From positions 496,001-560,000 of the forward strand of contig NZ_FOFI01000002.1 of NCBI RefSeq assembly GCF_900110605.1: 64,000 nucleotides of DNA, written 5' to 3'. Positions 1 through 64,000 of this stretch are shown here, piece by piece. This DNA comes from Epilithonimonas lactis (GTDB lineage Bacteria; Bacteroidota; Bacteroidia; Flavobacteriales; Weeksellaceae). Below the pieces are notes generated by a model that searched no databases, was not told the DNA's origin, and saw nothing but the letters and a program-made list of their open reading frames with translations. The first letter of the stretch is position 1; the number at the start of each line of letters is the position of its first letter. Position numbers and translations under genes: made by a program.

Positions 1-25
1 AAACTCAAAACGTTTCCCCGAAATC

Positions 26-128
26 TTTTTTTTAGGAGCTTAATCCCGCTTTCCGCTGTATCTTTTTTTGCCAGCGCTTTTTTCAAGCCCACGCAAAAAA
101 AAAGGATGCCGCTGCAATCGGGGCTAGG
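26..128 (+). repeat. Dispersed palindromic element, copy A (left of rtcB)
   Basis: A run of eight T is followed by AGGAGCTTAATCCCGCT (34-50), a T-rich segment ending in TTTTTTTGCC, a short spacer and an A-rich return arm ending in GGGGCTAGG near 128. The two halves are imperfect inverted repeats of each other. Positions 26-50 match 1845-1869 perfectly in inverse orientation (25 nt). A more diverged relative lies at 58147-58250. No coding potential is seen in it. Similar sequences are recalled as frequent intergenic repeats in flavobacteria, but their function is unknown to me. Confidence 0.75.
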
Positions 129-143
129 ACAAACTCCTGCCAT

Positions 144-204
144 AAACCTTCAAGGTTTCAAAAACCTTGAAGGTTTGAATAAAACCAACTAGAATTTTAG
201 TTGG
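144..204. repeat. Two tandem hairpins upstream of rtcB
   Basis: The first hairpin is a perfect 15-bp inverted repeat, AAACCTTCAAGGTTT (144-158) and its complement (162-176), with a 3-nt loop. The second is CCAACTA (185-191) with TAGTTGG (198-204). Neither is followed by a T tract in the + direction, so they are not obvious terminators. They lie in the presumed rtcB leader. They could affect mRNA stability or be remnants of a mobile repeat. Confidence 0.6.
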
Positions 205-260
205 CAAACGAGATGCGAGAAAATCAATCATCTCTCATCATTCATCAATTATATAAAGCA

Positions 261-1652
261 ATGGGAAATTTAAAATTAAAAGGAAAAGATATATTAAAAT
301 TAGGCTATCCAAACAACCAGAGCGTCAACATCGCTTTGGAGGTGATGAAAAGAAATTTTGCAACCAAAAATATTCATTATGTGAAATCTCTTCTCAAGGA
401 AATCCAGCAGAATCCGGAGAACTTCGAGAAAGATTTAACCTTCGGACAAATTGCGGAAGCTCTGCTTTCATCAAAGAAAACCGAGAAAAGAATGCTCAAC
501 ACCAACCGGGCATCTTTCCAGATTTTCGGAAATGATATTTCAGATGAAGCAAAAAACCAATTATACACCGGACTGAAACTGCCAATTGCAACTCAAGGTG
601 CTTTGATGCCCGATGCACACAGTGGTTACGGACTTCCAATCGGTGGCGTTCTCGCAGTAGAAAATGCCGTGATTCCTTATGGAGTCGGGATGGATATCGG
701 ATGCAGAATGTCGCTCAGTATTTTGGATACGCCAATTTCATATCTCGACGGCGCGAAAGATAAATATGAAAAAGCGCTTGCCGAACACACCAAATTCGGG
801 ATGTACGAAACCCACAAATCTCACGTCGACCACGAGATTTTCGACAGAGATACGTTTGATTTAATTCCGATTTTAAGAAGATTGAAAGGAAAGGCCATCA
901 AACAAATGGGAAGCTCCGGCGGCGGAAATCACTTCGTAGAATTCGGGGAAGTGGAAATTACGGAAGAAGATGAACAAATCAATCTTCCGAAAGGAAAATA
1001 TCTCGGAATTCTTTCACACAGCGGTTCGCGTGGATTGGGAGCAGAAATCGCTCAGTATTATTCGAGAGTGGCGACCGAACAGTGTCCGTTACCGAAAGAA
1101 GCGCAAAACTTCGCTTGGCTGGATTTGAACACGCATCTCGGATTAGAATACTGGACGGCGATGAATCTCGCGGGAGATTATGCTTCAGCCTGTCACGATG
1201 ATATTCACAGAAGACTTGTGAAAGCGGTCGGCGGAAGAGTGAAAGCGAGAATCGAAAACCATCACAACTTCGCGTGGAAAGAAATCCACAACGGGAAAGA
1301 AGTGATTGTTCACCGAAAAGGCGCAACTCCAGCCAACGAAAACGAGTTGGGAATGATTCCCGGTTCGATGACGGCAAAAGGTTTCATCGTGCGTGGAAAA
1401 GGAAATCCGGATTCGCTGAACTCGGCTTCACACGGAGCGGGACGGGCTTTTTCGAGAGGAGAATGCAGAAATCGTTTTACTCAAAATGACATTAAGAAAG
1501 AATTGAAGCTCAAAAATGTCACCTTGATGGGCGGAAATGCGGAAGAAGCACCGATGGCGTACAAAGACATCAATGAAGTGATGAACGCACAAAGTGAATT
1601 GGTCGATATTCTCGGAACTTTCCAACCTCGGATTGTGAGAATGGATAAATAA
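261..1652 (+). CDS. rtcB: RNA-splicing ligase RtcB family protein
   Basis: RtcB joins RNA 2',3'-cyclic phosphate or 3'-phosphate ends to 5'-OH ends, using GTP and Mn2+. The open frame reaches back to a TTG at 201, but the ATG at 261 gives the usual family start (MGNLKLKGKD) and a 463-aa protein. Visible motifs are GVGMDIGCRM with the metal-binding Cys (about residue 148), GSSGGGNHFVEF (metal/GTP site), LSHSGSRG, ENHHNFAW, and ASHGAGRAFSR with the His (about 391) that is guanylylated in characterised RtcBs. It is followed after 216 nt by prfH, a partnership known from other bacteria and linked there to repair of ribotoxin-cleaved ribosomal RNA. Copies of a dispersed repeat lie on both sides. 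The family call is safe; the physiological RNA substrate is inference. Confidence 0.95.
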   Translation: MGNLKLKGKDILKLGYPNNQSVNIALEVMKRNFATKNIHYVKSLLKEIQQNPENFEKDLTFGQIAEALLSSKKTEKRMLNTNRASFQIFGNDISDEAKNQLYTGLKLPIATQGALMPDAHSGYGLPIGGVLAVENAVIPYGVGMDIGCRMSLSILDTPISYLDGAKDKYEKALAEHTKFGMYETHKSHVDHEIFDRDTFDLIPILRRLKGKAIKQMGSSGGGNHFVEFGEVEITEEDEQINLPKGKYLGILSHSGSRGLGAEIAQYYSRVATEQCPLPKEAQNFAWLDLNTHLGLEYWTAMNLAGDYASACHDDIHRRLVKAVGGRVKARIENHHNFAWKEIHNGKEVIVHRKGATPANENELGMIPGSMTAKGFIVRGKGNPDSLNSASHGAGRAFSRGECRNRFTQNDIKKELKLKNVTLMGGNAEEAPMAYKDINEVMNAQSELVDILGTFQPRIVRMDK

Positions 1653-1764
1653 TGATTGATGTTGGATGCGGGATGTTGGGTGTTTGATGTCAAAAACCTG
1701 CATTTTAATTCTTTTGAAAATCATTTAATAAATTATAACAAATAGTAATAAAAAGGAGAAAAAC

Positions 1765-1869
1765 CATAGCCTCGATGTAAACGGCATCCTTTTTTGTTGC
1801 AGACGCAGCGAAGCGGAGACTGTGACAAAAAAGATATAGTGAACAGCGGGATTAAGCTCCTAAAAAAAA
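1765..1869 (-). repeat. Dispersed palindromic element, copy B (between rtcB and prfH)
   Basis: This is the inverse copy of the element at 26-128. Read on the - strand it starts with eight T and AGGAGCTTAATCCCGCT (1861-1845) and ends with a GGATGCCG...GAGGCTATGG arm near 1765. Its terminal A run on the + strand (1862-1869) runs directly into the ATG of prfH at 1869, so the edge of the element supplies the immediate upstream context of that start codon. The open frame upstream of 1869 is repeat sequence and should not be read as prfH protein. Confidence 0.75.
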
Positions 1870-2567
1870 TGGACAAAATAATACAAATTACCTCGGGAAG
1901 AGGACCTTTGGAATGTCAATGGGTAGTTGCCAAAGTTCTGAAGGTCTTTCTTGAGGAAGCGAAACAAAATAAAATCGGTTACGAAATCATCCATCGTGAA
2001 ATTGGCGATGAAAACCTGACTTTGAAATCTGCGACTTTAGTTTTAAAAGGAAAAGAAGTAAATGAATTTCTGAAAAACTGGCTCGGAAGCGTTCTCTGGA
2101 TTGGGAAAAGCACTTTCAGAAAATTCCATAAAAGAAGCAATTGGTTTATAGGGATTTTTGAACTGGAAGGTTTGGAGAAAATTGAATTTAATGAAAGAGA
2201 CATTCAGTTTCAGACCACGAGAAGTCAGGGAAGTGGCGGACAAAACGTGAATAAATTGGAAACTGCCGTTCGGGCGACTTATCCGAAAACCGGACAGAGT
2301 GTTTTCGTGCAGGATTCCCGTTCGCAACTGGAGAATAAGAAGCTTTCGATTATTCGTTTGAAAGAAAAAGTGATGGAATTTCACATCCAGCAACTGGAAA
2401 AACAAATGCAGGAAACCTGGAACAATCATTTGAATGTTCAGAGAGGAAATCCTATCCGAATTTTTTCAGGAACCGATTTTAAAAAGAATCATCAGGAGAA
2501 ATCTTTCAAAAAAGAAAGACATCAACTGAAAAATGAATTAAAAAATTACAGAAATGACCTTAACTAA
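1869..2567 (+). CDS. prfH: Peptide chain release factor H-like protein (PrfH)
   Basis: PrfH is a release-factor paralogue found next to RtcB. It is thought to free peptides from ribosomes stalled by decoding-centre damage so that RtcB can religate the rRNA. The frame is open back to a TTG at 1794, but those codons lie in a dispersed repeat; the ATG at 1869 starts a 232-aa protein whose N-terminus (ITSGRGPLECQW) fits PrfH. The catalytic GGQ is at about residues 123-125, within SGGQNVNK as in class I release factors. The stop-codon recognition domain of RF1/RF2 is absent and replaced by about 100 PrfH-type N-terminal residues, including WFIGIFELEG. The C-terminus is Lys-rich. The last 14 nt overlap the next gene, so the two are probably co-transcribed. 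A generic ArfB-type hydrolase is less likely because of the N-terminal region and the rtcB neighbour. Confidence 0.9.
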   Translation: MDKIIQITSGRGPLECQWVVAKVLKVFLEEAKQNKIGYEIIHREIGDENLTLKSATLVLKGKEVNEFLKNWLGSVLWIGKSTFRKFHKRSNWFIGIFELEGLEKIEFNERDIQFQTTRSQGSGGQNVNKLETAVRATYPKTGQSVFVQDSRSQLENKKLSIIRLKEKVMEFHIQQLEKQMQETWNNHLNVQRGNPIRIFSGTDFKKNHQEKSFKKERHQLKNELKNYRNDLN

Positions 2568-3078
2568 AAGTAAATATTATTTTGAAGCGCTGGATAATTA
2601 TCCATACAGCTTGCCGGATTGTCTGGAAGCGTTGAATTATGCGCTTTCCTACGACCCTGAAGATGCAGATTCGCTTTGTCTGATGGGAAGAATCTACAGC
2701 GAAATGCTCGACGATTATGAAAAAGCAAAACTCTATTTCGAGGAAGCAATGCAATGTGACTTGACCAATCTGAATACGCCAAAATACTACATTAAATGTC
2801 TTTTGGACAACGAAGATTTTCAGGAGGCCGAAAAACTGATTAATTATTCTTTAAAAATCAAAGGAATCGACAGATCAACATTATGGTTTTACAGAGCTTT
2901 GTTATCTGAGATGAGAGGAAGTTTTGTGAATGCTTTGAAGTTTTTAAATGATGCAAAGCAATTCAGTTATAATAAGGAAATGCTTGAATTTCTGAAAGCC
3001 AGAGAGCAATTCGTCAAATCAAAAATGCCGAAAAAGCTGAAGAAAAAATCAGCTAAAAAGAAAAAGGAAACCCATTGA
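2554..3078 (+). CDS. Tetratricopeptide-repeat protein
   Basis: The 174-aa protein overlaps the end of prfH by 14 nt. It contains TPR-like helical pairs, for example at residues 25-60 (a DPEDADSLCLMGRIYSEML-type helix followed by a YEKAKLYFEEAM-type helix) and a second unit around 75-130, then a strongly basic Lys-rich tail (KKLKKKSAKKKKE). No signal peptide or membrane segment is seen, so it is cytoplasmic. The basic tail could contact RNA or ribosomes, which would fit the rtcB-prfH context, but that is inference. A perfect terminator hairpin overlaps the stop codon. Confidence 0.8.
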   Translation: MTLTKSKYYFEALDNYPYSLPDCLEALNYALSYDPEDADSLCLMGRIYSEMLDDYEKAKLYFEEAMQCDLTNLNTPKYYIKCLLDNEDFQEAEKLINYSLKIKGIDRSTLWFYRALLSEMRGSFVNALKFLNDAKQFSYNKEMLEFLKAREQFVKSKMPKKLKKKSAKKKKETH

Positions 3079-3091
3079 GGTTTCCTTTTTT
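3061..3091. terminator. Bidirectional rho-independent terminator
   Basis: A perfect 12-bp stem, AAAAAGGAAACC (3061-3072) and GGTTTCCTTTTT (3079-3090), encloses a 6-nt loop with A and T tracts on both sides. It lies between the convergent TPR gene and the alpha/beta hydrolase gene and overlaps the TPR stop codon. Confidence 0.85.
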
Positions 3092-3092
3092 A

Positions 3093-3887
3093 TTATAACT
3101 TTTCGATGGCCGCTACGATTCTACTTTTGTCCACAACCATTGCCTGGATGTGTTCTCCGGAAAATTCGAGGAATTGTTTTGGTTCGGGAGCGTTGGCGTA
3201 AATCAATTGACCTTGTTCGAACGGAACTGTGGAATCGCCTTTGCTGTAGATGAATAGTTTTGGAACATTGCTCAAAGCTTTCACGTCTTCTTTTGCAGAG
3301 TAAGGTGAAATCAGAGCTTTCTCAATCATTTCCTTGTACTGTGGTGAAAAGTGGACCGCAATATCTGTGAAAGACGACATTCCGCCATCCACAATCAATC
3401 CTGAAATCTTTGTTGGATTTCCTTTAGCCAAATGCGTTGCAATCTGAGAACCCAAAGAAGCACCATACAGATAGATTTTTGTATTTTGAATATCTTTTCT
3501 GGTCAAGAGATAATCGAACATTTTTTGGCCGTCAGAAACAACATTCAAGTGTGTTGGTTTGCCCGTTGACTTTCCATAACCTCTCACATCTACCATTACG
3601 ACCTGGAATCCGTCTTCCACCAATGGTTTTGTGATGTATTGGTAAGTTGAAATATTACCAGCTGCACCGTGGAAAAATACAATTGTTTTTTTGATTGATT
3701 TTGATTCAGGCTTTAAAACCACTGCGGTGATGGTATCACTTTCAACTGGCAAACTGATGTTTTCGATGTTTTTGAATTCCAAAGGTTTCATTTCTTTCTT
3801 GGGCTGATAGAATTTGTCATCCATTTGAGCTTTGGAAAAAATTGATAATAAGATAAGGAAGAATGAGAAGAATACTGATGTTTTCAT
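3093..3887 (-). CDS. Secreted alpha/beta hydrolase
   Basis: The 264-aa protein starts at the ATG at 3887, which opens a signal peptide of about 20 residues (MKTSVFFSFFLILLSIFSKA); a frame extension upstream to 3932 lacks this logic. It has the alpha/beta hydrolase fold: FFHGAAGN (oxyanion region), the nucleophile elbow YGASLGS (Ser about 144), an acid in YSKGDSTVPF and a His in SGEHIQAM near the C-terminus. This arrangement resembles the BAAT/YqkD-type hydrolases with a late DGH-like motif. The substrate cannot be read from sequence. It is a single gene, convergent with the TPR gene across a shared terminator. Confidence 0.85.
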   Translation of the reverse strand: MKTSVFFSFFLILLSIFSKAQMDDKFYQPKKEMKPLEFKNIENISLPVESDTITAVVLKPESKSIKKTIVFFHGAAGNISTYQYITKPLVEDGFQVVMVDVRGYGKSTGKPTHLNVVSDGQKMFDYLLTRKDIQNTKIYLYGASLGSQIATHLAKGNPTKISGLIVDGGMSSFTDIAVHFSPQYKEMIEKALISPYSAKEDVKALSNVPKLFIYSKGDSTVPFEQGQLIYANAPEPKQFLEFSGEHIQAMVVDKSRIVAAIEKL

Positions 3888-4004
3888 TGTTTTGATTTTT
3901 AATTCTGCCTCAAAATTATATCTAGGAGACATTAATTAAAAAAATAATGGTCCGAATGGTCGGAAATTCCGACCAAACTGTCAATTCTCAGGATTAAACA
4001 AAAA

Positions 4005-4033
4005 AAAAGAGACTTAATAATTAAGCCTCTTTT
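4005..4033 (-). terminator. Terminator downstream of psd
   Basis: AAAAGAG-a-CTTAA (4005-4017) pairs with TTAAG-c-CTCTTTT (4021-4033) with one mismatch and a 3-nt loop. On the - strand it is followed by a T run. It would end the LUD-cdsA-psd transcript. Confidence 0.75.
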
Positions 4034-4054
4034 AAATTTTATATGGATGAAAAA

Positions 4055-4708
4055 TTAATCTCTCATTCTTGCGATAACATCTATTCCACCTTTTGTCTTG
4101 TCTCCGATTTTGCAAAGGATTTCGGTGTCCAGCGGCAGGAAGACGTCCATTCTGGAACCGAATTTGATGAATCCAAATTCGTGACCAGCTTTTGCTTTAT
4201 CTTCAACATTACAATAGAAAACAATCCTTCTCGCCACATATCCTGCAATTTGACGGAAAACAACCTGATGATTGGTCAAACTTTTCACGGCAACAGTCGT
4301 TCTTTCATTTTCAGTAGAGGATTTCTCGTGCCAAGCCACCAAATATTTTCCTGGATGGTATTTTTTATAAATCACGTCACCACTCACCGGATAACGGCAA
4401 ATATGAACATTCAAAGGTGACATAAAAATAGAAACCTGAATGCATTTGTCTTTGATGAATTCGTCTTCAATGACTTCCTTTATCATCACGACTTTCCCGT
4501 CCACTGGCGCTACCACGTTTTCCGTATGGTCCAGAATGGCTCTCGTTGGAACCCGGAAAAACCAGAATATCAAACCCAACATCACCAATAGTGGAATTAA
4601 GATGACCAAAGACCATAATTCTAAATAATAAATGGATATCGTTCCAATAAATGCAATAAACAATATTGCAACAATCAAAGTCCCTTTTGATTCTTTATGT
4701 AGTTTCAT
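4055..4708 (-). CDS. psd: Phosphatidylserine decarboxylase family protein
   Basis: It converts phosphatidylserine to phosphatidylethanolamine in the inner membrane. At 217 aa it belongs to the short form of the family common in Bacteroidota. Two N-terminal hydrophobic segments (residues about 10-50) are followed by the catalytic domain with VVAPVDGKVVMI, the SIFMSPLNVHICRYPVSG region, and the self-cleavage/pyruvoyl site FIKFGSRMDVFLP, where the Ser becomes the pyruvoyl group. It starts 4 nt after the stop of cdsA, so both act in one operon: CdsA makes CDP-diacylglycerol and Psd finishes PE. A pssA gene is not visible in the window. Confidence 0.95.
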   Translation of the reverse strand: MKLHKESKGTLIVAILFIAFIGTISIYYLELWSLVILIPLLVMLGLIFWFFRVPTRAILDHTENVVAPVDGKVVMIKEVIEDEFIKDKCIQVSIFMSPLNVHICRYPVSGDVIYKKYHPGKYLVAWHEKSSTENERTTVAVKSLTNHQVVFRQIAGYVARRIVFYCNVEDKAKAGHEFGFIKFGSRMDVFLPLDTEILCKIGDKTKGGIDVIARMRD

Positions 4709-4712
4709 ATAA

Positions 4713-5600
4713 TTAGACTAATTTTTCTAAGATAAAATATAAATATATAACCGGAACGCAAATGATAAAGCTATCAAGCCTATCAAGTACACCACCGTGA
4801 CCAGGCATAATATTTCCGCTGTCTTTGACTGCAAAACTACGTTTTAACTGACTTTCTACCAAATCTCCCAACGGAGCGAAGACGGAAACTAGGAATCCAA
4901 CCATCATCCAGTTTCCTCTGAGTTCAGGAAAATATTGCTCCACGAAGAATCCTAAAACTAATGTCAGAACTACGCCGCCAGCAAATCCTTCCCACGTTTT
5001 CTTAGGCGAAATCCGCGGTGCCATCTTGTGTTTTCCAAAGAATTTCCCTGTCAGATAAGCAAAAGTATCGCTGCTCCAAATCAATACGAAAAGCATAAAA
5101 ATTTCTAACGTAAAAGTCTTACTTGTATCCAACGTACTGAATTTAGGTAAGCCTAATGAAAATGCGAACGGTAAAGTCACATAAACGACAGTGAAAATCA
5201 GTTTTCCATTTTCGAAGTATAGTTCTCTGGAATATTTGAAAAGTGTAACGACAGCTATTACTATTAATCCTAATGCAAGGATTTCGCTGAAATAATTGTT
5301 GATGCTGTAGCCGTTAAGAAAATCGTGGTTGAAAAATCGTTTGGTAAATCGGTAGTAAATAATCGCAGCAACTGGAAAAACGAGCCATTTGTAAATGCTG
5401 TTATCAAATTTCATTAGCCTAATGCATTCGTACAATCCAACAACCAGGAACAGTGTCATCAATCCGTAAAAAAGATATTGCTGTTTTACTTGTGGCAGGA
5501 AACTGCTAAAGAGATTTTCGCCAAGCGGCGTGGTGCAAATAGCAATAACCAAAACATAAATGATCCCGGAAATTGTACGCTGAATGAAATTTTTATCCAA
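4713..5600 (-). CDS. cdsA: Phosphatidate cytidylyltransferase
   Basis: It makes CDP-diacylglycerol from phosphatidate and CTP, the precursor of all phospholipids. The 295-aa protein has about eight membrane segments. The C-terminal signature region reads SPKKTWEGFAGG, then SVFAPLGDLVESQLKRSFAVKD and GHGGVLDRLDS, which contains the family's conserved Lys-Asp and Asp-Arg-x-Asp positions. It is sandwiched between the LUD gene (9 nt upstream) and psd (4 nt downstream), giving a compact membrane-lipid operon. Confidence 0.95.
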   Translation of the reverse strand: MDKNFIQRTISGIIYVLVIAICTTPLGENLFSSFLPQVKQQYLFYGLMTLFLVVGLYECIRLMKFDNSIYKWLVFPVAAIIYYRFTKRFFNHDFLNGYSINNYFSEILALGLIVIAVVTLFKYSRELYFENGKLIFTVVYVTLPFAFSLGLPKFSTLDTSKTFTLEIFMLFVLIWSSDTFAYLTGKFFGKHKMAPRISPKKTWEGFAGGVVLTLVLGFFVEQYFPELRGNWMMVGFLVSVFAPLGDLVESQLKRSFAVKDSGNIMPGHGGVLDRLDSFIICVPVIYLYFILEKLV

Positions 5601-5609
5601 AACTGAAAT

Positions 5610-6188
5610 TTAATCTTCCAGCAAAAGTAAGAAAAGTTTGGTATTATCCTTATTAGGTGTGTCTAATTTGGACTGACTTCCGCTGATAGAGGTCAGATTT
5701 TTAAGATTTCCTGCACGTTTTACTTTCATCATTGCCTCGTTCAGATTGTTAGCGATCTGAGAAACGTTTGCCATAATGATGATCTTACTTGGCAATCTTG
5801 AAGAATGATAGTGAAGGATATTGTTGTGAGAAAGCATAATTCTGCCGTCGAAAGCGATCAGATATTCGCAAGTGATGAAAGCAGCGTCATTTTGTTCGGT
5901 GAGCTCTGGCGTGTAAGGAGTCTTGATGACGTCCAAGAAATTTCTCAGATCCTGGTCCCAACAGAAAACATCTTTTACCTGCTCGATTTTAATGATCTGA
6001 TTGAGCGTTTGTAAGGCTTCGGATTCATCTGCGCAATAATTAAAAAATCCCCCTGAATGCGTAAAAAGTTGCGCAAATTTATAATCAAGATCTGCATCGC
6101 GAAGTTGGTCCGCCAGTTTGGTCACATCTGGCTGCTCCTCTTCGGGCTGATTCATTATCTTATTGACGAGTTTTTTGAACAGACTCAA
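5610..6188 (-). CDS. LUD-domain protein (LutC-like)
   Basis: The 192-aa protein resembles the LUD (lactate utilisation) fold of LutB/LutC, with the region YTPELTEQNDAAFITCEYLIAFDGRIMLSHN (not shown in full here; about residues 92-125) and a SKIIIMA strand. It has no iron-sulphur Cys motifs, so it is LutC-like rather than LutB-like. LutA/LutB partners are not adjacent; it sits instead between ftsH and cdsA, an arrangement recalled as common in flavobacteria, so a lactate role is not supported by context. A TACATTTG box lies just upstream. Confidence 0.7.
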   Translation of the reverse strand: MSLFKKLVNKIMNQPEEEQPDVTKLADQLRDADLDYKFAQLFTHSGGFFNYCADESEALQTLNQIIKIEQVKDVFCWDQDLRNFLDVIKTPYTPELTEQNDAAFITCEYLIAFDGRIMLSHNNILHYHSSRLPSKIIIMANVSQIANNLNEAMMKVKRAGNLKNLTSISGSQSKLDTPNKDNTKLFLLLLED

Positions 6189-6211
6189 TTTAGTTATGCT
6201 TTAATTAATAC

Positions 6212-6219
6212 AAATGTAA
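6212..6219 (-). promoter_or_regulatory. -7 box (TAnnTTTG) for LUD-cdsA-psd
   Basis: On the - strand the sequence TACATTTG matches the Bacteroidota -7 consensus and lies 24-31 nt before the LUD start at 6188. A -33 TTG at the expected distance is not clear. The terminator at 6263-6291 separates this unit from ftsH. Confidence 0.5.
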
Positions 6220-6262
6220 AAAAATAATTATAATAGGTTAAAAACCAAAACTTTATTTTAAC

Positions 6263-6291
6263 AAAAAATCCTAAATAGATTAGGATTTTTT
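6263..6291 (-). terminator. Terminator downstream of ftsH
   Basis: A perfect 12-bp stem, AAAAAATCCTAA (6263-6274) and TTAGGATTTTTT (6280-6291), has a 5-nt loop and T tracts. It lies 25 nt after the ftsH stop and before the LUD gene, splitting the row into two transcription units. Confidence 0.85.
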
Positions 6292-6315
6292 GTTATTATT
6301 TAAATTTTGAACAGT

Positions 6316-8277
6316 TTAACTGTCTGTATTTAAGACATTTCCAGCATCAGCAGGATTATCTAAACTTGATACAGGTTTTTCTGTCAATTCTGGGTCCCAA
6401 GCGCGTTTTCCGAAAATTTCTTCAAGATCTTCGCGGAAGATCACTTCTTTTTCCAAAAGTTTCTGAGCCAAGGCATCCAGTTTATCTCTATTTTCTGTCA
6501 AGATATGGACCGCTCTTGCGTATTGCGTTTCGACCAATTTTGAGATTTCTTCATCAATCAGTTTCGCTGTTTGCTCAGAATATGGTTTTCCAAAACTATA
6601 CTCAGATTGACCTGAACTGTCATAGTAAGAGATATTTCCTACTTTATCATTCAGACCATAAATTGTAACCATTGCTTGAGCTTGTTTCGTCACTCTTTCA
6701 AGATCGGACAAGGCTCCTGTGGAAATATTCCCGAAAACAGCTTGTTCCGCTGCTCTACCGCCCAATGTTGCACAAATCTCGTCCAACATTTGCTGAGTAG
6801 TGGTCAATTGTCTTTCTTCCGGAAGATACCAAGCGGCTCCAAGTGAACGTCCACGAGGAACGATTGTTACTTTTAAAAGTGGCGCTGCGTGCTCTACCAA
6901 CCAAGATATCGTTGCGTGACCAGCTTCGTGGAAGGCAACTCTTCTTTTTTCGGAAGGTTTGATGGCTTTATTTTTCTTCTCTAGACCACCGATAATTCTA
7001 TCGACTGCGTCCAAGAAATCTTGTTTGTTTACGGATTCGTGAGAGTTTCTTGCTGCAATCAAAGCGGCTTCGTTACAAACATTGGCGATATCAGCACCGC
7101 TGAAACCTGGTGTTTGTTTTGCCAAGAATTCTCTATCGATGGAGTCATCCATTTTGATCTTAGCCAAGTGCACATCAAAGATCTGCTGTCTCTCGTGCAA
7201 TTCCGGAAGATCTACATAGATCGAACGGTCAAAACGGCCAGCTCTCATCAATGCTTTATCCAAAATATCGGCACGGTTTGTAGCAGCCATCACTATCACG
7301 TTGACATCAGTTCCAAAACCGTCCATTTCTGTCAGTAATTGGTTCAATGTATTTTCGCGCTCGTCATTTCCACCTTGGAAACCACCTTTTCCTCTCGCTC
7401 TACCAATCGCATCGATCTCATCAATGAAAATAATGGCTGGCGATTTCGCTTTGGCCTGAGCAAAAAGATCTCTTACTCTGGAAGCTCCAACACCCACGAA
7501 CATTTCAACAAAATCAGAACCTGAAAGTGAGAAGAACGGAACTTTAGCTTCACCTGCAACAGCTTTCGCCAACAAGGTTTTACCAGTTCCCGGAGGCCCT
7601 ACCAATAGAACACCTTTCGGGATTTTACCTCCCAATTTTGTATATTTTTCAGAATTCTTCAAGAAATCTACAACTTCCTGAACTTCCTCTTTTGCACCTT
7701 CCAATCCTGCAACATCTTTGAAAGTGATCTGCATCTTGTCTTTCTCGTCGAACAATTTGGCTTTAGATTTTCCAATACTGAAGATCTGTCCGCCAGGTCC
7801 GCCTGCGCCACCGCCCATTTTTCTGAAAATGAAGAAGTACAACAAAGCGAAAAGTCCACCCCAAAGTGCTAAAGTAAACAGCAACTCGGAGAAACCACTT
7901 TGGCTTTTACCAAATTCCATTCTTGCCTGTGTAGGCAGTTTGGTATTGATGCTTTCGAATCTCTCCTGGAAATATCTAAGATCACCATATGTCAAAACAA
8001 AATCCGGACTAGGTTTGATATTGATCGCAGAAAGAGGATCGCTTTCCTTCTCTGTCTTTTTAAGTTCGGCTTTCGCTGCTTTTGTAAGGTAAACATCAGC
8101 TTTGAAGTTGTCTCTATAGACCATTACTTCGCCAACTTTCCCTTTTTCTACAAGTGTGTAAAATTCTTTTTCATCAATGTTTTTTACCATAGAATCTCCA
8201 AGAAGTCCTGGAAGAAATATGAGTAAAATGAGTCCCAATAAAACGGGTATGAACCAGTTGAATCCTTTGTTATTCAT
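6316..8277 (-). CDS. ftsH: ATP-dependent zinc metalloprotease FtsH
   Basis: FtsH is a membrane-anchored AAA+ protease that extracts and degrades misfolded membrane proteins and some regulators. The 653-aa protein shows TM1 at residues 8-27, a periplasmic domain, TM2 at about 132-151, Walker A GPPGTGKT at 227-234, Walker B IIFIDE at 282-287, the second region of homology around [10 protein letters not shown]...RFDR, and the zinc-site HEAGH at 450-454. A glycine-rich linker ([10 protein letters not shown]) follows TM2. It lies 39 nt downstream of rsfS and is probably co-transcribed with it. Confidence 0.98.
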
Positions 8278-8316
8278 TTTTATTTTTTAAAGATTGATGA
8301 TGCTAAAGTGCATCTT

Positions 8317-8679
8317 TTAACTTTCTATTTTTGTGATCTTTGCATCACCCCAAAGTTCTTCGATGTCGTAATATTCACGAATCTCTTTTTGGAAAATGTG
8401 CACGACCACGGAAACGTAATCCACTAAAACCCACATAGAGTTCTCAGTCCCTTCTACATGCCAAGGTCTGTCATTGAGGTCGTTTCTTACGTTTTTTTGG
8501 ATATTGCCGGCGATTGCCGAAACTTGTGTATTGGAATTTCCACTGCAGATGATAAAAGTTTCTGCTGCAGCGTTTTCTATTCCTGTTAAATCGAAGACCA
8601 AAATATCTTCACCTTTTGTATCTTGAATCGAATCTACGATCTTATCGATTAATAATTGTTTTTCTGTAATTTTACTCAT
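8317..8679 (-). CDS. rsfS: Ribosomal silencing factor RsfS
   Basis: RsfS binds uL14 on the 50S subunit and blocks subunit joining when nutrients are low. The 120-aa length is typical. The conserved core is visible: ICSGNSNTQVSAIAGNI, RPWHVEGTENSMWVLVDYVSVVVHIF and the C-terminal YYDIEELWGDA. It is the first gene of the rsfS-ftsH unit and divergent from birA; a TAAATTTG box lies on the - strand at 8700-8707, about 20 nt before the start. Confidence 0.95.
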   Translation of the reverse strand: MSKITEKQLLIDKIVDSIQDTKGEDILVFDLTGIENAAAETFIICSGNSNTQVSAIAGNIQKNVRNDLNDRPWHVEGTENSMWVLVDYVSVVVHIFQKEIREYYDIEELWGDAKITKIES

Positions 8680-8767
8680 TCAAAAAATTGTCTAATTTGC
8701 AAATTTATTGATTTTTATCTATTTATCTTTCCTTTCTCATGTTTATTATCTCTTAAAGTTTTCATAA

Positions 8768-9478
8768 ATGACCTGTTTGCACCACTTCGAAAATTGTTTT
8801 TCCACCAATGACGAAATCCTCTCTGTTTTAAATGAAGACGAATCAACTGCTGTTTTTACTTTTAATCAAACAAAAGGTCGTGGCCAATATGGAAATATCT
8901 GGAAGGTAGATCCGAATGAAAACCTGGCTTACTCGCTCGCCTTGAAAACTTCAAAAGTCAATATTTCCGATACATTCCTCAATTACTATACCGCTATCAT
9001 CGTCCGGGATTTTCTTGCCAATCTGACAAACGCCGATACAAAGATCAAGTGGCCAAATGATATCATCTTGAATGGAAAAAAAGTTTGTGGAATCCTTATC
9101 GAGAAAAAGAAGATTAATCATGAAGAATATTACATCATCGGAATCGGCATCAATGTTCTTCAATCTGATTTTTCAAACCTTCCTAAAGCTGGTTCCGTAT
9201 TGTCTGTCACAGGTTTAAGTTTTGACTTGAATCAATTTGTCACTGAATTTCATCAATATTTAATTTCAAGAATGAAAGACATGGATTCGGACGAAATAAT
9301 ATTGAACACCTATAACCACTCACTTTTCCGAAAAGATGAGATCTCTGTTTTTCAGAAAAACGATTTGCGCCAAAATGGCATCATCAAAAATGCTGACAAA
9401 AATGGTTTTCTTTGGATCAACTTGGAAAATGATGGCTTGCAGAAATTCTTCCACAAAGAGATTGAACTTCTATATTAA
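8768..9478 (+). CDS. birA: Biotin--[acetyl-CoA-carboxylase] ligase
   Basis: It activates biotin with ATP and attaches it to the biotin carboxyl carrier protein. The 236-aa protein has the ligase core only: FSTND near the N-terminus, the biotinyl-AMP loop as KGRGQYGN, then IKWPNDIILNGKKVCGILIE. It lacks the N-terminal helix-turn-helix of E. coli BirA, so it is not expected to act as a repressor. It is a single gene divergent from rsfS. Confidence 0.93.
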   Translation: MTCLHHFENCFSTNDEILSVLNEDESTAVFTFNQTKGRGQYGNIWKVDPNENLAYSLALKTSKVNISDTFLNYYTAIIVRDFLANLTNADTKIKWPNDIILNGKKVCGILIEKKKINHEEYYIIGIGINVLQSDFSNLPKAGSVLSVTGLSFDLNQFVTEFHQYLISRMKDMDSDEIILNTYNHSLFRKDEISVFQKNDLRQNGIIKNADKNGFLWINLENDGLQKFFHKEIELLY

Positions 9479-9516
9479 CTTCGGAATTTAAAACAAACAG
9501 TTTTACGATAAACAAA

Positions 9517-10611
9517 TTACTGATTCGCTCTTTTAATGTAAAGATAGGCCGCGATTGGCGCAAAGATGATATTCGGAAGCCACATAGCTAATAAAGGTGG
9601 CAAACTTTTGTTCTCAGAAACAACATTCAAAACCTGGAAAGAAAACACGAAAAGAAATGCCAAAGCAATTCCCAAAGCCAAATTCAAACCTAAGCCACCG
9701 CGCTTCTTCTGAGACGCCAATGACAGTCCTAGAAATGTTAAGATTATAATCGAAACTGGCATAGAAGTTCTTTGATAAAGCTCGTTGTAAAAGGACGTGA
9801 CATTGTTATTACCTTTCATTTTTTCACGGTTTATCAAATTGATCAATTCAGGCGTGGTTTTATTCTGTGCCACCAATTTGTCCGGAAACAATTCTGAGGG
9901 CGGCAATTTGAAATCCTGGATCTTCGTGGTACCTTGACCTAAGATCTCCATGTCATTTTTGCCGGCAGTTCTCTCGATATAATTATTGATAATGAAATGC
10001 TTTTTCTGTGCATCCCACTGGATATCCATTGCGGTGATCTGGTAGACCAGTTTTTTGTTCTTGTCAAACTTCTGATACATATAGCCATTACCACGATTTT
10101 CCTTCTTGTTGTAGCTATTGACAAAAATATAATCAGAAAGGGTGATGTTTGAGGCGATGCTCATGTTCCCCAATAATTTTTCCTTGTTGACGCTGTTGTA
10201 AGTGTAAGGTTCCAGAACATTTTTCTTGATATTGGCCCAAGGCAAAATGAAATGGTTGACCGCCAAAGTCATTATGAATATCAACAACGAGGTGATCAAA
10301 TACGGTCTTGCAAACCTGTGGAAACTAGCACCACTACTGATGATGGCAACGATTTCCGTATTATTCGCCATTCTGGAAGTGAAGAAGATCACCGTGATGA
10401 AAACCAGAATCGACATAAAGGTCAGAATCAAATTCAGGATCCAAAACGGATAAAAATTAAGCAAGAAATAACCAACCGTAAATCCGTTGCTCTCGATCCT
10501 CGGCGTTTTTGCCTGCACATCCACAACCATAATGATGATAGACAAAAGCGCCAACATAAAAATGAGGGTTCCCAAATATTTTTTGATGACGTAAAGGTCT
10601 ATGATTTTCAT
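9517..10611 (-). CDS. LptF/LptG family permease (YjgP/YjgQ)
   Basis: This is an inner-membrane subunit of the LPS export ABC transporter Lpt. The 364-aa protein has N-terminal TM segments (about residues 10-30, 50-75, 95-120), the family-typical cytoplasmic stretch RMANNTEIVAIISSGASF, a periplasmic beta-jellyroll region (about 135-265) and three C-terminal TM segments. Whether it is LptF or LptG cannot be settled from one paralogue. It follows tgt by about 70 nt in the same orientation, a neighbourhood recalled from other Bacteroidota. Confidence 0.9.
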   Translation of the reverse strand: MKIIDLYVIKKYLGTLIFMLALLSIIIMVVDVQAKTPRIESNGFTVGYFLLNFYPFWILNLILTFMSILVFITVIFFTSRMANNTEIVAIISSGASFHRFARPYLITSLLIFIMTLAVNHFILPWANIKKNVLEPYTYNSVNKEKLLGNMSIASNITLSDYIFVNSYNKKENRGNGYMYQKFDKNKKLVYQITAMDIQWDAQKKHFIINNYIERTAGKNDMEILGQGTTKIQDFKLPPSELFPDKLVAQNKTTPELINLINREKMKGNNNVTSFYNELYQRTSMPVSIIILTFLGLSLASQKKRGGLGLNLALGIALAFLFVFSFQVLNVVSENKSLPPLLAMWLPNIIFAPIAAYLYIKRANQ

Positions 10612-10683
10612 CGAGTTATAATTGATAAATGATGATTGATAATTGCTTCTCTGTTGAGTCTTTTTATTTTTTTCTTAAGTCTT

Positions 10684-11817
10684 TTAAAGCCTTGTCTTCA
10701 ACTGTGGAATGATTGAATCTTTCCATTGGTAAAAGTCTCCAGCAACGATGTGCTCTCTCGCAACTTTAACCAGATCTAGATAAAACGCCAAGTTATGAAT
10801 CGATGCAATTTGTTTTGCCAAATATTCCTTCGAAACGAAAAGGTGACGCACATAAGCCTTGCTGTAAGCGCTGTCCACAAAACTCGTCCCAAACTCGTCG
10901 AGCGGAGAGAAATCTTCTTTCCAACGTTCATTTTTCATATTCATCACACCTTGCCAAGTGAAGAGCATTGCGTTTCTTGCATTTCTGGTCGGCATTACGC
11001 AGTCCATCATATCTACACCGAAACCAATACTTTCTAGAATATTCCAAGGTGTTCCAACGCCCATCAAATATCTTGGTTTGTCTGTCGGGAGAATGTCCGT
11101 CACTTCATTTGTGATCCTGTACATTTCCGGTTCTGGTTCACCAACGGAAAGTCCACCGATTGCGTTTCCTTCTGCACCAGCCTCTGAAATCACCTCAGCC
11201 GAAATTTTTCTTAGATCAGAATAACAAGAACCCTGAACAATTGGGAACAATCTCTGTTTGTGACCGTACAATTCTTTGTTTTCCTCAGTCCACGTGATGC
11301 ATCTTTTCAACCAACGGTGCGTAAGCTCCATTGATGTTTTTACAGCGTTATAGTCGCTTGGATAAGCAATGCACTCATCAAAAGCCATAAAAATATCCGC
11401 ACCGATTTGTCTTTGAATTTGCATCGAAACTTCTGGTGACATAAAATGCAAACTACCGTCGATGTGCGATTTGAACTTCACACCTTCTTCCGTGATCTTT
11501 CTGCTTTTTGCTAAAGAAAAAACCTGATAACCACCGGAGTCTGTCAAAATTGGTAGATCCCAATTCATAAACTGGTGCAGTCCGGCCGCTTTTTCCATAA
11601 TATCCATCGTTGGACGTAGCATCAAATGGTAGGTGTTTCCTAAGATGATCTGTGCTTTGATGTCTTCTTTAAGTTCCCTCTGGTGAACGGTTTTCACAGA
11701 GGCAACAGTTCCCACCGGCATGAAGATCGGGGTTTGGATCTGTCCGTGGTCGGTATTGATAACTCCAGCTCTAGCTTTGGACTCTGAAGTTTTTTCGATT
11801 TCAAAAAATTTTTGCAT
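10684..11817 (-). CDS. tgt: tRNA-guanine(34) transglycosylase, lacking the zinc cysteines
   Basis: Tgt swaps guanine 34 of GUN-anticodon tRNAs for preQ1, on the queuosine pathway. The 377-aa protein has DSGGYQVFSL (Asp93), IGGLSVGEPE, and FGVDMMDCVMPTRNARN, which contains the nucleophile-type Asp (about 272). In most bacterial Tgts a C-x-C-x2-C...H motif binds zinc. Here the aligned positions read G310, S312 and D315, with only the His (341, IHNL) retained, while the flanking SKAYVRHL is normal. I recall this as a feature of flavobacterial Tgts rather than a mutation in this strain. queE, which acts earlier in the pathway, is elsewhere in the window (43244-43876). Confidence 0.95.
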   Translation of the reverse strand: MQKFFEIEKTSESKARAGVINTDHGQIQTPIFMPVGTVASVKTVHQRELKEDIKAQIILGNTYHLMLRPTMDIMEKAAGLHQFMNWDLPILTDSGGYQVFSLAKSRKITEEGVKFKSHIDGSLHFMSPEVSMQIQRQIGADIFMAFDECIAYPSDYNAVKTSMELTHRWLKRCITWTEENKELYGHKQRLFPIVQGSCYSDLRKISAEVISEAGAEGNAIGGLSVGEPEPEMYRITNEVTDILPTDKPRYLMGVGTPWNILESIGFGVDMMDCVMPTRNARNAMLFTWQGVMNMKNERWKEDFSPLDEFGTSFVDSAYSKAYVRHLFVSKEYLAKQIASIHNLAFYLDLVKVAREHIVAGDFYQWKDSIIPQLKTRL

Positions 11818-11820
11818 AAT

Positions 11821-12192
11821 TTATCTCGCTTGCGGCGGTATTCCCGGATTCTCTTTTAATTTTTTATCGATGAAAGCCTCAGCTTTCGGGTCTTTGGCTA
11901 CGATGATCTTCTGAGCATCCTCCAGAATCTCTGTGATCACTTCAGGTTTCGTCATGTAATATTCGTAGCTTTTAGTGAACAATTCACCTTTGATCTTATA
12001 CTTTTTTAGAATAAATCTTGCCGCATTTTCGGAATTGATGCCAGTTCCAATCGTATAATTCTGCTCATTTATGGCAAAATCTGCAATGATCTCGGACATC
12101 TTGTCTTCTGGCAACAGACCTTTCGGTTTTTCTATCGCTTCTGCACAGGACAAAACGCTGAAAATCATTGATATGTAAAATAAATACTTCAT
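11821..12192 (-). CDS. DUF4296-type lipoprotein
   Basis: The 123-aa protein begins with a lipoprotein signal ending in the lipobox LSCA (Cys about 16), followed by a short helical domain with KPKGLLPEDKMSEIIADF and a KYKI...YYMTKPEV pattern that I recall as DUF4296, found in Bacteroidota. It probably sits at the inner or outer membrane facing the periplasm. It ends 3 nt before tgt starts and begins 3 nt after the mannosyltransferase gene, so all three appear to share a transcript. Function unknown. Confidence 0.75.
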   Translation of the reverse strand: MKYLFYISMIFSVLSCAEAIEKPKGLLPEDKMSEIIADFAINEQNYTIGTGINSENAARFILKKYKIKGELFTKSYEYYMTKPEVITEILEDAQKIIVAKDPKAEAFIDKKLKENPGIPPQAR

Positions 12193-12195
12193 GAT

Positions 12196-12912
12196 TTACA
12201 ATTTTCCGATCAGATTTTTCCATTTCAAATTCAGAACACCAAAAATCGCTTCCTGGATGATTCCGCCGTTCATTTTGCTCACGCCTTCTGTCCTATCTGT
12301 AAAAATAATTGGCACTTCCACAATCTTCAGATCTTTTTTGAAAACGCGATATTTCATTTCGACCTGGAAACCGTAACCTTTCAGTTTGATCTTATCGAGA
12401 CCAATGGCGATCAATGTTTCTTTTTTAAAACAAACAAATCCCGCCGTCGTGTCGTGAATTGGAAGTCCTAAAACGAATCTCACATATTTCGAAGCAAAAT
12501 AAGACAACAAAACCCTTCCCATCGGCCAGTTCACCACATTTACACCTTGAGAATATCTGGAGCCAACGGCCATATCTGCCGATTTGCAAGCTTCGAAAAG
12601 CCTGAGAAGATCTTTCGGATTGTGGGAAAAATCGGCATCCATCTCGAAGATGTAATCATATTCGTTGTGGATTGCCCACTGGAAACCGTGAATATACGCT
12701 TTGCCAAGTCCGTCTTTGATCTTTCGAACGGTCAAATGCAATTGAAGCGGAAATTTTTCACGAAGATTTTTGACGATCTCAGCCGTTCCGTCTGGCGAAG
12801 AATCGTCCACCACCAAAACGTGGAAATCCTGTTCCAAAGCAAAAACAGCCGAAATGATCTTTTCGACGTTCTCTTTTTCGTTGTAGGTGGGAATAATGAC
12901 AAGTTTCTTCAT
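12196..12912 (-). CDS. Polyprenol monophosphomannose synthase-like GT2 glycosyltransferase
   Basis: The 238-aa protein starts best at the ATG at 12912 (MKKLVIIPTYNEKENV), six codons inside the longer open frame. It is a family 2 glycosyltransferase of the Dpm1 type: PTYNEKENVEKII, VVDDSSPDGTAEIV (nucleotide/metal-binding acidic residues), EMDADFSHNP (DxD) and GSRYSQG. No C-terminal membrane domain is present, as in short bacterial Dpm1 proteins. It likely transfers mannose or another hexose to polyprenyl phosphate. It heads the run with the DUF4296 lipoprotein and tgt. Confidence 0.9.
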   Translation of the reverse strand: MKKLVIIPTYNEKENVEKIISAVFALEQDFHVLVVDDSSPDGTAEIVKNLREKFPLQLHLTVRKIKDGLGKAYIHGFQWAIHNEYDYIFEMDADFSHNPKDLLRLFEACKSADMAVGSRYSQGVNVVNWPMGRVLLSYFASKYVRFVLGLPIHDTTAGFVCFKKETLIAIGLDKIKLKGYGFQVEMKYRVFKKDLKIVEVPIIFTDRTEGVSKMNGGIIQEAIFGVLNLKWKNLIGKL

Positions 12913-13054
12913 TCGGCAAATAATCCGCAAAGATAATCTTTAATCGTTAATGTTTATTTGGCGCGGTGGAAATTAACTTTTTTTAATAGAATCTCGAAAA
13001 TCCAATACAATCTGAAAATTAAGATTCATCGTATATGATTATATAATAAATGAA

Positions 13055-13882
13055 ATGCAAAAATCTATCATCACACTCTTTTTATTTGCCTTAATGATCA
13101 TCAGTTGCAAACCGACTATGGCTTACAAAGATATTTCCTACACCAAAAATCATAAAGGAGAAGATGTAAAGCTCAATATTTTCACACCGAAAAAAATCAA
13201 GGACAAAAATCTTCCTGTCCTCATTTTCGTTTACGGCGGAAATTGGAACACGGGAAATAAAAACAAATACAATCTTCTGGGGAGAAACTTTGCCCGAAAA
13301 AATATGGTGGTCGTGATTCCAGATTACACTTTGAGTCCGAATGCCGATGTTAACGAAATGACCGAGGAAATCGCGTCAGCCATTCAATTCACAAAAGCCA
13401 ATGCGAAAAAATATCACGGAAATCCAGAACGAATTTTCATCTCAGGTCATTCCGCAGGCGGGCAATTATCAACTTCTGCGGTAATGAATCCCAAATATGG
13501 AATTCCAGAGAAAACGATTTCGGGAATTATCCTAATTGATGGTGCTGGGATTGATATGAAAAATTATCTCCAAAAATATCCGCCCACAGCTGAAGATAAT
13601 TACGATATCACGTGGAGCAAAGACCCAGAAAAATGGAAACAAGCGTCGTCGATTTATTTCATTAATGAAAAAACGCCACCTTTTATGATCTATTTAGGCA
13701 AGAAAACTTATCCTTCCATAAAAATCGCAAATGAGAATTTTTTGAAAGCATTGAAAACTTTACAACCAGATGTCAAACCAATTATGCTCAATAAAAAGCA
13801 CGTCCCGATGGTCTTGCAATATTTTTTGCCCTGGAGCAAAAGGTTTGATGAAGCGGTGAATTTTATGGAAAGTGTGAAATAA
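13055..13882 (+). CDS. Alpha/beta hydrolase lipoprotein (carboxylesterase-like)
   Basis: The 275-aa protein has a lipoprotein signal with the lipobox IISC (Cys18). It belongs to the BD-FAE/esterase-lipase type of alpha/beta hydrolases: LIFVYGGNWNTG (oxyanion HG-like region with Tyr for His), ISGHSAGGQLS with nucleophile Ser133, an acidic site around the FMIYLGKKTYP strand and a C-terminal His in NKKHVPMV. The usual HGG is replaced by YGG. Substrate unknown; an extracytoplasmic esterase is the best guess. Confidence 0.85.
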   Translation: MQKSIITLFLFALMIISCKPTMAYKDISYTKNHKGEDVKLNIFTPKKIKDKNLPVLIFVYGGNWNTGNKNKYNLLGRNFARKNMVVVIPDYTLSPNADVNEMTEEIASAIQFTKANAKKYHGNPERIFISGHSAGGQLSTSAVMNPKYGIPEKTISGIILIDGAGIDMKNYLQKYPPTAEDNYDITWSKDPEKWKQASSIYFINEKTPPFMIYLGKKTYPSIKIANENFLKALKTLQPDVKPIMLNKKHVPMVLQYFLPWSKRFDEAVNFMESVK

Positions 13883-13891
13883 TTTTCCCAC

Positions 13892-14401
13892 TTAAAATCC
13901 AAGTACCAAAAAGAATAAGACTAAATAAACCATAAATGTGATCTCAAACAACTTCATTTTATATCTATAAATCGCAATGGTGTTGATTATCAAAAGAAAA
14001 AGACAGAACAAGGAAAAGAAAAACTTTGTAAAGGATTTGATGTTGTAGTAGAACAAATCCGTCCATTTCGATTTCGTCTTTAAGGCAATGTAAAACTTAT
14101 CTTCACCACTTTCTAAAGTTTCGCTTTCATTAATAAAGAAAGTCAGTTTTTTATTGATGGAAGTATTCAAAATTGCTTGGTCATCTTTGAAATAAGAAAG
14201 CATCCCGTTTCCTGAATTGTAAAAAATACCAGGATATTCCTTGGTCTCAAACATAAAATAAGCAACTCTGTTTCCGCTTTTCCTAACTTCGGTTACCGTT
14301 GCGCTAACTTGTTTTAAAGCATTATTCGAAATGAGAATTTTCCCAGGAATATAAAATATGCCGACGACAGACATTAATATGACAAAGGTTTTGAAACTCA
14401 T
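13892..14401 (-). CDS. Hypothetical membrane protein
   Basis: I do not recognise this 169-aa protein. An N-terminal hydrophobic segment (about 5-23) is followed by about 90 extracytoplasmic residues of mainly beta character (QVSATVTEVRKSGNRVAYFMFE...), then two close hydrophobic segments (about 122-145 and 150-168). The layout resembles DUF3592-type proteins, in which a soluble beta domain lies between TM helices, but the match is weak. It is convergent with the esterase gene, 9 nt apart. Confidence 0.65.
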   Translation of the reverse strand: MSFKTFVILMSVVGIFYIPGKILISNNALKQVSATVTEVRKSGNRVAYFMFETKEYPGIFYNSGNGMLSYFKDDQAILNTSINKKLTFFINESETLESGEDKFYIALKTKSKWTDLFYYNIKSFTKFFFSLFCLFLLIINTIAIYRYKMKLFEITFMVYLVLFFLVLGF

Positions 14402-14526
14402 TTTGATTTTGGAAATTTCTTAATGAATTAAAATTAGGGATAATATTAGAAAAGAAGGAGAATCTAAACTTAAAAATTATCTCAATTATTTAACTTACAA
14501 ATAAACCGATAACAATTTCTAATTCT

Positions 14527-14534
14527 TATTTTTG
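14527..14534 (+). promoter_or_regulatory. -7 box TATTTTTG before the DUF4271 gene
   Basis: TATTTTTG fits the TAnnTTTG consensus and lies 15-22 nt before the TTG start at 14550, implying an almost leaderless transcript. No clear -33 TTG is seen. Confidence 0.45.
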
Positions 14535-14549
14535 CAAAAAATTTGAAGC

Positions 14550-15191
14550 TTGGTAAGAATAGCAGAACATAACGATTGGGTGGTATATTGTATTCTCGGG
14601 AGTATTTTTGCCTATATCATCGTGCTTTCTGTTTTCAATCGCGATGCAAACATCAAGGATTTTTTGACTCAGAAGATCGAAGATTCTAATAATTTGACGC
14701 CGTCTTGGACCATCATTTCCATTGTTAGAAGCGTGATGATCGCCGTTCTGTTGTCTCAATTCGTACCTATCGTTCCGAAATTTATTTCCGATATTCAGTT
14801 GTTTGGCGTTCAGCTCAACAAGTTTGGTTTTGCCTTCTTAGCTGTGATTTCTTTTGACATTATCAAGAATGTGCTCACGTTTTTATTTTATAACAGCATT
14901 GGCGATGGGAAAAATCTGAAAGGCTTGGCTTTGATATCCAGCAAGTTCTACTTCCTGGAAACCATCGGACTCATCATCGCTGGATTTGCTCTCTACTTCT
15001 ATCCTTTGGATCTGGTACAATATTTTTATGTTATCATCATTGTACTAATTTCCTTGTTCGTATTGAAAAACCTCATCTATATTTTTCATAAGCAAGCTAT
15101 TTTACCCGAAAAATGGTATTATAAATTTTTGTATATTTGCACGCTTCAAATAGTACCCGTATTGGTACTTTGGAAGTTCTTATTTTATTAA
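14550..15191 (+). CDS. DUF4271 membrane protein
   Basis: The 213-aa protein has about six TM helices (around residues 10-28, 52-75, 90-115, 130-150, 158-178, 190-210) and matches what I recall as DUF4271. The start is a TTG; an in-frame TGA at 14544 leaves no upstream alternative and the next Met is deep inside the protein. It is followed 21 nt later by a uroporphyrinogen-III synthase-like gene, a pairing recalled from other Bacteroidota. Function unknown. Confidence 0.8.
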   Translation: MVRIAEHNDWVVYCILGSIFAYIIVLSVFNRDANIKDFLTQKIEDSNNLTPSWTIISIVRSVMIAVLLSQFVPIVPKFISDIQLFGVQLNKFGFAFLAVISFDIIKNVLTFLFYNSIGDGKNLKGLALISSKFYFLETIGLIIAGFALYFYPLDLVQYFYVIIIVLISLFVLKNLIYIFHKQAILPEKWYYKFLYICTLQIVPVLVLWKFLFY

Positions 15192-15212
15192 ATGTAACAC
15201 ACACATTTTAAG

Positions 15213-15953
15213 ATGAAAATCAAATCTATTTTAGTTTCACAACCAGCACCTAACGAATCTTCGCCTTATTTGGAGATCGCAAAGAAAGAGAAGATCAAAA
15301 TTGATTTTCGTCCTTTTATTCACGTTCAAGGTGTGGATGCGAAAGATCTGAGAACGCAGAAAATTGACCTTACTCAGTACACAGGCATTATTTTCACAAG
15401 CAAAAACGCGATTGATCATTATTTTCGATTAGCAGAGGAAATGAGATTCACAGTGCCAGATGCAATGCGTTACATCTGCCAGTCCGAAGCGATTGCCAAC
15501 TATTTGCAGAAGCACATCGTTTACAGAAAGAGAAAGATCAGCTTCGGCGAGAAGACTTTTTCTGACCTGGCGCCATTGTTCAAAAAACATCCATCAGAAA
15601 AGTATCTTTTGCCATCATCAGATATCTTGACACCAGAAGTTCCAAAAGTTTTGGACTCTTCAAACATCGATTGGACAAGAGCGATCATGTACAAAACAGT
15701 TGCGAGTGATTTGACCGATATCAATATCGACGATTACGAAATGTTGGTGTTCTTCAGTCCACAAGGAATCAAATCTTTGAAGATCAATTTCCCAACATTT
15801 GAACAGAAAGAAACGAAAATTGCTGTTTTCGGAACCACAACCCAAGCGGCTGCAGAAGAAGCTGGATTGACCGTCAACGTGATGGCTCCAACGAAAGAGA
15901 CGCCGTCTATGACAATGGCGATTGAAAAATATATCAAAAGCATCAATAAGTAA
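15213..15953 (+). CDS. hemD: Uroporphyrinogen-III synthase family protein
   Basis: The 246-aa protein has the two-lobed HemD fold: FTSKNAIDHYF (residues about 62-72) in the first half and ILTPEVPKVLDSS, YKTVASDL, MLVFFSPQGIKSL and AVFGTTTQAAAEEAGL in the second. HemD inverts ring D of hydroxymethylbilane to form uroporphyrinogen III, en route to haem. HemD sequences diverge strongly, so the fold is clearer than the activity. A TATATTTGC box at about 15132-15140, inside the upstream gene, could be its own promoter. A terminator follows. Confidence 0.8.
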   Translation: MKIKSILVSQPAPNESSPYLEIAKKEKIKIDFRPFIHVQGVDAKDLRTQKIDLTQYTGIIFTSKNAIDHYFRLAEEMRFTVPDAMRYICQSEAIANYLQKHIVYRKRKISFGEKTFSDLAPLFKKHPSEKYLLPSSDILTPEVPKVLDSSNIDWTRAIMYKTVASDLTDINIDDYEMLVFFSPQGIKSLKINFPTFEQKETKIAVFGTTTQAAAEEAGLTVNVMAPTKETPSMTMAIEKYIKSINK

Positions 15954-15972
15954 TTATTGATTACATAAATCA

Positions 15973-16004
15973 AAGCCGTCCCGGAATTTTCGGGATGGTT
16001 TTTT
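15973..16004 (+). terminator. Terminator after hemD
   Basis: CCGTCCCG (15976-15983) pairs with CGGGATGG (15991-15998), with one G-T wobble and a 7-nt loop, followed by six T residues. Confidence 0.8.
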
Positions 16005-16046
16005 GTTTAATTTTGTTAAATCTGATAATCACCTCAGAAAACTTTT

Positions 16047-16166
16047 AACCACATAGACACATAGTTTTCTGAAATTTAAAAAAAATTATAAGTTTAAATA
16101 GGAAAGGCATTCTAGGCTTTGTCTATTTTTTCTTAAAGTAATTTGAATCTATGTGTCTATGTGGTT
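16047..16166. repeat. 120-bp element bounded by an 18-bp perfect inverted repeat
   Basis: AACCACATAGACACATAG (16047-16064) and its exact complement (16149-16166) flank about 84 bp of AT-rich sequence. The element lies just before the oligopeptidase B start at 16187; the open frame that runs into it from 16151 is repeat sequence, not protein. It has no ORF. It could be a MITE-like or REP-like element, or a large cruciform in the leader. Confidence 0.65.
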
Positions 16167-16186
16167 CAATTAATACCAATTTCAAA

Positions 16187-18229
16187 ATGAATGCTCCAAA
16201 AGCAAAAAAAATAGAAAAACTTCTCGAAATTCACAACGACCAAAGGAACGACCCTTATTTCTGGATGAATGAAAGAGAAAATCCCGAAGTCATCAAATAT
16301 CTGGAGGAAGAAAACGCCTACACAGATTTTGTGATGAAGGAAACAGAAGACCTTCAGAACGACCTTTATGAAGAAATGAAAGCCCGCTACAAAAAGGATG
16401 ACGAGTCTTTGCCTTATTTTTTCAATCAATATTGGTACATCGTCCGTTATGAAGATGGGAAAGAATATCCGATTTTCTCACGAAACTTTCAAACCTTGGA
16501 GAACGAAGAAGAGATTCTTTTGGATGCGAATGTTTTGGCTGAGGGAAAGGAATATTTTGATATTGGGAGCATTTCTATCAGCGTTAATAATGATATTTTA
16601 TCTTTTTCAACGGATGTTGTCGGGAGAAGGATTTATAAGATTTTCTTCAAGAATCTAAAAACCGGCGAAATCTTCGGAGACGAAATTGACAACACGACCG
16701 GAAAAGCGGTGTGGTCCAATGATAACAATTATGTCTTTTACATTAGAAAAGATGAAAGTCTGAGAGCTTTTCAAATCCATCGCCACGAGTTGGGAACTGA
16801 AACTGAAAAAGACGTTCTGATTTTCCACGAGGAAGATGAGACTTTTGACGTTAATGTTTACAAAACCAAGACTTTAGATTATATTTTCATCTCTTCATCA
16901 AGCACGAATGAAGATGAACACAGATTTATTCCTTCCAATGATGTCTTTGCAGATTGGAAAATCATTCAGGAACGAACTGAGGATTTGGAATATTCGGTGG
17001 AGCATTATCAGGATGATTTTTACATCATTACAAATGCAGATGATTCTACCAACTTTAAAATTGTAAAGACCAAAGTCGAAAATCCTTCTATTGAAAACTG
17101 GGAAGACTTTATTCCGCACAGAGAAAATGTATTGTTGGAAGGTTTTGAGATTTTTAATGAATATTTCGTTTTGGAAGAACGGGAAAGCGGACTTCTTCAA
17201 ATCAAAATTATCGAAAGCAAAACCGGAGATTACCATTATCTGCCATTTTCCGACCCGACTTACACGGCGTACATCGGAACGAATATGGAATTTGACACCG
17301 AAAAATTGCGTTTTGGTTACACGTCTTTGACAAAACCCGCTTCGACTTTCGAATATGATATGAAGGAAAAAGCCACGAAACTCCTGAAAGAACAGGAAGT
17401 TTTAGGCGGGAAATTCAACAAAGAAAATTATATCTCAGAACGAATCTGGGCAACGGCAAGAGACGGAAAAAAAGTTCCGATTTCATTGGTCTATCACAAA
17501 GACACACCAAAATCCGAAAACACGCCACTTCTACTCTACGGCTACGGAAGTTACGGCCACACGGTGGATGCGAGCTTTTCCAGCGTACGATTGACCTTGC
17601 TTGACCGAGGTTACATCTACGCCATCGCGCACATCCGAGGCGGAGAATATCTTGGCCGAGAATGGTACGAAGATGGAAAAATGCTTCAGAAAAAGAATAC
17701 CTTTTTTGATTTCATTGATTCCGCAAAATACTTAATATCAGAAAATTACACGTCGCCAAAACACCTTTACGCAATGGGCGGAAGTGCCGGTGGACTTTTG
17801 GTTGGTGCGGTGATGAATTACAATCCGGAACTTTTCAACGGGATTGTGGCGCAAGTTCCTTTCGTGGACGTAGTTTCGACGATGTTGGATGATACGATAC
17901 CATTGACCACGGGCGAATACGACGAATGGGGAAATCCGAATGAGAGGGAATATTATGATTATATGAAAGCCTATTCGCCTTACGATAATGTAGAAGCAAA
18001 AAATTATCCTAATATCTTAATCACAACAGGATTCCACGATTCTCAGGTTCAATATTGGGAACCCGCAAAATGGACTGCGAAATTGAGAGAATTAAAAACG
18101 GATGACAACATTCTGATTTTCAAAACCGATATGAGTTCTGGTCACGGCGGTGCGAGCGGACGATTTGAAAGTTTGAAGGAAATCGCTTTGGAATACGCGT
18201 TTCTCTTAAAAATAGAAAATAATGAATAA
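16187..18229 (+). CDS. ptrB: Oligopeptidase B-like S9 peptidase
   Basis: A 680-aa prolyl-oligopeptidase-family serine peptidase. An N-terminal seven-bladed propeller (about 70-400) gates the alpha/beta hydrolase domain. Motifs are NDPYFWMNER near the N-terminus, YGSYGHTVDASF, AHIRGGEYLGREWY, the nucleophile MGGSAGGLL (Ser about 533), NILITTGFHDSQVQYWEP (Asp) and SSGHGGASGRF (His). Length and motifs fit oligopeptidase B, which cuts short peptides after Arg/Lys in the cytoplasm or periplasm; no signal peptide is seen. The ATG at 16187 is preferred over 16151 because the latter lies in a repeat. Confidence 0.92.
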   Translation: MNAPKAKKIEKLLEIHNDQRNDPYFWMNERENPEVIKYLEEENAYTDFVMKETEDLQNDLYEEMKARYKKDDESLPYFFNQYWYIVRYEDGKEYPIFSRNFQTLENEEEILLDANVLAEGKEYFDIGSISISVNNDILSFSTDVVGRRIYKIFFKNLKTGEIFGDEIDNTTGKAVWSNDNNYVFYIRKDESLRAFQIHRHELGTETEKDVLIFHEEDETFDVNVYKTKTLDYIFISSSSTNEDEHRFIPSNDVFADWKIIQERTEDLEYSVEHYQDDFYIITNADDSTNFKIVKTKVENPSIENWEDFIPHRENVLLEGFEIFNEYFVLEERESGLLQIKIIESKTGDYHYLPFSDPTYTAYIGTNMEFDTEKLRFGYTSLTKPASTFEYDMKEKATKLLKEQEVLGGKFNKENYISERIWATARDGKKVPISLVYHKDTPKSENTPLLLYGYGSYGHTVDASFSSVRLTLLDRGYIYAIAHIRGGEYLGREWYEDGKMLQKKNTFFDFIDSAKYLISENYTSPKHLYAMGGSAGGLLVGAVMNYNPELFNGIVAQVPFVDVVSTMLDDTIPLTTGEYDEWGNPNEREYYDYMKAYSPYDNVEAKNYPNILITTGFHDSQVQYWEPAKWTAKLRELKTDDNILIFKTDMSSGHGGASGRFESLKEIALEYAFLLKIENNE

Positions 18230-18479
18230 CATTATATATATTGTAATAATAATTGGGATGCTTTTTTTATTAAAATTTGGAATTAGGATATTTAAAAATC
18301 CTGAAATTATTAAAAAGAAAAGTGATGACAGGAATCGTAAAAACCTATACGGCAAATTTATGCTGAAATATTTCCCAATGTCATTATCAATGTATAAAAT
18401 CACTTCAGTTTTTATAATTTGCTATGCCTTAATTGTAATTGTACTGTTAATTACAAAAATAATAAATCCTAAATTTTAA
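18222..18479 (+). CDS. Small two-TM hypothetical protein
   Basis: An 85-aa protein whose ATG overlaps the last codons of the oligopeptidase gene (8 nt), suggesting translational coupling. Hydrophobic helices lie at about residues 4-23 and 62-82, with a basic loop rich in Lys/Arg between them. Not recognised. A real gene is supported by the tight packing between its neighbours and clean membrane topology, not by homology. Confidence 0.6.
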   Translation: MNNIIYIVIIIGMLFLLKFGIRIFKNPEIIKKKSDDRNRKNLYGKFMLKYFPMSLSMYKITSVFIICYALIVIVLLITKIINPKF

Positions 18480-18480
18480 A

Positions 18481-18825
18481 ATGACAGAAGCAGAAATCTG
18501 GAAAAAAGTAGAACATTTTTTCGAAGTTAATTTTCAAACCGAAAAAAATCCGCCAATCGATACATTACTTTTTATCATTGGTGTTCAGGAATTGGGAAGC
18601 GGACAGCAGAAATTCACGAAAGATGATAAGGTCAATCTTTTGCACATCGCGGTTTGCAGATTGTTGGAGCCTTTTGGTTATTATAAATTCACGCATTACG
18701 AAGATGGTTGGCCTCATTATGACAAACTCGATGATTTGCCAGAATTGAAACCAAACGAACAATCGCTCTTGATGAAAAAAGCGATTATTCAGTATTTTCA
18801 GGATGAGGAGATTGATTTGGATTAA
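18481..18825 (+). CDS. Conserved hypothetical protein
   Basis: A 114-aa acidic soluble protein that starts 1 nt after the previous stop, forming a three-gene run with oligopeptidase B. Features include a central ELGSGQQKFTKDDKVNLLHIA segment (read as about residues 37-57) and HYEDGWPHYDKLDDLP. Proteins of this look are recalled as uncharacterised in flavobacteria. No domain assigned. A large hairpin follows the stop. Confidence 0.65.
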   Translation: MTEAEIWKKVEHFFEVNFQTEKNPPIDTLLFIIGVQELGSGQQKFTKDDKVNLLHIAVCRLLEPFGYYKFTHYEDGWPHYDKLDDLPELKPNEQSLLMKKAIIQYFQDEEIDLD

Positions 18826-18870
18826 GAATTAAAATTATTTCCCCAGCCCTAAAGGGAGTAATTTTAATTC
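18826..18870. terminator. Long hairpin between convergent genes
   Basis: GAATTAAAATTA (18826-18837) and its exact complement (18859-18870) flank CCCC...GGG with the common flavobacterial CCCTAAAGGG core. It spans both gene ends (18825 + and 18864 -). It probably terminates in both directions, although the arms are AT-rich and the T tract is short. It could also be a dispersed palindrome. Confidence 0.55.
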
Positions 18871-19355
18871 TGTGACAGTAAATCTTCCAACTGATTCAAT
18901 CCCATTTTGAAACCTTCTTCAAAGCCCATTTCCATAATTTGAGCCAGTTCATCTTTGGAATTGAAATGCAGATTGAAGGTCATTCTTGTACCTTCATCGA
19001 TTCCAGTGAAGCCTATCAGCCAAGTGGTTTGTGGTAAATCAGTTTTTACTTTTCCTTTGTCATCAGCGAAAGCATCTGTCCACGAGATACTTCTGTGAGG
19101 CATTATTTCGCCAAAGTTTGTGATTGCAAATTCCTTCTCGCCTTCTGGACCAACCATTGCGTACAGCCAATTTCCACCTTCTCGGAAATCCATTTTTTCG
19201 GTTTCGCACTTCCAAGGTTTTGGTGCCCACCATTGGTCTATCAATTCGGATTGGGTAAAATAATCCCACAGTTCTGTCACGTCTGCATCATAAATCTTAG
19301 AAATATAAGCCGTTGCAGAATCTAAATCGGTGTTGAAAATAATCTCTGAATTCAT
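18864..19355 (-). CDS. SRPBCC/AHSA1-type protein
   Basis: The 163-aa protein belongs to the START-like SRPBCC fold, activator-of-Hsp90-homologue type: ISKIYDADVTELWDYFTQSELIDQWWAP at the N-terminus (about residues 18-45), the WKCETEKMDFREGGNW strand, and a C-terminal amphipathic helix MGFEEGFKMGLNQLEDLL. Such proteins bind hydrophobic ligands or act as stress-related domains; the ligand is unknown. It is a single gene divergent from the histidine kinase. Confidence 0.88.
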   Translation of the reverse strand: MNSEIIFNTDLDSATAYISKIYDADVTELWDYFTQSELIDQWWAPKPWKCETEKMDFREGGNWLYAMVGPEGEKEFAITNFGEIMPHRSISWTDAFADDKGKVKTDLPQTTWLIGFTGIDEGTRMTFNLHFNSKDELAQIMEMGFEEGFKMGLNQLEDLLSQN

Positions 19356-19545
19356 AACGTTATCTATTTATAAAACTTAATCATAAAAAATCACACCAAA
19401 CTTTTCTTATGGCAACATATTTGATTATTCACAAAAAAATGTTAAATAAGTCGATTTTAAGAAAAATTTAATAATTTCAAACGTGATTTTTTATCGCGAC
19501 ATTCTTAAAATCAGTAATTTTAACTTTTCAAACTTAAAACAACTT

Positions 19546-21087
19546 ATGAACAACAAATTCATTCCGATTATTTCTGTATTTATGACAATCTCGTTGATCG
19601 TTTTTGTCTCTTTACAGTTGTATTGGATCAAAGAATTATATACCTCTCTGGAACAGGATTTCTCCAACAAAGTCTATTCCGCATTAGAAAGTTCGACTCA
19701 AAAGGTAAATCAGATCGAGGTCAACAAGTATTGGAATGAGACCTATGGCGGCGTTGGGAAAGAAGTTTTGGCATCGGCCAATCAACCTACAAAAACTTAT
19801 ATTCAGCAAAGTTCAGATTCGGCAAACCGTTCTAATATTCTATTTCAAACGAGCATTGTAGAAAAGCAGAACATTCCGGTTTCTGCAAAAGGCGATACGC
19901 TTTACACCACGAAACTCTACAAAGATGAAGGTCAATTGAAGCTGAAAAGAAACTCACCAGAACCGCTTACAACCAACATCAGCAGAGACATCGACAATAA
20001 TTCTTTCCAAATGAAAGAGTTTGCGAGGTTGAGCGCAACGAATCTACCAATCGAAAAAAGAGTTGATGGCAAAACCATAGACTCTGTGATCTCCAAGGAA
20101 TTGAGACTCAAAGGAATTGATACCAAATTTGGTTACGGCGTCATCAACAAAACCAATAAGTTGACGACCATTGCAAATAACATCTATCTGGATCAAAAAG
20201 ATAAGATGAATTACACTTATCCACTTTTCACAGACAGCAAGGATAGAACGCTTTACACGCTCGCCGTTGTTTTTCCAAGGAATGACCTTTCTTTGGTGAA
20301 GCACAATTTGCCGATGCTTTTGGGAACCTTCATCTCGTTGTTGACGATTCTTGGAATCTATATTATTTCCATTAATTATATGATGCGTCAGAAGAAAATC
20401 GCGGAGATCAAGACGGATTTCATCAATAATATGTCGCACGAGTTCAAAACACCTTTGGCAACCATTTCCGTAGCGGCAGATTCTTTGGCCAATGATAAGA
20501 TCGCGACCAATCCTGATAAAGTGAAATACTACTCCGGATTGATAAAGCAAGAAAATCTGAGGATGAAAAAGCAGGTGGAAACCGTGCTGAATATGTCCAA
20601 ATTAGAACGAAACGAAATGCCTCTCCATTTGAAAGAAACCAATGTGAGACAACTGATAAAAGACGTGGCAGAATCTTTCCGACTGATTGTGGACCAACGA
20701 AATGGCACTTTGACAACGGACTTCAACGCAACCAAATATAATTTTTTGGTGGATGAATTTCACATCTCGAATGCCTTGATCAATCTTTTGGACAATGCTA
20801 ACAAATACTCACCAGAAACGCCAGAAATAAGAGTCAGCACACGAAACGAAGGCAACTTCTACGTCATCGAAATTTCTGATAAGGGAATGGGAATGGATGG
20901 CACCAACAAGACGAAGATCTTTGAAAAATTCTTCCGGGAGGAAACCGGAAATATCCATAATGTAAAAGGGCAAGGTCTTGGATTGTCATATGTAAAGAAG
21001 ATCATTGAGATCCATAAAGGTCAAATATCCGTAGATTCTCATAAAGGAAAAGGAAGTACGTTTACCATAAAATTGCCAATGGTTTAA
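19546..21087 (+). CDS. Sensor histidine kinase
   Basis: The 513-aa membrane kinase starts best at the ATG at 19546 (MNNKFIPIIS), 21 codons inside the open frame. TM1 is at about 5-27 and TM2 at about 262-285, with an extracytoplasmic sensor of some 230 residues between them that I do not recognise. The H box MSHEFKTPLATI has the phospho-acceptor His at about 298. The catalytic domain shows the N box LINLLDNANKYS, G1 DKGMGMD and G2 GQGLGLSYVKKI. It is followed by its response regulator 85 nt downstream. The signal is unknown. Confidence 0.93.
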   Translation: MNNKFIPIISVFMTISLIVFVSLQLYWIKELYTSLEQDFSNKVYSALESSTQKVNQIEVNKYWNETYGGVGKEVLASANQPTKTYIQQSSDSANRSNILFQTSIVEKQNIPVSAKGDTLYTTKLYKDEGQLKLKRNSPEPLTTNISRDIDNNSFQMKEFARLSATNLPIEKRVDGKTIDSVISKELRLKGIDTKFGYGVINKTNKLTTIANNIYLDQKDKMNYTYPLFTDSKDRTLYTLAVVFPRNDLSLVKHNLPMLLGTFISLLTILGIYIISINYMMRQKKIAEIKTDFINNMSHEFKTPLATISVAADSLANDKIATNPDKVKYYSGLIKQENLRMKKQVETVLNMSKLERNEMPLHLKETNVRQLIKDVAESFRLIVDQRNGTLTTDFNATKYNFLVDEFHISNALINLLDNANKYSPETPEIRVSTRNEGNFYVIEISDKGMGMDGTNKTKIFEKFFREETGNIHNVKGQGLGLSYVKKIIEIHKGQISVDSHKGKGSTFTIKLPMV

Positions 21088-21172
21088 AATATAAACGATA
21101 AATGAAGGATGATAAACAATTCTAAAAATCATTTATCTCAAATCAATTATTAATCAAAGTAAAATTAAAAAT

Positions 21173-21862
21173 ATGAGCAATAGAATATTATTAGTAGAAG
21201 ACGACCAGAGTTTTGGTGCAGTTCTGAAAGATTACCTTACGATAAACAACTTCGAGGTTACCCTGGCGACCGACGGAGAAATGGGACTGAAAGAGTTTAC
21301 AGAAAAAGAATTTGACATCTGCATCTTTGATGTGATGATGCCGAAAAAAGATGGATTTTCTTTGGCAGAAGATGTGAAGAAAATCGATAAAAATACACCG
21401 ATTATTTTCCTGACTGCGAGAAACTTGCGTGAGGATATATTGAAAGGTTATCAGATCGGAGCAGATGACTACATCACGAAACCATTTGATACTGAATTAC
21501 TTCTTTATAAGATCAAAGCAATTCTACAAAGAAGTGCTGTTTTGGAAAACGAAGATCAGGAACAATTCAAGATCAGCAATATCTTCTTTGACTCTATGCT
21601 TAGACAATTAAGAGTCAATGAAAATGATTACAAATTATCTCCAAAAGAAAATGAACTTTTGAAGTTGCTTTGCATCCACAGAAACGACTTTATGCCAAGA
21701 GATCTTGCACTGAGAAAAATCTGGAAAAAAGAAAATTACTTCACCGCGAGAAGTATGGATGTTTACATCGCAAAGCTGAGAAAACTTTTGAAGGACGACG
21801 ATGGATTAGAGATCATCAACGTTCACGGAGAAGGTTTCCGTCTATTGGTAAAGAATCCTTAA
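21173..21862 (+). CDS. OmpR/PhoB-family response regulator
   Basis: The 229-aa protein has a receiver domain with the acidic pair E9-D10-D11, the phospho-acceptor Asp53 in FDVMMPKKDG, Thr in FLTAR and Lys in ITKPFD. A winged-helix DNA-binding domain follows (SPKENELLKLLCIHRNDFMPRDLALRKIW region, then ARSMDVYIAKLRKLL and INVHGEGFRL). It is the partner of the kinase just upstream. Targets are not visible; no obvious tandem operator precedes the pair. Confidence 0.95.
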   Translation: MSNRILLVEDDQSFGAVLKDYLTINNFEVTLATDGEMGLKEFTEKEFDICIFDVMMPKKDGFSLAEDVKKIDKNTPIIFLTARNLREDILKGYQIGADDYITKPFDTELLLYKIKAILQRSAVLENEDQEQFKISNIFFDSMLRQLRVNENDYKLSPKENELLKLLCIHRNDFMPRDLALRKIWKKENYFTARSMDVYIAKLRKLLKDDDGLEIINVHGEGFRLLVKNP

Positions 21863-21869
21863 CATAAAC

Positions 21870-21903
21870 AAAAATCCCTTCAGAAAACTCTGAAGGGATT
21901 TTT
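21870..21903. terminator. Bidirectional terminator
   Basis: A perfect 15-bp stem, AAAAATCCCTTCAGA (21870-21884) and its complement (21889-21903), with loop AAAC and T tracts. It separates the response regulator from the convergent YkuD-type gene. Confidence 0.9.
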
Positions 21904-21922
21904 TCTTTCCTTTACTTTTTAC

Positions 21923-22717
21923 TTAATTCGTTGCCATTTTCTGTTCCGGAGAACCTAAGATCTGGTCTTTTTGTTCGTTTCCTTTCAGCCATTGTGAGCT
22001 CGAAAGATAATTTTGATCTGGATAATAGATAAAGAGACAAGTTCTGTTTTTTATCGTATTGATGATGGGTTGCGCCAATTCTCTAGGAACTGCGGGACAT
22101 CCCCAACTTCTCCCCAATCGCTTTTCAGCTTTGATAAAATCCTCACTCACGTACTTTGCGCCGTGCATCACGATGCATCTTTCCAGTGCCGCATCATTGT
22201 AACCTTTGTCCATTCCGAACAATCTCAAGGAATAGCCGTTGTCTCCGTTGTAAGTCTGCTCTGTGACGTAGAATCCGAGACTTGACTGGTGCGAATCCTC
22301 CGTGTTGGAAAAATTCATTGCAAACTCTTCACCTGTCCCTTTTCCGTGTGCTACCAGGGAATTGAACAGTATTTTTTTCTCTCCAGTATCGATCACCCAA
22401 AGGCGTTTTCTGTTGGAAGACAGGCTGAAATCACAGATCGAAAGCACTTTCGATGTCTGTTCCAGTTTGCCAGATTTTTTCAAATTTTGGAATCCTAAAA
22501 ATGCTTTTTCAAAGACTTCAAAATTCAATTTTTCTCCTTCAAACTGTAGATTGTTGTACACTTCTTCCGCTTCATTTACTGGTGAGAAATTCTTTTTAGG
22601 ACTTAGTTTTATTTCTTTGATCGTCATTGGAGATGGAGAAAGATTCTCGGAGCTCGCTGGAAAAAAAGAGGTTGTGATCAAATAAAACAATCCTAATAAC
22701 AATGGGAATTTCTTCAT
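21923..22717 (-). CDS. YkuD_2-type murein L,D-transpeptidase domain protein
   Basis: The 264-aa protein has a signal peptide (about residues 1-22) and a catalytic domain of the L,D-transpeptidase-like YkuD_2 family. Motifs are LWVIDTGEKKILFNSLVAHGKGTG, IVMHGAKYV with His185, and RSWGCPAVP with the nucleophile Cys207. It probably acts on peptidoglycan in the periplasm, making 3-3 crosslinks or anchoring proteins; which of these is unknown. A TAATTTTG box on the - strand at 22752-22759 lies 35 nt upstream. Confidence 0.88.
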   Translation of the reverse strand: MKKFPLLLGLFYLITTSFFPASSENLSPSPMTIKEIKLSPKKNFSPVNEAEEVYNNLQFEGEKLNFEVFEKAFLGFQNLKKSGKLEQTSKVLSICDFSLSSNRKRLWVIDTGEKKILFNSLVAHGKGTGEEFAMNFSNTEDSHQSSLGFYVTEQTYNGDNGYSLRLFGMDKGYNDAALERCIVMHGAKYVSEDFIKAEKRLGRSWGCPAVPRELAQPIINTIKNRTCLFIYYPDQNYLSSSQWLKGNEQKDQILGSPEQKMATN

Positions 22718-22751
22718 AAATTAATGATATTTCTTTTATTTTTTAGTGGTG

Positions 22752-22759
22752 CAAAATTA
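22752..22759 (-). promoter_or_regulatory. -7 box TAATTTTG for the YkuD_2 gene
   Basis: A perfect TAnnTTTG match on the - strand, 35 nt before the start. A TTG lies about 15 nt further upstream (22775-22777), a shorter gap than the usual 17-23 nt. Confidence 0.4.
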
Positions 22760-22961
22760 CAATTATATCATTTTCAATAAGTTATTGCAGTAGCTTTTAA
22801 CAGTTCTTTAGGAAACTTTAACTCAAAATGACAATTTATGGAAGCTTTTTATTAAGATTTCATTATGATAAATCATTACGCTAAATGTTAAGCTTGAAAT
22901 CTTGATTCAAATGATAGAAACGAATTATAAATTAATAAATTGCATTATTAATATGGAAGAT

Positions 22962-23717
22962 ATGTCAATACTCAAAATCGCAGGTGTAAACATGGATATC
23001 GCTTGGAAGGATAAAGCACAGAATTTCAGAACGATAGAAAATGAATTTTTGGATACAAAAGCTGATATTTTTCTGCTTCCAGAGATGTTTTCTACGGGAT
23101 TCTGTATGGAGGCTGAGGAAGTGGCGGACCGACATTTAGAAACTTTGACCTGGATGAAATCTTTCGCCAGATCAAAAAATTCTGCTGTTGCTGGAAGCGC
23201 GTCTGTGGAAAAGAATGGGAAATTCTACAACCGGTTTTACTTCGTTTTTCCGGATGGGACTTTTGAATATTACGACAAGAGACATTTGTTTTCCTACTCT
23301 GGTGAAGATAAGATCTATACAGCCGGAACAGAAAGAAAAATCGTTGAATACAAAGGTTTCAGGATTCTTTTGCAGGTTTGTTTTGACTTGCGTTTCCCTG
23401 TTTTCTCCAGAAATCAAGATGATTACGACGCGATTCTGTATGTTGCGAATTGGCCAAGTTCCAGAGTTGAAGCTTGGAAATCTTTGTTAAAAGCCCGTTC
23501 TATCGAAAACCAATCTTTTCTTTTTGGATTGAATAGAATTGGAATTGATGGCTACAAAAATGATTATGAAGAAAGTTCGTTGGTCTATTTTCCTGATGGA
23601 AAAGAAATTTCGAAACGAGAAAATAATATTGTTCTTTCTGAATGGAATTTGGAAGAACTAAAGGAATTTAGGACCAAGTTTCCGTTTTTGGCGGAGAGAG
23701 ATGAGTTTGAAATTTAA
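22962..23717 (+). CDS. Omega-amidase/nitrilase-family amidohydrolase
   Basis: A carbon-nitrogen hydrolase of the YafV/Nit2 type, which deaminates alpha-ketoglutaramate and related omega-amides in metabolite repair. With the start at 22962 (MSILKIAGVN) it is 251 aa. In-frame ATGs at 22902, 22911 and 22953 would add an untypical N-terminus. The catalytic triad is Glu41 (LLPEMFSTGF), Lys106 (YDKRHLF) and Cys140 (LQVCFDLRFP). SGEDKIYTAG and ANWPSSR are typical of omega-amidases. Single gene; the start choice is moderately certain. Confidence 0.88.
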   Translation: MSILKIAGVNMDIAWKDKAQNFRTIENEFLDTKADIFLLPEMFSTGFCMEAEEVADRHLETLTWMKSFARSKNSAVAGSASVEKNGKFYNRFYFVFPDGTFEYYDKRHLFSYSGEDKIYTAGTERKIVEYKGFRILLQVCFDLRFPVFSRNQDDYDAILYVANWPSSRVEAWKSLLKARSIENQSFLFGLNRIGIDGYKNDYEESSLVYFPDGKEISKRENNIVLSEWNLEELKEFRTKFPFLAERDEFEI

Positions 23718-23741
23718 TTGTAGTTTTGCGAAAAATAAAAT

Positions 23742-24563
23742 ATGAAAAAAATATTTACATTGCTGTTTTCAAGTTTCATCTTATTTTCTTGTTCCAGAGA
23801 TGATGATAAAGTACAAACACAAAATGATGATGCCCTGATTACAAAAATGAGTCTTATATTATACCCAAATTCTTTACCTTACAATAACTCTGAATTAAGT
23901 TTTTACTTTCAATACGATAACAACAAACGTTTAATTAAAAAAACAGGAGGCTTTTTATCTGTTTCCGGTTCTAGCGGATATAATGGCTTTTTTACAGATA
24001 AAATTTATACAACATTAACTTATATAAATAATAAAGTCACTGTAGAAAACTTCTCATCTTCTCCCGACTTTACAGTTCCTAAAAACTCTAAATATTATAC
24101 AATAGATAACAATCAAATTATACAAAAGGAAGTTCCCAATAATTATTATGGTAGTTATCGTGATGAAAAACAAACCTTTAAATATACTAACAATAAAGTT
24201 GTGGAAATCTCTACAACATTACCAAACCTGCCATACTTTCCACCAGATGATTATATAGAAACTTATCTGGAAAAATTCTATTATGACACAAATGGAAATT
24301 TGACAAAATCGGAATACTTTGAACAACACGATGGTATCAATAAAGGAATAAAAATAGTCAGGACTTTTGGAGACTATGATAATTCTATTAATCCTTTTAA
24401 AAGATTTTATTTGTTGGATGAATATTTTTATAGATCAATCTCTAAAAATAATTTTAGAAAATACACAGAAGTTAAATATAATGAGGCAGGAGGTATTATA
24501 TCAAATTCAGAACAGGCTTGGACTTTTAAGTATGATTCGAGTGGAAATATTATAATCAATTAG
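23742..24563 (+). CDS. Hypothetical lipoprotein with YD-like repeats
   Basis: The 273-aa protein has a lipoprotein signal (lipobox LFSC, Cys about 17) and an extended beta-rich body with recurring elements such as FQYDNNKRLIKK, YDTNGNLTKSEYF, VKYNEAGGIIS and FKYDSSGNIIIN. These are single-strand units like those in YD/RHS-type beta solenoids and are common in flavobacterial surface lipoproteins. It is likely exported to the cell surface. Its Asn/Lys/Tyr-rich, AT-rich composition differs from its neighbours. Its last 8 nt overlap the convergent thioredoxin gene. Function unknown. Confidence 0.75.
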   Translation: MKKIFTLLFSSFILFSCSRDDDKVQTQNDDALITKMSLILYPNSLPYNNSELSFYFQYDNNKRLIKKTGGFLSVSGSSGYNGFFTDKIYTTLTYINNKVTVENFSSSPDFTVPKNSKYYTIDNNQIIQKEVPNNYYGSYRDEKQTFKYTNNKVVEISTTLPNLPYFPPDDYIETYLEKFYYDTNGNLTKSEYFEQHDGINKGIKIVRTFGDYDNSINPFKRFYLLDEYFYRSISKNNFRKYTEVKYNEAGGIISNSEQAWTFKYDSSGNIIIN

Positions 24564-24858
24564 AATATTGCTCCAACACTCCAACCAAAGAATTCACATC
24601 GTGAACGCCGCTCTCTTTCCAAAGCATTTCTCCATTTTTGAATACTGCAAGAGTCGGAACTCCTCGCACATTGTACTGATTGGCGATGGACGGAAATTGG
24701 TCGATGTCAATTTTTACAATTCTGGCTTTTTCGCCAACTTTTTCTTTTACAGAATTCAAAACCGAAGATTGCACTTTGCAAGGCTGACACCAAGTGGCAA
24801 AAAAGTCAATGAGAACTGGTCGTTCGGATTGGATAAGTTCTTGAAATTTTTGTGACAT
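24556..24858 (-). CDS. trxA: Thioredoxin
   Basis: A 100-aa cytoplasmic thioredoxin with the redox site WCQPC (Cys24, Cys27), the cis-Pro in GVPTLAVF and the FFATW strand. The canonical motif is WCGPC; Gln at that position should shift the redox potential. It lies next to the persulfide-dioxygenase-like gene in the same orientation (57 nt apart), so it may reduce persulfides or regenerate the rhodanese domains there; this link is inference from context. Confidence 0.92.
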   Translation of the reverse strand: MSQKFQELIQSERPVLIDFFATWCQPCKVQSSVLNSVKEKVGEKARIVKIDIDQFPSIANQYNVRGVPTLAVFKNGEMLWKESGVHDVNSLVGVLEQYSN

Positions 24859-24915
24859 TTTATTAGATTTAGAGGTTAGACTTTAGTGATTCACCAAAAT
24901 CCGTGCAATAATGAT

Positions 24916-26325
24916 TTAAAGCGTCTTGGTCTGACAAACAAAGTTGCTCGTCGGCACTTTTTCGAATTTTTTTATTTCGTTAAAACCACCTTGTACTTCT
25001 GTAAAATTACGATAACCTCTTGATTGCAAAATACTTGCCGCGATCATACTTCTGTAACCACCAGCACAATGAATGTAAAAATGCTCAGAATTGTCAATTG
25101 CTCCCACCCAATCATTGATATAGGCCAAAGGCTTGCTATATGCTTCATCGATGTGTTCTGCTTCGTACTCTGTTTCTTTTCTTACGTCAATAACTTTCTG
25201 ACCTTCAGAATATTCTGAAACAAACTGTTCTGCAGAGATCCTTTTGACCTCATCGATTTCTTTTCCAGAATTCCTCCAGCTTTCAAAGCCTCCTTCCAAG
25301 AATCCGACCACGTTATCAAATCCAACTCGGCTAAGTCTTGTGATCACTTCTTCTTCAGTTCCCAAATCTGAGACCAGGATAATCGGCTGTTGTACATCCA
25401 CGATCATCGCTCCAACCCAAGGCGCAAAATCACCTTTGATCCCGATGTTTATTGAATTTGGAACGAAACCTTTATGGAAATCTGCTGCACTTCTTGTATC
25501 CAAGATCAATGCGCCGGTTTCTTCAACTGCAATCTCAAAATCTTCTACTGCGATGGGATTATTTCCCTTTTTTAGAACTTTTTCGAAACTTTCGTAGCCA
25601 CCTTTGTTCAGTGCTACATTCATCCCGAAATATTTTGGAGGTGCTGTCAAACCATCCAAAACCTCATCGATAAAACTCTCTTTGGTTGGCTGATTCAGCG
25701 CGTAATTAGTTCTTTTTTGATTTCCCAGAGTATCCACCGTTTCTTTCTGCATATTCTTCCCACAAGCAGAACCAGCGCCGTGAGCCGGATAAACTGTAAT
25801 GGAATCATCCAAAGGTAAGATCTTGCTGTGAAGACTTTCGTACAACATTCCTGCTAGATCTCTTTCGGTGATCTCGCCAGACTTTTGAGCAAGATCTGGT
25901 CTTCCTACATCACCTAAAAACAAGGTGTCGCCAGAGAATATGGCCGTTTCTTTTCCATTTTCGTCAATCAAAAGATAAGTTGAACTTTCCAATGTGTGAC
26001 CTGGCGTGTGAAGGACTTTTATTTTGATTTTTCCTATCTCGAAAATCTGTTCATCTGTGGCGATGATCGCTTCGAATTCCGGTTTTGCAGTTGGTCCGTA
26101 AACGATAGGTGCATCTGTTTTTTTGGATAGGTCCAGATGTCCGGAAACAAAATCAGCGTGGAAATGGGTTTCAAAAATATATTTGAGTTTGACCTGGTCT
26201 TTTTCCAAGCGTTCTAAATAAGGTTTGATCTCTCTTAACGGATCAATGATCGCTGCTTCGTTCCCAGAAACAATGTAATAGGCTCCTTGTGCAAGACAGC
26301 CTGTATATATTTGTTCGATTTTCAT
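24916..26325 (-). CDS. MBL-fold protein with two rhodanese domains (persulfide dioxygenase-like)
   Basis: The 469-aa protein combines an ETHE1/Blh-type metallo-beta-lactamase domain with two rhodanese domains. Metal ligands appear in THFHAD (53-58), LHTPGHT and FSGDTLF. The first rhodanese domain (about 265-355) has Asp in the active loop (VSDLGTEE) in place of Cys and is likely inactive. The second has Cys420 in YIHCAGGYRS and is likely active. Such fusions oxidise glutathione- or protein-bound persulfides to sulfite and handle sulfane sulfur. Neighbouring thioredoxin fits. Confidence 0.9.
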   Translation of the reverse strand: MKIEQIYTGCLAQGAYYIVSGNEAAIIDPLREIKPYLERLEKDQVKLKYIFETHFHADFVSGHLDLSKKTDAPIVYGPTAKPEFEAIIATDEQIFEIGKIKIKVLHTPGHTLESSTYLLIDENGKETAIFSGDTLFLGDVGRPDLAQKSGEITERDLAGMLYESLHSKILPLDDSITVYPAHGAGSACGKNMQKETVDTLGNQKRTNYALNQPTKESFIDEVLDGLTAPPKYFGMNVALNKGGYESFEKVLKKGNNPIAVEDFEIAVEETGALILDTRSAADFHKGFVPNSINIGIKGDFAPWVGAMIVDVQQPIILVSDLGTEEEVITRLSRVGFDNVVGFLEGGFESWRNSGKEIDEVKRISAEQFVSEYSEGQKVIDVRKETEYEAEHIDEAYSKPLAYINDWVGAIDNSEHFYIHCAGGYRSMIAASILQSRGYRNFTEVQGGFNEIKKFEKVPTSNFVCQTKTL

Positions 26326-26506
26326 TGTAAATCAATAGATTATATTCAAAAGCCAAAGGAGTACCTTCCATTTCGACTTTTGATCATACAAATATGAGAC
26401 TATTTAAAATAACTATAAATAAATTTTAACTGATATTATTTATGATTCCGATATAAAATTAAACAGTTGCTTAAATTTACTAAAACAGAATTACAAGTCT
26501 AAACAA

Positions 26507-26983
26507 TTACTTGACCAACAAATATATTCCCACACCGACAGAGGCGTAAGCTACAACGGTGATGATATCGGCTGTTCGGTTGGAAAAACGTCTTTCTGCA
26601 ATCGTGGATTGATCGATCTGGTTCTTATGAAACTTGAGGACCTTTTTTGGTTTATGGATCACGTGAGCAACCAACGTGTCACTTTCCCATTTGTCCACTT
26701 GAATCCTATATGGTTTTCCGCCAACGTCGATTTTGAAGTACTTGTTGGCCTCCAGCTTTTCCTGAATACTCTGTGGCTGGTTTGGTTTGTTCCCAGTGGA
26801 GCTTCTATTCCTCTGCGAAGATTCCATATTTGCCCTAGCTGCGGTCATTTTGCCTACCGCTATATCTGGTTTTACGGGCGGTTTTTTAGTTTCTTGAGGT
26901 TTTTCATCACTTTCTGTCTTTACTTTGTAGGTGTAACAGCTTATCAGAGAAAACGATATAAGGAGGAGATAAATATTTTTCAT
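26507..26983 (-). CDS. Hypothetical lipoprotein
   Basis: A 158-aa protein with the lipobox LISC (Cys16), a Pro/Lys-rich low-complexity linker (about 25-75), a compact domain (YFKIDVGGKPYRIQVDKWESDTLVAHV) and a C-terminal hydrophobic helix (about 138-157). The lipid anchor plus C-terminal helix layout is also seen in the unrelated 110-aa protein at 34096-34428. Not recognised. Confidence 0.65.
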   Translation of the reverse strand: MKNIYLLLISFSLISCYTYKVKTESDEKPQETKKPPVKPDIAVGKMTAARANMESSQRNRSSTGNKPNQPQSIQEKLEANKYFKIDVGGKPYRIQVDKWESDTLVAHVIHKPKKVLKFHKNQIDQSTIAERRFSNRTADIITVVAYASVGVGIYLLVK

Positions 26984-27131
26984 TAGCCAAATTTAAGAAT
27001 TAAACGGATTATTTCTGATTTTCTTTTAATTAAGAACGTGATTATTAGTCAAAAATTCCAAATATGGCAATTAACGTAGCCAAATAATCTCTGAATTAAT
27101 TCGTATTTTAGCGCTTCTAAAAATCAGAACT

Positions 27132-29711
27132 TTGGCTAAGAAAGAAACTCCGTTAATGACGCAATACAACACCATCAAGGCAAGATATCCTGATGCACTT
27201 TTGCTGTTCCGCGTGGGAGATTTCTACGAGACATTTGGCCAAGATGCGATCAGAACGTCTCAAATTTTGGGCATTGTTTTGACCAAAAGAGCCAATGGCG
27301 AAGGTCACATCGAGTTAGCAGGATTTCCGCATCATTCTGTAGATTCCTACTTGCCAAAACTTGTGAGAGCCGGATTGCGTGTAGCGATTTGTGACCAATT
27401 GGAAGATCCAAAAACGGTAAAAGGCATCGTAAAACGTGGTGTGACAGAATTGGTGACGCCTGGCGTGACGTTCAACGATCAGGTTTTGAGTTCCAAGAAA
27501 AATAATTTCCTGCTTTCCCTTCACAAAGAAAAGGAAAAATACGGATTGGCTTTGGTAGATGTCTCCACGGGAGAATTTCTCGTGAGCGAAGGAAACTTGG
27601 AGAAATTGCTTCACATCGTTCATACTTTTGATCCAAGCGAAATTATCTACCAAAGAACGACTGAACTTCCGAGTCAATTAAAAAACAAAAGCGCTTTCAA
27701 GCTGGAAGACTGGGCCTTCAGATATCCTTATGCTTACGAAAAACTGACCTCGCATTTCAAAACACAATCACTGAAAGGTTTCGGGATCGAGGAACATAAA
27801 TTGGGTGTAACTGCAGCTGGAGCCATCTTCGCTTATTTGGTTGAAGATACGCATCACGCACTATTACAACACATTACAAGAATCAATCTGATTCCGCAAG
27901 ATGATTATCTGATGATGGATGGTTTCACTTTGAGAAATCTGGAGATTGTTTATTCTGCCAGTCAGCAAGGGAAATCGCTTCTGGATATTATCGATAAAAC
28001 TTCTACGCCAATGGGCGGAAGATTGTTGAGAAGACGGATCATTCTTCCTCTTAAAAATATCAGCGATATCAACAGAAGACTCAACCTCATCGAGTTTCTG
28101 AACAAAGAAGATGCTTTGAAGTATGACATCAAGGATTTGTTGAAAGGCATTTCTGATCTTGATAGATTAATCGGAAAATTGGCCGCCGAAAAGATTTCAC
28201 CTAAAGAATTAGGTTATCTCCGACAATCGGTGGTCAACATTCAGGAAATCAGAACAAAACTGTTGAAGTTCCCAAATGTTTTGGCTTGGCTTGACCCGAT
28301 TATCAACCTTGATGATTTGATCAATTTTATTAAGAATCATTTGAATGATGAGCTTCCCGTCAACATTAGCAAAGGCAATGTCATTCGGGAAGGAATTTCT
28401 GAAGAACTCGATCATCTAAGAAATATTCAAAGTAAAGGTCGCGGTTTCCTGGACGAGATGTGCCAGCGCGAAATCGAAAGAACCGGGATCACAAGTTTGA
28501 AAATCGATTTCAACGGCGTTTTTGGTTACTACATCGAAGTTCGAAATACACATAAAGACAAAGTTCCGGCTGAGTGGATCCGCAAACAAACTTTGGTGAA
28601 TGCCGAACGTTACATTACAGAAGAACTTAAAGAATACGAAACTCAGATTCTCGGCGCTACAGATAAAATCAGCGCGCTTGAATTTAAACTTTACAGAAAT
28701 GTCTGCGATAATGTGATGATCTACATCGATCAGTTGCAGGAAAATTCAAAATTGATTGGCGAATTGGATTGCGCGGTTGGATTGTCGGAACTATCGGTGG
28801 AAGATAATTACACTAAACCAATTCTGAACGATTCTTTTTCCATCAACATCCAAGAAGGACGACATCCGATCATCGAAAAATCTTTGCCACTCGGTGAATC
28901 TTACATTCCGAATGATGTTTTCCTTGACAGAGATTCACAACAAATCATCATGGTCACCGGACCGAATATGGCAGGTAAATCAGCGATTCTGAGACAAACG
29001 GCGATTATTTCTTTGCTCGCTCAAATTGGAAGTTTTGTTCCAGCGAAACACGCTGAGATTGGAACTTTAGACAAAATTTTTACCCGAGTTGGTGCGTCGG
29101 ATAATCTATCGGCTGGCGAATCTACGTTTATGGTGGAAATGAATGAGGCCGCGAATATCCTTAATAATATCTCGGACAGAAGTTTGATCTTGCTTGATGA
29201 GATCGGGCGTGGAACGTCAACTTACGACGGTGTTTCCATCGCTTGGGCGATTGCAGAATATCTCCATCAACATCCGACGCAACCGAAAACGCTTTTTGCA
29301 ACGCATTATCACGAGTTGAACGAAATGTCCATCAATTTTGAGAGAATCAAAAATTTCCATGTCTCCATCCAAGAAGCGAAAGGAACGATCATCTTTTTGA
29401 GAAAATTGATTTCTGGCGGAAGCGAACACAGTTTCGGGATTCACGTCGCGAAGCTGGCTGGAATGCCTTCGAAAGTGGTGAATCGTGCAAATGAGATCTT
29501 GAAAACTTTGGAATCTAACCGATCAACCCAAGAGTCTGGCGACAAGATAAAACGTGTGACCGAGGAGAATCTTCAGCTTTCATTCTTCCAATTGGATGAT
29601 CCGGTTTTGGAAAACATCCGGGAAGAACTCACAAAAATTGACATCAATACCTTGACGCCAATTGAAGCTTTGATGAAGCTGAATTCTATTAAAAAGATGA
29701 TTGGGAAATAG
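27132..29711 (+). CDS. mutS: DNA mismatch repair protein MutS
   Basis: MutS recognises mismatches and recruits MutL. The 859-aa protein has the N-terminal mismatch-reading GDFYETF (about residues 32-38), the connector, lever and clamp regions, Walker A GPNMAGKS at about 609-616, Walker B LLDEIGRGTS and the downstream FATHYHEL. The start is a TTG at 27132; MAKKETPLMTQYN is the usual flavobacterial N-terminus, and no ATG lies before the conserved region. No MutL or partner gene is adjacent. Confidence 0.97.
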   Translation: MAKKETPLMTQYNTIKARYPDALLLFRVGDFYETFGQDAIRTSQILGIVLTKRANGEGHIELAGFPHHSVDSYLPKLVRAGLRVAICDQLEDPKTVKGIVKRGVTELVTPGVTFNDQVLSSKKNNFLLSLHKEKEKYGLALVDVSTGEFLVSEGNLEKLLHIVHTFDPSEIIYQRTTELPSQLKNKSAFKLEDWAFRYPYAYEKLTSHFKTQSLKGFGIEEHKLGVTAAGAIFAYLVEDTHHALLQHITRINLIPQDDYLMMDGFTLRNLEIVYSASQQGKSLLDIIDKTSTPMGGRLLRRRIILPLKNISDINRRLNLIEFLNKEDALKYDIKDLLKGISDLDRLIGKLAAEKISPKELGYLRQSVVNIQEIRTKLLKFPNVLAWLDPIINLDDLINFIKNHLNDELPVNISKGNVIREGISEELDHLRNIQSKGRGFLDEMCQREIERTGITSLKIDFNGVFGYYIEVRNTHKDKVPAEWIRKQTLVNAERYITEELKEYETQILGATDKISALEFKLYRNVCDNVMIYIDQLQENSKLIGELDCAVGLSELSVEDNYTKPILNDSFSINIQEGRHPIIEKSLPLGESYIPNDVFLDRDSQQIIMVTGPNMAGKSAILRQTAIISLLAQIGSFVPAKHAEIGTLDKIFTRVGASDNLSAGESTFMVEMNEAANILNNISDRSLILLDEIGRGTSTYDGVSIAWAIAEYLHQHPTQPKTLFATHYHELNEMSINFERIKNFHVSIQEAKGTIIFLRKLISGGSEHSFGIHVAKLAGMPSKVVNRANEILKTLESNRSTQESGDKIKRVTEENLQLSFFQLDDPVLENIREELTKIDINTLTPIEALMKLNSIKKMIGK

Positions 29712-30101
29712 TTAATTCATAAAATTCATTGTGAGAGGAAAGTTATAATTACTTTTTACTGCTATACCATTATGCATTGCAGGAATCCATTTTCCTTTTA
29801 TTTTTTTTATCGCATTAACTGACGCTTCATTGAAAGTAAGGTTTTTTCCTTTTGCTTTAATATCCGAAACGATCCCTTTTTCATTTACAACAAAAGTAAT
29901 TTGCGTACTCACTTGGCCACTACCAGCTAATTTGTTAGAATCAAATTTTTTTGTAAATTCATTTCGAAAGGCATCCATGCCTCCAGAAAACTCTGCAAAT
30001 TTATCAAATTCAGTCTCTGTCAATTCTGTTGATTGAGAAGTCTCCTGTGATAAAACAGTAATACTTAAAATTAACGTAAGAACAAATAAAATTTTTCTCA
30101 T
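29712..30101 (-). CDS. Secreted TonB C-terminal domain protein (paralogue 1)
   Basis: The 129-aa protein has a signal peptide (about 1-18) followed by a short linker and a TonB_C-like domain (about 55-125) with SGQVSTQITFVVNEKGIVSDI and ASVNAIKKIKGKWIPA. Real TonB proteins have a membrane anchor and a long Pro-rich spacer; neither is present, so it cannot transduce energy alone. It is similar in layout and sequence to the gene at 30439-30825. The stop directly abuts the mutS stop. Confidence 0.82.
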   Translation of the reverse strand: MRKILFVLTLILSITVLSQETSQSTELTETEFDKFAEFSGGMDAFRNEFTKKFDSNKLAGSGQVSTQITFVVNEKGIVSDIKAKGKNLTFNEASVNAIKKIKGKWIPAMHNGIAVKSNYNFPLTMNFMN

Positions 30102-30181
30102 ACTTAAATTTTTTCAAATATAAACATTTAATTCATTCTACCTATTTTCTAAAAAAATTCGATTCTTTCGAACCGGAATAT

Positions 30182-30376
30182 TTATTTAGCTGAATCTTTT
30201 TTTACCGCTACCGTATCCACTTTATTAGAATCTGTAGAAAGTGATGCGGAATCCACGCCTTCGTTTCTCATATGTTCTGCGCTGTGATCATCTTTTCGCT
30301 GCTCACGCTTGTCTTTGTCTGGGATACAGCTGGTTGCCAAAAATGCTAACGAACTGAATATTAATAACTTTTTCAT
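30182..30376 (-). CDS. Small lipoprotein
   Basis: A 64-aa protein starting at the ATG at 30376 (MKKLLIFSSLAFLATSC), with the lipobox ATSC and a highly charged, Asp/Lys-rich tail lacking structure. It lies between the two TonB-C-like genes. Not recognised; it may be a small outer-membrane-anchored tail protein. Confidence 0.55.
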   Translation of the reverse strand: MKKLLIFSSLAFLATSCIPDKDKREQRKDDHSAEHMRNEGVDSASLSTDSNKVDTVAVKKDSAK

Positions 30377-30438
30377 CGGAGTAAATTTTATGGTTATGTT
30401 AAAATAGAGATGGGTCAAAAATCAAACCGAAAATGAAT

Positions 30439-30825
30439 TTAGATATTCGCCTTTGCTGGAAACCTAAATCTTGCTCTCACGGGAACATCATTTACTTTTG
30501 CTGGGCTCCATTTGGTTTTTATTTTCTTGATTGCGCGTACCGCCTGCTCATTGAAACTTCGATTCTGTCCAAGGGCCTTCAGGCTGGAAATCGTTCCATC
30601 CCTCTCTACCACAAAAGTGACCTCTGTGCTGAACGTCCCTTTTCCCGTAATTTTATTGACATCTACATTTTTTGCAAACTCAGTTCTGAAAGACGTCATT
30701 CCACCAGGAAATTGTGCAGCCTTATCAACCATTTCATAGACTTCCTCATTCGCTGTGACGACCGTTGTCTGTGAAAATACCATCGCATGGATTAAAATTC
30801 CAAAAAGTAAAAGTAATTTTTTCAT
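30439..30825 (-). CDS. Secreted TonB C-terminal domain protein (paralogue 2)
   Basis: The 128-aa protein starts at the ATG at 30825 (MKKLLLLFGILIHAMVFSQ), which opens a signal peptide; the longer frame upstream to 31023 is non-coding overlap with the divergent gene. The TonB_C-like domain contains GKGTFSTEVTFVVERDGTISSL and EQAVRAIKKIKTKWSPAKVN, closely matching the paralogue at 29712-30101. Both also share a GGM-FR-EF-K segment before the domain. No anchor or Pro-rich spacer is present. Confidence 0.82.
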   Translation of the reverse strand: MKKLLLLFGILIHAMVFSQTTVVTANEEVYEMVDKAAQFPGGMTSFRTEFAKNVDVNKITGKGTFSTEVTFVVERDGTISSLKALGQNRSFNEQAVRAIKKIKTKWSPAKVNDVPVRARFRFPAKANI

Positions 30826-30885
30826 CGTTATTTTTTTCAAAGATATTGATTTACAGAATTTGATGGAAGTGTCAAAAACAATTTT

Positions 30886-30893
30886 TAAATTTG
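30886..30893 (+). promoter_or_regulatory. -7 box TAAATTTG
   Basis: A perfect TAnnTTTG match 15-22 nt before the ATG at 30908. A TTTG at 30859-30862 could be the -33 element, 23 nt upstream. It supports 30908 over the earlier in-frame starts. Confidence 0.5.
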
Positions 30894-30907
30894 AGTACGC
30901 ACAAATC

Positions 30908-31513
30908 ATGATCTTGAGAAACAACAATATTTTAGAAACGCACAATTTCTTTTCGAAATATGAGACTGCCATTGTGTATGCATTGCTCGCTGTACAGTAT
31001 CTTTTCATAGCGATGTTTCCCAATTCTCAAAATTCCGATATTGAGAAAAATTACATTTACCTCTGGTTTTTTGATATTTTCCTCGCCATTCCAATTATCA
31101 TTTTGACCTACTTTACAAATCTCGTTAGGCGGATCATCTTATTAATTATCTTGGTGAGTGCTTTCGCATTTTTCTTTTTCAAATTTGGGTTCAATTCCGT
31201 TTATTTCAATACATTTATTGCGATATTTTTGGCAAATCGGTTTTTACTATTCAACTTAAGTCCAGAAGACCAAGCAAATTTGACAGGTGATAAGTTCAAA
31301 AGGTTTTTGTTGGCATTTCCCGTAGGTTTTGTGGTAACAGTTACAGAATCAATCTTAGGTAAAATCGGAATCATCGAGCATGAGAGAGTTGGAGAAAACA
31401 GCGTCGTGATGTCAACATTCGGCAAGGTTTTCCTCTTCGTGAGTTATTATGGCCTGATCGCTTACTTGGAATATAGAAAAGTCAAATATCCAAATCGTAA
31501 ATTCTTTTTATGA
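30908..31513 (+). CDS. Hypothetical polytopic membrane protein
   Basis: A 201-aa protein starting at the ATG at 30908 (MILRNNNILETHNFF), chosen because a -7 box sits just upstream; earlier in-frame Met codons lie before that box. It has about six hydrophobic helices (around residues 22-40, 55-75, 80-95, 98-115, 135-150, 170-190). Not recognised. Its last 4 nt (ATGA) overlap the DUF2809 gene, so the two form an operon. Confidence 0.7.
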   Translation: MILRNNNILETHNFFSKYETAIVYALLAVQYLFIAMFPNSQNSDIEKNYIYLWFFDIFLAIPIIILTYFTNLVRRIILLIILVSAFAFFFFKFGFNSVYFNTFIAIFLANRFLLFNLSPEDQANLTGDKFKRFLLAFPVGFVVTVTESILGKIGIIEHERVGENSVVMSTFGKVFLFVSYYGLIAYLEYRKVKYPNRKFFL

Positions 31514-31884
31514 AATTCAATCTAAAATATTTCCTGATTGCAGTATCAATTTTCCTTCTCGAAGTTTTGATTGCTACGAAACTGAAGGACATTTTCTTTG
31601 TCAGAGCTTATCTCGGCGATGTTTTCGTGGTGATGCTGATGTATTATTTCATCAAAGCTTTTTTCAAACTCGATGCTACGAAACTGATCATTGGAATTTT
31701 TGTTTTCTCTTGTTTGATAGAGTTTCTCCAATACTTCCATTTCGGCGAATTATTGGGATTTAAAGAAAATAGAATCGTGATGATTGTACTTGGCAACTCT
31801 TTTAGCTGGATCGATATTCTCTGTTATTTCGCAGGTTGCGTGATCTTATTTTTAATTGAAGTCCGGAATTTGTCGAAAGTTTAA
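31510..31884 (+). CDS. DUF2809 membrane protein
   Basis: The 124-aa protein has four TM helices and the conserved features recalled for DUF2809: RAYLGDVFVVMLMYYFIKA and the GNSFSWIDILCYFAGC segment near the C-terminus. Function unknown. It is translationally coupled to the preceding membrane protein by an ATGA overlap. Confidence 0.85.
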   Translation: MKFNLKYFLIAVSIFLLEVLIATKLKDIFFVRAYLGDVFVVMLMYYFIKAFFKLDATKLIIGIFVFSCLIEFLQYFHFGELLGFKENRIVMIVLGNSFSWIDILCYFAGCVILFLIEVRNLSKV

Positions 31885-31903
31885 TTTTAAGTCATCTGAT
31901 CGA

Positions 31904-32527
31904 TCAGTGTTCTTCCACATAACTCATATATTCTTTCATAAAATTCAAAGATCTGTCACTCATCGTCGAGAACTCGAAAACCTCATTTTTTCTGATGAGA
32001 TATCTTGTATTAAATGTTCGGTTGCAATTGCCATTACCAGAATGAGACACTTCATCTAATAGATCGTAATTCTTCTGAGCAATTTCTTCATTTTCAAATT
32101 CATAAATACAAATCTTAAACTCATAATAATAGCTTCTTAATTTCTTTTTTGAATACGTTCGGCTATTGTATCTGATCTTTTTTGAATTACTCTTTACCGA
32201 GTATGCCCGCACCCCAGTGCTTTGAATATTATATTGTATATGCTTCACACAATCGAGGACAAAACGATATTCTGCTTTTTCATTCTCCACCGTATATGCC
32301 GAAATGGAGAAGTCGTGCCTCTCCAGTTCTTCTGTCAAATGGTTGATAATATCGGTATTGTCCGGCATACTGACTGTTCGAATCGTATCTTGGGTATATT
32401 TTTGATTGAATAATTGATACAGAGTCGAATCCTCGGCATTTTTATGACAAGAGTTTGCTATGAAACAAATTAAGATCGCTACAATGCAAAGACAGAAACC
32501 ATTATTCAATTGATGTTTATTCACCAT
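31904..32527 (-). CDS. Hypothetical lipoprotein
   Basis: A 207-aa protein with an N-terminal hydrophobic segment and the lipobox ANSC (Cys about 27), then an alpha/beta region containing SFSISAYTVENEKAEYRF-like strands and a basic stretch of Ser/Lys/Arg/Tyr (about 105-135). It ends with helices. Not recognised. It is followed in the same orientation by no gene before the convergent DUF2809. Confidence 0.65.
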   Translation of the reverse strand: MVNKHQLNNGFCLCIVAILICFIANSCHKNAEDSTLYQLFNQKYTQDTIRTVSMPDNTDIINHLTEELERHDFSISAYTVENEKAEYRFVLDCVKHIQYNIQSTGVRAYSVKSNSKKIRYNSRTYSKKKLRSYYYEFKICIYEFENEEIAQKNYDLLDEVSHSGNGNCNRTFNTRYLIRKNEVFEFSTMSDRSLNFMKEYMSYVEEH

Positions 32528-32538
32528 ATATCAAATGA

Positions 32539-33453
32539 TTACCGCCCGAAAGTGTCGTAATGGTCTTCAGCGTATTTGATAAAACGATTGAGCAGCGCGG
32601 CATTTTCTTTTTCTAACGGCGTCAATTCTGCGTCCACATTATTAGAAACAGGAACATACCAATCTGACTGATTGAAGAATTGGCGGAAAGTTTCTTTCTT
32701 GAATGAGTAGCCGTGTCTTGCAAATATCGCATTCTTGATGATCTCCATATCCAGTTTTGGCAGGTTTTTCAAATCTTTTTCCGTGAGTTTTTGCTTCGAA
32801 GCGTTGATGGTGAAAATCGCATTGGTCGCGTATCGCTGTTGGTCTGTCTCGTACGTTCCTTGGTCATTACCATCTTCGTCTTTTCCGAAGGACATTTTTT
32901 TCATTTTATGGCTTGTCCAATCCACAACGTCTGTGTCTTTATCCAGCATGAAGTTTGGATTGTAAACAAATTCTTTCTTCACGAGTTTTAAGCCTTTCTT
33001 TTTTATCCTCACAGCAGTCTGATCAAATGCCGTCCAAATTCCAACCAAACTGTCGCCTTTTATTTTCACGTCAAATCTTCCATCGGTTTTATCATCTCCT
33101 GGCTCATCCAGAATAAAGGAATTGGTACTTTCATTCAATATGCCACGGAAAGGTCTTTGGTTGCCATTGAGAACACTTTGTCCGTAAACGCTATCCTTGG
33201 TGATCTTATTAATTTTAAAGGAGATCTTTTTCACCATGTCTTCTTCGTCATATTCACCATCATTGATACTATAATCTGGAGAAAAATAACCGTAATAGAC
33301 GCCGTACATTTCCTTATGGATTTCGGGAGTCTGATTTGCAATCAAGGAATCCTTCTCAGGTTTCGTTTCGGTGATCTCTGTCTTTTCTTTTTTGCAGGAA
33401 ATCACAGCAAGAGATAGAATCAGGCTCGCTAAAATCAAGTTTAAGTGTTTCAT
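32539..33453 (-). CDS. YARHG-domain lipoprotein
   Basis: The 304-aa protein starts at the ATG at 33453 (MKHLNLILASLILSL); the longer frame upstream lies over the neighbouring gene. It has the lipobox VISC (Cys about 19) and near the C-terminus the YARHG motif as NAIFARHGYSFKKETFRQFF followed by WYVP. The middle portion is a beta-rich domain seen in several Bacteroidota lipoproteins with this tail. YARHG domains are extracellular; their ligand is not known. Overlaps the start of the DUF2306 gene's end by 4 nt. Confidence 0.85.
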   Translation of the reverse strand: MKHLNLILASLILSLAVISCKKEKTEITETKPEKDSLIANQTPEIHKEMYGVYYGYFSPDYSINDGEYDEEDMVKKISFKINKITKDSVYGQSVLNGNQRPFRGILNESTNSFILDEPGDDKTDGRFDVKIKGDSLVGIWTAFDQTAVRIKKKGLKLVKKEFVYNPNFMLDKDTDVVDWTSHKMKKMSFGKDEDGNDQGTYETDQQRYATNAIFTINASKQKLTEKDLKNLPKLDMEIIKNAIFARHGYSFKKETFRQFFNQSDWYVPVSNNVDAELTPLEKENAALLNRFIKYAEDHYDTFGR

Positions 33454-34085
33454 CGTTTTTGTTTTTTGATCAAATATTCTACTAATAATAAGTTCGGAAC
33501 CCAACCTAGCCACGCGATGATCTGATAAACATCCATAGGATTGGGATGGAATAAATATACTAAAATTACTTTCCACATTCTCAAAGTGATCGCAGAAAGT
33601 GCCAATGCGTAACTTCGCCACATCCAGAATCGATGTTGCTGAATATTTCTTTTCCGGATTTCTGAGTAAGATCTGTAAGTTGTGTAAAACCAAAGAATTC
33701 CCAAAAGAACGAATGAAACTTTCGCAATCCATCCACCATTCGCAAAAACACCAATGTAGATTCCTGATAATGAAGACAAAATCAAGGTCACAAAAACATA
33801 GATCCTTCCGGAAAACCGATGCAGATATTTTAAGTTCTTATCAAAAAAAACAGCAATAAATCCTGCCATCAAAGCGAAAATACTGCTGTAAACGTGTACA
33901 TAAAAAATCGGTAGATACTCCGGTCTGGAAGTGACTTCCGTTTGTTTGATCATTAGAAAACTGACATTGGAACTGATTGGAATATAGTCCAAAGTGATCT
34001 TCAACATCAACCCAAAAAAGTAAATAAAAGTAATTGCGACAATGGCTTTTACAATGACAATTTTGGACTTGATGAAACGGAGCAT
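33450..34085 (-). CDS. DUF2306 membrane protein
   Basis: A 211-aa protein starting at the ATG at 34085 (MLRFIKSKIV), since the longer frame runs into the upstream lipoprotein gene. It has about seven TM helices and shows the pattern recalled for DUF2306: HVYSSIFALMAGFIAVF, the LHRFSGRIYVF His/Arg pair, IQQHRFWMWRSYALALSAITLRMW. The paired His residues suggest haem or quinone binding as in cytochrome b561-like proteins, which is inference. Coupled to the YARHG gene through a 4-nt overlap. Confidence 0.85.
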   Translation of the reverse strand: MLRFIKSKIVIVKAIVAITFIYFFGLMLKITLDYIPISSNVSFLMIKQTEVTSRPEYLPIFYVHVYSSIFALMAGFIAVFFDKNLKYLHRFSGRIYVFVTLILSSLSGIYIGVFANGGWIAKVSFVLLGILWFYTTYRSYSEIRKRNIQQHRFWMWRSYALALSAITLRMWKVILVYLFHPNPMDVYQIIAWLGWVPNLLLVEYLIKKQKR

Positions 34086-34095
34086 GGCTCTATTC

Positions 34096-34428
34096 TTAAA
34101 TCGGAATGAAAATAAGAGCAGCGATAGCAGCCAGCGCAATGGCCGCAGAAAGCAAGATATCCGGTTTCTTGATCTCTCTCACCTCACTTTTCTCGATCTC
34201 CACCATTTCGCCGGCTTTGTTTTTACCGTAGATCTTGGTTGCATCCAGCTTCAGCACTTCTATTTTTTGAGATTTTGCATCTTTAGTTTGGATCGTATAT
34301 TTTTTGTAAAGTTCTATCGAGTTGTCGTACAATGGTTTATTGGGAGACACGACTCTTGTTTGGCAAGAAGCAAGCATGAAAAACACCGATAAAACCAGGA
34401 TTCTAAATATATTTTTTGAATATTTCAT
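34096..34428 (-). CDS. Hypothetical lipoprotein with C-terminal membrane helix
   Basis: A 110-aa protein with the lipobox LASC (Cys22), a small beta domain (YKKYTIQTKDAKSQKIEVLK; GKNKAGEMVEIEKSEVREIKK) and a C-terminal hydrophobic helix (about 90-110). It starts the run with DUF2306 and YARHG (10 nt gap). Not recognised. Confidence 0.65.
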   Translation of the reverse strand: MKYSKNIFRILVLSVFFMLASCQTRVVSPNKPLYDNSIELYKKYTIQTKDAKSQKIEVLKLDATKIYGKNKAGEMVEIEKSEVREIKKPDILLSAAIALAAIAALIFIPI

Positions 34429-34468
34429 TTTAAACTTAATCTGTTTTCAAAGTTAATAAAAGATTTGA

Positions 34469-35680
34469 TTAATTAGAATTTAGATGTTGCGAGATCAGCC
34501 ACGCTTCACTCCAGCAAGCCTGGAAATTAAAACCACCCGTAACGGCATCTATATCAAGAACTTCGCCAGCAATATAAAGATCAGGAAGAATTTTTGAGGC
34601 CATATTTTTGAAGTTGATCTCCTTCAGATCCACGCCTCCGGCCGTTACAAATTCGTCTTTGAAAGTTGACTTTCCTGTGACCTTCAATTTCTTTGCGCAA
34701 AGGTTTTCCAGGATCAATGACATTTCTTTTCCCGAAAGATTGGCAATTTGTTTTTCTGCATCAATGTGATTGATCTCCAGGATCTTATTCCAAAAACGAT
34801 TGGTCACATCAAATATCTTGGATTGCCCAATGGACCGTTTCGGATTGCTGTTTTTGAAATCTTTCAATTCTTCCTCAGCTTCTGAAATTGGTTTGGAGAT
34901 GAAATTGACCTCGATATCAAAATTGTATTTCAACTTCGCCAGATTTCTCGCTTCCCAAGCCGAAATTTTCAGAATCGCAGGACCAGAAAGTCCCCAATGC
35001 GTGATGAGAAGCGGACCAGATTCTTCCGTCTTCAAACTTGGAATGCTGACTTCTGCATTTTCGAAACTGGTTCCCGGAAGGTCTTTCAGCAAAGCATCTT
35101 TGATATTGAAAGTGAAAAGTGATGGGACAGCTTCCACGATCTTATGTCCAAGATTTTGAATTAATTTGACCGATTTCGGAGAACTTCCCGTGGTGTAGAT
35201 AACGATGTCTGCCGTGAAATCGCCTTGTTTTGTTTTGATCAGATAATCTTCATCTTGTTTAATGATCTCAGAGACCGAAACCTGCGTTTTGACTTCGAAG
35301 TTTTTATTTTTGACTTCATTGATCATTGCATTGATGATGCTTTGCGAAGAATCTGTGGTCGGGAAAACGCGGTTGTCTTTTTCAATCTTCAAAGGAACCT
35401 CTCTCGTTTCAAACCAATCCATCGTGTCGCCAGGTTGAAACTTGGTGAAGACACTCAGCAATTCGCGGTTTCCTCTCGGATAGAAATTCACCAATTCCCT
35501 TGGGTCGAAACAGGCGTGCGTCACATTGCAACGGCCACCGCCGGAGATTTTTACTTTCTGCAAAACATCGGAATTTTGCTCGAGGATTGTCACGTAATAT
35601 TTGTTCTCATCAAGATTTGCAGCCGCGAAAAATCCAGCAGCGCCGCCTCCAATGATGATGATTCTTTTCTTTTTTGACAT
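34469..35680 (-). CDS. FAD-dependent oxidoreductase, HI0933/BaiN family
   Basis: The 403-aa flavoprotein starts at the ATG at 35680 (MSKKKRIIIIGGGAAG). The N-terminal dinucleotide fold is GGGAAGFFAAANL; downstream are KISGGGRCNVTHAC, TTGSSPKSVKLIQNLGHKI, LLITHWGLSGPAIL and the C-terminal FAD contact LYIAGEVLDIDAVTGGFNFQACWSEAW (about 370-398). Members include BaiN, a bile-acid-related reductase in gut bacteria, but most are uncharacterised; the substrate here is unknown. It is divergent from the thioesterase gene. Confidence 0.9.
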   Translation of the reverse strand: MSKKKRIIIIGGGAAGFFAAANLDENKYYVTILEQNSDVLQKVKISGGGRCNVTHACFDPRELVNFYPRGNRELLSVFTKFQPGDTMDWFETREVPLKIEKDNRVFPTTDSSQSIINAMINEVKNKNFEVKTQVSVSEIIKQDEDYLIKTKQGDFTADIVIYTTGSSPKSVKLIQNLGHKIVEAVPSLFTFNIKDALLKDLPGTSFENAEVSIPSLKTEESGPLLITHWGLSGPAILKISAWEARNLAKLKYNFDIEVNFISKPISEAEEELKDFKNSNPKRSIGQSKIFDVTNRFWNKILEINHIDAEKQIANLSGKEMSLILENLCAKKLKVTGKSTFKDEFVTAGGVDLKEINFKNMASKILPDLYIAGEVLDIDAVTGGFNFQACWSEAWLISQHLNSN

Positions 35681-35802
35681 TGATCTAATTTTCTTCAGCA
35701 ACAAATATGTCTCGTCTTCGTCACTTTGTATTCGATGCACAAAATTACATTTTTAAGATCCATCTCAAATGGTTAATTTTGAAGAATATTAAAATCGAAA
35801 AC

Positions 35803-36297
35803 ATGTCTGTCTATTACCATAAATTTGAAGTACGCTGGAGCGATATCGATGCAAATCGCCACCTTGGAAACTCCACTTATGTAGATTACTGTTCGCAAAC
35901 CCGAATGGCTTTTCTCAACAAAAACAAGATCGGTTTGACGCAGCTCAACCGTTGGGGCGTTGGTCCGGTGATGATGCACGAGAAATATTCCTTCTTCCGC
36001 GAGATCTATGCAGACCAGACGGTTTTTGTAGGTTTGGAAGTCGCATCTATTTCGGAAGATGGTTCCATTTATCAGTTTGTTCACAAATTTTATCTGCCAG
36101 ACGGAACGCATTGTGCGACTGCAGAAGCAACCGGCGTTTGGATCGATGTGATGCTTAGAAAGATCACAACGCCACCAGAAGATATCATCTTGGTCATGAA
36201 CGAATTCAAGTCTGAAAATGTGAATATCATCACTAGAGATTTCTTGAAAACCTTGCCTTTCCGTCCGGAGAACATTAGTCCCGAAATATTCAAATAG
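35803..36297 (+). CDS. Acyl-CoA thioesterase (hotdog fold)
   Basis: A 164-aa protein starting at the ATG at 35803 (MSVYYHKFEVRW). It shows the 4-hydroxybenzoyl-CoA-thioesterase-type signature VRWSDIDANRHLGNSTYVDY with the catalytic Asp (about residue 14-16), then RWGVGPVMMHEKYSFFREIY. Such enzymes release free acids from short or medium acyl-CoA; specificity is not visible. It precedes thiL by 78 nt. Confidence 0.9.
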   Translation: MSVYYHKFEVRWSDIDANRHLGNSTYVDYCSQTRMAFLNKNKIGLTQLNRWGVGPVMMHEKYSFFREIYADQTVFVGLEVASISEDGSIYQFVHKFYLPDGTHCATAEATGVWIDVMLRKITTPPEDIILVMNEFKSENVNIITRDFLKTLPFRPENISPEIFK

Positions 36298-36375
36298 ATG
36301 AGTCCTGATAATCGATAAAAAGATTTTTCGGTTGTCATTGATCCATCATCATTAATCCATTATTATTTATAAAAA

Positions 36376-37431
36376 ATGCTCGAAGATAAATCACAAGAAC
36401 TCACGCCTATCTCCAAATTGGGAGAATTTGGTTTGATCAAACATTTAACGGAAAGTTTCCCGATCGTCCAGAATTCAACAAAACTATCCATTGGCGACGA
36501 TGCAGCAATTATTGATGCGGAAGGTCAAAAAGTTGTCGTTTCTACAGATATGTTGGCGGAAGGCATCCATTTCAATTTGGGCTACGTTCCCTTGAAACAT
36601 TTGGGATATAAAGCAGTTGTTGTCAACCTCAGCGATATTGCAGCGATGAACGCAACACCGACTCAAATTCTGGTTTCCGTTGCTGTTTCCAGTCGTTTTC
36701 CTGTGGAAGCTTTGGAAGAGATCTATGATGGGATTGCGTTGGCTTGCAACAGATACAAAATTGACCTAGTTGGCGGAGATACAACAAGTTCCAACGCTGG
36801 TCTGGTGATAAGCATCACAGCCATTGGACTTGAAAAAGAAGAAAATATCGTCAAGAGAAGTGGCGCAAAACCAAATGACCTTTTGGTTGTTACCGGAGAT
36901 CTGGGAGGCGCTTACCTTGGATTGCAGATTTTGGAGAGAGAACATTCGGTTTTTCTTGCGAACCCAAACATGCAGCCCGAGATGGAAGGTTTTGATTACA
37001 TCTTGGAAAGACAATTGAAACCAGAAGCAAGAACGGATATTAAAGCTAAATTAGCAGAGTTGGACATTTTACCAACTTCAATGATCGACGTTTCTGATGG
37101 TTTGGCTTCTGAGGTTCTTCATTTGTCCGATCAATCAAAAGTTGGTTTCAATGTCTATGAAGAAAAAATTCCGATGGATGAAACCACCATTCACACGGCT
37201 GATGACCTCAACCTGAATCCTGCAATGGCCGCGCTAAACGGCGGTGAAGATTATGAATTATTGTTCACGATCTCTCCTACTGATTTTGACAAGATCAAGA
37301 ATCATCCGGACTTCACCATCATTGGCCATGCAACGGAAAACAACGAAGGTAATTTCCTAATTGCCAGAGGTTCCAATCAATTGATCCCATTGACTGCACA
37401 AGGTTGGGATGCGTTCCTGAATAAGGAATAA
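36376..37431 (+). CDS. thiL: Thiamine-monophosphate kinase
   Basis: ThiL phosphorylates thiamine monophosphate to the active cofactor thiamine diphosphate. The 351-aa protein has the AIR-synthase-type fold: SIGDDAAIID, STDMLAEGIHF, GYKAVVVNLSDIAAMNATP, VGGDTTSS, VVTGDLGGAYLG and SMIDVSDGLASEVLHL. No TPP riboswitch is seen in the short upstream region. Confidence 0.95.
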   Translation: MLEDKSQELTPISKLGEFGLIKHLTESFPIVQNSTKLSIGDDAAIIDAEGQKVVVSTDMLAEGIHFNLGYVPLKHLGYKAVVVNLSDIAAMNATPTQILVSVAVSSRFPVEALEEIYDGIALACNRYKIDLVGGDTTSSNAGLVISITAIGLEKEENIVKRSGAKPNDLLVVTGDLGGAYLGLQILEREHSVFLANPNMQPEMEGFDYILERQLKPEARTDIKAKLAELDILPTSMIDVSDGLASEVLHLSDQSKVGFNVYEEKIPMDETTIHTADDLNLNPAMAALNGGEDYELLFTISPTDFDKIKNHPDFTIIGHATENNEGNFLIARGSNQLIPLTAQGWDAFLNKE

Positions 37432-37482
37432 TTTTTGGAACAGAACTTGTAAAACACAAATAATATTTAAAATATAAAAACG

Positions 37483-38289
37483 ATGAAAATTGTAAAAATT
37501 TCAAGCTTATTGTTAGCTGGTCTGGGAATTACGGCTTGCGTAACCAATCCTGTTACAGGACGCTCTTCTCTACAAATCGCCAACAACAGCGAAATTGCAA
37601 CTGCCGCTGCAACTGAGTACAGAACAACGCTTTCCAGTGCGAAAGTAGTGACTGGAACTGCAGATGCAAATAGAGTGAAAAACGTAGGTGCAAAAATCAA
37701 AAATGCAGCTTACGCCTATTATAAAAGTATTGGTAGAGAGTCCGCATTGTCAGGATATAATTGGGAATTCAATCTGATTCAAGATAAACAGTTGAACGCT
37801 TGGTGTATGCCAGGCGGAAAGGTGGCTTTCTACACGGGAATCATGCCGATCTGTAAAGATGATAACGGCGTTGCTGTGGTAATGGGACACGAGGTTTCTC
37901 ACGCTTTGGCAGGACACGGAAACGAAAGGATCTCACAAGCCATGATAGCACAATATGGCGGAAGTTTGATCGGTGGATCGATGTCCAACAGCCAATGGGC
38001 TGGAATCTTTGAAAAAGTATATCCAGTAGGTGCGCAAGTTGGATTGCTGGCTTATGGTAGAAAACAGGAATCTGAGGCAGACGAAATGGGACTTCAATTG
38101 ATGGCGATGGCAGGCTATGACCCAAGAAGTGCTACTTCGTTCTGGCAAAGGATGGAAGCATCTTCCACAGGAACAAGACAACCGGAATTCCTATCTACGC
38201 ACCCGAATCCTCAGAACAGAATTGCCGACCTGAATGCCGATATGCCAAAAGCATTGGAATATTACAAAGCAGCAGGAGGTAAACTTTAA
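37483..38289 (+). CDS. M48-family metalloprotease lipoprotein
   Basis: The 268-aa protein has the lipobox ITAC (Cys19) and the M48 zinc site HEVSH at 136-140, with the third ligand probably in ESEADEMGL (about 207). It resembles the periplasmic/outer-membrane proteases YggG/BepA/LoiP, which act on outer-membrane proteins. C-terminal residues 230-268 contain FLSTHPNPQNRIADL typical of the group. A 90-aa membrane protein gene follows 37 nt later. Confidence 0.92.
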   Translation: MKIVKISSLLLAGLGITACVTNPVTGRSSLQIANNSEIATAAATEYRTTLSSAKVVTGTADANRVKNVGAKIKNAAYAYYKSIGRESALSGYNWEFNLIQDKQLNAWCMPGGKVAFYTGIMPICKDDNGVAVVMGHEVSHALAGHGNERISQAMIAQYGGSLIGGSMSNSQWAGIFEKVYPVGAQVGLLAYGRKQESEADEMGLQLMAMAGYDPRSATSFWQRMEASSTGTRQPEFLSTHPNPQNRIADLNADMPKALEYYKAAGGKL

Positions 38290-38326
38290 TTTTTTTATTT
38301 AAATTTATATAATCAAAACATAAAAG

Positions 38327-38599
38327 ATGAAAAGTTTAATCGTAATCGGTGTTATCTTATTGGGACTTGGCGCATTGCTATTTTATCTTAATGATATGGC
38401 AATTGACCTTAGAGTGATCTATGGCGCACTTTCCGGAATTGGAATTGGATTGATCATAGGCGGATTGGTCGGCTATGTCAGCAAAGGTAATGCAGTGAAA
38501 GAAGCTCATTTGAGAAATGAGTTCAAGCAACTTCAGAAAGAAAAGGCGGATTTGGAAAAACAACGTCTTGAAAATAATCTGAACAGCGGAAGTCTTTAA
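38327..38599 (+). CDS. Small membrane protein with coiled-coil tail
   Basis: A 90-aa protein with two hydrophobic helices (about 3-20 and 30-52, the second Gly-rich: GALSGIGIGLIIGGLVGYV) and a C-terminal coiled coil rich in Glu/Lys/Leu (about 60-88). It lies 37 nt behind the M48 protease gene and could be co-expressed. Not recognised. Confidence 0.7.
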   Translation: MKSLIVIGVILLGLGALLFYLNDMAIDLRVIYGALSGIGIGLIIGGLVGYVSKGNAVKEAHLRNEFKQLQKEKADLEKQRLENNLNSGSL

Positions 38600-38602
38600 T
38601 AG

Positions 38603-39448
38603 TTAAAGACTTCTGATAAATTGTCCAGGCGTCGTCTTGGTATATTTCTTAAAGATCTTATTAAAATAAGTAATATTATTAAAACCTGTAGCATAGCAGC
38701 TTTCTGCTATGCTTTTTTCTTGTGACAGCAGAATGCAGGCTTTATCGATCCTGTATCTGTTCACGAATTCTACAAAAGTGATGGACGTTGCTTTTTTGAA
38801 AAAATTACAGAAAGCCGGTTTTGTCAAATTAGCAAGATCAGCCGCTTGTTGAATATCAACTTCGTTTTGATAGCCATTCTCAACATAGGTAAAAACAGCT
38901 TCCAGTCTCACCCTGTTTCTGGAGACAATGGTGTAAGGCATTATTTCGGTATTCAAGAGCTCATAATCCTCCGTTTTGGAAAGTTCAAACAAAAGATCCA
39001 AAAGCAATAGATATCTCGTGTAGCCTTCTGCTTTGGTGATCAATTCTAATTTGGGAATGATTTTTTTTTTGACTTCGGATGAAAAGAGAACACCGTATCG
39101 GGACATCTCTAGGAGTTTTTTGATAGAGTTGCTGTCCACCTCACCTTCTGGCAACGAAAGAATCTCTTCCTTGAACAAAATTACGATTTCCTCGTGTGGG
39201 TCGGTTGCATTGAGACCAAGTCCGGAATGGGGAATATTGGAACCGATCAAAGCCAGTGCGCCATCTTCGAAATGACTTTTGTGGTAGCCCACGTGTCTTG
39301 TTCCTTTGCCTTTCAGCACACAAACAATCTCAATTTCAGGATGATAGTGGTATTTCCAATTCAATTCCGAGATTGGAATATCTTTGATGTGCAATACTTT
39401 GAAGGAGCTATTCTCGTCGGGAGAAATATGTTCTAGAATTACTTTCAT
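38603..39448 (-). CDS. AraC-family transcriptional regulator
   Basis: The 281-aa protein has an N-terminal cupin-like sensor domain (HYHPEIEIVCVLKGKGTRHVG, about 33-53) and two C-terminal helix-turn-helix motifs (IQQAADLANLTKPAFCNFFKKAT and SIAESCYATGFNNITYFNKIFKKYTKTTPGQF). Bacteroidota members often sense sugars or small metabolites. Its target cannot be told; the nearest divergent gene is none, and the convergent neighbour is the 90-aa membrane protein. Confidence 0.92.
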   Translation of the reverse strand: MKVILEHISPDENSSFKVLHIKDIPISELNWKYHYHPEIEIVCVLKGKGTRHVGYHKSHFEDGALALIGSNIPHSGLGLNATDPHEEIVILFKEEILSLPEGEVDSNSIKKLLEMSRYGVLFSSEVKKKIIPKLELITKAEGYTRYLLLLDLLFELSKTEDYELLNTEIMPYTIVSRNRVRLEAVFTYVENGYQNEVDIQQAADLANLTKPAFCNFFKKATSITFVEFVNRYRIDKACILLSQEKSIAESCYATGFNNITYFNKIFKKYTKTTPGQFIRSL

Positions 39449-39615
39449 TCCAGTTAATACTTATTTTGCGTAAAAATAAGCAAAACATATTAATATTGTT
39501 ATGTTTTTTATTATTTGAGTTAAACAAATATTTAATGATTGCCTTTAAATTTGTAAAACAAAATCAAGTTTCTCACAAAGTATTGGTTTTGTGAATTTTT
39601 AAGGTCTATATATGA

Positions 39616-39647
39616 AGAAGGCTGGAAATTAATTTTTCCAGCCTTCT
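39616..39647 (-). terminator. Terminator of the mlaE-mlaF-OMP unit
   Basis: AGAAGGCTGGAAA (39616-39628) pairs perfectly with its complement (39635-39647) around a 6-nt AT loop, 20 nt beyond the stop at 39668 on the - strand. The T tract on the - strand is weak. Confidence 0.7.
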
Positions 39648-39667
39648 CATATTTTGTAGGTAACGAA

Positions 39668-40282
39668 TTAGTTAAAGTTATAACCGATACCTAATATGAA
39701 CATACTTGGACGGTTGTCATATCTGATCTCTTGTCCTGCTACGGATGTAAAAATCCTTGTATCCTTTGAGAAAGCTCCTTCGTATCTTGCATTAACCACA
39801 AACTTTGAAAGTGTAGCCTGCGCACCAAACTGGTAACCTACAGTGAACTCGTTTCTTGCATTCTCTTTGAAGCTTGCATAAGTCTTGTCTGTACTAAGGT
39901 TATAAGAAGCTACAGGACCTACGAATGCAGCCAATTTCCCTAACAAAAAGTTGTGTCCCAATAGAACTGGAACATCAATTCTGTCACTTTTTGCCTCTAA
40001 CTCTACACCCTCTACCGTATTTTTGTTTTTGAAAGATGTATAGTAGATCTCTGGCATCACAAACCAGCCACCAACTGGTGAACCGATCTTTGCAGCCAAA
40101 CCTACGTTGAAACCTGAAGTATTGTCTCCTTTGCTATCAATTGCATTGTTGAAAGTCCCTTTCAGGTTGTCCCAACTTGCGGATGATGTATTGAATAATG
40201 CATTTGCTCTCACTCCAAATGTTACTTGCGAATAGGCAAATACACTTGCTAATACGCCGATAGTACTAATCAGTTTTTTCAT
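39668..40282 (-). CDS. Outer-membrane beta-barrel protein
   Basis: A 204-aa protein starting at the ATG at 40282 (MKKLISTIGVLASVFAYSQ, signal peptide). The body consists of alternating amphipathic strands (VTFGVRANALFN, SGFNVGLAAKIG, WFVMPEIYYTSF, DRIDVPVLLGHNFL, NEFTVGYQFGAQATLSK, PSMFILGIGYNFN) ending in an aromatic, as in PorT/OmpA-type 8-strand barrels. Its start overlaps the end of the MlaF-type ATPase gene by 17 nt, so it is in the same operon as the transporter. Role unknown; it may be the outer-membrane partner. Confidence 0.82.
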   Translation of the reverse strand: MKKLISTIGVLASVFAYSQVTFGVRANALFNTSSASWDNLKGTFNNAIDSKGDNTSGFNVGLAAKIGSPVGGWFVMPEIYYTSFKNKNTVEGVELEAKSDRIDVPVLLGHNFLLGKLAAFVGPVASYNLSTDKTYASFKENARNEFTVGYQFGAQATLSKFVVNARYEGAFSKDTRIFTSVAGQEIRYDNRPSMFILGIGYNFN

Positions 40283-41084
40283 TGTTGTCTTCTGGTTTAT
40301 CATTAATTAAACTTGTTTGATCATTTTCTAACATAAATTCTCTCAGCTGTTTGAACAGTTCTGATGAATAAACGAAATCTATAAGGTTTTTATTCTTTGC
40401 TGTGGTCAGCATATTCTTGTCGCCTTCCCATTCTTTGATCCCTAATCTCAGATACAGGATCTTCTCCCCGATGGTCATCACGGAGTTCATATCGTGGGTA
40501 TTGATAATGGTGGTCGTGTTGTACTCTCTGGTGATCTCCAACAGAAGGTCATCAATTACGTTTGATGTGTAAGGATCCAATCCGGAATTGGGTTCGTCAC
40601 AGAATAGATATTTTGGGTTATTGACGATCGCTCTTGCAATGGCTACCCTTTTTTGCATTCCACCAGAGATCTCGGATGGATATTTTTTATTGGCTTTATC
40701 CAGGTTTACCCTTCCGATCACTTCCAGAACTTTTCTTTTCTTTTCGCGATAGGTCAAATTGGTAAACATATCCAAAGGGAAACTGATATTCTCTTCCACG
40801 GTCATAGAATCGAAAAGTGCACTTCCCTGGAAAACGGTGCCTATCTCTGACCTCAGAACCTGCTTGTCTTCTCTGGACATTGTCATGATATCACGACCGT
40901 CAAACAAAATGCTTCCGCTGGATGGTTCATAAACATTCAACAGTGACTTCAGAAAAACCGTTTTTCCAGATCCACTTTGTCCGATGATGAGATTCACTTT
41001 TCCTGTTTCGAAAGAAGTGGTAATCCCTTTCAAAACCTCAACTTCATTATTGAAACTTTTTCTTAATTCTTTTACTTCTATCAT
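40266..41084 (-). CDS. mlaF: MlaF-type ABC transporter ATPase
   Basis: A 272-aa ATPase of the phospholipid/sterol (Mla/Mce) transporter type. It starts at the ATG at 41084 (MIEVKELRKSF), where the stop of mlaE and this start overlap by one base (TAATG). Walker A GQSGSGKT, signature SGGMQKRVAIARA and Walker B YLFCDEPNSGLDP are intact, followed by INTHDMNS. It would maintain outer-membrane lipid asymmetry together with MlaE and an MlaD-type protein not seen here. Confidence 0.93.
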   Translation of the reverse strand: MIEVKELRKSFNNEVEVLKGITTSFETGKVNLIIGQSGSGKTVFLKSLLNVYEPSSGSILFDGRDIMTMSREDKQVLRSEIGTVFQGSALFDSMTVEENISFPLDMFTNLTYREKKRKVLEVIGRVNLDKANKKYPSEISGGMQKRVAIARAIVNNPKYLFCDEPNSGLDPYTSNVIDDLLLEITREYNTTTIINTHDMNSVMTIGEKILYLRLGIKEWEGDKNMLTTAKNKNLIDFVYSSELFKQLREFMLENDQTSLINDKPEDNNEKTD

Positions 41085-41836
41085 TAGCTGAGAAACATCT
41101 GGGTTAATAGTAAATTCATGATGATAACGGCTATCATGGTCCAAACCACGGCTTGTGTACTAGCACGTCCTACTTCCAAAGAACCACCTTTCACGTTATA
41201 CCCAAAATAGGCTGGAATGGTTGCAATTAGAAAAGCAAAAGCTGCGGTTTTCAAAAAGGCGTACCAGATGAAATAAGTTGGCATGTACATTTGGATCCCT
41301 GTGATATAATCTGCTTTGGTCCAGCTTCCTGTAGCTGCACCAGCAAAGTATCCACCAAGGATTCCCATGACAATACTGATCGCGATCAATATCGGATTGA
41401 AAACCACACTGGCAACAATCTTTGGTAATATCAGAAAATTCGCAGAGTTGACACCCATGATGTCCAAAGCATCGATTTGCTCTGTCACTCGCATAGTTCC
41501 AATACTTGAGGCGATATATGAGCCTACTTTTCCAGCAAGGATCACGGAAATGATCGTTGGTGAAAATTCCAAGATCAAAACCACTTTGGTCGCATAACCT
41601 ACAAAACTGTTAGGAATCGGAAATGATGAAGCATTGAAGTTGTTGAACATCTGGATCGCTACAACCGCACCTACGAAAAATGAGGTGAAGAGTACCAGAC
41701 CGAATGAGTTGACCCCAAGGTCATAAAACTCTCTTGCCAAGAGTTTGAGATATACATTCCGCTTTTGAGGCTTGCTGAGCGCTTTTCCCAGCAATATAAA
41801 ATATTCTCCTATGGATGTGAATAGTCCTTTTAACAT
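41084..41836 (-). CDS. mlaE: MlaE-type ABC transporter permease
   Basis: A 250-aa permease of the Mla/Mce system with about five TM helices, an N-terminal amphipathic helix, and the family region VGSYIASSIGTMRVTEQIDALDIMGVNSANFLILPKI (about residues 103-140, shown only in part: RVTEQIDALDIMG). First gene of the mlaE-mlaF-outer-membrane protein unit. An mlaD/mce substrate-binding gene is absent from the neighbourhood. Confidence 0.93.
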   Translation of the reverse strand: MLKGLFTSIGEYFILLGKALSKPQKRNVYLKLLAREFYDLGVNSFGLVLFTSFFVGAVVAIQMFNNFNASSFPIPNSFVGYATKVVLILEFSPTIISVILAGKVGSYIASSIGTMRVTEQIDALDIMGVNSANFLILPKIVASVVFNPILIAISIVMGILGGYFAGAATGSWTKADYITGIQMYMPTYFIWYAFLKTAAFAFLIATIPAYFGYNVKGGSLEVGRASTQAVVWTMIAVIIMNLLLTQMFLS

Positions 41837-41866
41837 AAAACAAAATTAGTTTTTTTCTAATAAATA

Positions 41867-43234
41867 TCAGCGTGCATTTTTATCACCCACGATGATCAAA
41901 AATACGGTCTTGAGAATGATCACAATATCCATGCTAAAACTCCAATTTCTCACATAAAAAGAATCTGCCAGTATTCTTTTCTTCATTCCGATCTTCATAT
42001 CGCCTTCGTCGCCGCGCAATCCACTTACTTGTGCTAATCCCGTGATTCCTGGTTTCACCATGCTTCTAAGGCTGTATCTGCTGATCTTTGGCTTATAAAA
42101 ATCATCCACCAAAAGCATATGTGGTCTTGGTCCAACGATCGTCATGTCGCCCTTCAAAACATTAATGAATTGTGGAAGCTCATCCATACTGGTCTTTCTG
42201 AGGAATTTCCCAATTCTGGTGATCCTGTCGTCATTGACTTCTGTGGTTCTTTCCGAACTTCCAGTGTTGGACTTCATTGTTCTGAATTTCAGGCAATTAA
42301 AAACCTCATCATGATAACCATATCTTTTTTGGATAAAGAAAATCGAGCCTTTGGGATCATTAAGTTTGATCAATAAAATAATGATCGGGAAAAGCCAAGA
42401 GCAAATCCCAACCAAAACAATGACCGAAAATACTAGGTCGAAAACCCTTTTGATTGTAAGATTCGTGAAAAAATCCAGTGGATATTTTGCCTGAGACAAA
42501 ATTGGAACCGTCTCTACATAGTTGAACTCATATTCAAAAAAATGATTCTGAATGATATTGGGAACAAGCGAGATCCTTACCTTATTAAGTTCCGCCTGAT
42601 GGAAAAGAATGTTCTCAAATGATTTCTCCAAACAATGCTCCGATGGAAGAAAAATGGTGTGGATTCCATTGTCTTTCCAAAACTTGATGATCTTTGTAAT
42701 CTCGTACGCATCGTTGTAATCATAGATCTTGTAACCGTAATCTTTCCTCTGGCGCACAATGTCTTTCAGAATATCCGAAGAAGCACTCTCGCCCAGGAAC
42801 ATGACATTTCTGTGGTTGATCCCAATGGTCCGAATATATTTCAATAGGAAGAAAATGAAACTTTTTATCGGTAGTACCACCAATAAGAGAATGCCTGCCA
42901 AATAGAAACGTTCGGTCTTCAAGAAGTCATTGTTGCTGACTTTTCCCATCATCACAACGCCTATGAAAAAGAAAAAAACGTGGATAAGGATCCTTTCCAA
43001 AAATATCGTGTACGTCACGTTTCTTGGAATATGGTACAATTTGGTCCTACCACTGAGGAGAAGCCAAAAAAAGCAAAGAAGTAAGATCGACAAAAGATTT
43101 TGTTCTACAGTCTCAGAATCATACTTCACTTCAAAATTCCTAAAATAATAAAAACAAAAGACCGCCGCTACCAGAACCATATCAAGTAGGATGACAAATG
43201 TTTTGAAATATCTAGAATATCGAAGTCTTTGCAT
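41867..43234 (-). CDS. Polyprenyl glycosylphosphotransferase (exopolysaccharide initiation)
   Basis: A 455-aa protein of the WcaJ/WbaP type. Four N-terminal TM helices (about 10-120), a CoA-binding-like cytoplasmic region and one TM helix at about 265-290 precede the catalytic domain: KRVFDLVFSV, FFIQKRYGYHDEVFNCLKFRTM, LRKTSMDELPQFINVLKGDM and VGPRPHM. It moves a hexose-1-phosphate onto undecaprenyl phosphate, starting a capsule or exopolysaccharide repeat. No other polysaccharide gene lies nearby except the FkbM methyltransferase. Confidence 0.9.
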   Translation of the reverse strand: MQRLRYSRYFKTFVILLDMVLVAAVFCFYYFRNFEVKYDSETVEQNLLSILLLCFFWLLLSGRTKLYHIPRNVTYTIFLERILIHVFFFFIGVVMMGKVSNNDFLKTERFYLAGILLLVVLPIKSFIFFLLKYIRTIGINHRNVMFLGESASSDILKDIVRQRKDYGYKIYDYNDAYEITKIIKFWKDNGIHTIFLPSEHCLEKSFENILFHQAELNKVRISLVPNIIQNHFFEYEFNYVETVPILSQAKYPLDFFTNLTIKRVFDLVFSVIVLVGICSWLFPIIILLIKLNDPKGSIFFIQKRYGYHDEVFNCLKFRTMKSNTGSSERTTEVNDDRITRIGKFLRKTSMDELPQFINVLKGDMTIVGPRPHMLLVDDFYKPKISRYSLRSMVKPGITGLAQVSGLRGDEGDMKIGMKKRILADSFYVRNWSFSMDIVIILKTVFLIIVGDKNAR

Positions 43235-43243
43235 AAGCTAAAT

Positions 43244-43876
43244 TTAAGGAATATTCAAATATTTGTGCGTTTGGATAGAAGACCTCCATCTTGGATTTTC
43301 CAAAATGAAATCTGTGATCTTCGGATACATCGCATCGCGCTTGCTCCACTCACTTTGAAGGTAAAGTTCACAGTTTGCATTCACCTTGTTGCCTTGTTCT
43401 TCAGCAAATTTAAAATCATTTTGATTAAAGATGATCATCTTCAATTCGCTTGCAACATTATAGATATCTGCTAACGGAAGTCCAGTTTTCTTTGGTGAAA
43501 GTGTGATCCAGTCCAGATGTCCGCTCATCGGATAAGCTCCGGAAGTTTCGATATGGATCGTGCAACCCAATTCTTTCAGCTTCGAAGTTAGAATATCGAG
43601 GTTCCACATCAATGGTTCGCCGCCAGTCAAAACTATGGTCTTGCAAAGTTTCGCCGCTGTCTCCGCAATCTCTTCCGTATTCATCAACGGATGAAGTGTC
43701 GGGTCCCAACTTTCTTTGACATCGCACCAATGGCAGCCGACATCGCATCCGCCCAAGCGAATGAAATAGGCCGCTTTCCCAGCATGGAATCCTTCTCCCT
43801 GAATAGTGTAAAAATGCTCCATCACTGGGAGCATTCTACCTTCTTTTAATAATATGTCTTCTTGTTCTTTAGTCAT
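43244..43876 (-). CDS. queE: 7-carboxy-7-deazaguanine synthase
   Basis: QueE is a radical-SAM enzyme that turns 6-carboxytetrahydropterin into the 7-deazaguanine core of queuosine. The 210-aa protein shows EHFYTIQGEGFHAGKAAYFIRL and the cluster-binding motif GGCDVGCHWCD (Cys44, Cys48, Cys51), then LTGGEPLMW. Typical C-x14-C variants are not present; the motif is C-x3-C-x2-C. It pairs functionally with tgt elsewhere in the window. Confidence 0.93.
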   Translation of the reverse strand: MTKEQEDILLKEGRMLPVMEHFYTIQGEGFHAGKAAYFIRLGGCDVGCHWCDVKESWDPTLHPLMNTEEIAETAAKLCKTIVLTGGEPLMWNLDILTSKLKELGCTIHIETSGAYPMSGHLDWITLSPKKTGLPLADIYNVASELKMIIFNQNDFKFAEEQGNKVNANCELYLQSEWSKRDAMYPKITDFILENPRWRSSIQTHKYLNIP

Positions 43877-43891
43877 TATCCTCTCCCTAAA

Positions 43892-43913
43892 TCCCTCTCC
43901 AACAGGAGAGGGA
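43892..43913. repeat. Short hairpin upstream of queE
   Basis: TCCCTCTCC (43892-43900) and its perfect complement (43905-43913) with a 4-nt loop. It resembles a frequent intergenic palindrome in Bacteroidota. No T tract follows it in either direction, and no queuosine riboswitch pattern is recognisable. Confidence 0.5.
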
Positions 43914-43954
43914 CTTTTCAGTTTCTCCGTAGGTAGGATTACATTTTTTATAAA

Positions 43955-44839
43955 TTAGTCATTGTAGACAGACGTTTTGTATGCAATGATGGTGTTCTTC
44001 ATCAGCATTGCACGCGTCATTGGTCCTACTCCACCGGGAACAGGCGTTATCCAATCTGCTTTTTCTGCGCAGCTGTCAAAATCTACATCACCAGCAAGAT
44101 GATAGCCTTTTTCGGACGCATCTTCTACGCGGGTGATACCAACATCTACGATCACAGCGCCTTTTTTGATCATATCTCCTTTCAGGAAATTAGGATCGCC
44201 CAAAGCTGTGATCACAATATCTGCCTTCTTTGTATATTCTTCTATTTTCTCTGTGTAAGAGTGTGTAAGCGTCACGGTAGAGTTTCCTGGAAAATCTTTT
44301 CTTCCCATCAGGATGCTCATTGGCTTCCCTACGATGCGGCTTCTTCCGATGATCACACAGTCTTTACCTTTTGTTTCGATGTTATATCTTTCCAATAAGG
44401 TCAAAATTCCAAATGGTGTAGCTGGTAGAAAAGTGTCCATTTCCAAAGCCATTTTCCCGAAATTCTCCGGATGGAAACCATCCACGTCTTTTCTCGGGTC
44501 GATGGCCATAATGATCTTTTCCTGGTCGATCTGCTTTGGCAACGGCAACTGAACGATGAATCCGTCAACTGCTTTTGATTTATTAAGCTCATCAATTTTC
44601 TCCAATAATTCAGATTCTGAAACCGTGCTTGGAAATTTAATCAATGAAGATTGGAATCCAACTTCCTCACAATCTTTCACTTTGCTGTTCACATAAGCTT
44701 TGCTTGCGCCATTGTTTCCAACCAAGATCGCTACCAAATGTGGTGCTCTTCTATTGTTGGCGAGGATCCTTTCAACTTCCTCTTTGATTTCAGCTTTTAC
44801 CTCTTTTGAGACTTTGAGTCCATCTAGAATTTGTGCCAT
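43955..44839 (-). CDS. folD: Methylenetetrahydrofolate dehydrogenase/cyclohydrolase
   Basis: FolD interconverts 5,10-methylene-THF, methenyl-THF and 10-formyl-THF. The 294-aa protein shows VGNNGASKAYVNSKVKDCEEVG (catalytic Lys in YVNSK), DGFIVQLPLPKQID, the NADP-binding VIIGRSRIVGKPMS and ITPVPGGVGPMTRAML. It starts 13 nt before the FkbM gene ends upstream, in the run pgi-fkbM-folD. Confidence 0.97.
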   Translation of the reverse strand: MAQILDGLKVSKEVKAEIKEEVERILANNRRAPHLVAILVGNNGASKAYVNSKVKDCEEVGFQSSLIKFPSTVSESELLEKIDELNKSKAVDGFIVQLPLPKQIDQEKIIMAIDPRKDVDGFHPENFGKMALEMDTFLPATPFGILTLLERYNIETKGKDCVIIGRSRIVGKPMSILMGRKDFPGNSTVTLTHSYTEKIEEYTKKADIVITALGDPNFLKGDMIKKGAVIVDVGITRVEDASEKGYHLAGDVDFDSCAEKADWITPVPGGVGPMTRAMLMKNTIIAYKTSVYND

Positions 44840-44852
44840 TTTACTTTTCTTT

Positions 44853-45584
44853 TTACTTTTTAATTAGATTTTTATTAATAAAAGAAACTTCATCAAAGGT
44901 TTCCGAAATTCCAAAAATAATGAAACCTTTCTCTTTCAATATTTTTAGAACCCTCAATGTTCTTTCTTTACCATTTTCAAAAAAACGATCATGAAACTCT
45001 ATTAAGATCTGACCGATGACCAAGTCCGATTTTACAATGTTTTCCAACACATCATATTCCGAACCTTCGATGTCCATTTTCAGAATATCAATTTTTTGAT
45101 GTCCAAGAAAATGAGCTGTATCGTCCAATGTTTTCAACTGAACATCGATTCCGTTTTCGAGATCGATATTACTTTGTTCCACAACACTTCCGGAAACAAA
45201 ATCCGGATTCTTCGGGAAATAGAATGTCGCCAGTCCAGTCTTATCACTGATTCCAAAATCATAGAATCTGAACTTGTCTGGCAGAATTTGCTCAGAGATC
45301 CATTTCACTGACTTTGGTGTCGGGTCGAAACCGTAAACCTTCGCATTATATTTTTTGATGATCTCTGTATCAAAAGAAACATCTTCTCCAATCCCGAATG
45401 AATAAACCACCGAGTTTTCATCAACAAAATCTGTCGCCACGAAAAAACCGCCATAGTCATTGCCAAACCATTTTTTGGAAATGCTGATCTCCTTTTTCAA
45501 ATGCCCGGTCTCTCCGCTGAAGATCAACTTAAAATAATTGATCTTCCTCTTGATTTTATCTTTGAATTCCCGACTCAGCATCAA
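44853..45584 (-). CDS. FkbM-family methyltransferase
   Basis: A 243-aa SAM-dependent methyltransferase-like protein with the glycine loop VYSFGIGEDVSFD, then VYGFDPTPKS and the family-typical ILKMDIEGSEYDVL (about 168-181). FkbM members often methylate sugars or natural products, so a polysaccharide substrate is plausible given the glycosylphosphotransferase nearby, but that is inference. Start could be Met1 or Met2. It directly abuts pgi, which is upstream. Confidence 0.85.
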   Translation of the reverse strand: MMLSREFKDKIKRKINYFKLIFSGETGHLKKEISISKKWFGNDYGGFFVATDFVDENSVVYSFGIGEDVSFDTEIIKKYNAKVYGFDPTPKSVKWISEQILPDKFRFYDFGISDKTGLATFYFPKNPDFVSGSVVEQSNIDLENGIDVQLKTLDDTAHFLGHQKIDILKMDIEGSEYDVLENIVKSDLVIGQILIEFHDRFFENGKERTLRVLKILKEKGFIIFGISETFDEVSFINKNLIKK

Positions 45585-47228
45585 TTATTTATTTCCTTTG
45601 TAATAATTGATTAAGCCGTTTGTAGAGCTGTCGTGCGTTTCCACATTTCCTTCTGCTTCCAATTCTGGAAGGATCTTTCCAGCCAATACTTTTCCTAATT
45701 CGACACCAAACTGGTCAAAACTAAACACATTCCAGATCGCCCCTTGAACGAAGATCTTGTGCTCGTACAAAGCAATCAATTGCCCTAATGTGAACGGCGT
45801 CAATTCCTTAAATAAGAAAGAATTGGTTGGTGTGTTTCCTGCAAAAACTTTATAAGGTAAAAGGAATTCTGTTTCTTCTTCAGATTTTCCAGATGATTTT
45901 AATTCATTGAAAACCTCATCTTCCGTTTTCCCGAAAGCCAAAGCTTCTGTCTGCGCGAAATAATTCGCCAATAAAATATCCTGATGTTCTCCAACTTCAT
46001 TCACAGATTTTGCATAAGCGATAAAATCTGCCGGAATCAATTCCGTTCCTTGATGAATCAATTGATAAAAGGCGTGCTGACCGTTGGTTCCAGGTTCTCC
46101 CCAGATGATCGGGCCGGTTTCGTACTCCACAAATTCGCCATTTCTGTCCACCGATTTTCCGTTGCTTTCCATATCACCTTGCTGAAGATATGCGGCGAAA
46201 CGGTCAAGATATTGAGAGTAAGGCAAAATCGCATAAGTTCCAGCGGCGAAGAAGTTACGGTACCAAATTCCTAAAAGTCCCATCAAAACTGGAACATTGT
46301 TTTCTAATTCCGCAGTTTGGAAATGAACGTCTGTATCATGAGCACCTCTCAACAATTGTTCGAAGTTTTCATAGCCCACGGCCAAAACAATGCTCAATCC
46401 AATCGCACTCCAAAGTGAGTAACGACCGCCAACCCAATCCCAGAATTCGAAGATATTCTCTACCGCAATTCCGAACGCTTTAACCGACTGAATATTAGTT
46501 GATAAAGCTACAAAATGTTTTGCAACATCCGCTTCAGTTGCGCCAGATTTTAGGAACCAATCTTTTGCAGATTTGGCATTCGTCATGGTTTCCTGAGTTG
46601 TAAATGTTTTGGAAGCAATGATGAATAAAGTAGTTTCCGGATTAAGATCTTTCACCACCTCAGCCATGTGATTGCCATCAACATTGGAAACGAAATGAAC
46701 GTTCAATCTTGTTTTGAAATGCTTCAACGCAGAACAAACCATCACGGGTCCAAGGTCTGAACCTCCGATTCCGACGTTCACAACATCCGTGATCTCCTTT
46801 CCTGTAAAACCTTTGTGAGAACCAGAAATGATGCTTTCCGAAAAAGCTTTCATATGATCCAAAACCTTTTTGATTCCAGGTTTGATATTTTCACCATCCA
46901 CCAAAATCTCTTTATCAGAAAAATCTCTCAAAGCTGTGTGGAGCACTGCTCTGCCTTCCGTTTCATTGATCTTGTCTCCCGCAAACATACTTTTGATCGC
47001 CGATTGCAATTCGGTTTCTTTTGCTAGATCAAGCAACAATTCGATGGTTCTGGAATCTGCCAAGTTTTTGGAATAATCAAAAAGATAATTTTCTGTCTCC
47101 AATGAAAATTCCTTGAAACGGTTTTCGTTGTACTGGAACAGCGTTCTCAGTTCGAAATCGTTGTTTGCAAAGTGGTCATTAAGAGCTTTCCAGGAGGAAG
47201 TTTGAAGCGGATTTATTTTTGGTAACAT
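45585..47228 (-). CDS. pgi: Glucose-6-phosphate isomerase
   Basis: Pgi interconverts glucose-6-phosphate and fructose-6-phosphate. The 547-aa protein has [10 protein letters not shown], the SIS-domain [14 protein letters not shown], the family signature [16 protein letters not shown], and [18 protein letters not shown] and [23 protein letters not shown] near the C-terminus (active-site Glu, His and Lys). First gene of the pgi-fkbM-folD run. Confidence 0.98.
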
Positions 47229-47404
47229 TCTTTTTAAAGTTTAAATTTAAATCGATCTTACAGAGAATGCCGTAAGACCTGCAAATTTAAGAAAAATTAG
47301 CCACTTGATTTGGTTTGTTTTTACAACTTATAAATCCATGAAAGAGGAATATTAAAATTACTGATTAGAAGCGTTTTTTCCATTTCCATTTTTTGTCAGA
47401 ATTT

Positions 47405-48106
47405 TCAAAACATCTCATGAATACGTTTATCCTTGATATCAAAAAATTCATTGATGTGATCCCAGGCGTCCAACATTTTTTTTAAAAATCCAAAACCTGA
47501 CAAAAGCCCAGCAATGGCAGGGGCCATATATTGACTAACACCAAGATAGAGCAATACCAACATGCATACGACCATTCCTACATTGTAGATCAGAACATCT
47601 TTGAGTTTAAAAAATAGGGCAATGTTTCTTTGGGCTAAATAAGGGATCAACGCTAAAGCATTGAGCATTACCAAAACAAATGAAGATAGAATGATCTTAT
47701 CTGAAAATGAAAGTAATTCACCGGAAGAACCTTTGTCAAAAACAAGAAGATTCATCGGAAATGCAACAAAGATAATTGCATACGCAAAAACTCTAAGCAT
47801 AAAAATTCTAAGCTGTTTTTTTCTATCTGGAGTGTTGGAAGAATTGATAGAGATAAGCTTGATATCGAGATAAATAAGTAATAAAAACATGGTGAGAATA
47901 ACGCTCCATATTCGATACATCACATTTTTGTCAAAAGAGATTCTAGAATCCGAAAAATACATTTCAAACTGGGCGTGTGGGCTGAATGGTAAAATGTTTT
48001 TTTCAAAATGATTCTGAAATGCCCAACTTACAATTGAGTCAACAGAAAACAGTATTCCTATTGAGATGATTAAACATAAAATATTCAGTATCGAGATGTT
48101 TTTCAT
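47405..48106 (-). CDS. Hypothetical polytopic membrane protein
   Basis: A 233-aa protein with about five hydrophobic helices (around 8-28, 62-82, 102-122, 135-155, 170-195) and a charged C-terminal tail (DAWDHINEFFDIKDKRIHEMF). Not recognised; no signature residues. Single gene, divergent from cydA with 246 nt between them. Confidence 0.65.
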   Translation of the reverse strand: MKNISILNILCLIISIGILFSVDSIVSWAFQNHFEKNILPFSPHAQFEMYFSDSRISFDKNVMYRIWSVILTMFLLLIYLDIKLISINSSNTPDRKKQLRIFMLRVFAYAIIFVAFPMNLLVFDKGSSGELLSFSDKIILSSFVLVMLNALALIPYLAQRNIALFFKLKDVLIYNVGMVVCMLVLLYLGVSQYMAPAIAGLLSGFGFLKKMLDAWDHINEFFDIKDKRIHEMF

Positions 48107-48283
48107 ATTATTCTATTTCGTTTTTTATCGAGATGATTGATTTCACATCGCTATTTTACTTCCAAATCTTTATGATTTTGATATGATGGCTTCAACTCTT
48201 GAGTTATTTTGATATAGTTTTTGCATTATCTGTAAAATTAATAAAATCTAATCCTTTCTATTAATTTCTTTTGCTCAAAATAT

Positions 48284-48336
48284 GACAATTGTCTTGACAG
48301 ATCGCCATTGAAACTTTGAAATTAAAACTAACTTTA
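48284..48336 (+). promoter_or_regulatory. cydA promoter region with upstream palindrome
   Basis: TTG (48308-48310) and TAACTTTA (48329-48336) are spaced by 18 nt and resemble the -33 and -7 elements, with A for the final G. They lie 17 nt before the cydA start. GACAATTGTC (48284-48293), a perfect 10-bp palindrome, sits just upstream and could be an activator site; cydAB is commonly oxygen- or redox-regulated. Confidence 0.4.
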
Positions 48337-48352
48337 CCATCAAATAAAGATT

Positions 48353-49690
48353 ATGGATGATTTTATGGCTGCCCGTTCGCAGATGGCGATGTCTTTGGGC
48401 TTTCACATTATATTTTCCTGCGTTGGGATGGTAATGCCTTTCCTGATGGCATTTTCCCATTACAAATACCTCACGACCAAAGACGAAGTTTACAAAGGAC
48501 TTACCAAAGCCTGGAGCAAAGGTGTTGCGATTCTTTTCGCAACCGGCGCTGTTTCCGGGACAATGTTGTCTTTTGAACTCGGTCTGCTTTGGCCAAAGTT
48601 TATGGAACACGCAGGTCCTATTTTTGGAATGCCGTTCTCATTGGAAGGAACAGCTTTTTTCATTGAAGCCATTGCGATTGGTTTCTTTCTTTATGGATGG
48701 GAAAAATTCAACAAATGGTTTCATTGGTTTTGTGGTGTTGTCGTAGGTGTCAGCGGATTAGCTTCAGGAATACTGGTTGTAGCAGCGAATGCGTGGATGA
48801 ACAGTCCAGCCGGATTTGATTATATTAATGGACAATATCTGAACATCGACCCTATCAAAGCGATGTTCAACGAAGCTTGGTTTCCGCAGGCGTTTCATAT
48901 GACGGTAGCAGCGTTTGCAGCAACAGGATTTGCCGTTGCAGGGATCCACGCGTTGATGATATTGAAAAAACGAAATATCAGTTTCCACACAAAAGCGTTC
49001 AGGATCTCTGCAGGATTTGCCATCTTCGGAGCGTTGCTGGCACCTATCAGTGGTGACGTGGCAGCGAAATCTGTGGCAAAAAGACAACCCATCAAATTGG
49101 CAGCCATGGAAGCGCACTTCGAAACCGAAAAAGGTGCAAGTTTCGTGATTGGCGGAATTCCGGATGAAGAAAATGAACAAATAAAATACGCGATCAAAGT
49201 TCCGAAAGTCTTGAGTTTCTTGGCCTGGGGCGATTTTGATGCAGAAGTGAAAGGTCTGAAAGATTTCCCGAAAGATGAATGGCCGCCAGTTGCTGTGGTT
49301 CATTACGCTTTTCAAATCATGATATTTTTTGGGACTGTGATGATGGGAATCGGTGCACTCTATCTGATCGCCAGTTTTTGGAAGAAACATTGGCTCACGA
49401 AATCCTGGTTTTTAAAGATGTTCGTCGTGGCAATTCCATTTGGATATATAGCTTTGGAAGCAGGTTGGACCGTGACAGAAGTTGGAAGACAGCCGTGGAT
49501 CATCTACGGGATCATGAGAACCATAGACGCTGTGACGCCGATGCCAGGAATCCAATATTCGTTTTATTTTTTCACTTTGGTTTTCCTCTCGTTATCATTA
49601 ATTATCGTTTTTCTTCTATTAAGACAGATCAAAATGGTTCCGAAGTTGTACGACCCGACCGACCCTAATTATAATCCTAAAACCAAATAA
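48353..49690 (+). CDS. cydA: Cytochrome bd ubiquinol oxidase subunit I
   Basis: CydA binds haems b558, b595 and d and oxidises quinol with oxygen at high affinity. The 445-aa protein has nine or so TM helices, SLGFHIIFSCVGMVMPF and ARSQMAMSLGFH near the N-terminus with the haem-ligand His, EGTAFFIEAIAIGFFLYGW and the GRQPWIIYG motif near the C-terminus. The periplasmic Q loop is short, as in the cyanide-insensitive/short-loop type rather than in E. coli CydA. Followed by cydB after 1 nt. Confidence 0.96.
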   Translation: MDDFMAARSQMAMSLGFHIIFSCVGMVMPFLMAFSHYKYLTTKDEVYKGLTKAWSKGVAILFATGAVSGTMLSFELGLLWPKFMEHAGPIFGMPFSLEGTAFFIEAIAIGFFLYGWEKFNKWFHWFCGVVVGVSGLASGILVVAANAWMNSPAGFDYINGQYLNIDPIKAMFNEAWFPQAFHMTVAAFAATGFAVAGIHALMILKKRNISFHTKAFRISAGFAIFGALLAPISGDVAAKSVAKRQPIKLAAMEAHFETEKGASFVIGGIPDEENEQIKYAIKVPKVLSFLAWGDFDAEVKGLKDFPKDEWPPVAVVHYAFQIMIFFGTVMMGIGALYLIASFWKKHWLTKSWFLKMFVVAIPFGYIALEAGWTVTEVGRQPWIIYGIMRTIDAVTPMPGIQYSFYFFTLVFLSLSLIIVFLLLRQIKMVPKLYDPTDPNYNPKTK

Positions 49691-49691
49691 A

Positions 49692-50705
49692 ATGATCTAC
49701 GTTGTAATTGCATTTCTTTGGGTTTCGATCTGTTTATATCTAATAACTGGCGGCGCCGATTTTGGTGCTGGGATCATCGAATTATTTTCGAGGAAATCGT
49801 ATCGTGATAAGACCCGATCCATCATGTTGAAATCGATTGCACCAATTTGGGAAGCCAATCATATGTGGCTGATCATCGCAATTGTGATCCTCTTCGTTGG
49901 GTTTCCTACAATTTACACCACGGTTTCAACTTATCTTCATATTCCTTTGGTTTTGATGTTGGTGGGAATCATCGCACGGGGAACGGCTTTCACCTTCCGA
50001 AATTATGATGCGGTGCACGATAGCTGGCAGAAACTCTATACACAGATCTTCTATTACTCCAGTTTATTGACGCCTTTCTTTTTGGGAATGATTGCCGCTT
50101 CAACCATTTCAGGGTCTATAGACACAGAAGCGAAGGACTTTCTAGGACTTTACATTTTCAGTTGGTTTAATTGGTTTGGTGTTTGCGTGGGATTTTTCAC
50201 GGTTGCACTTTGTGGCTATCTGGCGTCGCTTTTTTCTTTGCATCAGGCCAGATTCAATGAAGATGCTTTGCCTATTATGATCCGGAAGACCAGACAAACA
50301 GCCGTTTATGTTGTGATCACTGGTGTATTGGTTTTTATAAGTGCTTACTTTTCTGATATTCCTTTACTAAAATGGATCTTCTCAAAAGCTTTGGGAATCG
50401 TTGCGATCACCTTGGCAACCATCAGTTTACTATTTACTAATGATGCTATTAAAAAAAGCAATTTCCTCCTGGCTCGGGTTCTTGGTGGTTTTCAGATCAT
50501 CATGATCTTGGTGGCAGCTACATATCAACACAATCCGGATATTATTCTTTTCGCCAATGGCAGTTCGCTTTCTTTATTTGATGAAAGTGCAGCGCCGAAA
50601 ACCATTGCGGCTTTGGGTTGGGCATTACTATTAGGTAGTATTTTCATCCTACCTTTTCTGTTTTACCTTCTATTTTCATTTGGTGAAAAAGAAAATAAAA
50701 ACTAG
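49692..50705 (+). CDS. cydB: Cytochrome bd ubiquinol oxidase subunit II
   Basis: A 337-aa partner of CydA with eight or so TM helices. The N-terminal YVVIAFLWVSICLYLITGGADFGAG and PIWEANHMWLIIAIVILFVGFP are diagnostic. It stabilises the haem sites of CydA. Starts 1 nt after the cydA stop. No small CydX/CydS is recognisable in the following gap. Confidence 0.96.
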   Translation: MIYVVIAFLWVSICLYLITGGADFGAGIIELFSRKSYRDKTRSIMLKSIAPIWEANHMWLIIAIVILFVGFPTIYTTVSTYLHIPLVLMLVGIIARGTAFTFRNYDAVHDSWQKLYTQIFYYSSLLTPFFLGMIAASTISGSIDTEAKDFLGLYIFSWFNWFGVCVGFFTVALCGYLASLFSLHQARFNEDALPIMIRKTRQTAVYVVITGVLVFISAYFSDIPLLKWIFSKALGIVAITLATISLLFTNDAIKKSNFLLARVLGGFQIIMILVAATYQHNPDIILFANGSSLSLFDESAAPKTIAALGWALLLGSIFILPFLFYLLFSFGEKENKN

Positions 50706-50813
50706 AATCCACCGTTTGAAATTATATTTTGAATTAATAATAAAATCTGCCTTTAAAAATCTCATATGGAGAATATGACATGGCAATCGACCTTAAAAAA
50801 TAAAAATTTGCGT

Positions 50814-51236
50814 ATGAAAAAGATATTTGCATTTGCAGCAATTGGTTTAAGTGTATTAGGCTACTCTCAGGCCTGGACGGGTTCTGGTGATCAGAAAGCA
50901 CAAGGTGGAATCAACGCATGGGGATTTGGGACCGGGATTGCGGCGAGTTATGATTATGGACTGACGAGTCTGATCTCTGTCGGTGGTGGTGCGAATGTCT
51001 ATTTTAATGAAGATGAAGACAATCCGTTTGTCTTCGGCCGTGTTGGTTTCCATTTGCAGGAGACTTTGTCTTTGCCTTCGGAGCTTGACATCTATCCTGG
51101 TGCGAATGTTGGCGTTGCAGGTCGGAACTTTGGTCTGGCCGTTTACATTGGGGCGCGTTATTTCTTTACAGAAAACTGGGGCGCATTTGTAGAAGCTGGG
51201 AACAATGGAAGCTTCGGAGTTTCTTATTCTTTTTAG
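50814..51236 (+). CDS. Small outer-membrane beta-barrel protein
   Basis: A 140-aa protein starting at the ATG at 50814 (MKKIFAFAAIGLSVLGYSQ, signal peptide), 16 codons inside the open frame. The mature part has alternating aromatic/polar strands (GFGTGIAASYDYGL, ISVGGGANVYF, VFGRVGFHLQ, YPGANVGVAGRNFGLAVYIGARYFF) and ends in SYSF, typical of a small barrel. I recall similar proteins as DUF6646, with low certainty. It follows cydB by 108 nt. Confidence 0.75.
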   Translation: MKKIFAFAAIGLSVLGYSQAWTGSGDQKAQGGINAWGFGTGIAASYDYGLTSLISVGGGANVYFNEDEDNPFVFGRVGFHLQETLSLPSELDIYPGANVGVAGRNFGLAVYIGARYFFTENWGAFVEAGNNGSFGVSYSF

Positions 51237-51262
51237 AACAAAAAATTAATCATCATATCAAA

Positions 51263-51288
51263 GCATCTGAAATTCAGGTGCTTTTTTT
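51263..51288 (+). terminator. Terminator after the cydAB unit
   Basis: GCATCTGA (51263-51270) pairs with TCAGGTGC (51274-51281), with one G-T wobble, followed by seven T residues. Confidence 0.75.
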
Positions 51289-51629
51289 ATGACCTGATGC
51301 GAAATATCACAGTTTTAGCAGATGATTTTTCTGTTTTTGACCACTGCATTTTGAGAATGCTGATCATTGTATAATTTTTCATCCAAATCTTTACTTTTTT
51401 CTCAACAAAACGATATTTTCGATTTTAGCTCCAATTTTCTGTAAACTTTGTTTGAAGAAATGTGACAGAAATCATGCTGTTTTTTTTTGTTCACACAAAA
51501 CAAATGTTAAAATCTAAAATTTTTATGATTGATTTTCAATTGGTTATGATTAAATGTGTAATAATTGTTAACAAAATATTACGATATCTCAAAAAAGTGT
51601 TAATATAGGAAAAACATTTTTTGCTGTTG

Positions 51630-51643
51630 TGCAATCGATTGCA
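51630..51643. promoter_or_regulatory. LacI-type operator candidate upstream of susC
   Basis: TGCAATCGATTGCA is a perfect 14-bp palindrome with a central CG, the pattern of LacI-family operators. It lies 34 nt before the susC start, where a repressor could block transcription. No LacI-family gene is in the window, so the regulator would act from elsewhere. Confidence 0.5.
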
Positions 51644-51676
51644 TTAAATAAATAAAATAATCTAAAAAGTCAAGTT

Positions 51677-54583
51677 ATGCCACATGAAAAATTCTCGAGA
51701 TCGCATCTAGATTTTCGGAAAACTATTGCAGTCTTCTTTTTGTTCTCATCTGCTGTTGCCTTCGCTCAGGAAACAGGGACGAGTGATACGATCAAAGGCT
51801 CAGAAAAAAAAATTGAGGAAGTTGTATTGGTCGGATACGGCTCTGTAAAGAAAACCGACGTTACGGGATCTGTAAACACGATTGATTCTAAAACGATTGA
51901 GGAAAGAAACACCACAAATCCTTTAGAAGCAATCCAAGGAAGCACGCCTGGGGTGAATATCAGCTCTAATACGGGTAGGTCGGGCGACGGATTCAGTATG
52001 GTGATTCGCGGGAACAACTCTTTGATTGGCAGTAGTCCTTTGTATGTTGTGGATGGTGTGCCTATGGACAATATCGATTTTCTTAATCCGAGAGATATTG
52101 CCAGAATGGATGTTTTGAAAGATGCTTCGTCTGCAGCAATATATGGATCAAGAGGAGGAAGTGGAGTTGTAATCGTGACAACAAAAAGTGGTTCATCAGC
52201 TAGAAGAGGACTTTCTGTACAGTTTGATACATCTTATGGCGTTAAAAACGCAACACGACTGCCAAAGATGATGACTGGAGCTGAATGGTGGAAATTTCAT
52301 CAAGTTGCCTATATGAGCACTTCTCCGGCGACTCAAACGCCAGAAGCATTAGCCAACTTGTACAGTCTTAGAAGCCCCGTAATGGTTCAAAGGGCAAATG
52401 CTGGATATAGTTTTGATTGGTACGATGCAGTCCTGAGACCGGGCGCAATGCAAAACCATTATCTAAATCTCTCTGGAAGATCTGACAATGGGCTAGCATA
52501 TAATTTGGCGTTCGGAGTTCAAAAAGACGAAGGTTTGATTGATAATGATTCTCAGGAAAAGTACAATTTGAAACTAGGGATCACTCATAAAATCAATGAT
52601 AAATTTTCAACGGGAGCAAACATTAGTGTTGCAAAAATCACTACGGAACTGGGGAGTGATCTCGCTATGCAAGAAGCTTTCAGGCTTAGTCCATTGATGT
52701 CTCCTTGGGCGATAGATGCCAATGGGAACGAACTTGTAGGAACAAGATTTTTCCTTCCAGGCAAGTTAACTTATCCTAATGGAACTTGGGCAATAGATAA
52801 AACAAGTACTCCAAACCCACTTAGTGAAATCGCTAATTCTAGTCAAACTGAGAGAGTCTGGCAAGGTATAGCCAATGTGTTTTTTCAATATCAGGCAAAA
52901 AAATGGTTATCCTTTAAAACAACATTCGCCACAGGTTTTACTAATACTCAGCTTGGCGCTGCTTATGGAGCAGAAACCAATGCTGGAGTAGCTTTATCAG
53001 GTCTTAGATCTTCTTCCATCAGAAGAATGGACAACTTTAACTACACTTGGGACAACCAAATTGACATGAAGCATACCTTCGGAGATGATCACGATTTCAG
53101 TTTACTATTGCTACAAAGTCAGTACTATACAGAGAATGTATCATCATACTCGTATTCAAATGGTCAGCCATTTGACACCGGCATCTACAATTTAGGTTCA
53201 GGCGTACAGACCAGCTTTCAAATAAACTCAGGTTATGATAAGAAAACCTTAAACTCATTTGCAGGAAGATTGAATTATGCCTACAAAGGCAAGTATTTGT
53301 TAACTGCTTCTACAAGATATGATGGTTCTTCCGTGCTTTCCGAAGGTAACAAATGGACCAACTTCCCATCCGTTGCATTAGGTTGGAGAATTAGCAAAGA
53401 ATCTTTCTTGGAAAATAATAATATTGTCTCTGATTTGAAACTGAGAGCCAGTTTGGGATATACAGGAAACGACAATGTAGATCCTTATACCACGCAAGCC
53501 TATCTTAATCAGCAAACTTTCTATGCAAACGGCGCAAATCTAGTGTCCGGATGGCAAACTGAAGCATTGGCGAACAGTAATCTAACCTGGGAGAAGACGC
53601 GTGAACTAAATTTCGGTTTAGACTTTGGGTTTTTGAGAAATAGAATCACCGGTACGGTAGATGTGTATGATAGACTTTCTAAAGATCTGATTTATCAGCA
53701 ACAATTGCCAGCGGAAACGGGCTGGAGATACACCTTCTCTAACGTGGGATCTGTAAGTAACAAAGGGGTTGAAGTTTTATTAACAACTAAAAACATCCAA
53801 AGCCAGAAGATATCTTGGGAAACCACATTTACATTCACTAAAAATGTGAACGAGCTGGTTTCTATCTATGGTCAAAATCAGGTAAGCGATATTGGAAATA
53901 ACTTAATTCTTGGAAGCAGTTTGAATCCAAACTATAATTATGTTTACGATGGAGTTTGGCAGGAAAGCGAAGCCGCAGTAGCCGCAACATTTGGTCAAAA
54001 TCCAGGAATGGCAAAAATAAAAGATCTAAATGGTGATGGCAAATTTGATGCAAGCGACAGAACTGTCATTGGTAGCTCTGTACCAAAGTGGCAAGGTAGT
54101 TTTTACAATAAATTAACATTTGGAAACTTTGACTTTAACTTCTCAGTAATTACTAGCCAAGGACAAACAGTTTACAGTACATTTCATGCCAACTTTGCAA
54201 ACGTCACCGATAGAGGAAGACAAAAAATCAAAATGGACTACTTCATCCCAACCAACGGCGCAGGGATAGAGGCTAACCCAAATAATCAAAATCCTAGACC
54301 AGGACCGCAAGCAACAGGAGCTGGTGCATTCTGGGCTTCTGGAATGGGATACTACAGAGATGCTTCTTTTGTAAAAGTTAAAAACATATCTTTGGGATAC
54401 ACATTCAGCAATAGTTTATTGAGCGATTTGAAAATCAATTCTTTAAGGATTTATGTAAACGTTCTGGATCCATTTGTGTTCACAAAATTTGATGGTTACG
54501 ATCCAGAATGGGCAGCAGCATCCTTCGGTGTCAACAGACCGGCTTCTATTACGACTCAATTTGGTTTAAGTGCTAAATTCTAA
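51677..54583 (+). CDS. susC: SusC/RagA-family TonB-linked outer-membrane protein
   Basis: A 968-aa TonB-dependent transporter that imports oligosaccharides or other nutrients with its SusD partner. A signal-like segment (about 15-32) is followed almost directly by the TonB-box-like EEVVLVGYGSVKKTDVTGSV (about 47-66), the plug domain with GSTPGVNISSN and YVVDGVPMDNIDFLNPRDIARMDVLKDASSAAIYG (residues about 125-160), and a long beta-barrel. The N-terminal carboxypeptidase-regulatory-like domain common in SusC proteins is absent. The C-terminus ends in AKF. The substrate is unknown. Confidence 0.93.
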   Translation: MPHEKFSRSHLDFRKTIAVFFLFSSAVAFAQETGTSDTIKGSEKKIEEVVLVGYGSVKKTDVTGSVNTIDSKTIEERNTTNPLEAIQGSTPGVNISSNTGRSGDGFSMVIRGNNSLIGSSPLYVVDGVPMDNIDFLNPRDIARMDVLKDASSAAIYGSRGGSGVVIVTTKSGSSARRGLSVQFDTSYGVKNATRLPKMMTGAEWWKFHQVAYMSTSPATQTPEALANLYSLRSPVMVQRANAGYSFDWYDAVLRPGAMQNHYLNLSGRSDNGLAYNLAFGVQKDEGLIDNDSQEKYNLKLGITHKINDKFSTGANISVAKITTELGSDLAMQEAFRLSPLMSPWAIDANGNELVGTRFFLPGKLTYPNGTWAIDKTSTPNPLSEIANSSQTERVWQGIANVFFQYQAKKWLSFKTTFATGFTNTQLGAAYGAETNAGVALSGLRSSSIRRMDNFNYTWDNQIDMKHTFGDDHDFSLLLLQSQYYTENVSSYSYSNGQPFDTGIYNLGSGVQTSFQINSGYDKKTLNSFAGRLNYAYKGKYLLTASTRYDGSSVLSEGNKWTNFPSVALGWRISKESFLENNNIVSDLKLRASLGYTGNDNVDPYTTQAYLNQQTFYANGANLVSGWQTEALANSNLTWEKTRELNFGLDFGFLRNRITGTVDVYDRLSKDLIYQQQLPAETGWRYTFSNVGSVSNKGVEVLLTTKNIQSQKISWETTFTFTKNVNELVSIYGQNQVSDIGNNLILGSSLNPNYNYVYDGVWQESEAAVAATFGQNPGMAKIKDLNGDGKFDASDRTVIGSSVPKWQGSFYNKLTFGNFDFNFSVITSQGQTVYSTFHANFANVTDRGRQKIKMDYFIPTNGAGIEANPNNQNPRPGPQATGAGAFWASGMGYYRDASFVKVKNISLGYTFSNSLLSDLKINSLRIYVNVLDPFVFTKFDGYDPEWAAASFGVNRPASITTQFGLSAKF

Positions 54584-54596
54584 AATATTAAATCTC

Positions 54597-56267
54597 ATGA
54601 AAAAATCAATATTCATATTAAGCATCGTTGCAGCATTATTCAGTTCTTGCAATGATTTTATCGAAGAAGACAATTTATCTTTCGTTTCCGCAGATGACAC
54701 TTACAAAACAGCGGCAGGTTTCCAATTGCTCGTCAATACAAACTACGCATGGCAAAAAGGAATCTACGGCGGCGATCCTTGGTTGTTTGTTTCAGGAACA
54801 GATATGTACGCAGAAGGAAGAGCTCCAGAACCGGCAGGACTCAGCCAATATACCCAGCTGATACCAGCGGCAGAAGGCGTAGAACAACTATACACCACTT
54901 GCTATCAACTGATACAGTCGGTTAACAAAACGATCTATTATTCTACGGTTACACAGCAGACCGCAAATCTTCCGGCTTTGGTTGGAGAAGCACGATTTTT
55001 AAGAGCGAATGCTTATTTCTTGTTGGTTCAAACCTACGGAGGCGTACCTCTTGTAACAGAAAACTTCACTTCGCCTGTTCTTCAATTTGACAGAAACACT
55101 GCAGAACAAGTTTATGATTTCATCATCACAGAGTTGGAAGCATCTCTTGCAACTGTTGGAACATCTGCCTATAGCAGCACAGGAAAAGTAAACAAAAGAG
55201 CGGTAAATGATCTTTTGGCGAAAGTACATCTAACTAGAGGGTATGAAACATTTGGAAAACCTACAGACTTTGCAACCGCGGCAACCTATGCAGATGCAGC
55301 CATTGCTGGACAAGCATTATCGGTTCCTTACGACGAAATATTCAAACCATCAAACAAAGATCTCACCGCTGAAACTATTTTCTCTGTTCAGTACGATCAA
55401 AACTCTACTTCCACGTCACCTACTACACTTGGGAATAAACAATTCTATTTCTTTAGTTCCTATTTAGGAGGAGCGGCAGAAACAGGAGCTCCACTTAGGA
55501 GTTATAACCTTTGTCCAACCGATTATGCATTGGGTCTTTTTGAAAAAGATGATACCAGATGGAAAGCCACATTCATGACCGAGATATTAGAATTAAAACA
55601 AGGTGATAAAACAATCCTGTATTACCCTTACTATCGAAACGCCGGAGATGCGAATTTGAAGGTTCGTCATTTCTATGCGCCGAAATGGTTCACTGCGGCA
55701 GACAAAGCAGCTTGGATGACAGATAATGCCTCCAGATTATCTTCGTTATTTGTCTATCATGATTGGGGAACATATTCTGCGGCCTATACATTGATTAAAA
55801 ACATAGATGCTCAAACAATTCCTGTGAAAAAATTTGATGATCCTAGTCCAACTACTCCTGCAACTACAGGTAATGTAAGCACAAGGGACATCATCACCGC
55901 AAGATTGGGAGAAACTTATTTGGTTGCAGCAGAAGCTTATTTGAAAGCTGGAAATCCATCGGTTGGTTTGCAAAGGTTAAATGCCGTGAGAACAAGAGCT
56001 GGCGTAACGCCTGCAACCGCCGGAGAATTCAACATCGATTACATCTTGGATGAGAAAGGTAGAGAGATGCTAGGCGAATACACCAGATGGTTTGACCTGA
56101 AAAGAACAGGAAAACTAATTGAGCGCACAGTAAAGTACAATTACAAGATCACAAATGCGTCTCAGTTTGCAGGAAATAATGGACAGCTGAAAATTCTAAG
56201 ACCTATCCCACAACTTGTGATAGACCTTAACCAAAACAAAAACTTCCCGCAGAATCCAGCATACTAA
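54597..56267 (+). CDS. susD: RagB/SusD-family outer-membrane lipoprotein
   Basis: The 556-aa partner of the SusC-type transporter, starting at the ATG at 54597 (MKKSIFILSIVAALFSSC, lipobox Cys about 18). It has the TPR-based SusD fold: DTYKTAAGFQLLVNTNYAW, GEARFLRANAYFLLVQTYGGVPL, RAVNDLLAKVHLTRG and the C-terminal LGETYLVAAEAYLKAG and RWFDLKRTGKL. It caps the SusC barrel and binds substrate. Spacing is 13 nt. No hydrolase follows, so substrate prediction is not possible. Confidence 0.94.
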   Translation: MKKSIFILSIVAALFSSCNDFIEEDNLSFVSADDTYKTAAGFQLLVNTNYAWQKGIYGGDPWLFVSGTDMYAEGRAPEPAGLSQYTQLIPAAEGVEQLYTTCYQLIQSVNKTIYYSTVTQQTANLPALVGEARFLRANAYFLLVQTYGGVPLVTENFTSPVLQFDRNTAEQVYDFIITELEASLATVGTSAYSSTGKVNKRAVNDLLAKVHLTRGYETFGKPTDFATAATYADAAIAGQALSVPYDEIFKPSNKDLTAETIFSVQYDQNSTSTSPTTLGNKQFYFFSSYLGGAAETGAPLRSYNLCPTDYALGLFEKDDTRWKATFMTEILELKQGDKTILYYPYYRNAGDANLKVRHFYAPKWFTAADKAAWMTDNASRLSSLFVYHDWGTYSAAYTLIKNIDAQTIPVKKFDDPSPTTPATTGNVSTRDIITARLGETYLVAAEAYLKAGNPSVGLQRLNAVRTRAGVTPATAGEFNIDYILDEKGREMLGEYTRWFDLKRTGKLIERTVKYNYKITNASQFAGNNGQLKILRPIPQLVIDLNQNKNFPQNPAY

Positions 56268-56292
56268 TAGCCAGGAAAAATCAAATTATTTC

Positions 56293-56327
56293 AAAAAAAA
56301 GACCGGAGCATTTCCGGTCTTTTTTTA
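56293..56327. terminator. Terminator after susD
   Basis: A run of eight A plus GACCGGA (56301-56307) pairs with TCCGGTC (56313-56319) and the following T tract, with a 5-nt loop. The symmetric A and T tracts allow it to work for the convergent GLPGLI gene also. Confidence 0.85.
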
Positions 56328-56343
56328 TTTCTGATGACTCAAT

Positions 56344-57165
56344 TTAATGAATCTCGATAGGATTGTTGTAACGTATGATCTGACTTTTTACTCGGGTTTC
56401 TTCTTCCTTTAGTTTCTTCATTAGTACCGCATCTTTTTCATCAAACATTTGCATCATCTGTCCCATCGGATTGTTACTATATTCCTGCTGGCGTTTCAAG
56501 AAAGCTTTCTTTGTGATTTTTTTAGATATCATTCCCTGTTCTTCAAGATAATTGAGCTTGTTGGAATTGATGTTCTGTTTTAGTTTTTTATTGCCTTCCA
56601 AATTCCAAATGAAATTTTTTCCAGAATCTTCCAGTTTGATGATCAGACCGGGCAAACCTGAAAATTTATAAGGACCATCTTGAATCGGAATTTCCGAAGT
56701 GAACCAAGCCGTCCAACTTCTTCCTCCATAATCTATTGTTGCTTTTTGCACATTGTAAGTTCCTATTTTTTCTTTATCCGATGAGATTTCCCATTTCAAA
56801 TCTGGATCTTCATCATAGTTGTAATTTTCGGAAACCCCGACAATATCTTTATAATTAAGATTTCCTGATTTCAATTTAATGATCCTAAAACCAAGATGCG
56901 GAGGATTAGCAAACTTTGACATGTCAAAACTAGAACCTAATTCTTTTTGTTTTTTGATGCTGGCTGCTAACAAAGAGTCATACTGTAGTTGCTTATAAGG
57001 CAAAAAAACCGACTCGTCCTTTGCAACATCCAAGACCATCATTTCCTTCTCTGTCTTTACAGAATCTTTGTTTGGCTTATAGGTCAATTCATAATAAAAC
57101 CGATGGACTTGCGCATTCACAGAAGTTAAAATTAATAGCGAGGCTATGGTTAAAAGTTTCTTCAT
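56344..57165 (-). CDS. GLPGLI-family protein
   Basis: A 273-aa exported protein with a signal peptide (about 1-18) and the eponymous motif FSGLPGLIIKLED (about 163-175), preceded by SWTAWFTSEIPIQDGPY. GLPGLI proteins are widespread in Bacteroidota and some sit next to TonB-dependent receptors; their role is unknown. It starts 3 nt after the pirin stop, so it is co-transcribed with it. Confidence 0.93.
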   Translation of the reverse strand: MKKLLTIASLLILTSVNAQVHRFYYELTYKPNKDSVKTEKEMMVLDVAKDESVFLPYKQLQYDSLLAASIKKQKELGSSFDMSKFANPPHLGFRIIKLKSGNLNYKDIVGVSENYNYDEDPDLKWEISSDKEKIGTYNVQKATIDYGGRSWTAWFTSEIPIQDGPYKFSGLPGLIIKLEDSGKNFIWNLEGNKKLKQNINSNKLNYLEEQGMISKKITKKAFLKRQQEYSNNPMGQMMQMFDEKDAVLMKKLKEEETRVKSQIIRYNNPIEIH

Positions 57166-57168
57166 CGT

Positions 57169-58068
57169 TTATTTTAATTTAAGATTCTTATTCTGTGGCG
57201 GGAGCGGAACGTAGCCGTTATCATTGATGACTTTCGGGAACTCGTGGTTTTCCCATCTGGTTTTGGATGCCTCGATCTTTTCTTTTTCTGAGGAAACAAA
57301 GTTCCAGTAGATATTCCTAGGTTCTGGAAATGGCTCGCCTCCGAAGATGTAAACCGTAGAATCTGGCTTCAAAATGAAATGACAAAGTTTGGCATCTTTC
57401 GCGATGAGGATGTGCTTCGGATTGTAAAGATTGCCTTCACTCTCGATGTTGCCTTCCAAAATATAAAGCGACGATTCCCCGAAAAGATAATCTCCCAAAA
57501 CAATCTCTTTATCTTGCACAGAGGTATTTTTCACTTCAAGAAAATAAAGTGGTGAATAAGCAGGAACCGGAGATTTGCGTCCCAGAATCTCACCTGCGAT
57601 CAGTTTGTATTCCACTTCGTTGTCTTTCCAATGAGGAATATCTTCCTTGTTGATGTGAAAAAACTCCGGCTCCATATCTTCAAGTTCTTTTGGCAAAGCG
57701 ACCCAGATCTGCAATCCGTGAAGGTTTTTATCGGTAGTTCTGAGATATTCTGGCGTTCTCTCAGAATGTGCAACACCTTTTCCGGCGGTCATCCAGTTCA
57801 CGGCACCTTCCTTAATTTCAATTTCTGTCCCGATGGAGTCTCTGTGCATAATACTGCCTTCGAACAGGAAAGTCAAAGTGGAAAGTCCGATGTGCGGATG
57901 CGGTGGAACATCCAGATTTTCATAATCCTTGAGTGCCGCTGGTCCCATATGATCGATGAAAACAAACGGACCAACACTTCTTTTCTGAGAAAACGGCAAC
58001 AATCTTCCCACCAGGAAATTCCCAATATCGGCAGCGCGTTCCTCTATGATCATTTGAATATTTGACAT
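57169..58068 (-). CDS. Pirin-family protein
   Basis: A 299-aa bicupin. The N-terminal cupin has the metal-binding HPHIGLSTLTFLFEGSIMHRDS (His, His, His and Glu; about 57-78), and HSERTPEYL follows. Pirins bind iron; some show quercetin 2,3-dioxygenase activity. The conserved C-terminal domain PLYFLEV and FGGEPFPEPRNIYWNFVSS is present. It is the first gene of a two-gene unit with GLPGLI. Confidence 0.93.
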   Translation of the reverse strand: MSNIQMIIEERAADIGNFLVGRLLPFSQKRSVGPFVFIDHMGPAALKDYENLDVPPHPHIGLSTLTFLFEGSIMHRDSIGTEIEIKEGAVNWMTAGKGVAHSERTPEYLRTTDKNLHGLQIWVALPKELEDMEPEFFHINKEDIPHWKDNEVEYKLIAGEILGRKSPVPAYSPLYFLEVKNTSVQDKEIVLGDYLFGESSLYILEGNIESEGNLYNPKHILIAKDAKLCHFILKPDSTVYIFGGEPFPEPRNIYWNFVSSEKEKIEASKTRWENHEFPKVINDNGYVPLPPQNKNLKLK

Positions 58069-58408
58069 AATTTCTATTTTATTTTAAGATTTAAAATTAC
58101 TGAATAATAATTAATACGCACACACTAATTATTCACCGGATCTCTCGCAGCCCGACTTGAACGGAAATCCTTTTTTGCGTCATCTCAAGTTCTATTTCAA
58201 ATGAAATCGTCTGCAAAAAAGATTGGGAGTGGAAGGCGGATAAAGCTGCCATAAAAAATAAAAACTAGCTATTCGACGAATGTCAAAAGCTGCCCAAATA
58301 AAATCAATGAAACATAGTTAAAAAATGACTTTATGACCCGTATTTTACATTGGTATACTTTCTGACTAATTGATTACCTTTGACAACTTATAATTTTAAA
58401 ACATATTA
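58069..58408. other. 340-nt non-coding region between pirin and rseP
   Basis: No gene is seen. It contains the diverged repeat copy at 58147-58250 and otherwise AT-rich sequence. The rseP promoter is expected near its right end; the sequence TTGATTACC...TTTTAAAAC is present there but no clean TAnnTTTG was found. Confidence 0.6.
58147..58250 (-). repeat. Dispersed palindromic element, copy C (diverged)
   Basis: Read on the - strand it shows GGCAGCTTTATCCGCC, then a T-rich segment CAATCTTTTTTGCAG, a spacer, and CGCAAAAAAGGATTTCCG ending in GTCGGGCTGC. The order and spacing of these blocks match copies A (26-128) and B (1765-1869), although the bases have diverged. This makes three members of one family in the window, in two orientations. 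Confidence 0.65.
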
Positions 58409-59908
58409 ATGGAATTAGCATTAAAGATATTTCAGTTTATCCTGAGCATTTCTATCCTTGTAACACTACACGAAATCGGGCACTTCCTGCCAGCGAAATG
58501 GTTCAAAACCAAAGTAGACAAATTCTTTTTATTCTTTGACCCGTATTTTTCCATTTTCGCCATGAAAAAAATCAATGGAAAATGGCAATACAGATTCTTT
58601 TCTAAAAACGATCCTACTGAAGAAGAAGTTGAAATAGACGGTAAAAAAGTCCTTCAGCCTATCGATGTTTCAAGTCTTCCGGATTCGGACTGGAGAAAGC
58701 ACGAAGGTGTGAAATACGGAATCGGCTGGCTTCCATTCGGAGGTTATGTGAAAATCGCCGGAATGGTGGATGAAAGTATGGACACCGAACAATTGAAAAA
58801 ACCAGCACAACCTTGGGAGTTCCGCGCAAAACCGGCGTGGCAACGATTAATCATCATGCTTGGTGGTGTGACCGTCAATTTCTTTTTGGCTTGGGCGATT
58901 TATTCTTCGCTTTCTTATTTCAATGGCGAAACATATCACGATAATGCAAAGTTCGAAAATGGGATTGCGGTTTCTGAACCAGCAAAATTATTAGGTTTCA
59001 AAACTGGTGATAAAATTCTAAAAATTGACGGCAAACCAGAAGAAAGATTGGAAGACAGTTTTCTTGATATCTTATTGAGTAATGAAATAACTGTTCTGAG
59101 AGAAGGGAAAGAAGTGAGTTTCGCTCCAAATGAGGATGGTATTGCACATATTTTGGGTGCTAATGAAGCGAAGGCTTACATTACGCCAAGATTCCCAGCT
59201 GTAGTTGACAGTCTTGCTCCAAATATGCCCGCCATAAAAGCAGGATTGAAAAGCGGCGATAAAATAGTTGGCATCAATGGACAAAAGATTGCATTCTATG
59301 ACCAGCTGGGAGACATTCTTACCACAAACAAAGGTGGAAAAGTTTCTTTGGAAGTTGTTAGAAACAACCAACCTTTGACCATCACTTCTGATGTAACCAA
59401 AGACGGAAAAATAGGTTTTGCACCAGATCTGAAACTCGCTCAGACTTATCTTAATAAAAGTGAGGTCGTAAAAAGCTATACTTTCCTAGAAGCGATTCCA
59501 AGAGGTTTTGACAGAAGTATTGCTTCTTTGACAAAGCAAGTGAAGCAATTCAAACTTATCTTCCACAAAAAGATACAAGGTTATAAAAAAGTTGGAGGTC
59601 CGATTGCGATTGTAAACAATATGCACGTTGACAAAAGCAAAGACGGAAGCTTATCTATCAATTGGGAGTTTTTCTGGAGCTTTACGGCCATGTTCTCTGT
59701 TTGGTTGGCGTTCCTTAATTTAATCCCGATTCCAGGCTTGGATGGCGGTCATGTCTTGTTTACCTTGTGGGAAATCATCACAAGAAAACCAGTGCCGCAG
59801 AAGATTTTGGAAAATGCACAAATGGTAGGCGTTATTTTCTTATTAGGGCTTATGGCGTTAATATTTGGAAATGACATAGTTAAGCTGATAGTGCAAGCTA
59901 TAGGCTAA
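58409..59908 (+). CDS. rseP: RIP metalloprotease RseP (site-2 protease)
   Basis: A 499-aa intramembrane zinc protease that cleaves anti-sigma factors or signal peptides in the membrane. The zinc motif HEIGH is at residues 21-25 in the first TM helix. Two PDZ domains are at about 180-250 and 265-340 (LKSGDKIVGINGQK in the second). NLIPIPGLDGGHVLFTLWEI near the C-terminus supplies the third ligand Asp. The insert DKFFLFFDPYFSIF after TM1 is typical of Bacteroidota. No target is adjacent. Confidence 0.95.
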   Translation: MELALKIFQFILSISILVTLHEIGHFLPAKWFKTKVDKFFLFFDPYFSIFAMKKINGKWQYRFFSKNDPTEEEVEIDGKKVLQPIDVSSLPDSDWRKHEGVKYGIGWLPFGGYVKIAGMVDESMDTEQLKKPAQPWEFRAKPAWQRLIIMLGGVTVNFFLAWAIYSSLSYFNGETYHDNAKFENGIAVSEPAKLLGFKTGDKILKIDGKPEERLEDSFLDILLSNEITVLREGKEVSFAPNEDGIAHILGANEAKAYITPRFPAVVDSLAPNMPAIKAGLKSGDKIVGINGQKIAFYDQLGDILTTNKGGKVSLEVVRNNQPLTITSDVTKDGKIGFAPDLKLAQTYLNKSEVVKSYTFLEAIPRGFDRSIASLTKQVKQFKLIFHKKIQGYKKVGGPIAIVNNMHVDKSKDGSLSINWEFFWSFTAMFSVWLAFLNLIPIPGLDGGHVLFTLWEIITRKPVPQKILENAQMVGVIFLLGLMALIFGNDIVKLIVQAIG

Positions 59909-59937
59909 AAAAATTAAAAAAACTTTCAAAAAAAGTT

Positions 59938-59967
59938 TTGGAGTTTTTAAAAAAGTTTCTATATTTG
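59938..59967 (+). promoter_or_regulatory. Promoter of tRNA-Asn
   Basis: TTG (59938-59940) and TATATTTG (59960-59967) are separated by 19 nt, matching the -33/-7 pattern of Bacteroidota very well. Transcription would begin about 20 nt before the tRNA at 59994. Confidence 0.8.
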
Positions 59968-59993
59968 CACACGCTTAAAGCAAAAAGAAACAT

Positions 59994-60067
59994 TCCTCTT
60001 TAGCTCAGTTGGTTAGAGCATCTGACTGTTAATCAGAGGGTCGCTGGTTCGAGCCCAGCAAGAGGAG
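59994..60067 (+). tRNA. tRNA-Asn (GTT)
   Basis: A 74-nt tRNA. The acceptor stem TCCTCTT pairs with AAGAGGA (60060-60066), discriminator G60067. The D stem is GCTC/GAGC, the anticodon stem TCTGA/TCAGA with loop CTGTTAA (anticodon GTT at about 60028-60030), and the T arm GCTGG-TTCGAGC-CCAGC. CCA is not encoded. It is the presumed integration target for the element that follows. Confidence 0.95.
60047..60067 (+). other. Candidate attachment-site core in tRNA-Asn 3' end
   Basis: Tyrosine recombinases that follow a tRNA gene usually use its T arm and 3' end as the core site. The integrase at 60254 reads away from this tRNA. A second copy of the tRNA end, which would mark the other boundary, was not found in this window. 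The exact core cannot be set. Confidence 0.4.
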
Positions 60068-60068
60068 C

Positions 60069-60098
60069 AAAACCATCACAGAAATGTGGTGGTTTTTT
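60069..60098 (+). terminator. Terminator after tRNA-Asn
   Basis: AAAACCATCAC (60069-60079) pairs with GTGGTGGTTTT (one T-G wobble) around a short loop, followed by T residues. Confidence 0.75.
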
Positions 60099-60190
60099 GT
60101 TTTTATATGTACTGTATTGGGTTTGTCTTGATTCTATGGCATTTCTGAATTTCTTCTAATTTCCATATTTCCAACATTTCTGAGAAATTG

Positions 60191-60235
60191 AGGTTACCTT
60201 TTAGGTTACCCATTTTATTTTTCAGGTTACCCATT
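60191..60235. repeat. Three AGGTTACC direct repeats before the integrase
   Basis: AGGTTACC occurs at 60191-60198, 60203-60210 and 60224-60231. The last two extend to the 12-mer AGGTTACCCATT and are 21 nt apart, two helical turns; the first is 12 nt before the second. They lie between the tRNA end and the integrase start at 60254 and could be arm-type integrase sites or a regulator's sites. Confidence 0.6.
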
Positions 60236-60253
60236 CAAACCCCCATTAATACA

Positions 60254-61453
60254 ATGAAACTATCAATACTATTCCTTTTGAGAAGGAACAAGATTAACAG
60301 TAGAGGTCTTTGTCCTATTGAATGTAGAATAACATTAGATAAACAAAGAAAGCCTTTCTCTACAGGAATCTTCATCAACCCAAAGAATTGGGACAGTAAT
60401 AAACAGCTTACAAGACCTCCTAATGAAGAGAATAACAACACCAACAACCAACTAAGCCTGATTAAGAATAAAATTAATCAGGCTTTTTTATTTCTACAAG
60501 TCAAGGATGAGCCTTTTGATGCAAGTGATATTTACAACCAGTATGCAGGCAAGACAACGACCAAAGAGTATGCTTTGATTGAGTATTACAAGATTTACTT
60601 AGACAGGCTTCAAAAGCTTGTAGGACTGGAGATAAAGCAGGCTACTTGGAATAAGTTCAACTACATCAAAGAAGATGTTTCTGAGTTTATAAAATCTCAT
60701 TACAAGAAACCAGATGTCAAGCTAAAGAATTTAGACTTCAATTTTATTTCTGAGTTTGAGTATTACTGTAAGACAGAGTTAAAACACAAGCAAATCACTA
60801 TTAACAAATCCTTACAGAGACTAAAAAAGGTAATCAAACAATCTGTAATCAATGGTTATTTAGATAAGAATCCTTTTGAGGAACATAGTCCAAAGAAAGT
60901 GTACAGTAAGATTGTATTTCTTACCCAAGAAGAACTGGATAGGTTAGAAAATCACACCTTTCAATCTGACCCTCTGAATAGAGTTAAGGATTGTTACATA
61001 TTCTGCTGTTATACAGGATTAGCCTACAGGGAAATGTTTGAATTAAGAAAAGATGATTTGATAACAAAGCCTGATGGTATAACTTGGATATATCAAAAAA
61101 GAGAAAAGACAGAAAGAAATTTTTCTGTACCTCTTATATTACCAAAGGCTTTACAAATAATAAGTAAGTATAATTCTGACAGTCCTTTTGTCTTACCAAG
61201 AATTAGTAATCAATCTTTTAATAGACTACTAAAGGAAATAGCATTTACTCTGGAAATATCAAAGAATCTAACCCATCACACTGCAAGGAAAACATTTGCA
61301 TCTACAGTCCTGCTTAATAATGATATTCCAATAGAAGTGGTTTCTAAGCTTTTGGGTCATTCCAAGATATCTACTACACAGGAATATTATGCAGAGTTGA
61401 TGCCTGAAAAGTTAAGTGAAAACCTGAATAAGCTTAAAAATAGATTAAAATAA
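60254..61453 (+). CDS. int: Tyrosine recombinase/integrase
   Basis: A 399-aa site-specific recombinase starting at the ATG at 60254 (MKLSILFLLRRNK); the frame upstream to 60188 runs through the direct repeats. It has an N-terminal Arm-type domain (1-95), a SAM-like core-binding domain (about 105-210) and the catalytic domain: TGLAYREM with Arg259, HHTARKTFAS with His342 and Arg345, GHSKISTTQEYY with His369 and the nucleophile Tyr378. It is of the Bacteroidota ICE/phage type. It is oriented away from tRNA-Asn, the usual arrangement for an element integrated at a tRNA 3' end. Confidence 0.93.
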   Translation: MKLSILFLLRRNKINSRGLCPIECRITLDKQRKPFSTGIFINPKNWDSNKQLTRPPNEENNNTNNQLSLIKNKINQAFLFLQVKDEPFDASDIYNQYAGKTTTKEYALIEYYKIYLDRLQKLVGLEIKQATWNKFNYIKEDVSEFIKSHYKKPDVKLKNLDFNFISEFEYYCKTELKHKQITINKSLQRLKKVIKQSVINGYLDKNPFEEHSPKKVYSKIVFLTQEELDRLENHTFQSDPLNRVKDCYIFCCYTGLAYREMFELRKDDLITKPDGITWIYQKREKTERNFSVPLILPKALQIISKYNSDSPFVLPRISNQSFNRLLKEIAFTLEISKNLTHHTARKTFASTVLLNNDIPIEVVSKLLGHSKISTTQEYYAELMPEKLSENLNKLKNRLK

Positions 61454-61454
61454 A

Positions 61455-61478
61455 AAAAGTGGGTTTATACCCACTTTT
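61455..61478. terminator. Bidirectional terminator between integrase and polymerase-like gene
   Basis: AAAAGTGGGT (61455-61464) and its perfect complement (61469-61478) enclose a 4-nt loop, with A and T tracts. The stop codon of the convergent gene lies in the loop. Confidence 0.85.
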
Positions 61479-62898
61479 CAATTTTAAAATTTGGCTCAAT
61501 TCCAATACAGGCTTTTAAACTTTTAGCCATTTCATTCATTACATACTCAACATTTTCTTCTGTTGTAATTATAGAATCGTGAAGAGTATACATTCTAACA
61601 TCCGTATTTTCACTATGAATTTTCTTACAAGTCTTATTTAAGACTATCTCTGCCTCAAGATTTTGAAGAACTACAGCTAAAACAGAATGATCTAATTTTT
61701 TTACATACTTCATTACTTTGTAAACATTTGGAAATGACCTTTCAAAGATTTTTATAGACTTTGAATATTTTATAGCTTTATTCTTGCTAAATAAAGATGC
61801 AAAAGTAATATCTTTTACACAAGCCTTTAAGTCAGTTCCTGTAAGAGAGTTATCAAGTTCTCCATTTTCTTTAAGTAATGCTCCAAATTCTCCATAAAAT
61901 TTTCCAGAAGAAACAATTTTTTTGTATTGCAGAACATCTTCCTCTTGAGATATACTTTCTATCAAAACTCCTAACATAATAGTATTAAGTTCTGGCTGAA
62001 TTCTGTCGAGTTTCTCACTCATATTACATCTATCAAACACTTCCTTATCTAGGAGGCATTGTAGTAGAAAAGGTTGTGAATTAGAAATATCAATACTGTG
62101 AAGTATTTTTCCTTTTAATGTTAAAAATTTTCTTAACTCTGATTTTAGCTGAGTAATATAAGTATGTAATCTACCTGCTGTATTGTCAACAAAAAAGAGT
62201 GGAACTTCTTTAGTATGAAGCTTTGCAATAGGTAAAAGTCTGCTATTATACCTCAATTCAGGATATTTGACAAGAAGACTTTTGTCCTTTCTATATTCTC
62301 TTTTCAAATATTTTGTAGCCCCCCTTATATCAACATCAAGCTCACTAAACCACTTCCTTAAAAACAATAATTCTTGTGTTTGTCCTTTGTTATAATTCTT
62401 TCTTAAGTATGTTATGTTTTTGATTAATGTCCACGAAGTAATTACAATAGGCTTTTGATATAATGTTTGTCCATAAGCTTCAGTAAATCTCAACCCTCCA
62501 CATTTTATGTCAGGAATGTATTTTTTATCTTCTTTAACAACATTTTGTTCTACTAAATACTTAATGTAAGCTCTATAATCCTTAATTGTGCTTCCTAAAA
62601 TCTTTTTGCTAATAGGAGTAAACCCAGAATATTCTTCAATATTTTTCTTTTTTCTTGAAGGAAGAGTATAAATGAGATTAAGAATATACACAAACCTATC
62701 TCTACAATAGTTGAATTGAGGAGGGTTTTCCTGTAAAATTTGGTCTATATCCAAATTTTCTGGCAAGTGGAAAGTTAGTTTATCAATAAATGGGTAGCCA
62801 CCCTTAGTTTTTACTGCAAGTGATGCTTCTGCACTTGGGCTACTTTGTGAATTAAAGTGAACTGCTGAAGCATTGTTCACTTTTAATGGTACATCCAT
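61465..62898 (-). CDS. Minimal, diverged family-A-polymerase-like protein
   Basis: A 477-aa protein, not assigned to any named family by me. Its C-terminal half reads like the polymerase domain of family A DNA polymerases, in order: TAGRLHT (240-246; compare TGRLSS of Pol I), SIDISNSQPFLL with Asp270 (motif A), GKFYGEFG, K358-ACV-K362-DIT-F366-ASLF370 (motif B, R-x3-K-x3-F-x3-Y in Pol I), FERSFPNVYKVM, LQNLEAEIV with Gln412, and TLHDS with His440-Asp441 (motif C). Both catalytic Asp are kept. The sugar-selecting Glu after motif A is Gln275. There is no 3'-5' or 5'-3' nuclease domain; residues 85-135 look like a winged helix. It could make DNA, RNA or a primer; a T7-RNA-polymerase-like role is an alternative. 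Start is the only Met available. Confidence 0.7.
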   Translation of the reverse strand: MDVPLKVNNASAVHFNSQSSPSAEASLAVKTKGGYPFIDKLTFHLPENLDIDQILQENPPQFNYCRDRFVYILNLIYTLPSRKKKNIEEYSGFTPISKKILGSTIKDYRAYIKYLVEQNVVKEDKKYIPDIKCGGLRFTEAYGQTLYQKPIVITSWTLIKNITYLRKNYNKGQTQELLFLRKWFSELDVDIRGATKYLKREYRKDKSLLVKYPELRYNSRLLPIAKLHTKEVPLFFVDNTAGRLHTYITQLKSELRKFLTLKGKILHSIDISNSQPFLLQCLLDKEVFDRCNMSEKLDRIQPELNTIMLGVLIESISQEEDVLQYKKIVSSGKFYGEFGALLKENGELDNSLTGTDLKACVKDITFASLFSKNKAIKYSKSIKIFERSFPNVYKVMKYVKKLDHSVLAVVLQNLEAEIVLNKTCKKIHSENTDVRMYTLHDSIITTEENVEYVMNEMAKSLKACIGIEPNFKIEKWV

Positions 62899-62902
62899 TA
62901 CC

Positions 62903-62964
62903 CCTTCTCTTGAAGGAGCTGTGCCTTTGAGGTGCTAATCTCAAGAGGTGCTTTGTATCAAAGC
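62903..62964. repeat. Cluster of short hairpins and direct repeats in the polymerase-like gene leader
   Basis: Three inverted repeats lie in a row: CCTTC/GAAGG (62903-62916), TTGAG/CTCAA (62927-62944) and GCTTTG-TAT-CAAAGC (62950-62964). GAGGTGCT is repeated at 62929-62936 and 62945-62952. They sit just upstream of the start at 62898 on the - strand and could be an operator, an attenuator or part of an origin. Confidence 0.5.
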
Positions 62965-63094
62965 AAGTGGAAAATATAAATTTTTACAAAATTACAATTT
63001 TAAAATCAAAAATCATAATTATCCCCTTTTATAATTAAAAATTATTAACATTTATATTAATACACGTTCATTTTAACATTAAAGTTACAATCCA
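62965..63094. other. AT-rich divergent intergenic region
   Basis: About 130 nt with very few G/C bases separate the polymerase-like gene and the divergent ATPase gene. No gene is seen. It must hold promoters for both directions and, next to the hairpin cluster, could act as a DNA-unwinding element. Confidence 0.45.
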
Positions 63095-64000
63095 ATGAAA
63101 TTAAGACAATCAGAAAGAAAACAAGCCAAAATAAAGATGGCTCTTCAAGGAAGTGCTGGTTCAGGGAAAACATACTCTTCTCTGTTACTAGCCAAAGGAT
63201 TAGTTACTGGGGAATTCTCCAAGGTAGCTATTATTGATACAGAAAATGGAAGTGCAGATTTATATGCACATTTAGGAGGATACAATGTAATATCTCTAAA
63301 CCCCCCATTCACTCCTCAGCAATATATTGATGCCATTGACATTTGTGAGAAAGCAGGTATGAAAGTAATTATTCTAGATTCAATATCACATTGCTGGGAT
63401 TATCTTCTTGACTATCACAGTTCACTAGCAGGAAATAGCTTTACTAACTGGGCTAAAATTAAGCCTTTGGAAAAACTATTTATGGACAAGATTCTTCAAT
63501 GCAATGCTCACATAATTGCTACTATGAGAACTAAACAGGATTATGTATTAAACCAAAAAGATGGTAAGTTCATTCCTGAAAAAGTGGGTCTTCGGGCTGT
63601 ACAGCGTGATGGTCTGGATTATGAATTCACTTTAGTATTTGATATAGATATAAAGCATTTTACAATATCAAGCAAAGATAGAACAGGCTTGTTTATGGGG
63701 AAACCAGAATTTATAATCTCAGAAAAGACAGGCAAGGAAATATTAGAATGGTGTACTTCTGGAGTTGAACTAAATCCTATTACTCAGACCCCATTAGCCC
63801 CTAAAAAAGAGGAATCTTCTGAAAGTACACTAAAGAACTCTACTCATCAATTTGAAGCCACAGAAGAAGAGGTTTATAATGCTATTCAAGACTGTAATTC
63901 TGTTGGAGAACTATTATCCTTATACAGACAGTTCCCACAATATCATATTAGCTTAAAACCCGATTTTGAAGCAAGAAAATCCATCCTTATTTATTCAAGT
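63095..64000 (+). CDS. RecA-fold ATPase (AAA_24/Sak4-like), truncated by the window
   Basis: At least 302 codons, open to the final base. The ATG at 63095 starts MKLRQSERKQAKIKMALQG. Walker A is GSAGSGKT (residues 19-26); IIDTENGSADLYAHL and VIILDSISHCW (Walker B Asp95) follow; then RTKQDYVLNQKDG and AVQRDGLDYEFTLVFDID. This is the pattern of phage AAA_24/Sak4-type ATPases, which promote strand annealing or exchange together with an SSB and sit in phage and ICE replication-recombination modules. A helical tail after about residue 225 is not assigned. It is divergent from the polymerase-like gene. Confidence 0.85.
   Translation, partial: MKLRQSERKQAKIKMALQGSAGSGKTYSSLLLAKGLVTGEFSKVAIIDTENGSADLYAHLGGYNVISLNPPFTPQQYIDAIDICEKAGMKVIILDSISHCWDYLLDYHSSLAGNSFTNWAKIKPLEKLFMDKILQCNAHIIATMRTKQDYVLNQKDGKFIPEKVGLRAVQRDGLDYEFTLVFDIDIKHFTISSKDRTGLFMGKPEFIISEKTGKEILEWCTSGVELNPITQTPLAPKKEESSESTLKNSTHQFEATEEEVYNAIQDCNSVGELLSLYRQFPQYHISLKPDFEARKSILIYSS

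Follow-up and report, generated by a model that had tools for sequence, protein, structure and literature searches.

A minimal family A polymerase-like protein with a structured leader as the probable replication gene of tRNA-integrating elements in Bacteroidota

The window, i.e. the whole stretch of 64,000 nucleotides of Epilithonimonas lactis DNA that was analysed, ends within a mobile element of 13,344 bp between its att repeats, the right part of which lies beyond the window (Table 1). The integrative element proposed in the earlier note was confirmed by the 38-bp direct repeat at tRNA-Asn, which consists of the 3' end of the tRNA gene plus the bases downstream of it. The tRNA gene is followed by the integrase gene, and this is convergent with the gene for a 477-aa polymerase-like protein, designated POL. 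On its other side POL is divergent from the AAA_24 ATPase gene, which overlaps the start of the DUF3871 gene; DUF3871 has reportedly been named in one paper, on iron response.

Table 1. Features of the element around the POL gene (positions in the numbering of the window)
Feature	Position	Strand	Basis
tRNA-Asn(gtt), integration target	59994..60068	plus	ARAGORN; Rfam RF00005
att direct repeat, 38 bp	60051..60088; second copy 73395-73432, past the window end		element borders
Tyrosine recombinase (integrase)	60188..61453	plus	PF00589 E 1.2e-18, Arm-DNA-bind_5, Phage_int_SAM_5
POL, 477-aa minimal family A polymerase-like protein	61465..62898	minus	ORF, model, Foldseek, residue census
N-terminal domain of POL; following helices perhaps a thumb (putative)	residues about 40-150; helices 156-229		
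Leader: three hairpins in a closing stem with the POL start codon (four-way junction)	62892..62973	minus	RNAalifold, pair count, model search
AAA_24 (Sak4-like) ATPase gene	63095..64033, past the window end (64000)	plus	PF13479 E 2.5e-19; phrog_124 Sak4-like E 3.3e-10
DUF3871 gene	63966-65303 (first bases, 63966..64000, in the window)	plus	PF12987 E 1.5e-141

The right part of the element gave matches to CARF (PADLOC), ORC-CDC6-like, PRTase-CE and DNA methylase proteins, followed after the methylase by a 134-aa conserved protein, an HTH_3 gene and two more ORFs. The genes for CARF, the ORC-CDC6-like ATPase, PRTase-CE and the N6/N4 DNA methylase run in one direction (L033:9332-14633, corresponding to 65332-70633 in the window numbering) and this cargo cluster is a candidate defence system. 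Neither a relaxase nor a packaging gene was present among ten genes of the window element and ten genes of four other elements. No convincing iterons were seen upstream of POL and no replication origin of the element was found.

The POL frame starts with ATG and encodes 477 aa on the minus strand, the plus-strand frame at this place being rich in stop codons. The open reading frame described earlier is real, then, with its strand corrected to minus, and the motifs named in that description lie at the claimed residues (AGRL at 241-244, D270, K358/K362/F366/F370, Q412 and H440-D441). The dN/dS ratio was approximately 0.10-0.22 in five of the seven close pairs tried, the other two being saturated or giving no value; judged by these substitution patterns POL is under purifying selection, and its reading as a pseudogene was rejected. 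Host Pol I is encoded by a separate gene on another contig, the sole PF00476 match in the genome. POL itself had no significant match in Pfam, NCBIfam, PHROGs, PADLOC or PDB sequences, and no match to PF00476 was obtained at E<=10. PF00476 was likewise absent among the 25 listed of the 58 Pfam families matched by 71 members of the POL family, and the profile built on these members gave nothing significant against PDB sequences. One phage member (L030) matched phrog_15971, 'DNA polymerase I', with E 0.002; three other distant members scanned against PHROGs alongside it matched no DNA polymerase family.

A pattern search of genome contigs with the single protein recovered no relatives, and a search with an 11-row alignment did. 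Homologues of POL were found in 20 of 198 related genomes, a count that includes the genome of the window itself and some matches that are weak or incomplete. Profile searches yielded 79 POL-family loci in GTDB genomes, all of them Bacteroidota judging from the record titles, and 25 in IMG/VR; in the plasmid and phage collections a POL member was present in one plasmid and in six huge-phage records. The alignment excluded fragments shorter than 350 aa as well as 24 named loci that were split, partial, duplicated or otherwise obtained. Of the 85 rows left, 14 (L154 and otherwise mostly near-duplicates) were removed to give the 71-member alignment A3, and for alignment A4 17 of the 71 rows were dropped beforehand. 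The residue census was done on 109 distinct homologues of at least 350 aa each.

Some members of the family deviate from the common form. In L119, L127 and L139 the member lies in two frames, and in L120 and L122 the family match falls into two pieces with a long stretch between them, which suggests decay or inserted sequences in these split members. The homing-endonuclease types GIY-YIG, NUMOD1, NUMOD4 and HNH_3 each matched one of the 71 members in Pfam. The member at L083:9962-12022 has 686 aa, with approximately 200 extra C-terminal residues. In a 595-kb phage record (L028:9989-12435) a second, short family A polymerase of 428 aa, which is PF00476-positive, comes directly after the member. 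Five of the six huge-phage records with a POL member were searched for polymerases: four also have family B polymerase matches and one has Pol III alpha and a second, adjacent family A gene. The plasmid with a POL member, from Hymenobacter, has its own annotated initiator. Because of these other polymerases and the initiator, POL cannot be assumed to be the main replicase in the huge phages and the plasmid.

Structure prediction followed by a Foldseek search, the check proposed earlier, revealed a Pol I-like fold. The AlphaFold2 model of POL, based on the 71-sequence alignment, reached pLDDT 91 and pTM 0.87. The best 50 of 116 matches in PDB (E<=1e-3) were all family A DNA polymerases, with E from 3e-6 to 5e-5, probability 1.00 and whole-chain TM-score 0.24-0.40; they were recognized as such by their title or from the known entry. 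The PDB fold matches include apicoplast Pol, Klenow, Taq, Bst and Pol theta. The low whole-chain TM-scores are expected if the core alone is common to both proteins. When the family profile was compared by hhalign, Pol I gave a probability of 2.6%, E 0.018 and a score of 30, T7 DNA polymerase a score of 24, and three unrelated control families 13-18; the global mode gave nothing usable. These scores are weak in themselves, but their order lends some support to a family A core. In the alignment with Pol I the O-helix, the FERSFPNVYKVM segment and motif C are matched to their counterparts, so that the parallel drawn earlier for this segment is reproduced. Kinship with T7 RNA polymerase was rejected: it was not found among the best 50 PDB matches and its profile score was 24 over 25 columns, versus 30 for Pol I.

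The residue census shows that the motifs did not arise by chance. R243 and D270 are present in 109 of 109 homologues, and K362, E415, H440 and D441 in 108 each, L139 ending before them; variation at D270 or D441, named earlier as grounds for refutation, was thus found in none of the members that reach these residues. Q412 is kept in 105 of 109. The catalytic Asp pattern of motif A and motif C (HD) is present in the family, as is the O-helix pattern R/K-x3-K-x3-F/Y/L-x3-Y/F: column 358 has R in 93 and K in 12 of the 109 sequences, column 366 has F in 67, L in 19, Y in 11 and others in 12 (F/L/Y in 97 of 109), and column 370 has F in 84 and Y in 23. Two glutamates are replaced, one at D+5 of motif A and the other after the motif C Asp. 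Motif C reads HDS (H440-D441-S442), with Ser after Asp in 95 of 109 homologues, and not HDE. Gln275, assigned earlier to the place of the sugar-gate Glu, is kept in 104 of 109, which makes it a trait of the family and not a sporadic change; its placement at the steric gate comes from the gapless comparison of D270-I-S-N-S-Q with D-Y-S-Q-I-E, at which hhalign introduces a gap.

Fold, motif order and invariance, and the order of profile scores all support the family A polymerase core claimed in the earlier note. The confidently modelled fold corresponds to a minimal family A DNA polymerase core, and POL is a conserved minimal variant of a known enzyme fold, the variant itself being new.

The N-terminal domain folded alone with pLDDT 84 as helices followed by two strands. 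No significant match was obtained for it in PDB (best E 0.03), and many of the listed matches, none significant, were winged-helix proteins by title. The winged-helix N-terminus proposed earlier is only suggestive in its helices and two strands and is not backed by a significant match; with a best E of 0.03, origin binding by a winged helix is a guess.

The start of the POL gene lies in a conserved structure. Five close members share approximately 80 conserved bases upstream, ending at the start codon, and the sequence farther away differs. RNAalifold applied to seven members predicted a closing stem that includes the AUG and encloses three hairpins. Changes on both sides were found in 9 of 25 pairs (shuffled alignments averaged 3.6 and none of 500 was as high), and pairing was kept in 94% of cells versus 87% in shuffles and 38-52% with the partners slid; the further pair types showed no excess (14 versus 14.0 in shuffles). 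The covariance model, run on 91 of the loci at E<0.001, matched polymerase starts only, namely the seven training members, two members absent from training (L035 and L060) and two duplicates. In the 198 genomes, searched with stricter filters by which weak matches are lost, it found four polymerase starts and one other match, which falls within a repeat-rich region that has no open frame on the strand concerned and was judged false. No Rfam family fitted the leader, tRNA alone scoring above the gathering score.

A start-closing fold of at least three branches was predicted for 19 of 24 close POL genes (picked by hand, the 'DUF3871-type' label not being checked for each), 9 of 73 other members and 55 of 302 control genes; as these 55 controls pass, the test is weak alone and its trend is supportive only. 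L061, a part of the leader alignment, fails it. The best hairpin at 98 POL starts differed mildly from that at 279 control starts (median -3.6 versus -2.7, p 0.004). By comparative analysis the leader is a conserved, covarying and new structure that matches no known RNA family, and it probably restrains the translation of POL by occlusion of the start codon, limiting the polymerase dosage.

The conserved block could instead be a single-stranded DNA origin or a protein-binding site and not a leader RNA at all. It lies in the divergent intergenic region of a mobile element, and covariation cannot separate RNA from single-stranded DNA. We regard this as rather improbable, since the block is fixed to the POL start codon within the closing stem, also in L060 where the stem holds a GTG start, and since the covariance model did not find it in 15 loci of sister elements without POL. 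The leader RNA is kept as the preferred reading of the block.

Gene neighbourhoods were counted in the 61 genome loci that have 3 kb or more of flanking sequence on both sides. A homologous tyrosine recombinase is present in 55 of them, with its midpoint within 3 kb in 45, DUF3871 in 28, and AAA_24 together with DUF3871 in 26; both also occur without POL. Among viral or phage loci the recombinase was found in 1 of 21. Flanking repeats at a tRNA gene span POL in 16 of 109 loci, one of which (L130) carries a fragment only. One such element, L097, measures 6.0 kb, and besides its integrase and POL genes only two further ORFs reach 70 aa or more. A viral contig of 4,060 bases (L154:1-4060) with a 42-base terminal repeat is apparently circular, and its main genes are a POL member and a gene for a 262-aa protein that appears serine recombinase-like by eye; it is possibly the smallest replicon of the POL kind. 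Among 12 small contigs checked as plasmids, the terminal repeat was seen in this one only, and the L154 protein had no relative in the plasmid collection.

A search for DUF3871 found it at 25 places in 21 of 148 genomes. Fifteen of these places were examined, all of them without POL, and the integrase/AAA_24/DUF3871 frame was kept in these sister loci. In or beside the POL slot they have an SF2 helicase-like protein (10 of 15) or a DUF3987-type protein (3 of 15), with neither in the remaining 2; in two of the three DUF3987 loci the gene lies across the integrase from the POL slot. The gene types are backed by Pfam on one helicase and two DUF3987 examples. The helicase-like proteins, of approximately 830 aa (ResIII/DEAD), comprise L183:10345-12840 and its homologues in the POL slot of the 10 sister elements. 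Four helicase-type elements share the integration site of the window element, next to rseP and tRNA-Asn(gtt). The rseP/tRNA-Asn site (58409-60088 in the window; L037, L184, L185, L186 and L188) is an integration hot spot for polymerase-type and helicase-type elements. The same chassis at the same site with a different gene makes the pattern of an exchangeable replication module, and since the sister elements carry SF2 helicase-like or DUF3987 proteins instead, POL most likely serves the replication of the element.

Taken together, POL is quite probably a minimal nuclease-free family A polymerase that acts as the replication gene of a tRNA-integrating, satellite-like Bacteroidota element. In the mechanism proposed, the integrase would excise the element as a circle and POL would copy or prime the element DNA. 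The N-terminal helical/winged-helix-like domain may direct POL to this DNA, with the AAA_24 (Sak4-like) ATPase and the DUF3871 protein as possible helpers. The structured leader would hide the start codon in its closing stem and keep translation low until it is opened or locked by a further factor, for which POL itself, a ligand and an antisense RNA are candidates. We infer the excision, the activity of POL, element DNA as its substrate and the action of the leader as RNA on translation.

A related possibility is that POL is a primase-like family A polymerase, which would start primer-free, perhaps with rNTPs, thereby stand in for the primase or helicase of related elements, and leave bulk synthesis to the host replisome. 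The POL slot is common to DUF3987 and helicase-like genes, the steric-gate Glu is Gln throughout nearly the whole family, and the HDS of motif C is also that of T7 RNA polymerase (IHDS in the local hhalign match). Nonetheless, the fold matches DNA polymerases, with no RNA polymerase in the best 50 PDB matches; in the viral library one of the 50 listed matches, at rank 30, was named an RNA polymerase, and the T7 RNA polymerase profile score spans a mere 25 columns, so that this role seems rather unlikely.

POL and the Sak4-like ATPase could also serve gap filling or recombination-dependent replication of the excised element and not initiation, considering that the adjoining AAA_24 gene resembles Sak4-like annealing proteins and that AAA_24 and DUF3871 accompany POL in part of the loci, as counted above. 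This is considered unlikely, because 35 of the 61 genome loci, the compact L097 among them, lack an AAA_24 homologue in the clusters. The most far-reaching version, a self-sufficient initiator-polymerase whose N-terminus picks the origin and which starts primer-free, while the cloverleaf-like leader to which it is tied both limits translation and marks the origin, we hold to be quite unlikely. If it were true, a protein of approximately 45-55 kDa and a recombinase would be enough for a mobile element, and L097 (6.0 kb) and the apparently circular L154 (4.0 kb) hint that a single polymerase and a recombinase may suffice. An anti-phage or abortive-infection polymerase carried as cargo is very unlikely: template-independent reverse transcriptases act in defence and the element has a defence-looking CARF/ORC-CDC6-like/PRTase-CE/methyltransferase cluster, but POL has no PADLOC match and has relatives in huge phages, and among the closer relatives its position next to the integrase and AAA_24 is constant, in contrast to the variable cargo.

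If POL does have the replication role, the replication genes of such small elements include polymerases besides helicases and primases, and one of the best-studied polymerase folds works when stripped to about 400-500 residues. The family extends across Bacteroidota and huge phages, goes unrecognized by Pfam and is a source of compact polymerases for assay, their sugar gate being altered. With the start codon held in the closing stem of the leader, dosage control of a replication polymerase is directly testable. A literature search of titles and abstract openings, with subscription papers and preprints outside its scope, found no description of such a protein, element or RNA.

The best structural matches to POL are two short viral proteins from BFVD, A0A516L5C2 (409 aa, no name shown; TM-score normalized to the query 0.69, E 2e-23) and A0A8D9FR19 (403 aa; 0.59, E 3e-16). 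The latter is labelled 'Putative DNA polymerase I', and the earlier statement that no system built on such a protein has been described has to be tempered to that extent. Both proteins are viral, and in the POL family an integrase homologue accompanies one of the 21 phage or viral-contig loci. With Klenow-type family A polymerases POL shares the fold, the motif A Asp, the O-helix spacing and the HD of motif C. Phe, Leu and Tyr prevail in the column of F366, and these are also the residues reported for position 762 of viral PolA (PMC6302109). POL differs from the Klenow type by having neither exonuclease nor 5' nuclease and a N-terminal domain of its own, by the steric-gate Gln and by HDS in place of HDE, and PF00476 does not reach it.

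The gp43 protein of phages T4 and RB69 is a family B polymerase. As far as the cited passages go, this replication polymerase represses the translation of its own mRNA via an RNA operator (PMC3014915) and so provides a precedent for autogenous control; the polymerase family and the RNA are different in the case of POL, for which repression by the polymerase itself is only proposed.

Among small integrated elements, the PICMI satellites are described in the cited passages as combining int and AlpA (PF12728) with a DUF3987 primase on which efficient replication depends (PMC10803314). The window element likewise has an integrase (PF00589) together with a probable replication gene. No HTH_17 regulator was seen among the scanned genes of the window element; a small gene cluster immediately precedes POL in 16 of 61 genome loci, HTH_17 being confirmed for L077, and HTH_17 was also confirmed for a gene beside POL in L107. 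In part of the family an HTH_17 gene may adjoin the probable replication gene, similarly to PICMI. In contrast to PICMI, no helper phage is known for the POL elements. They further differ by the Bacteroidota host, the tRNA sites, the AAA_24-DUF3871 module in part of the family and by POL, which in the window element takes the place of the DUF3987-type primase.
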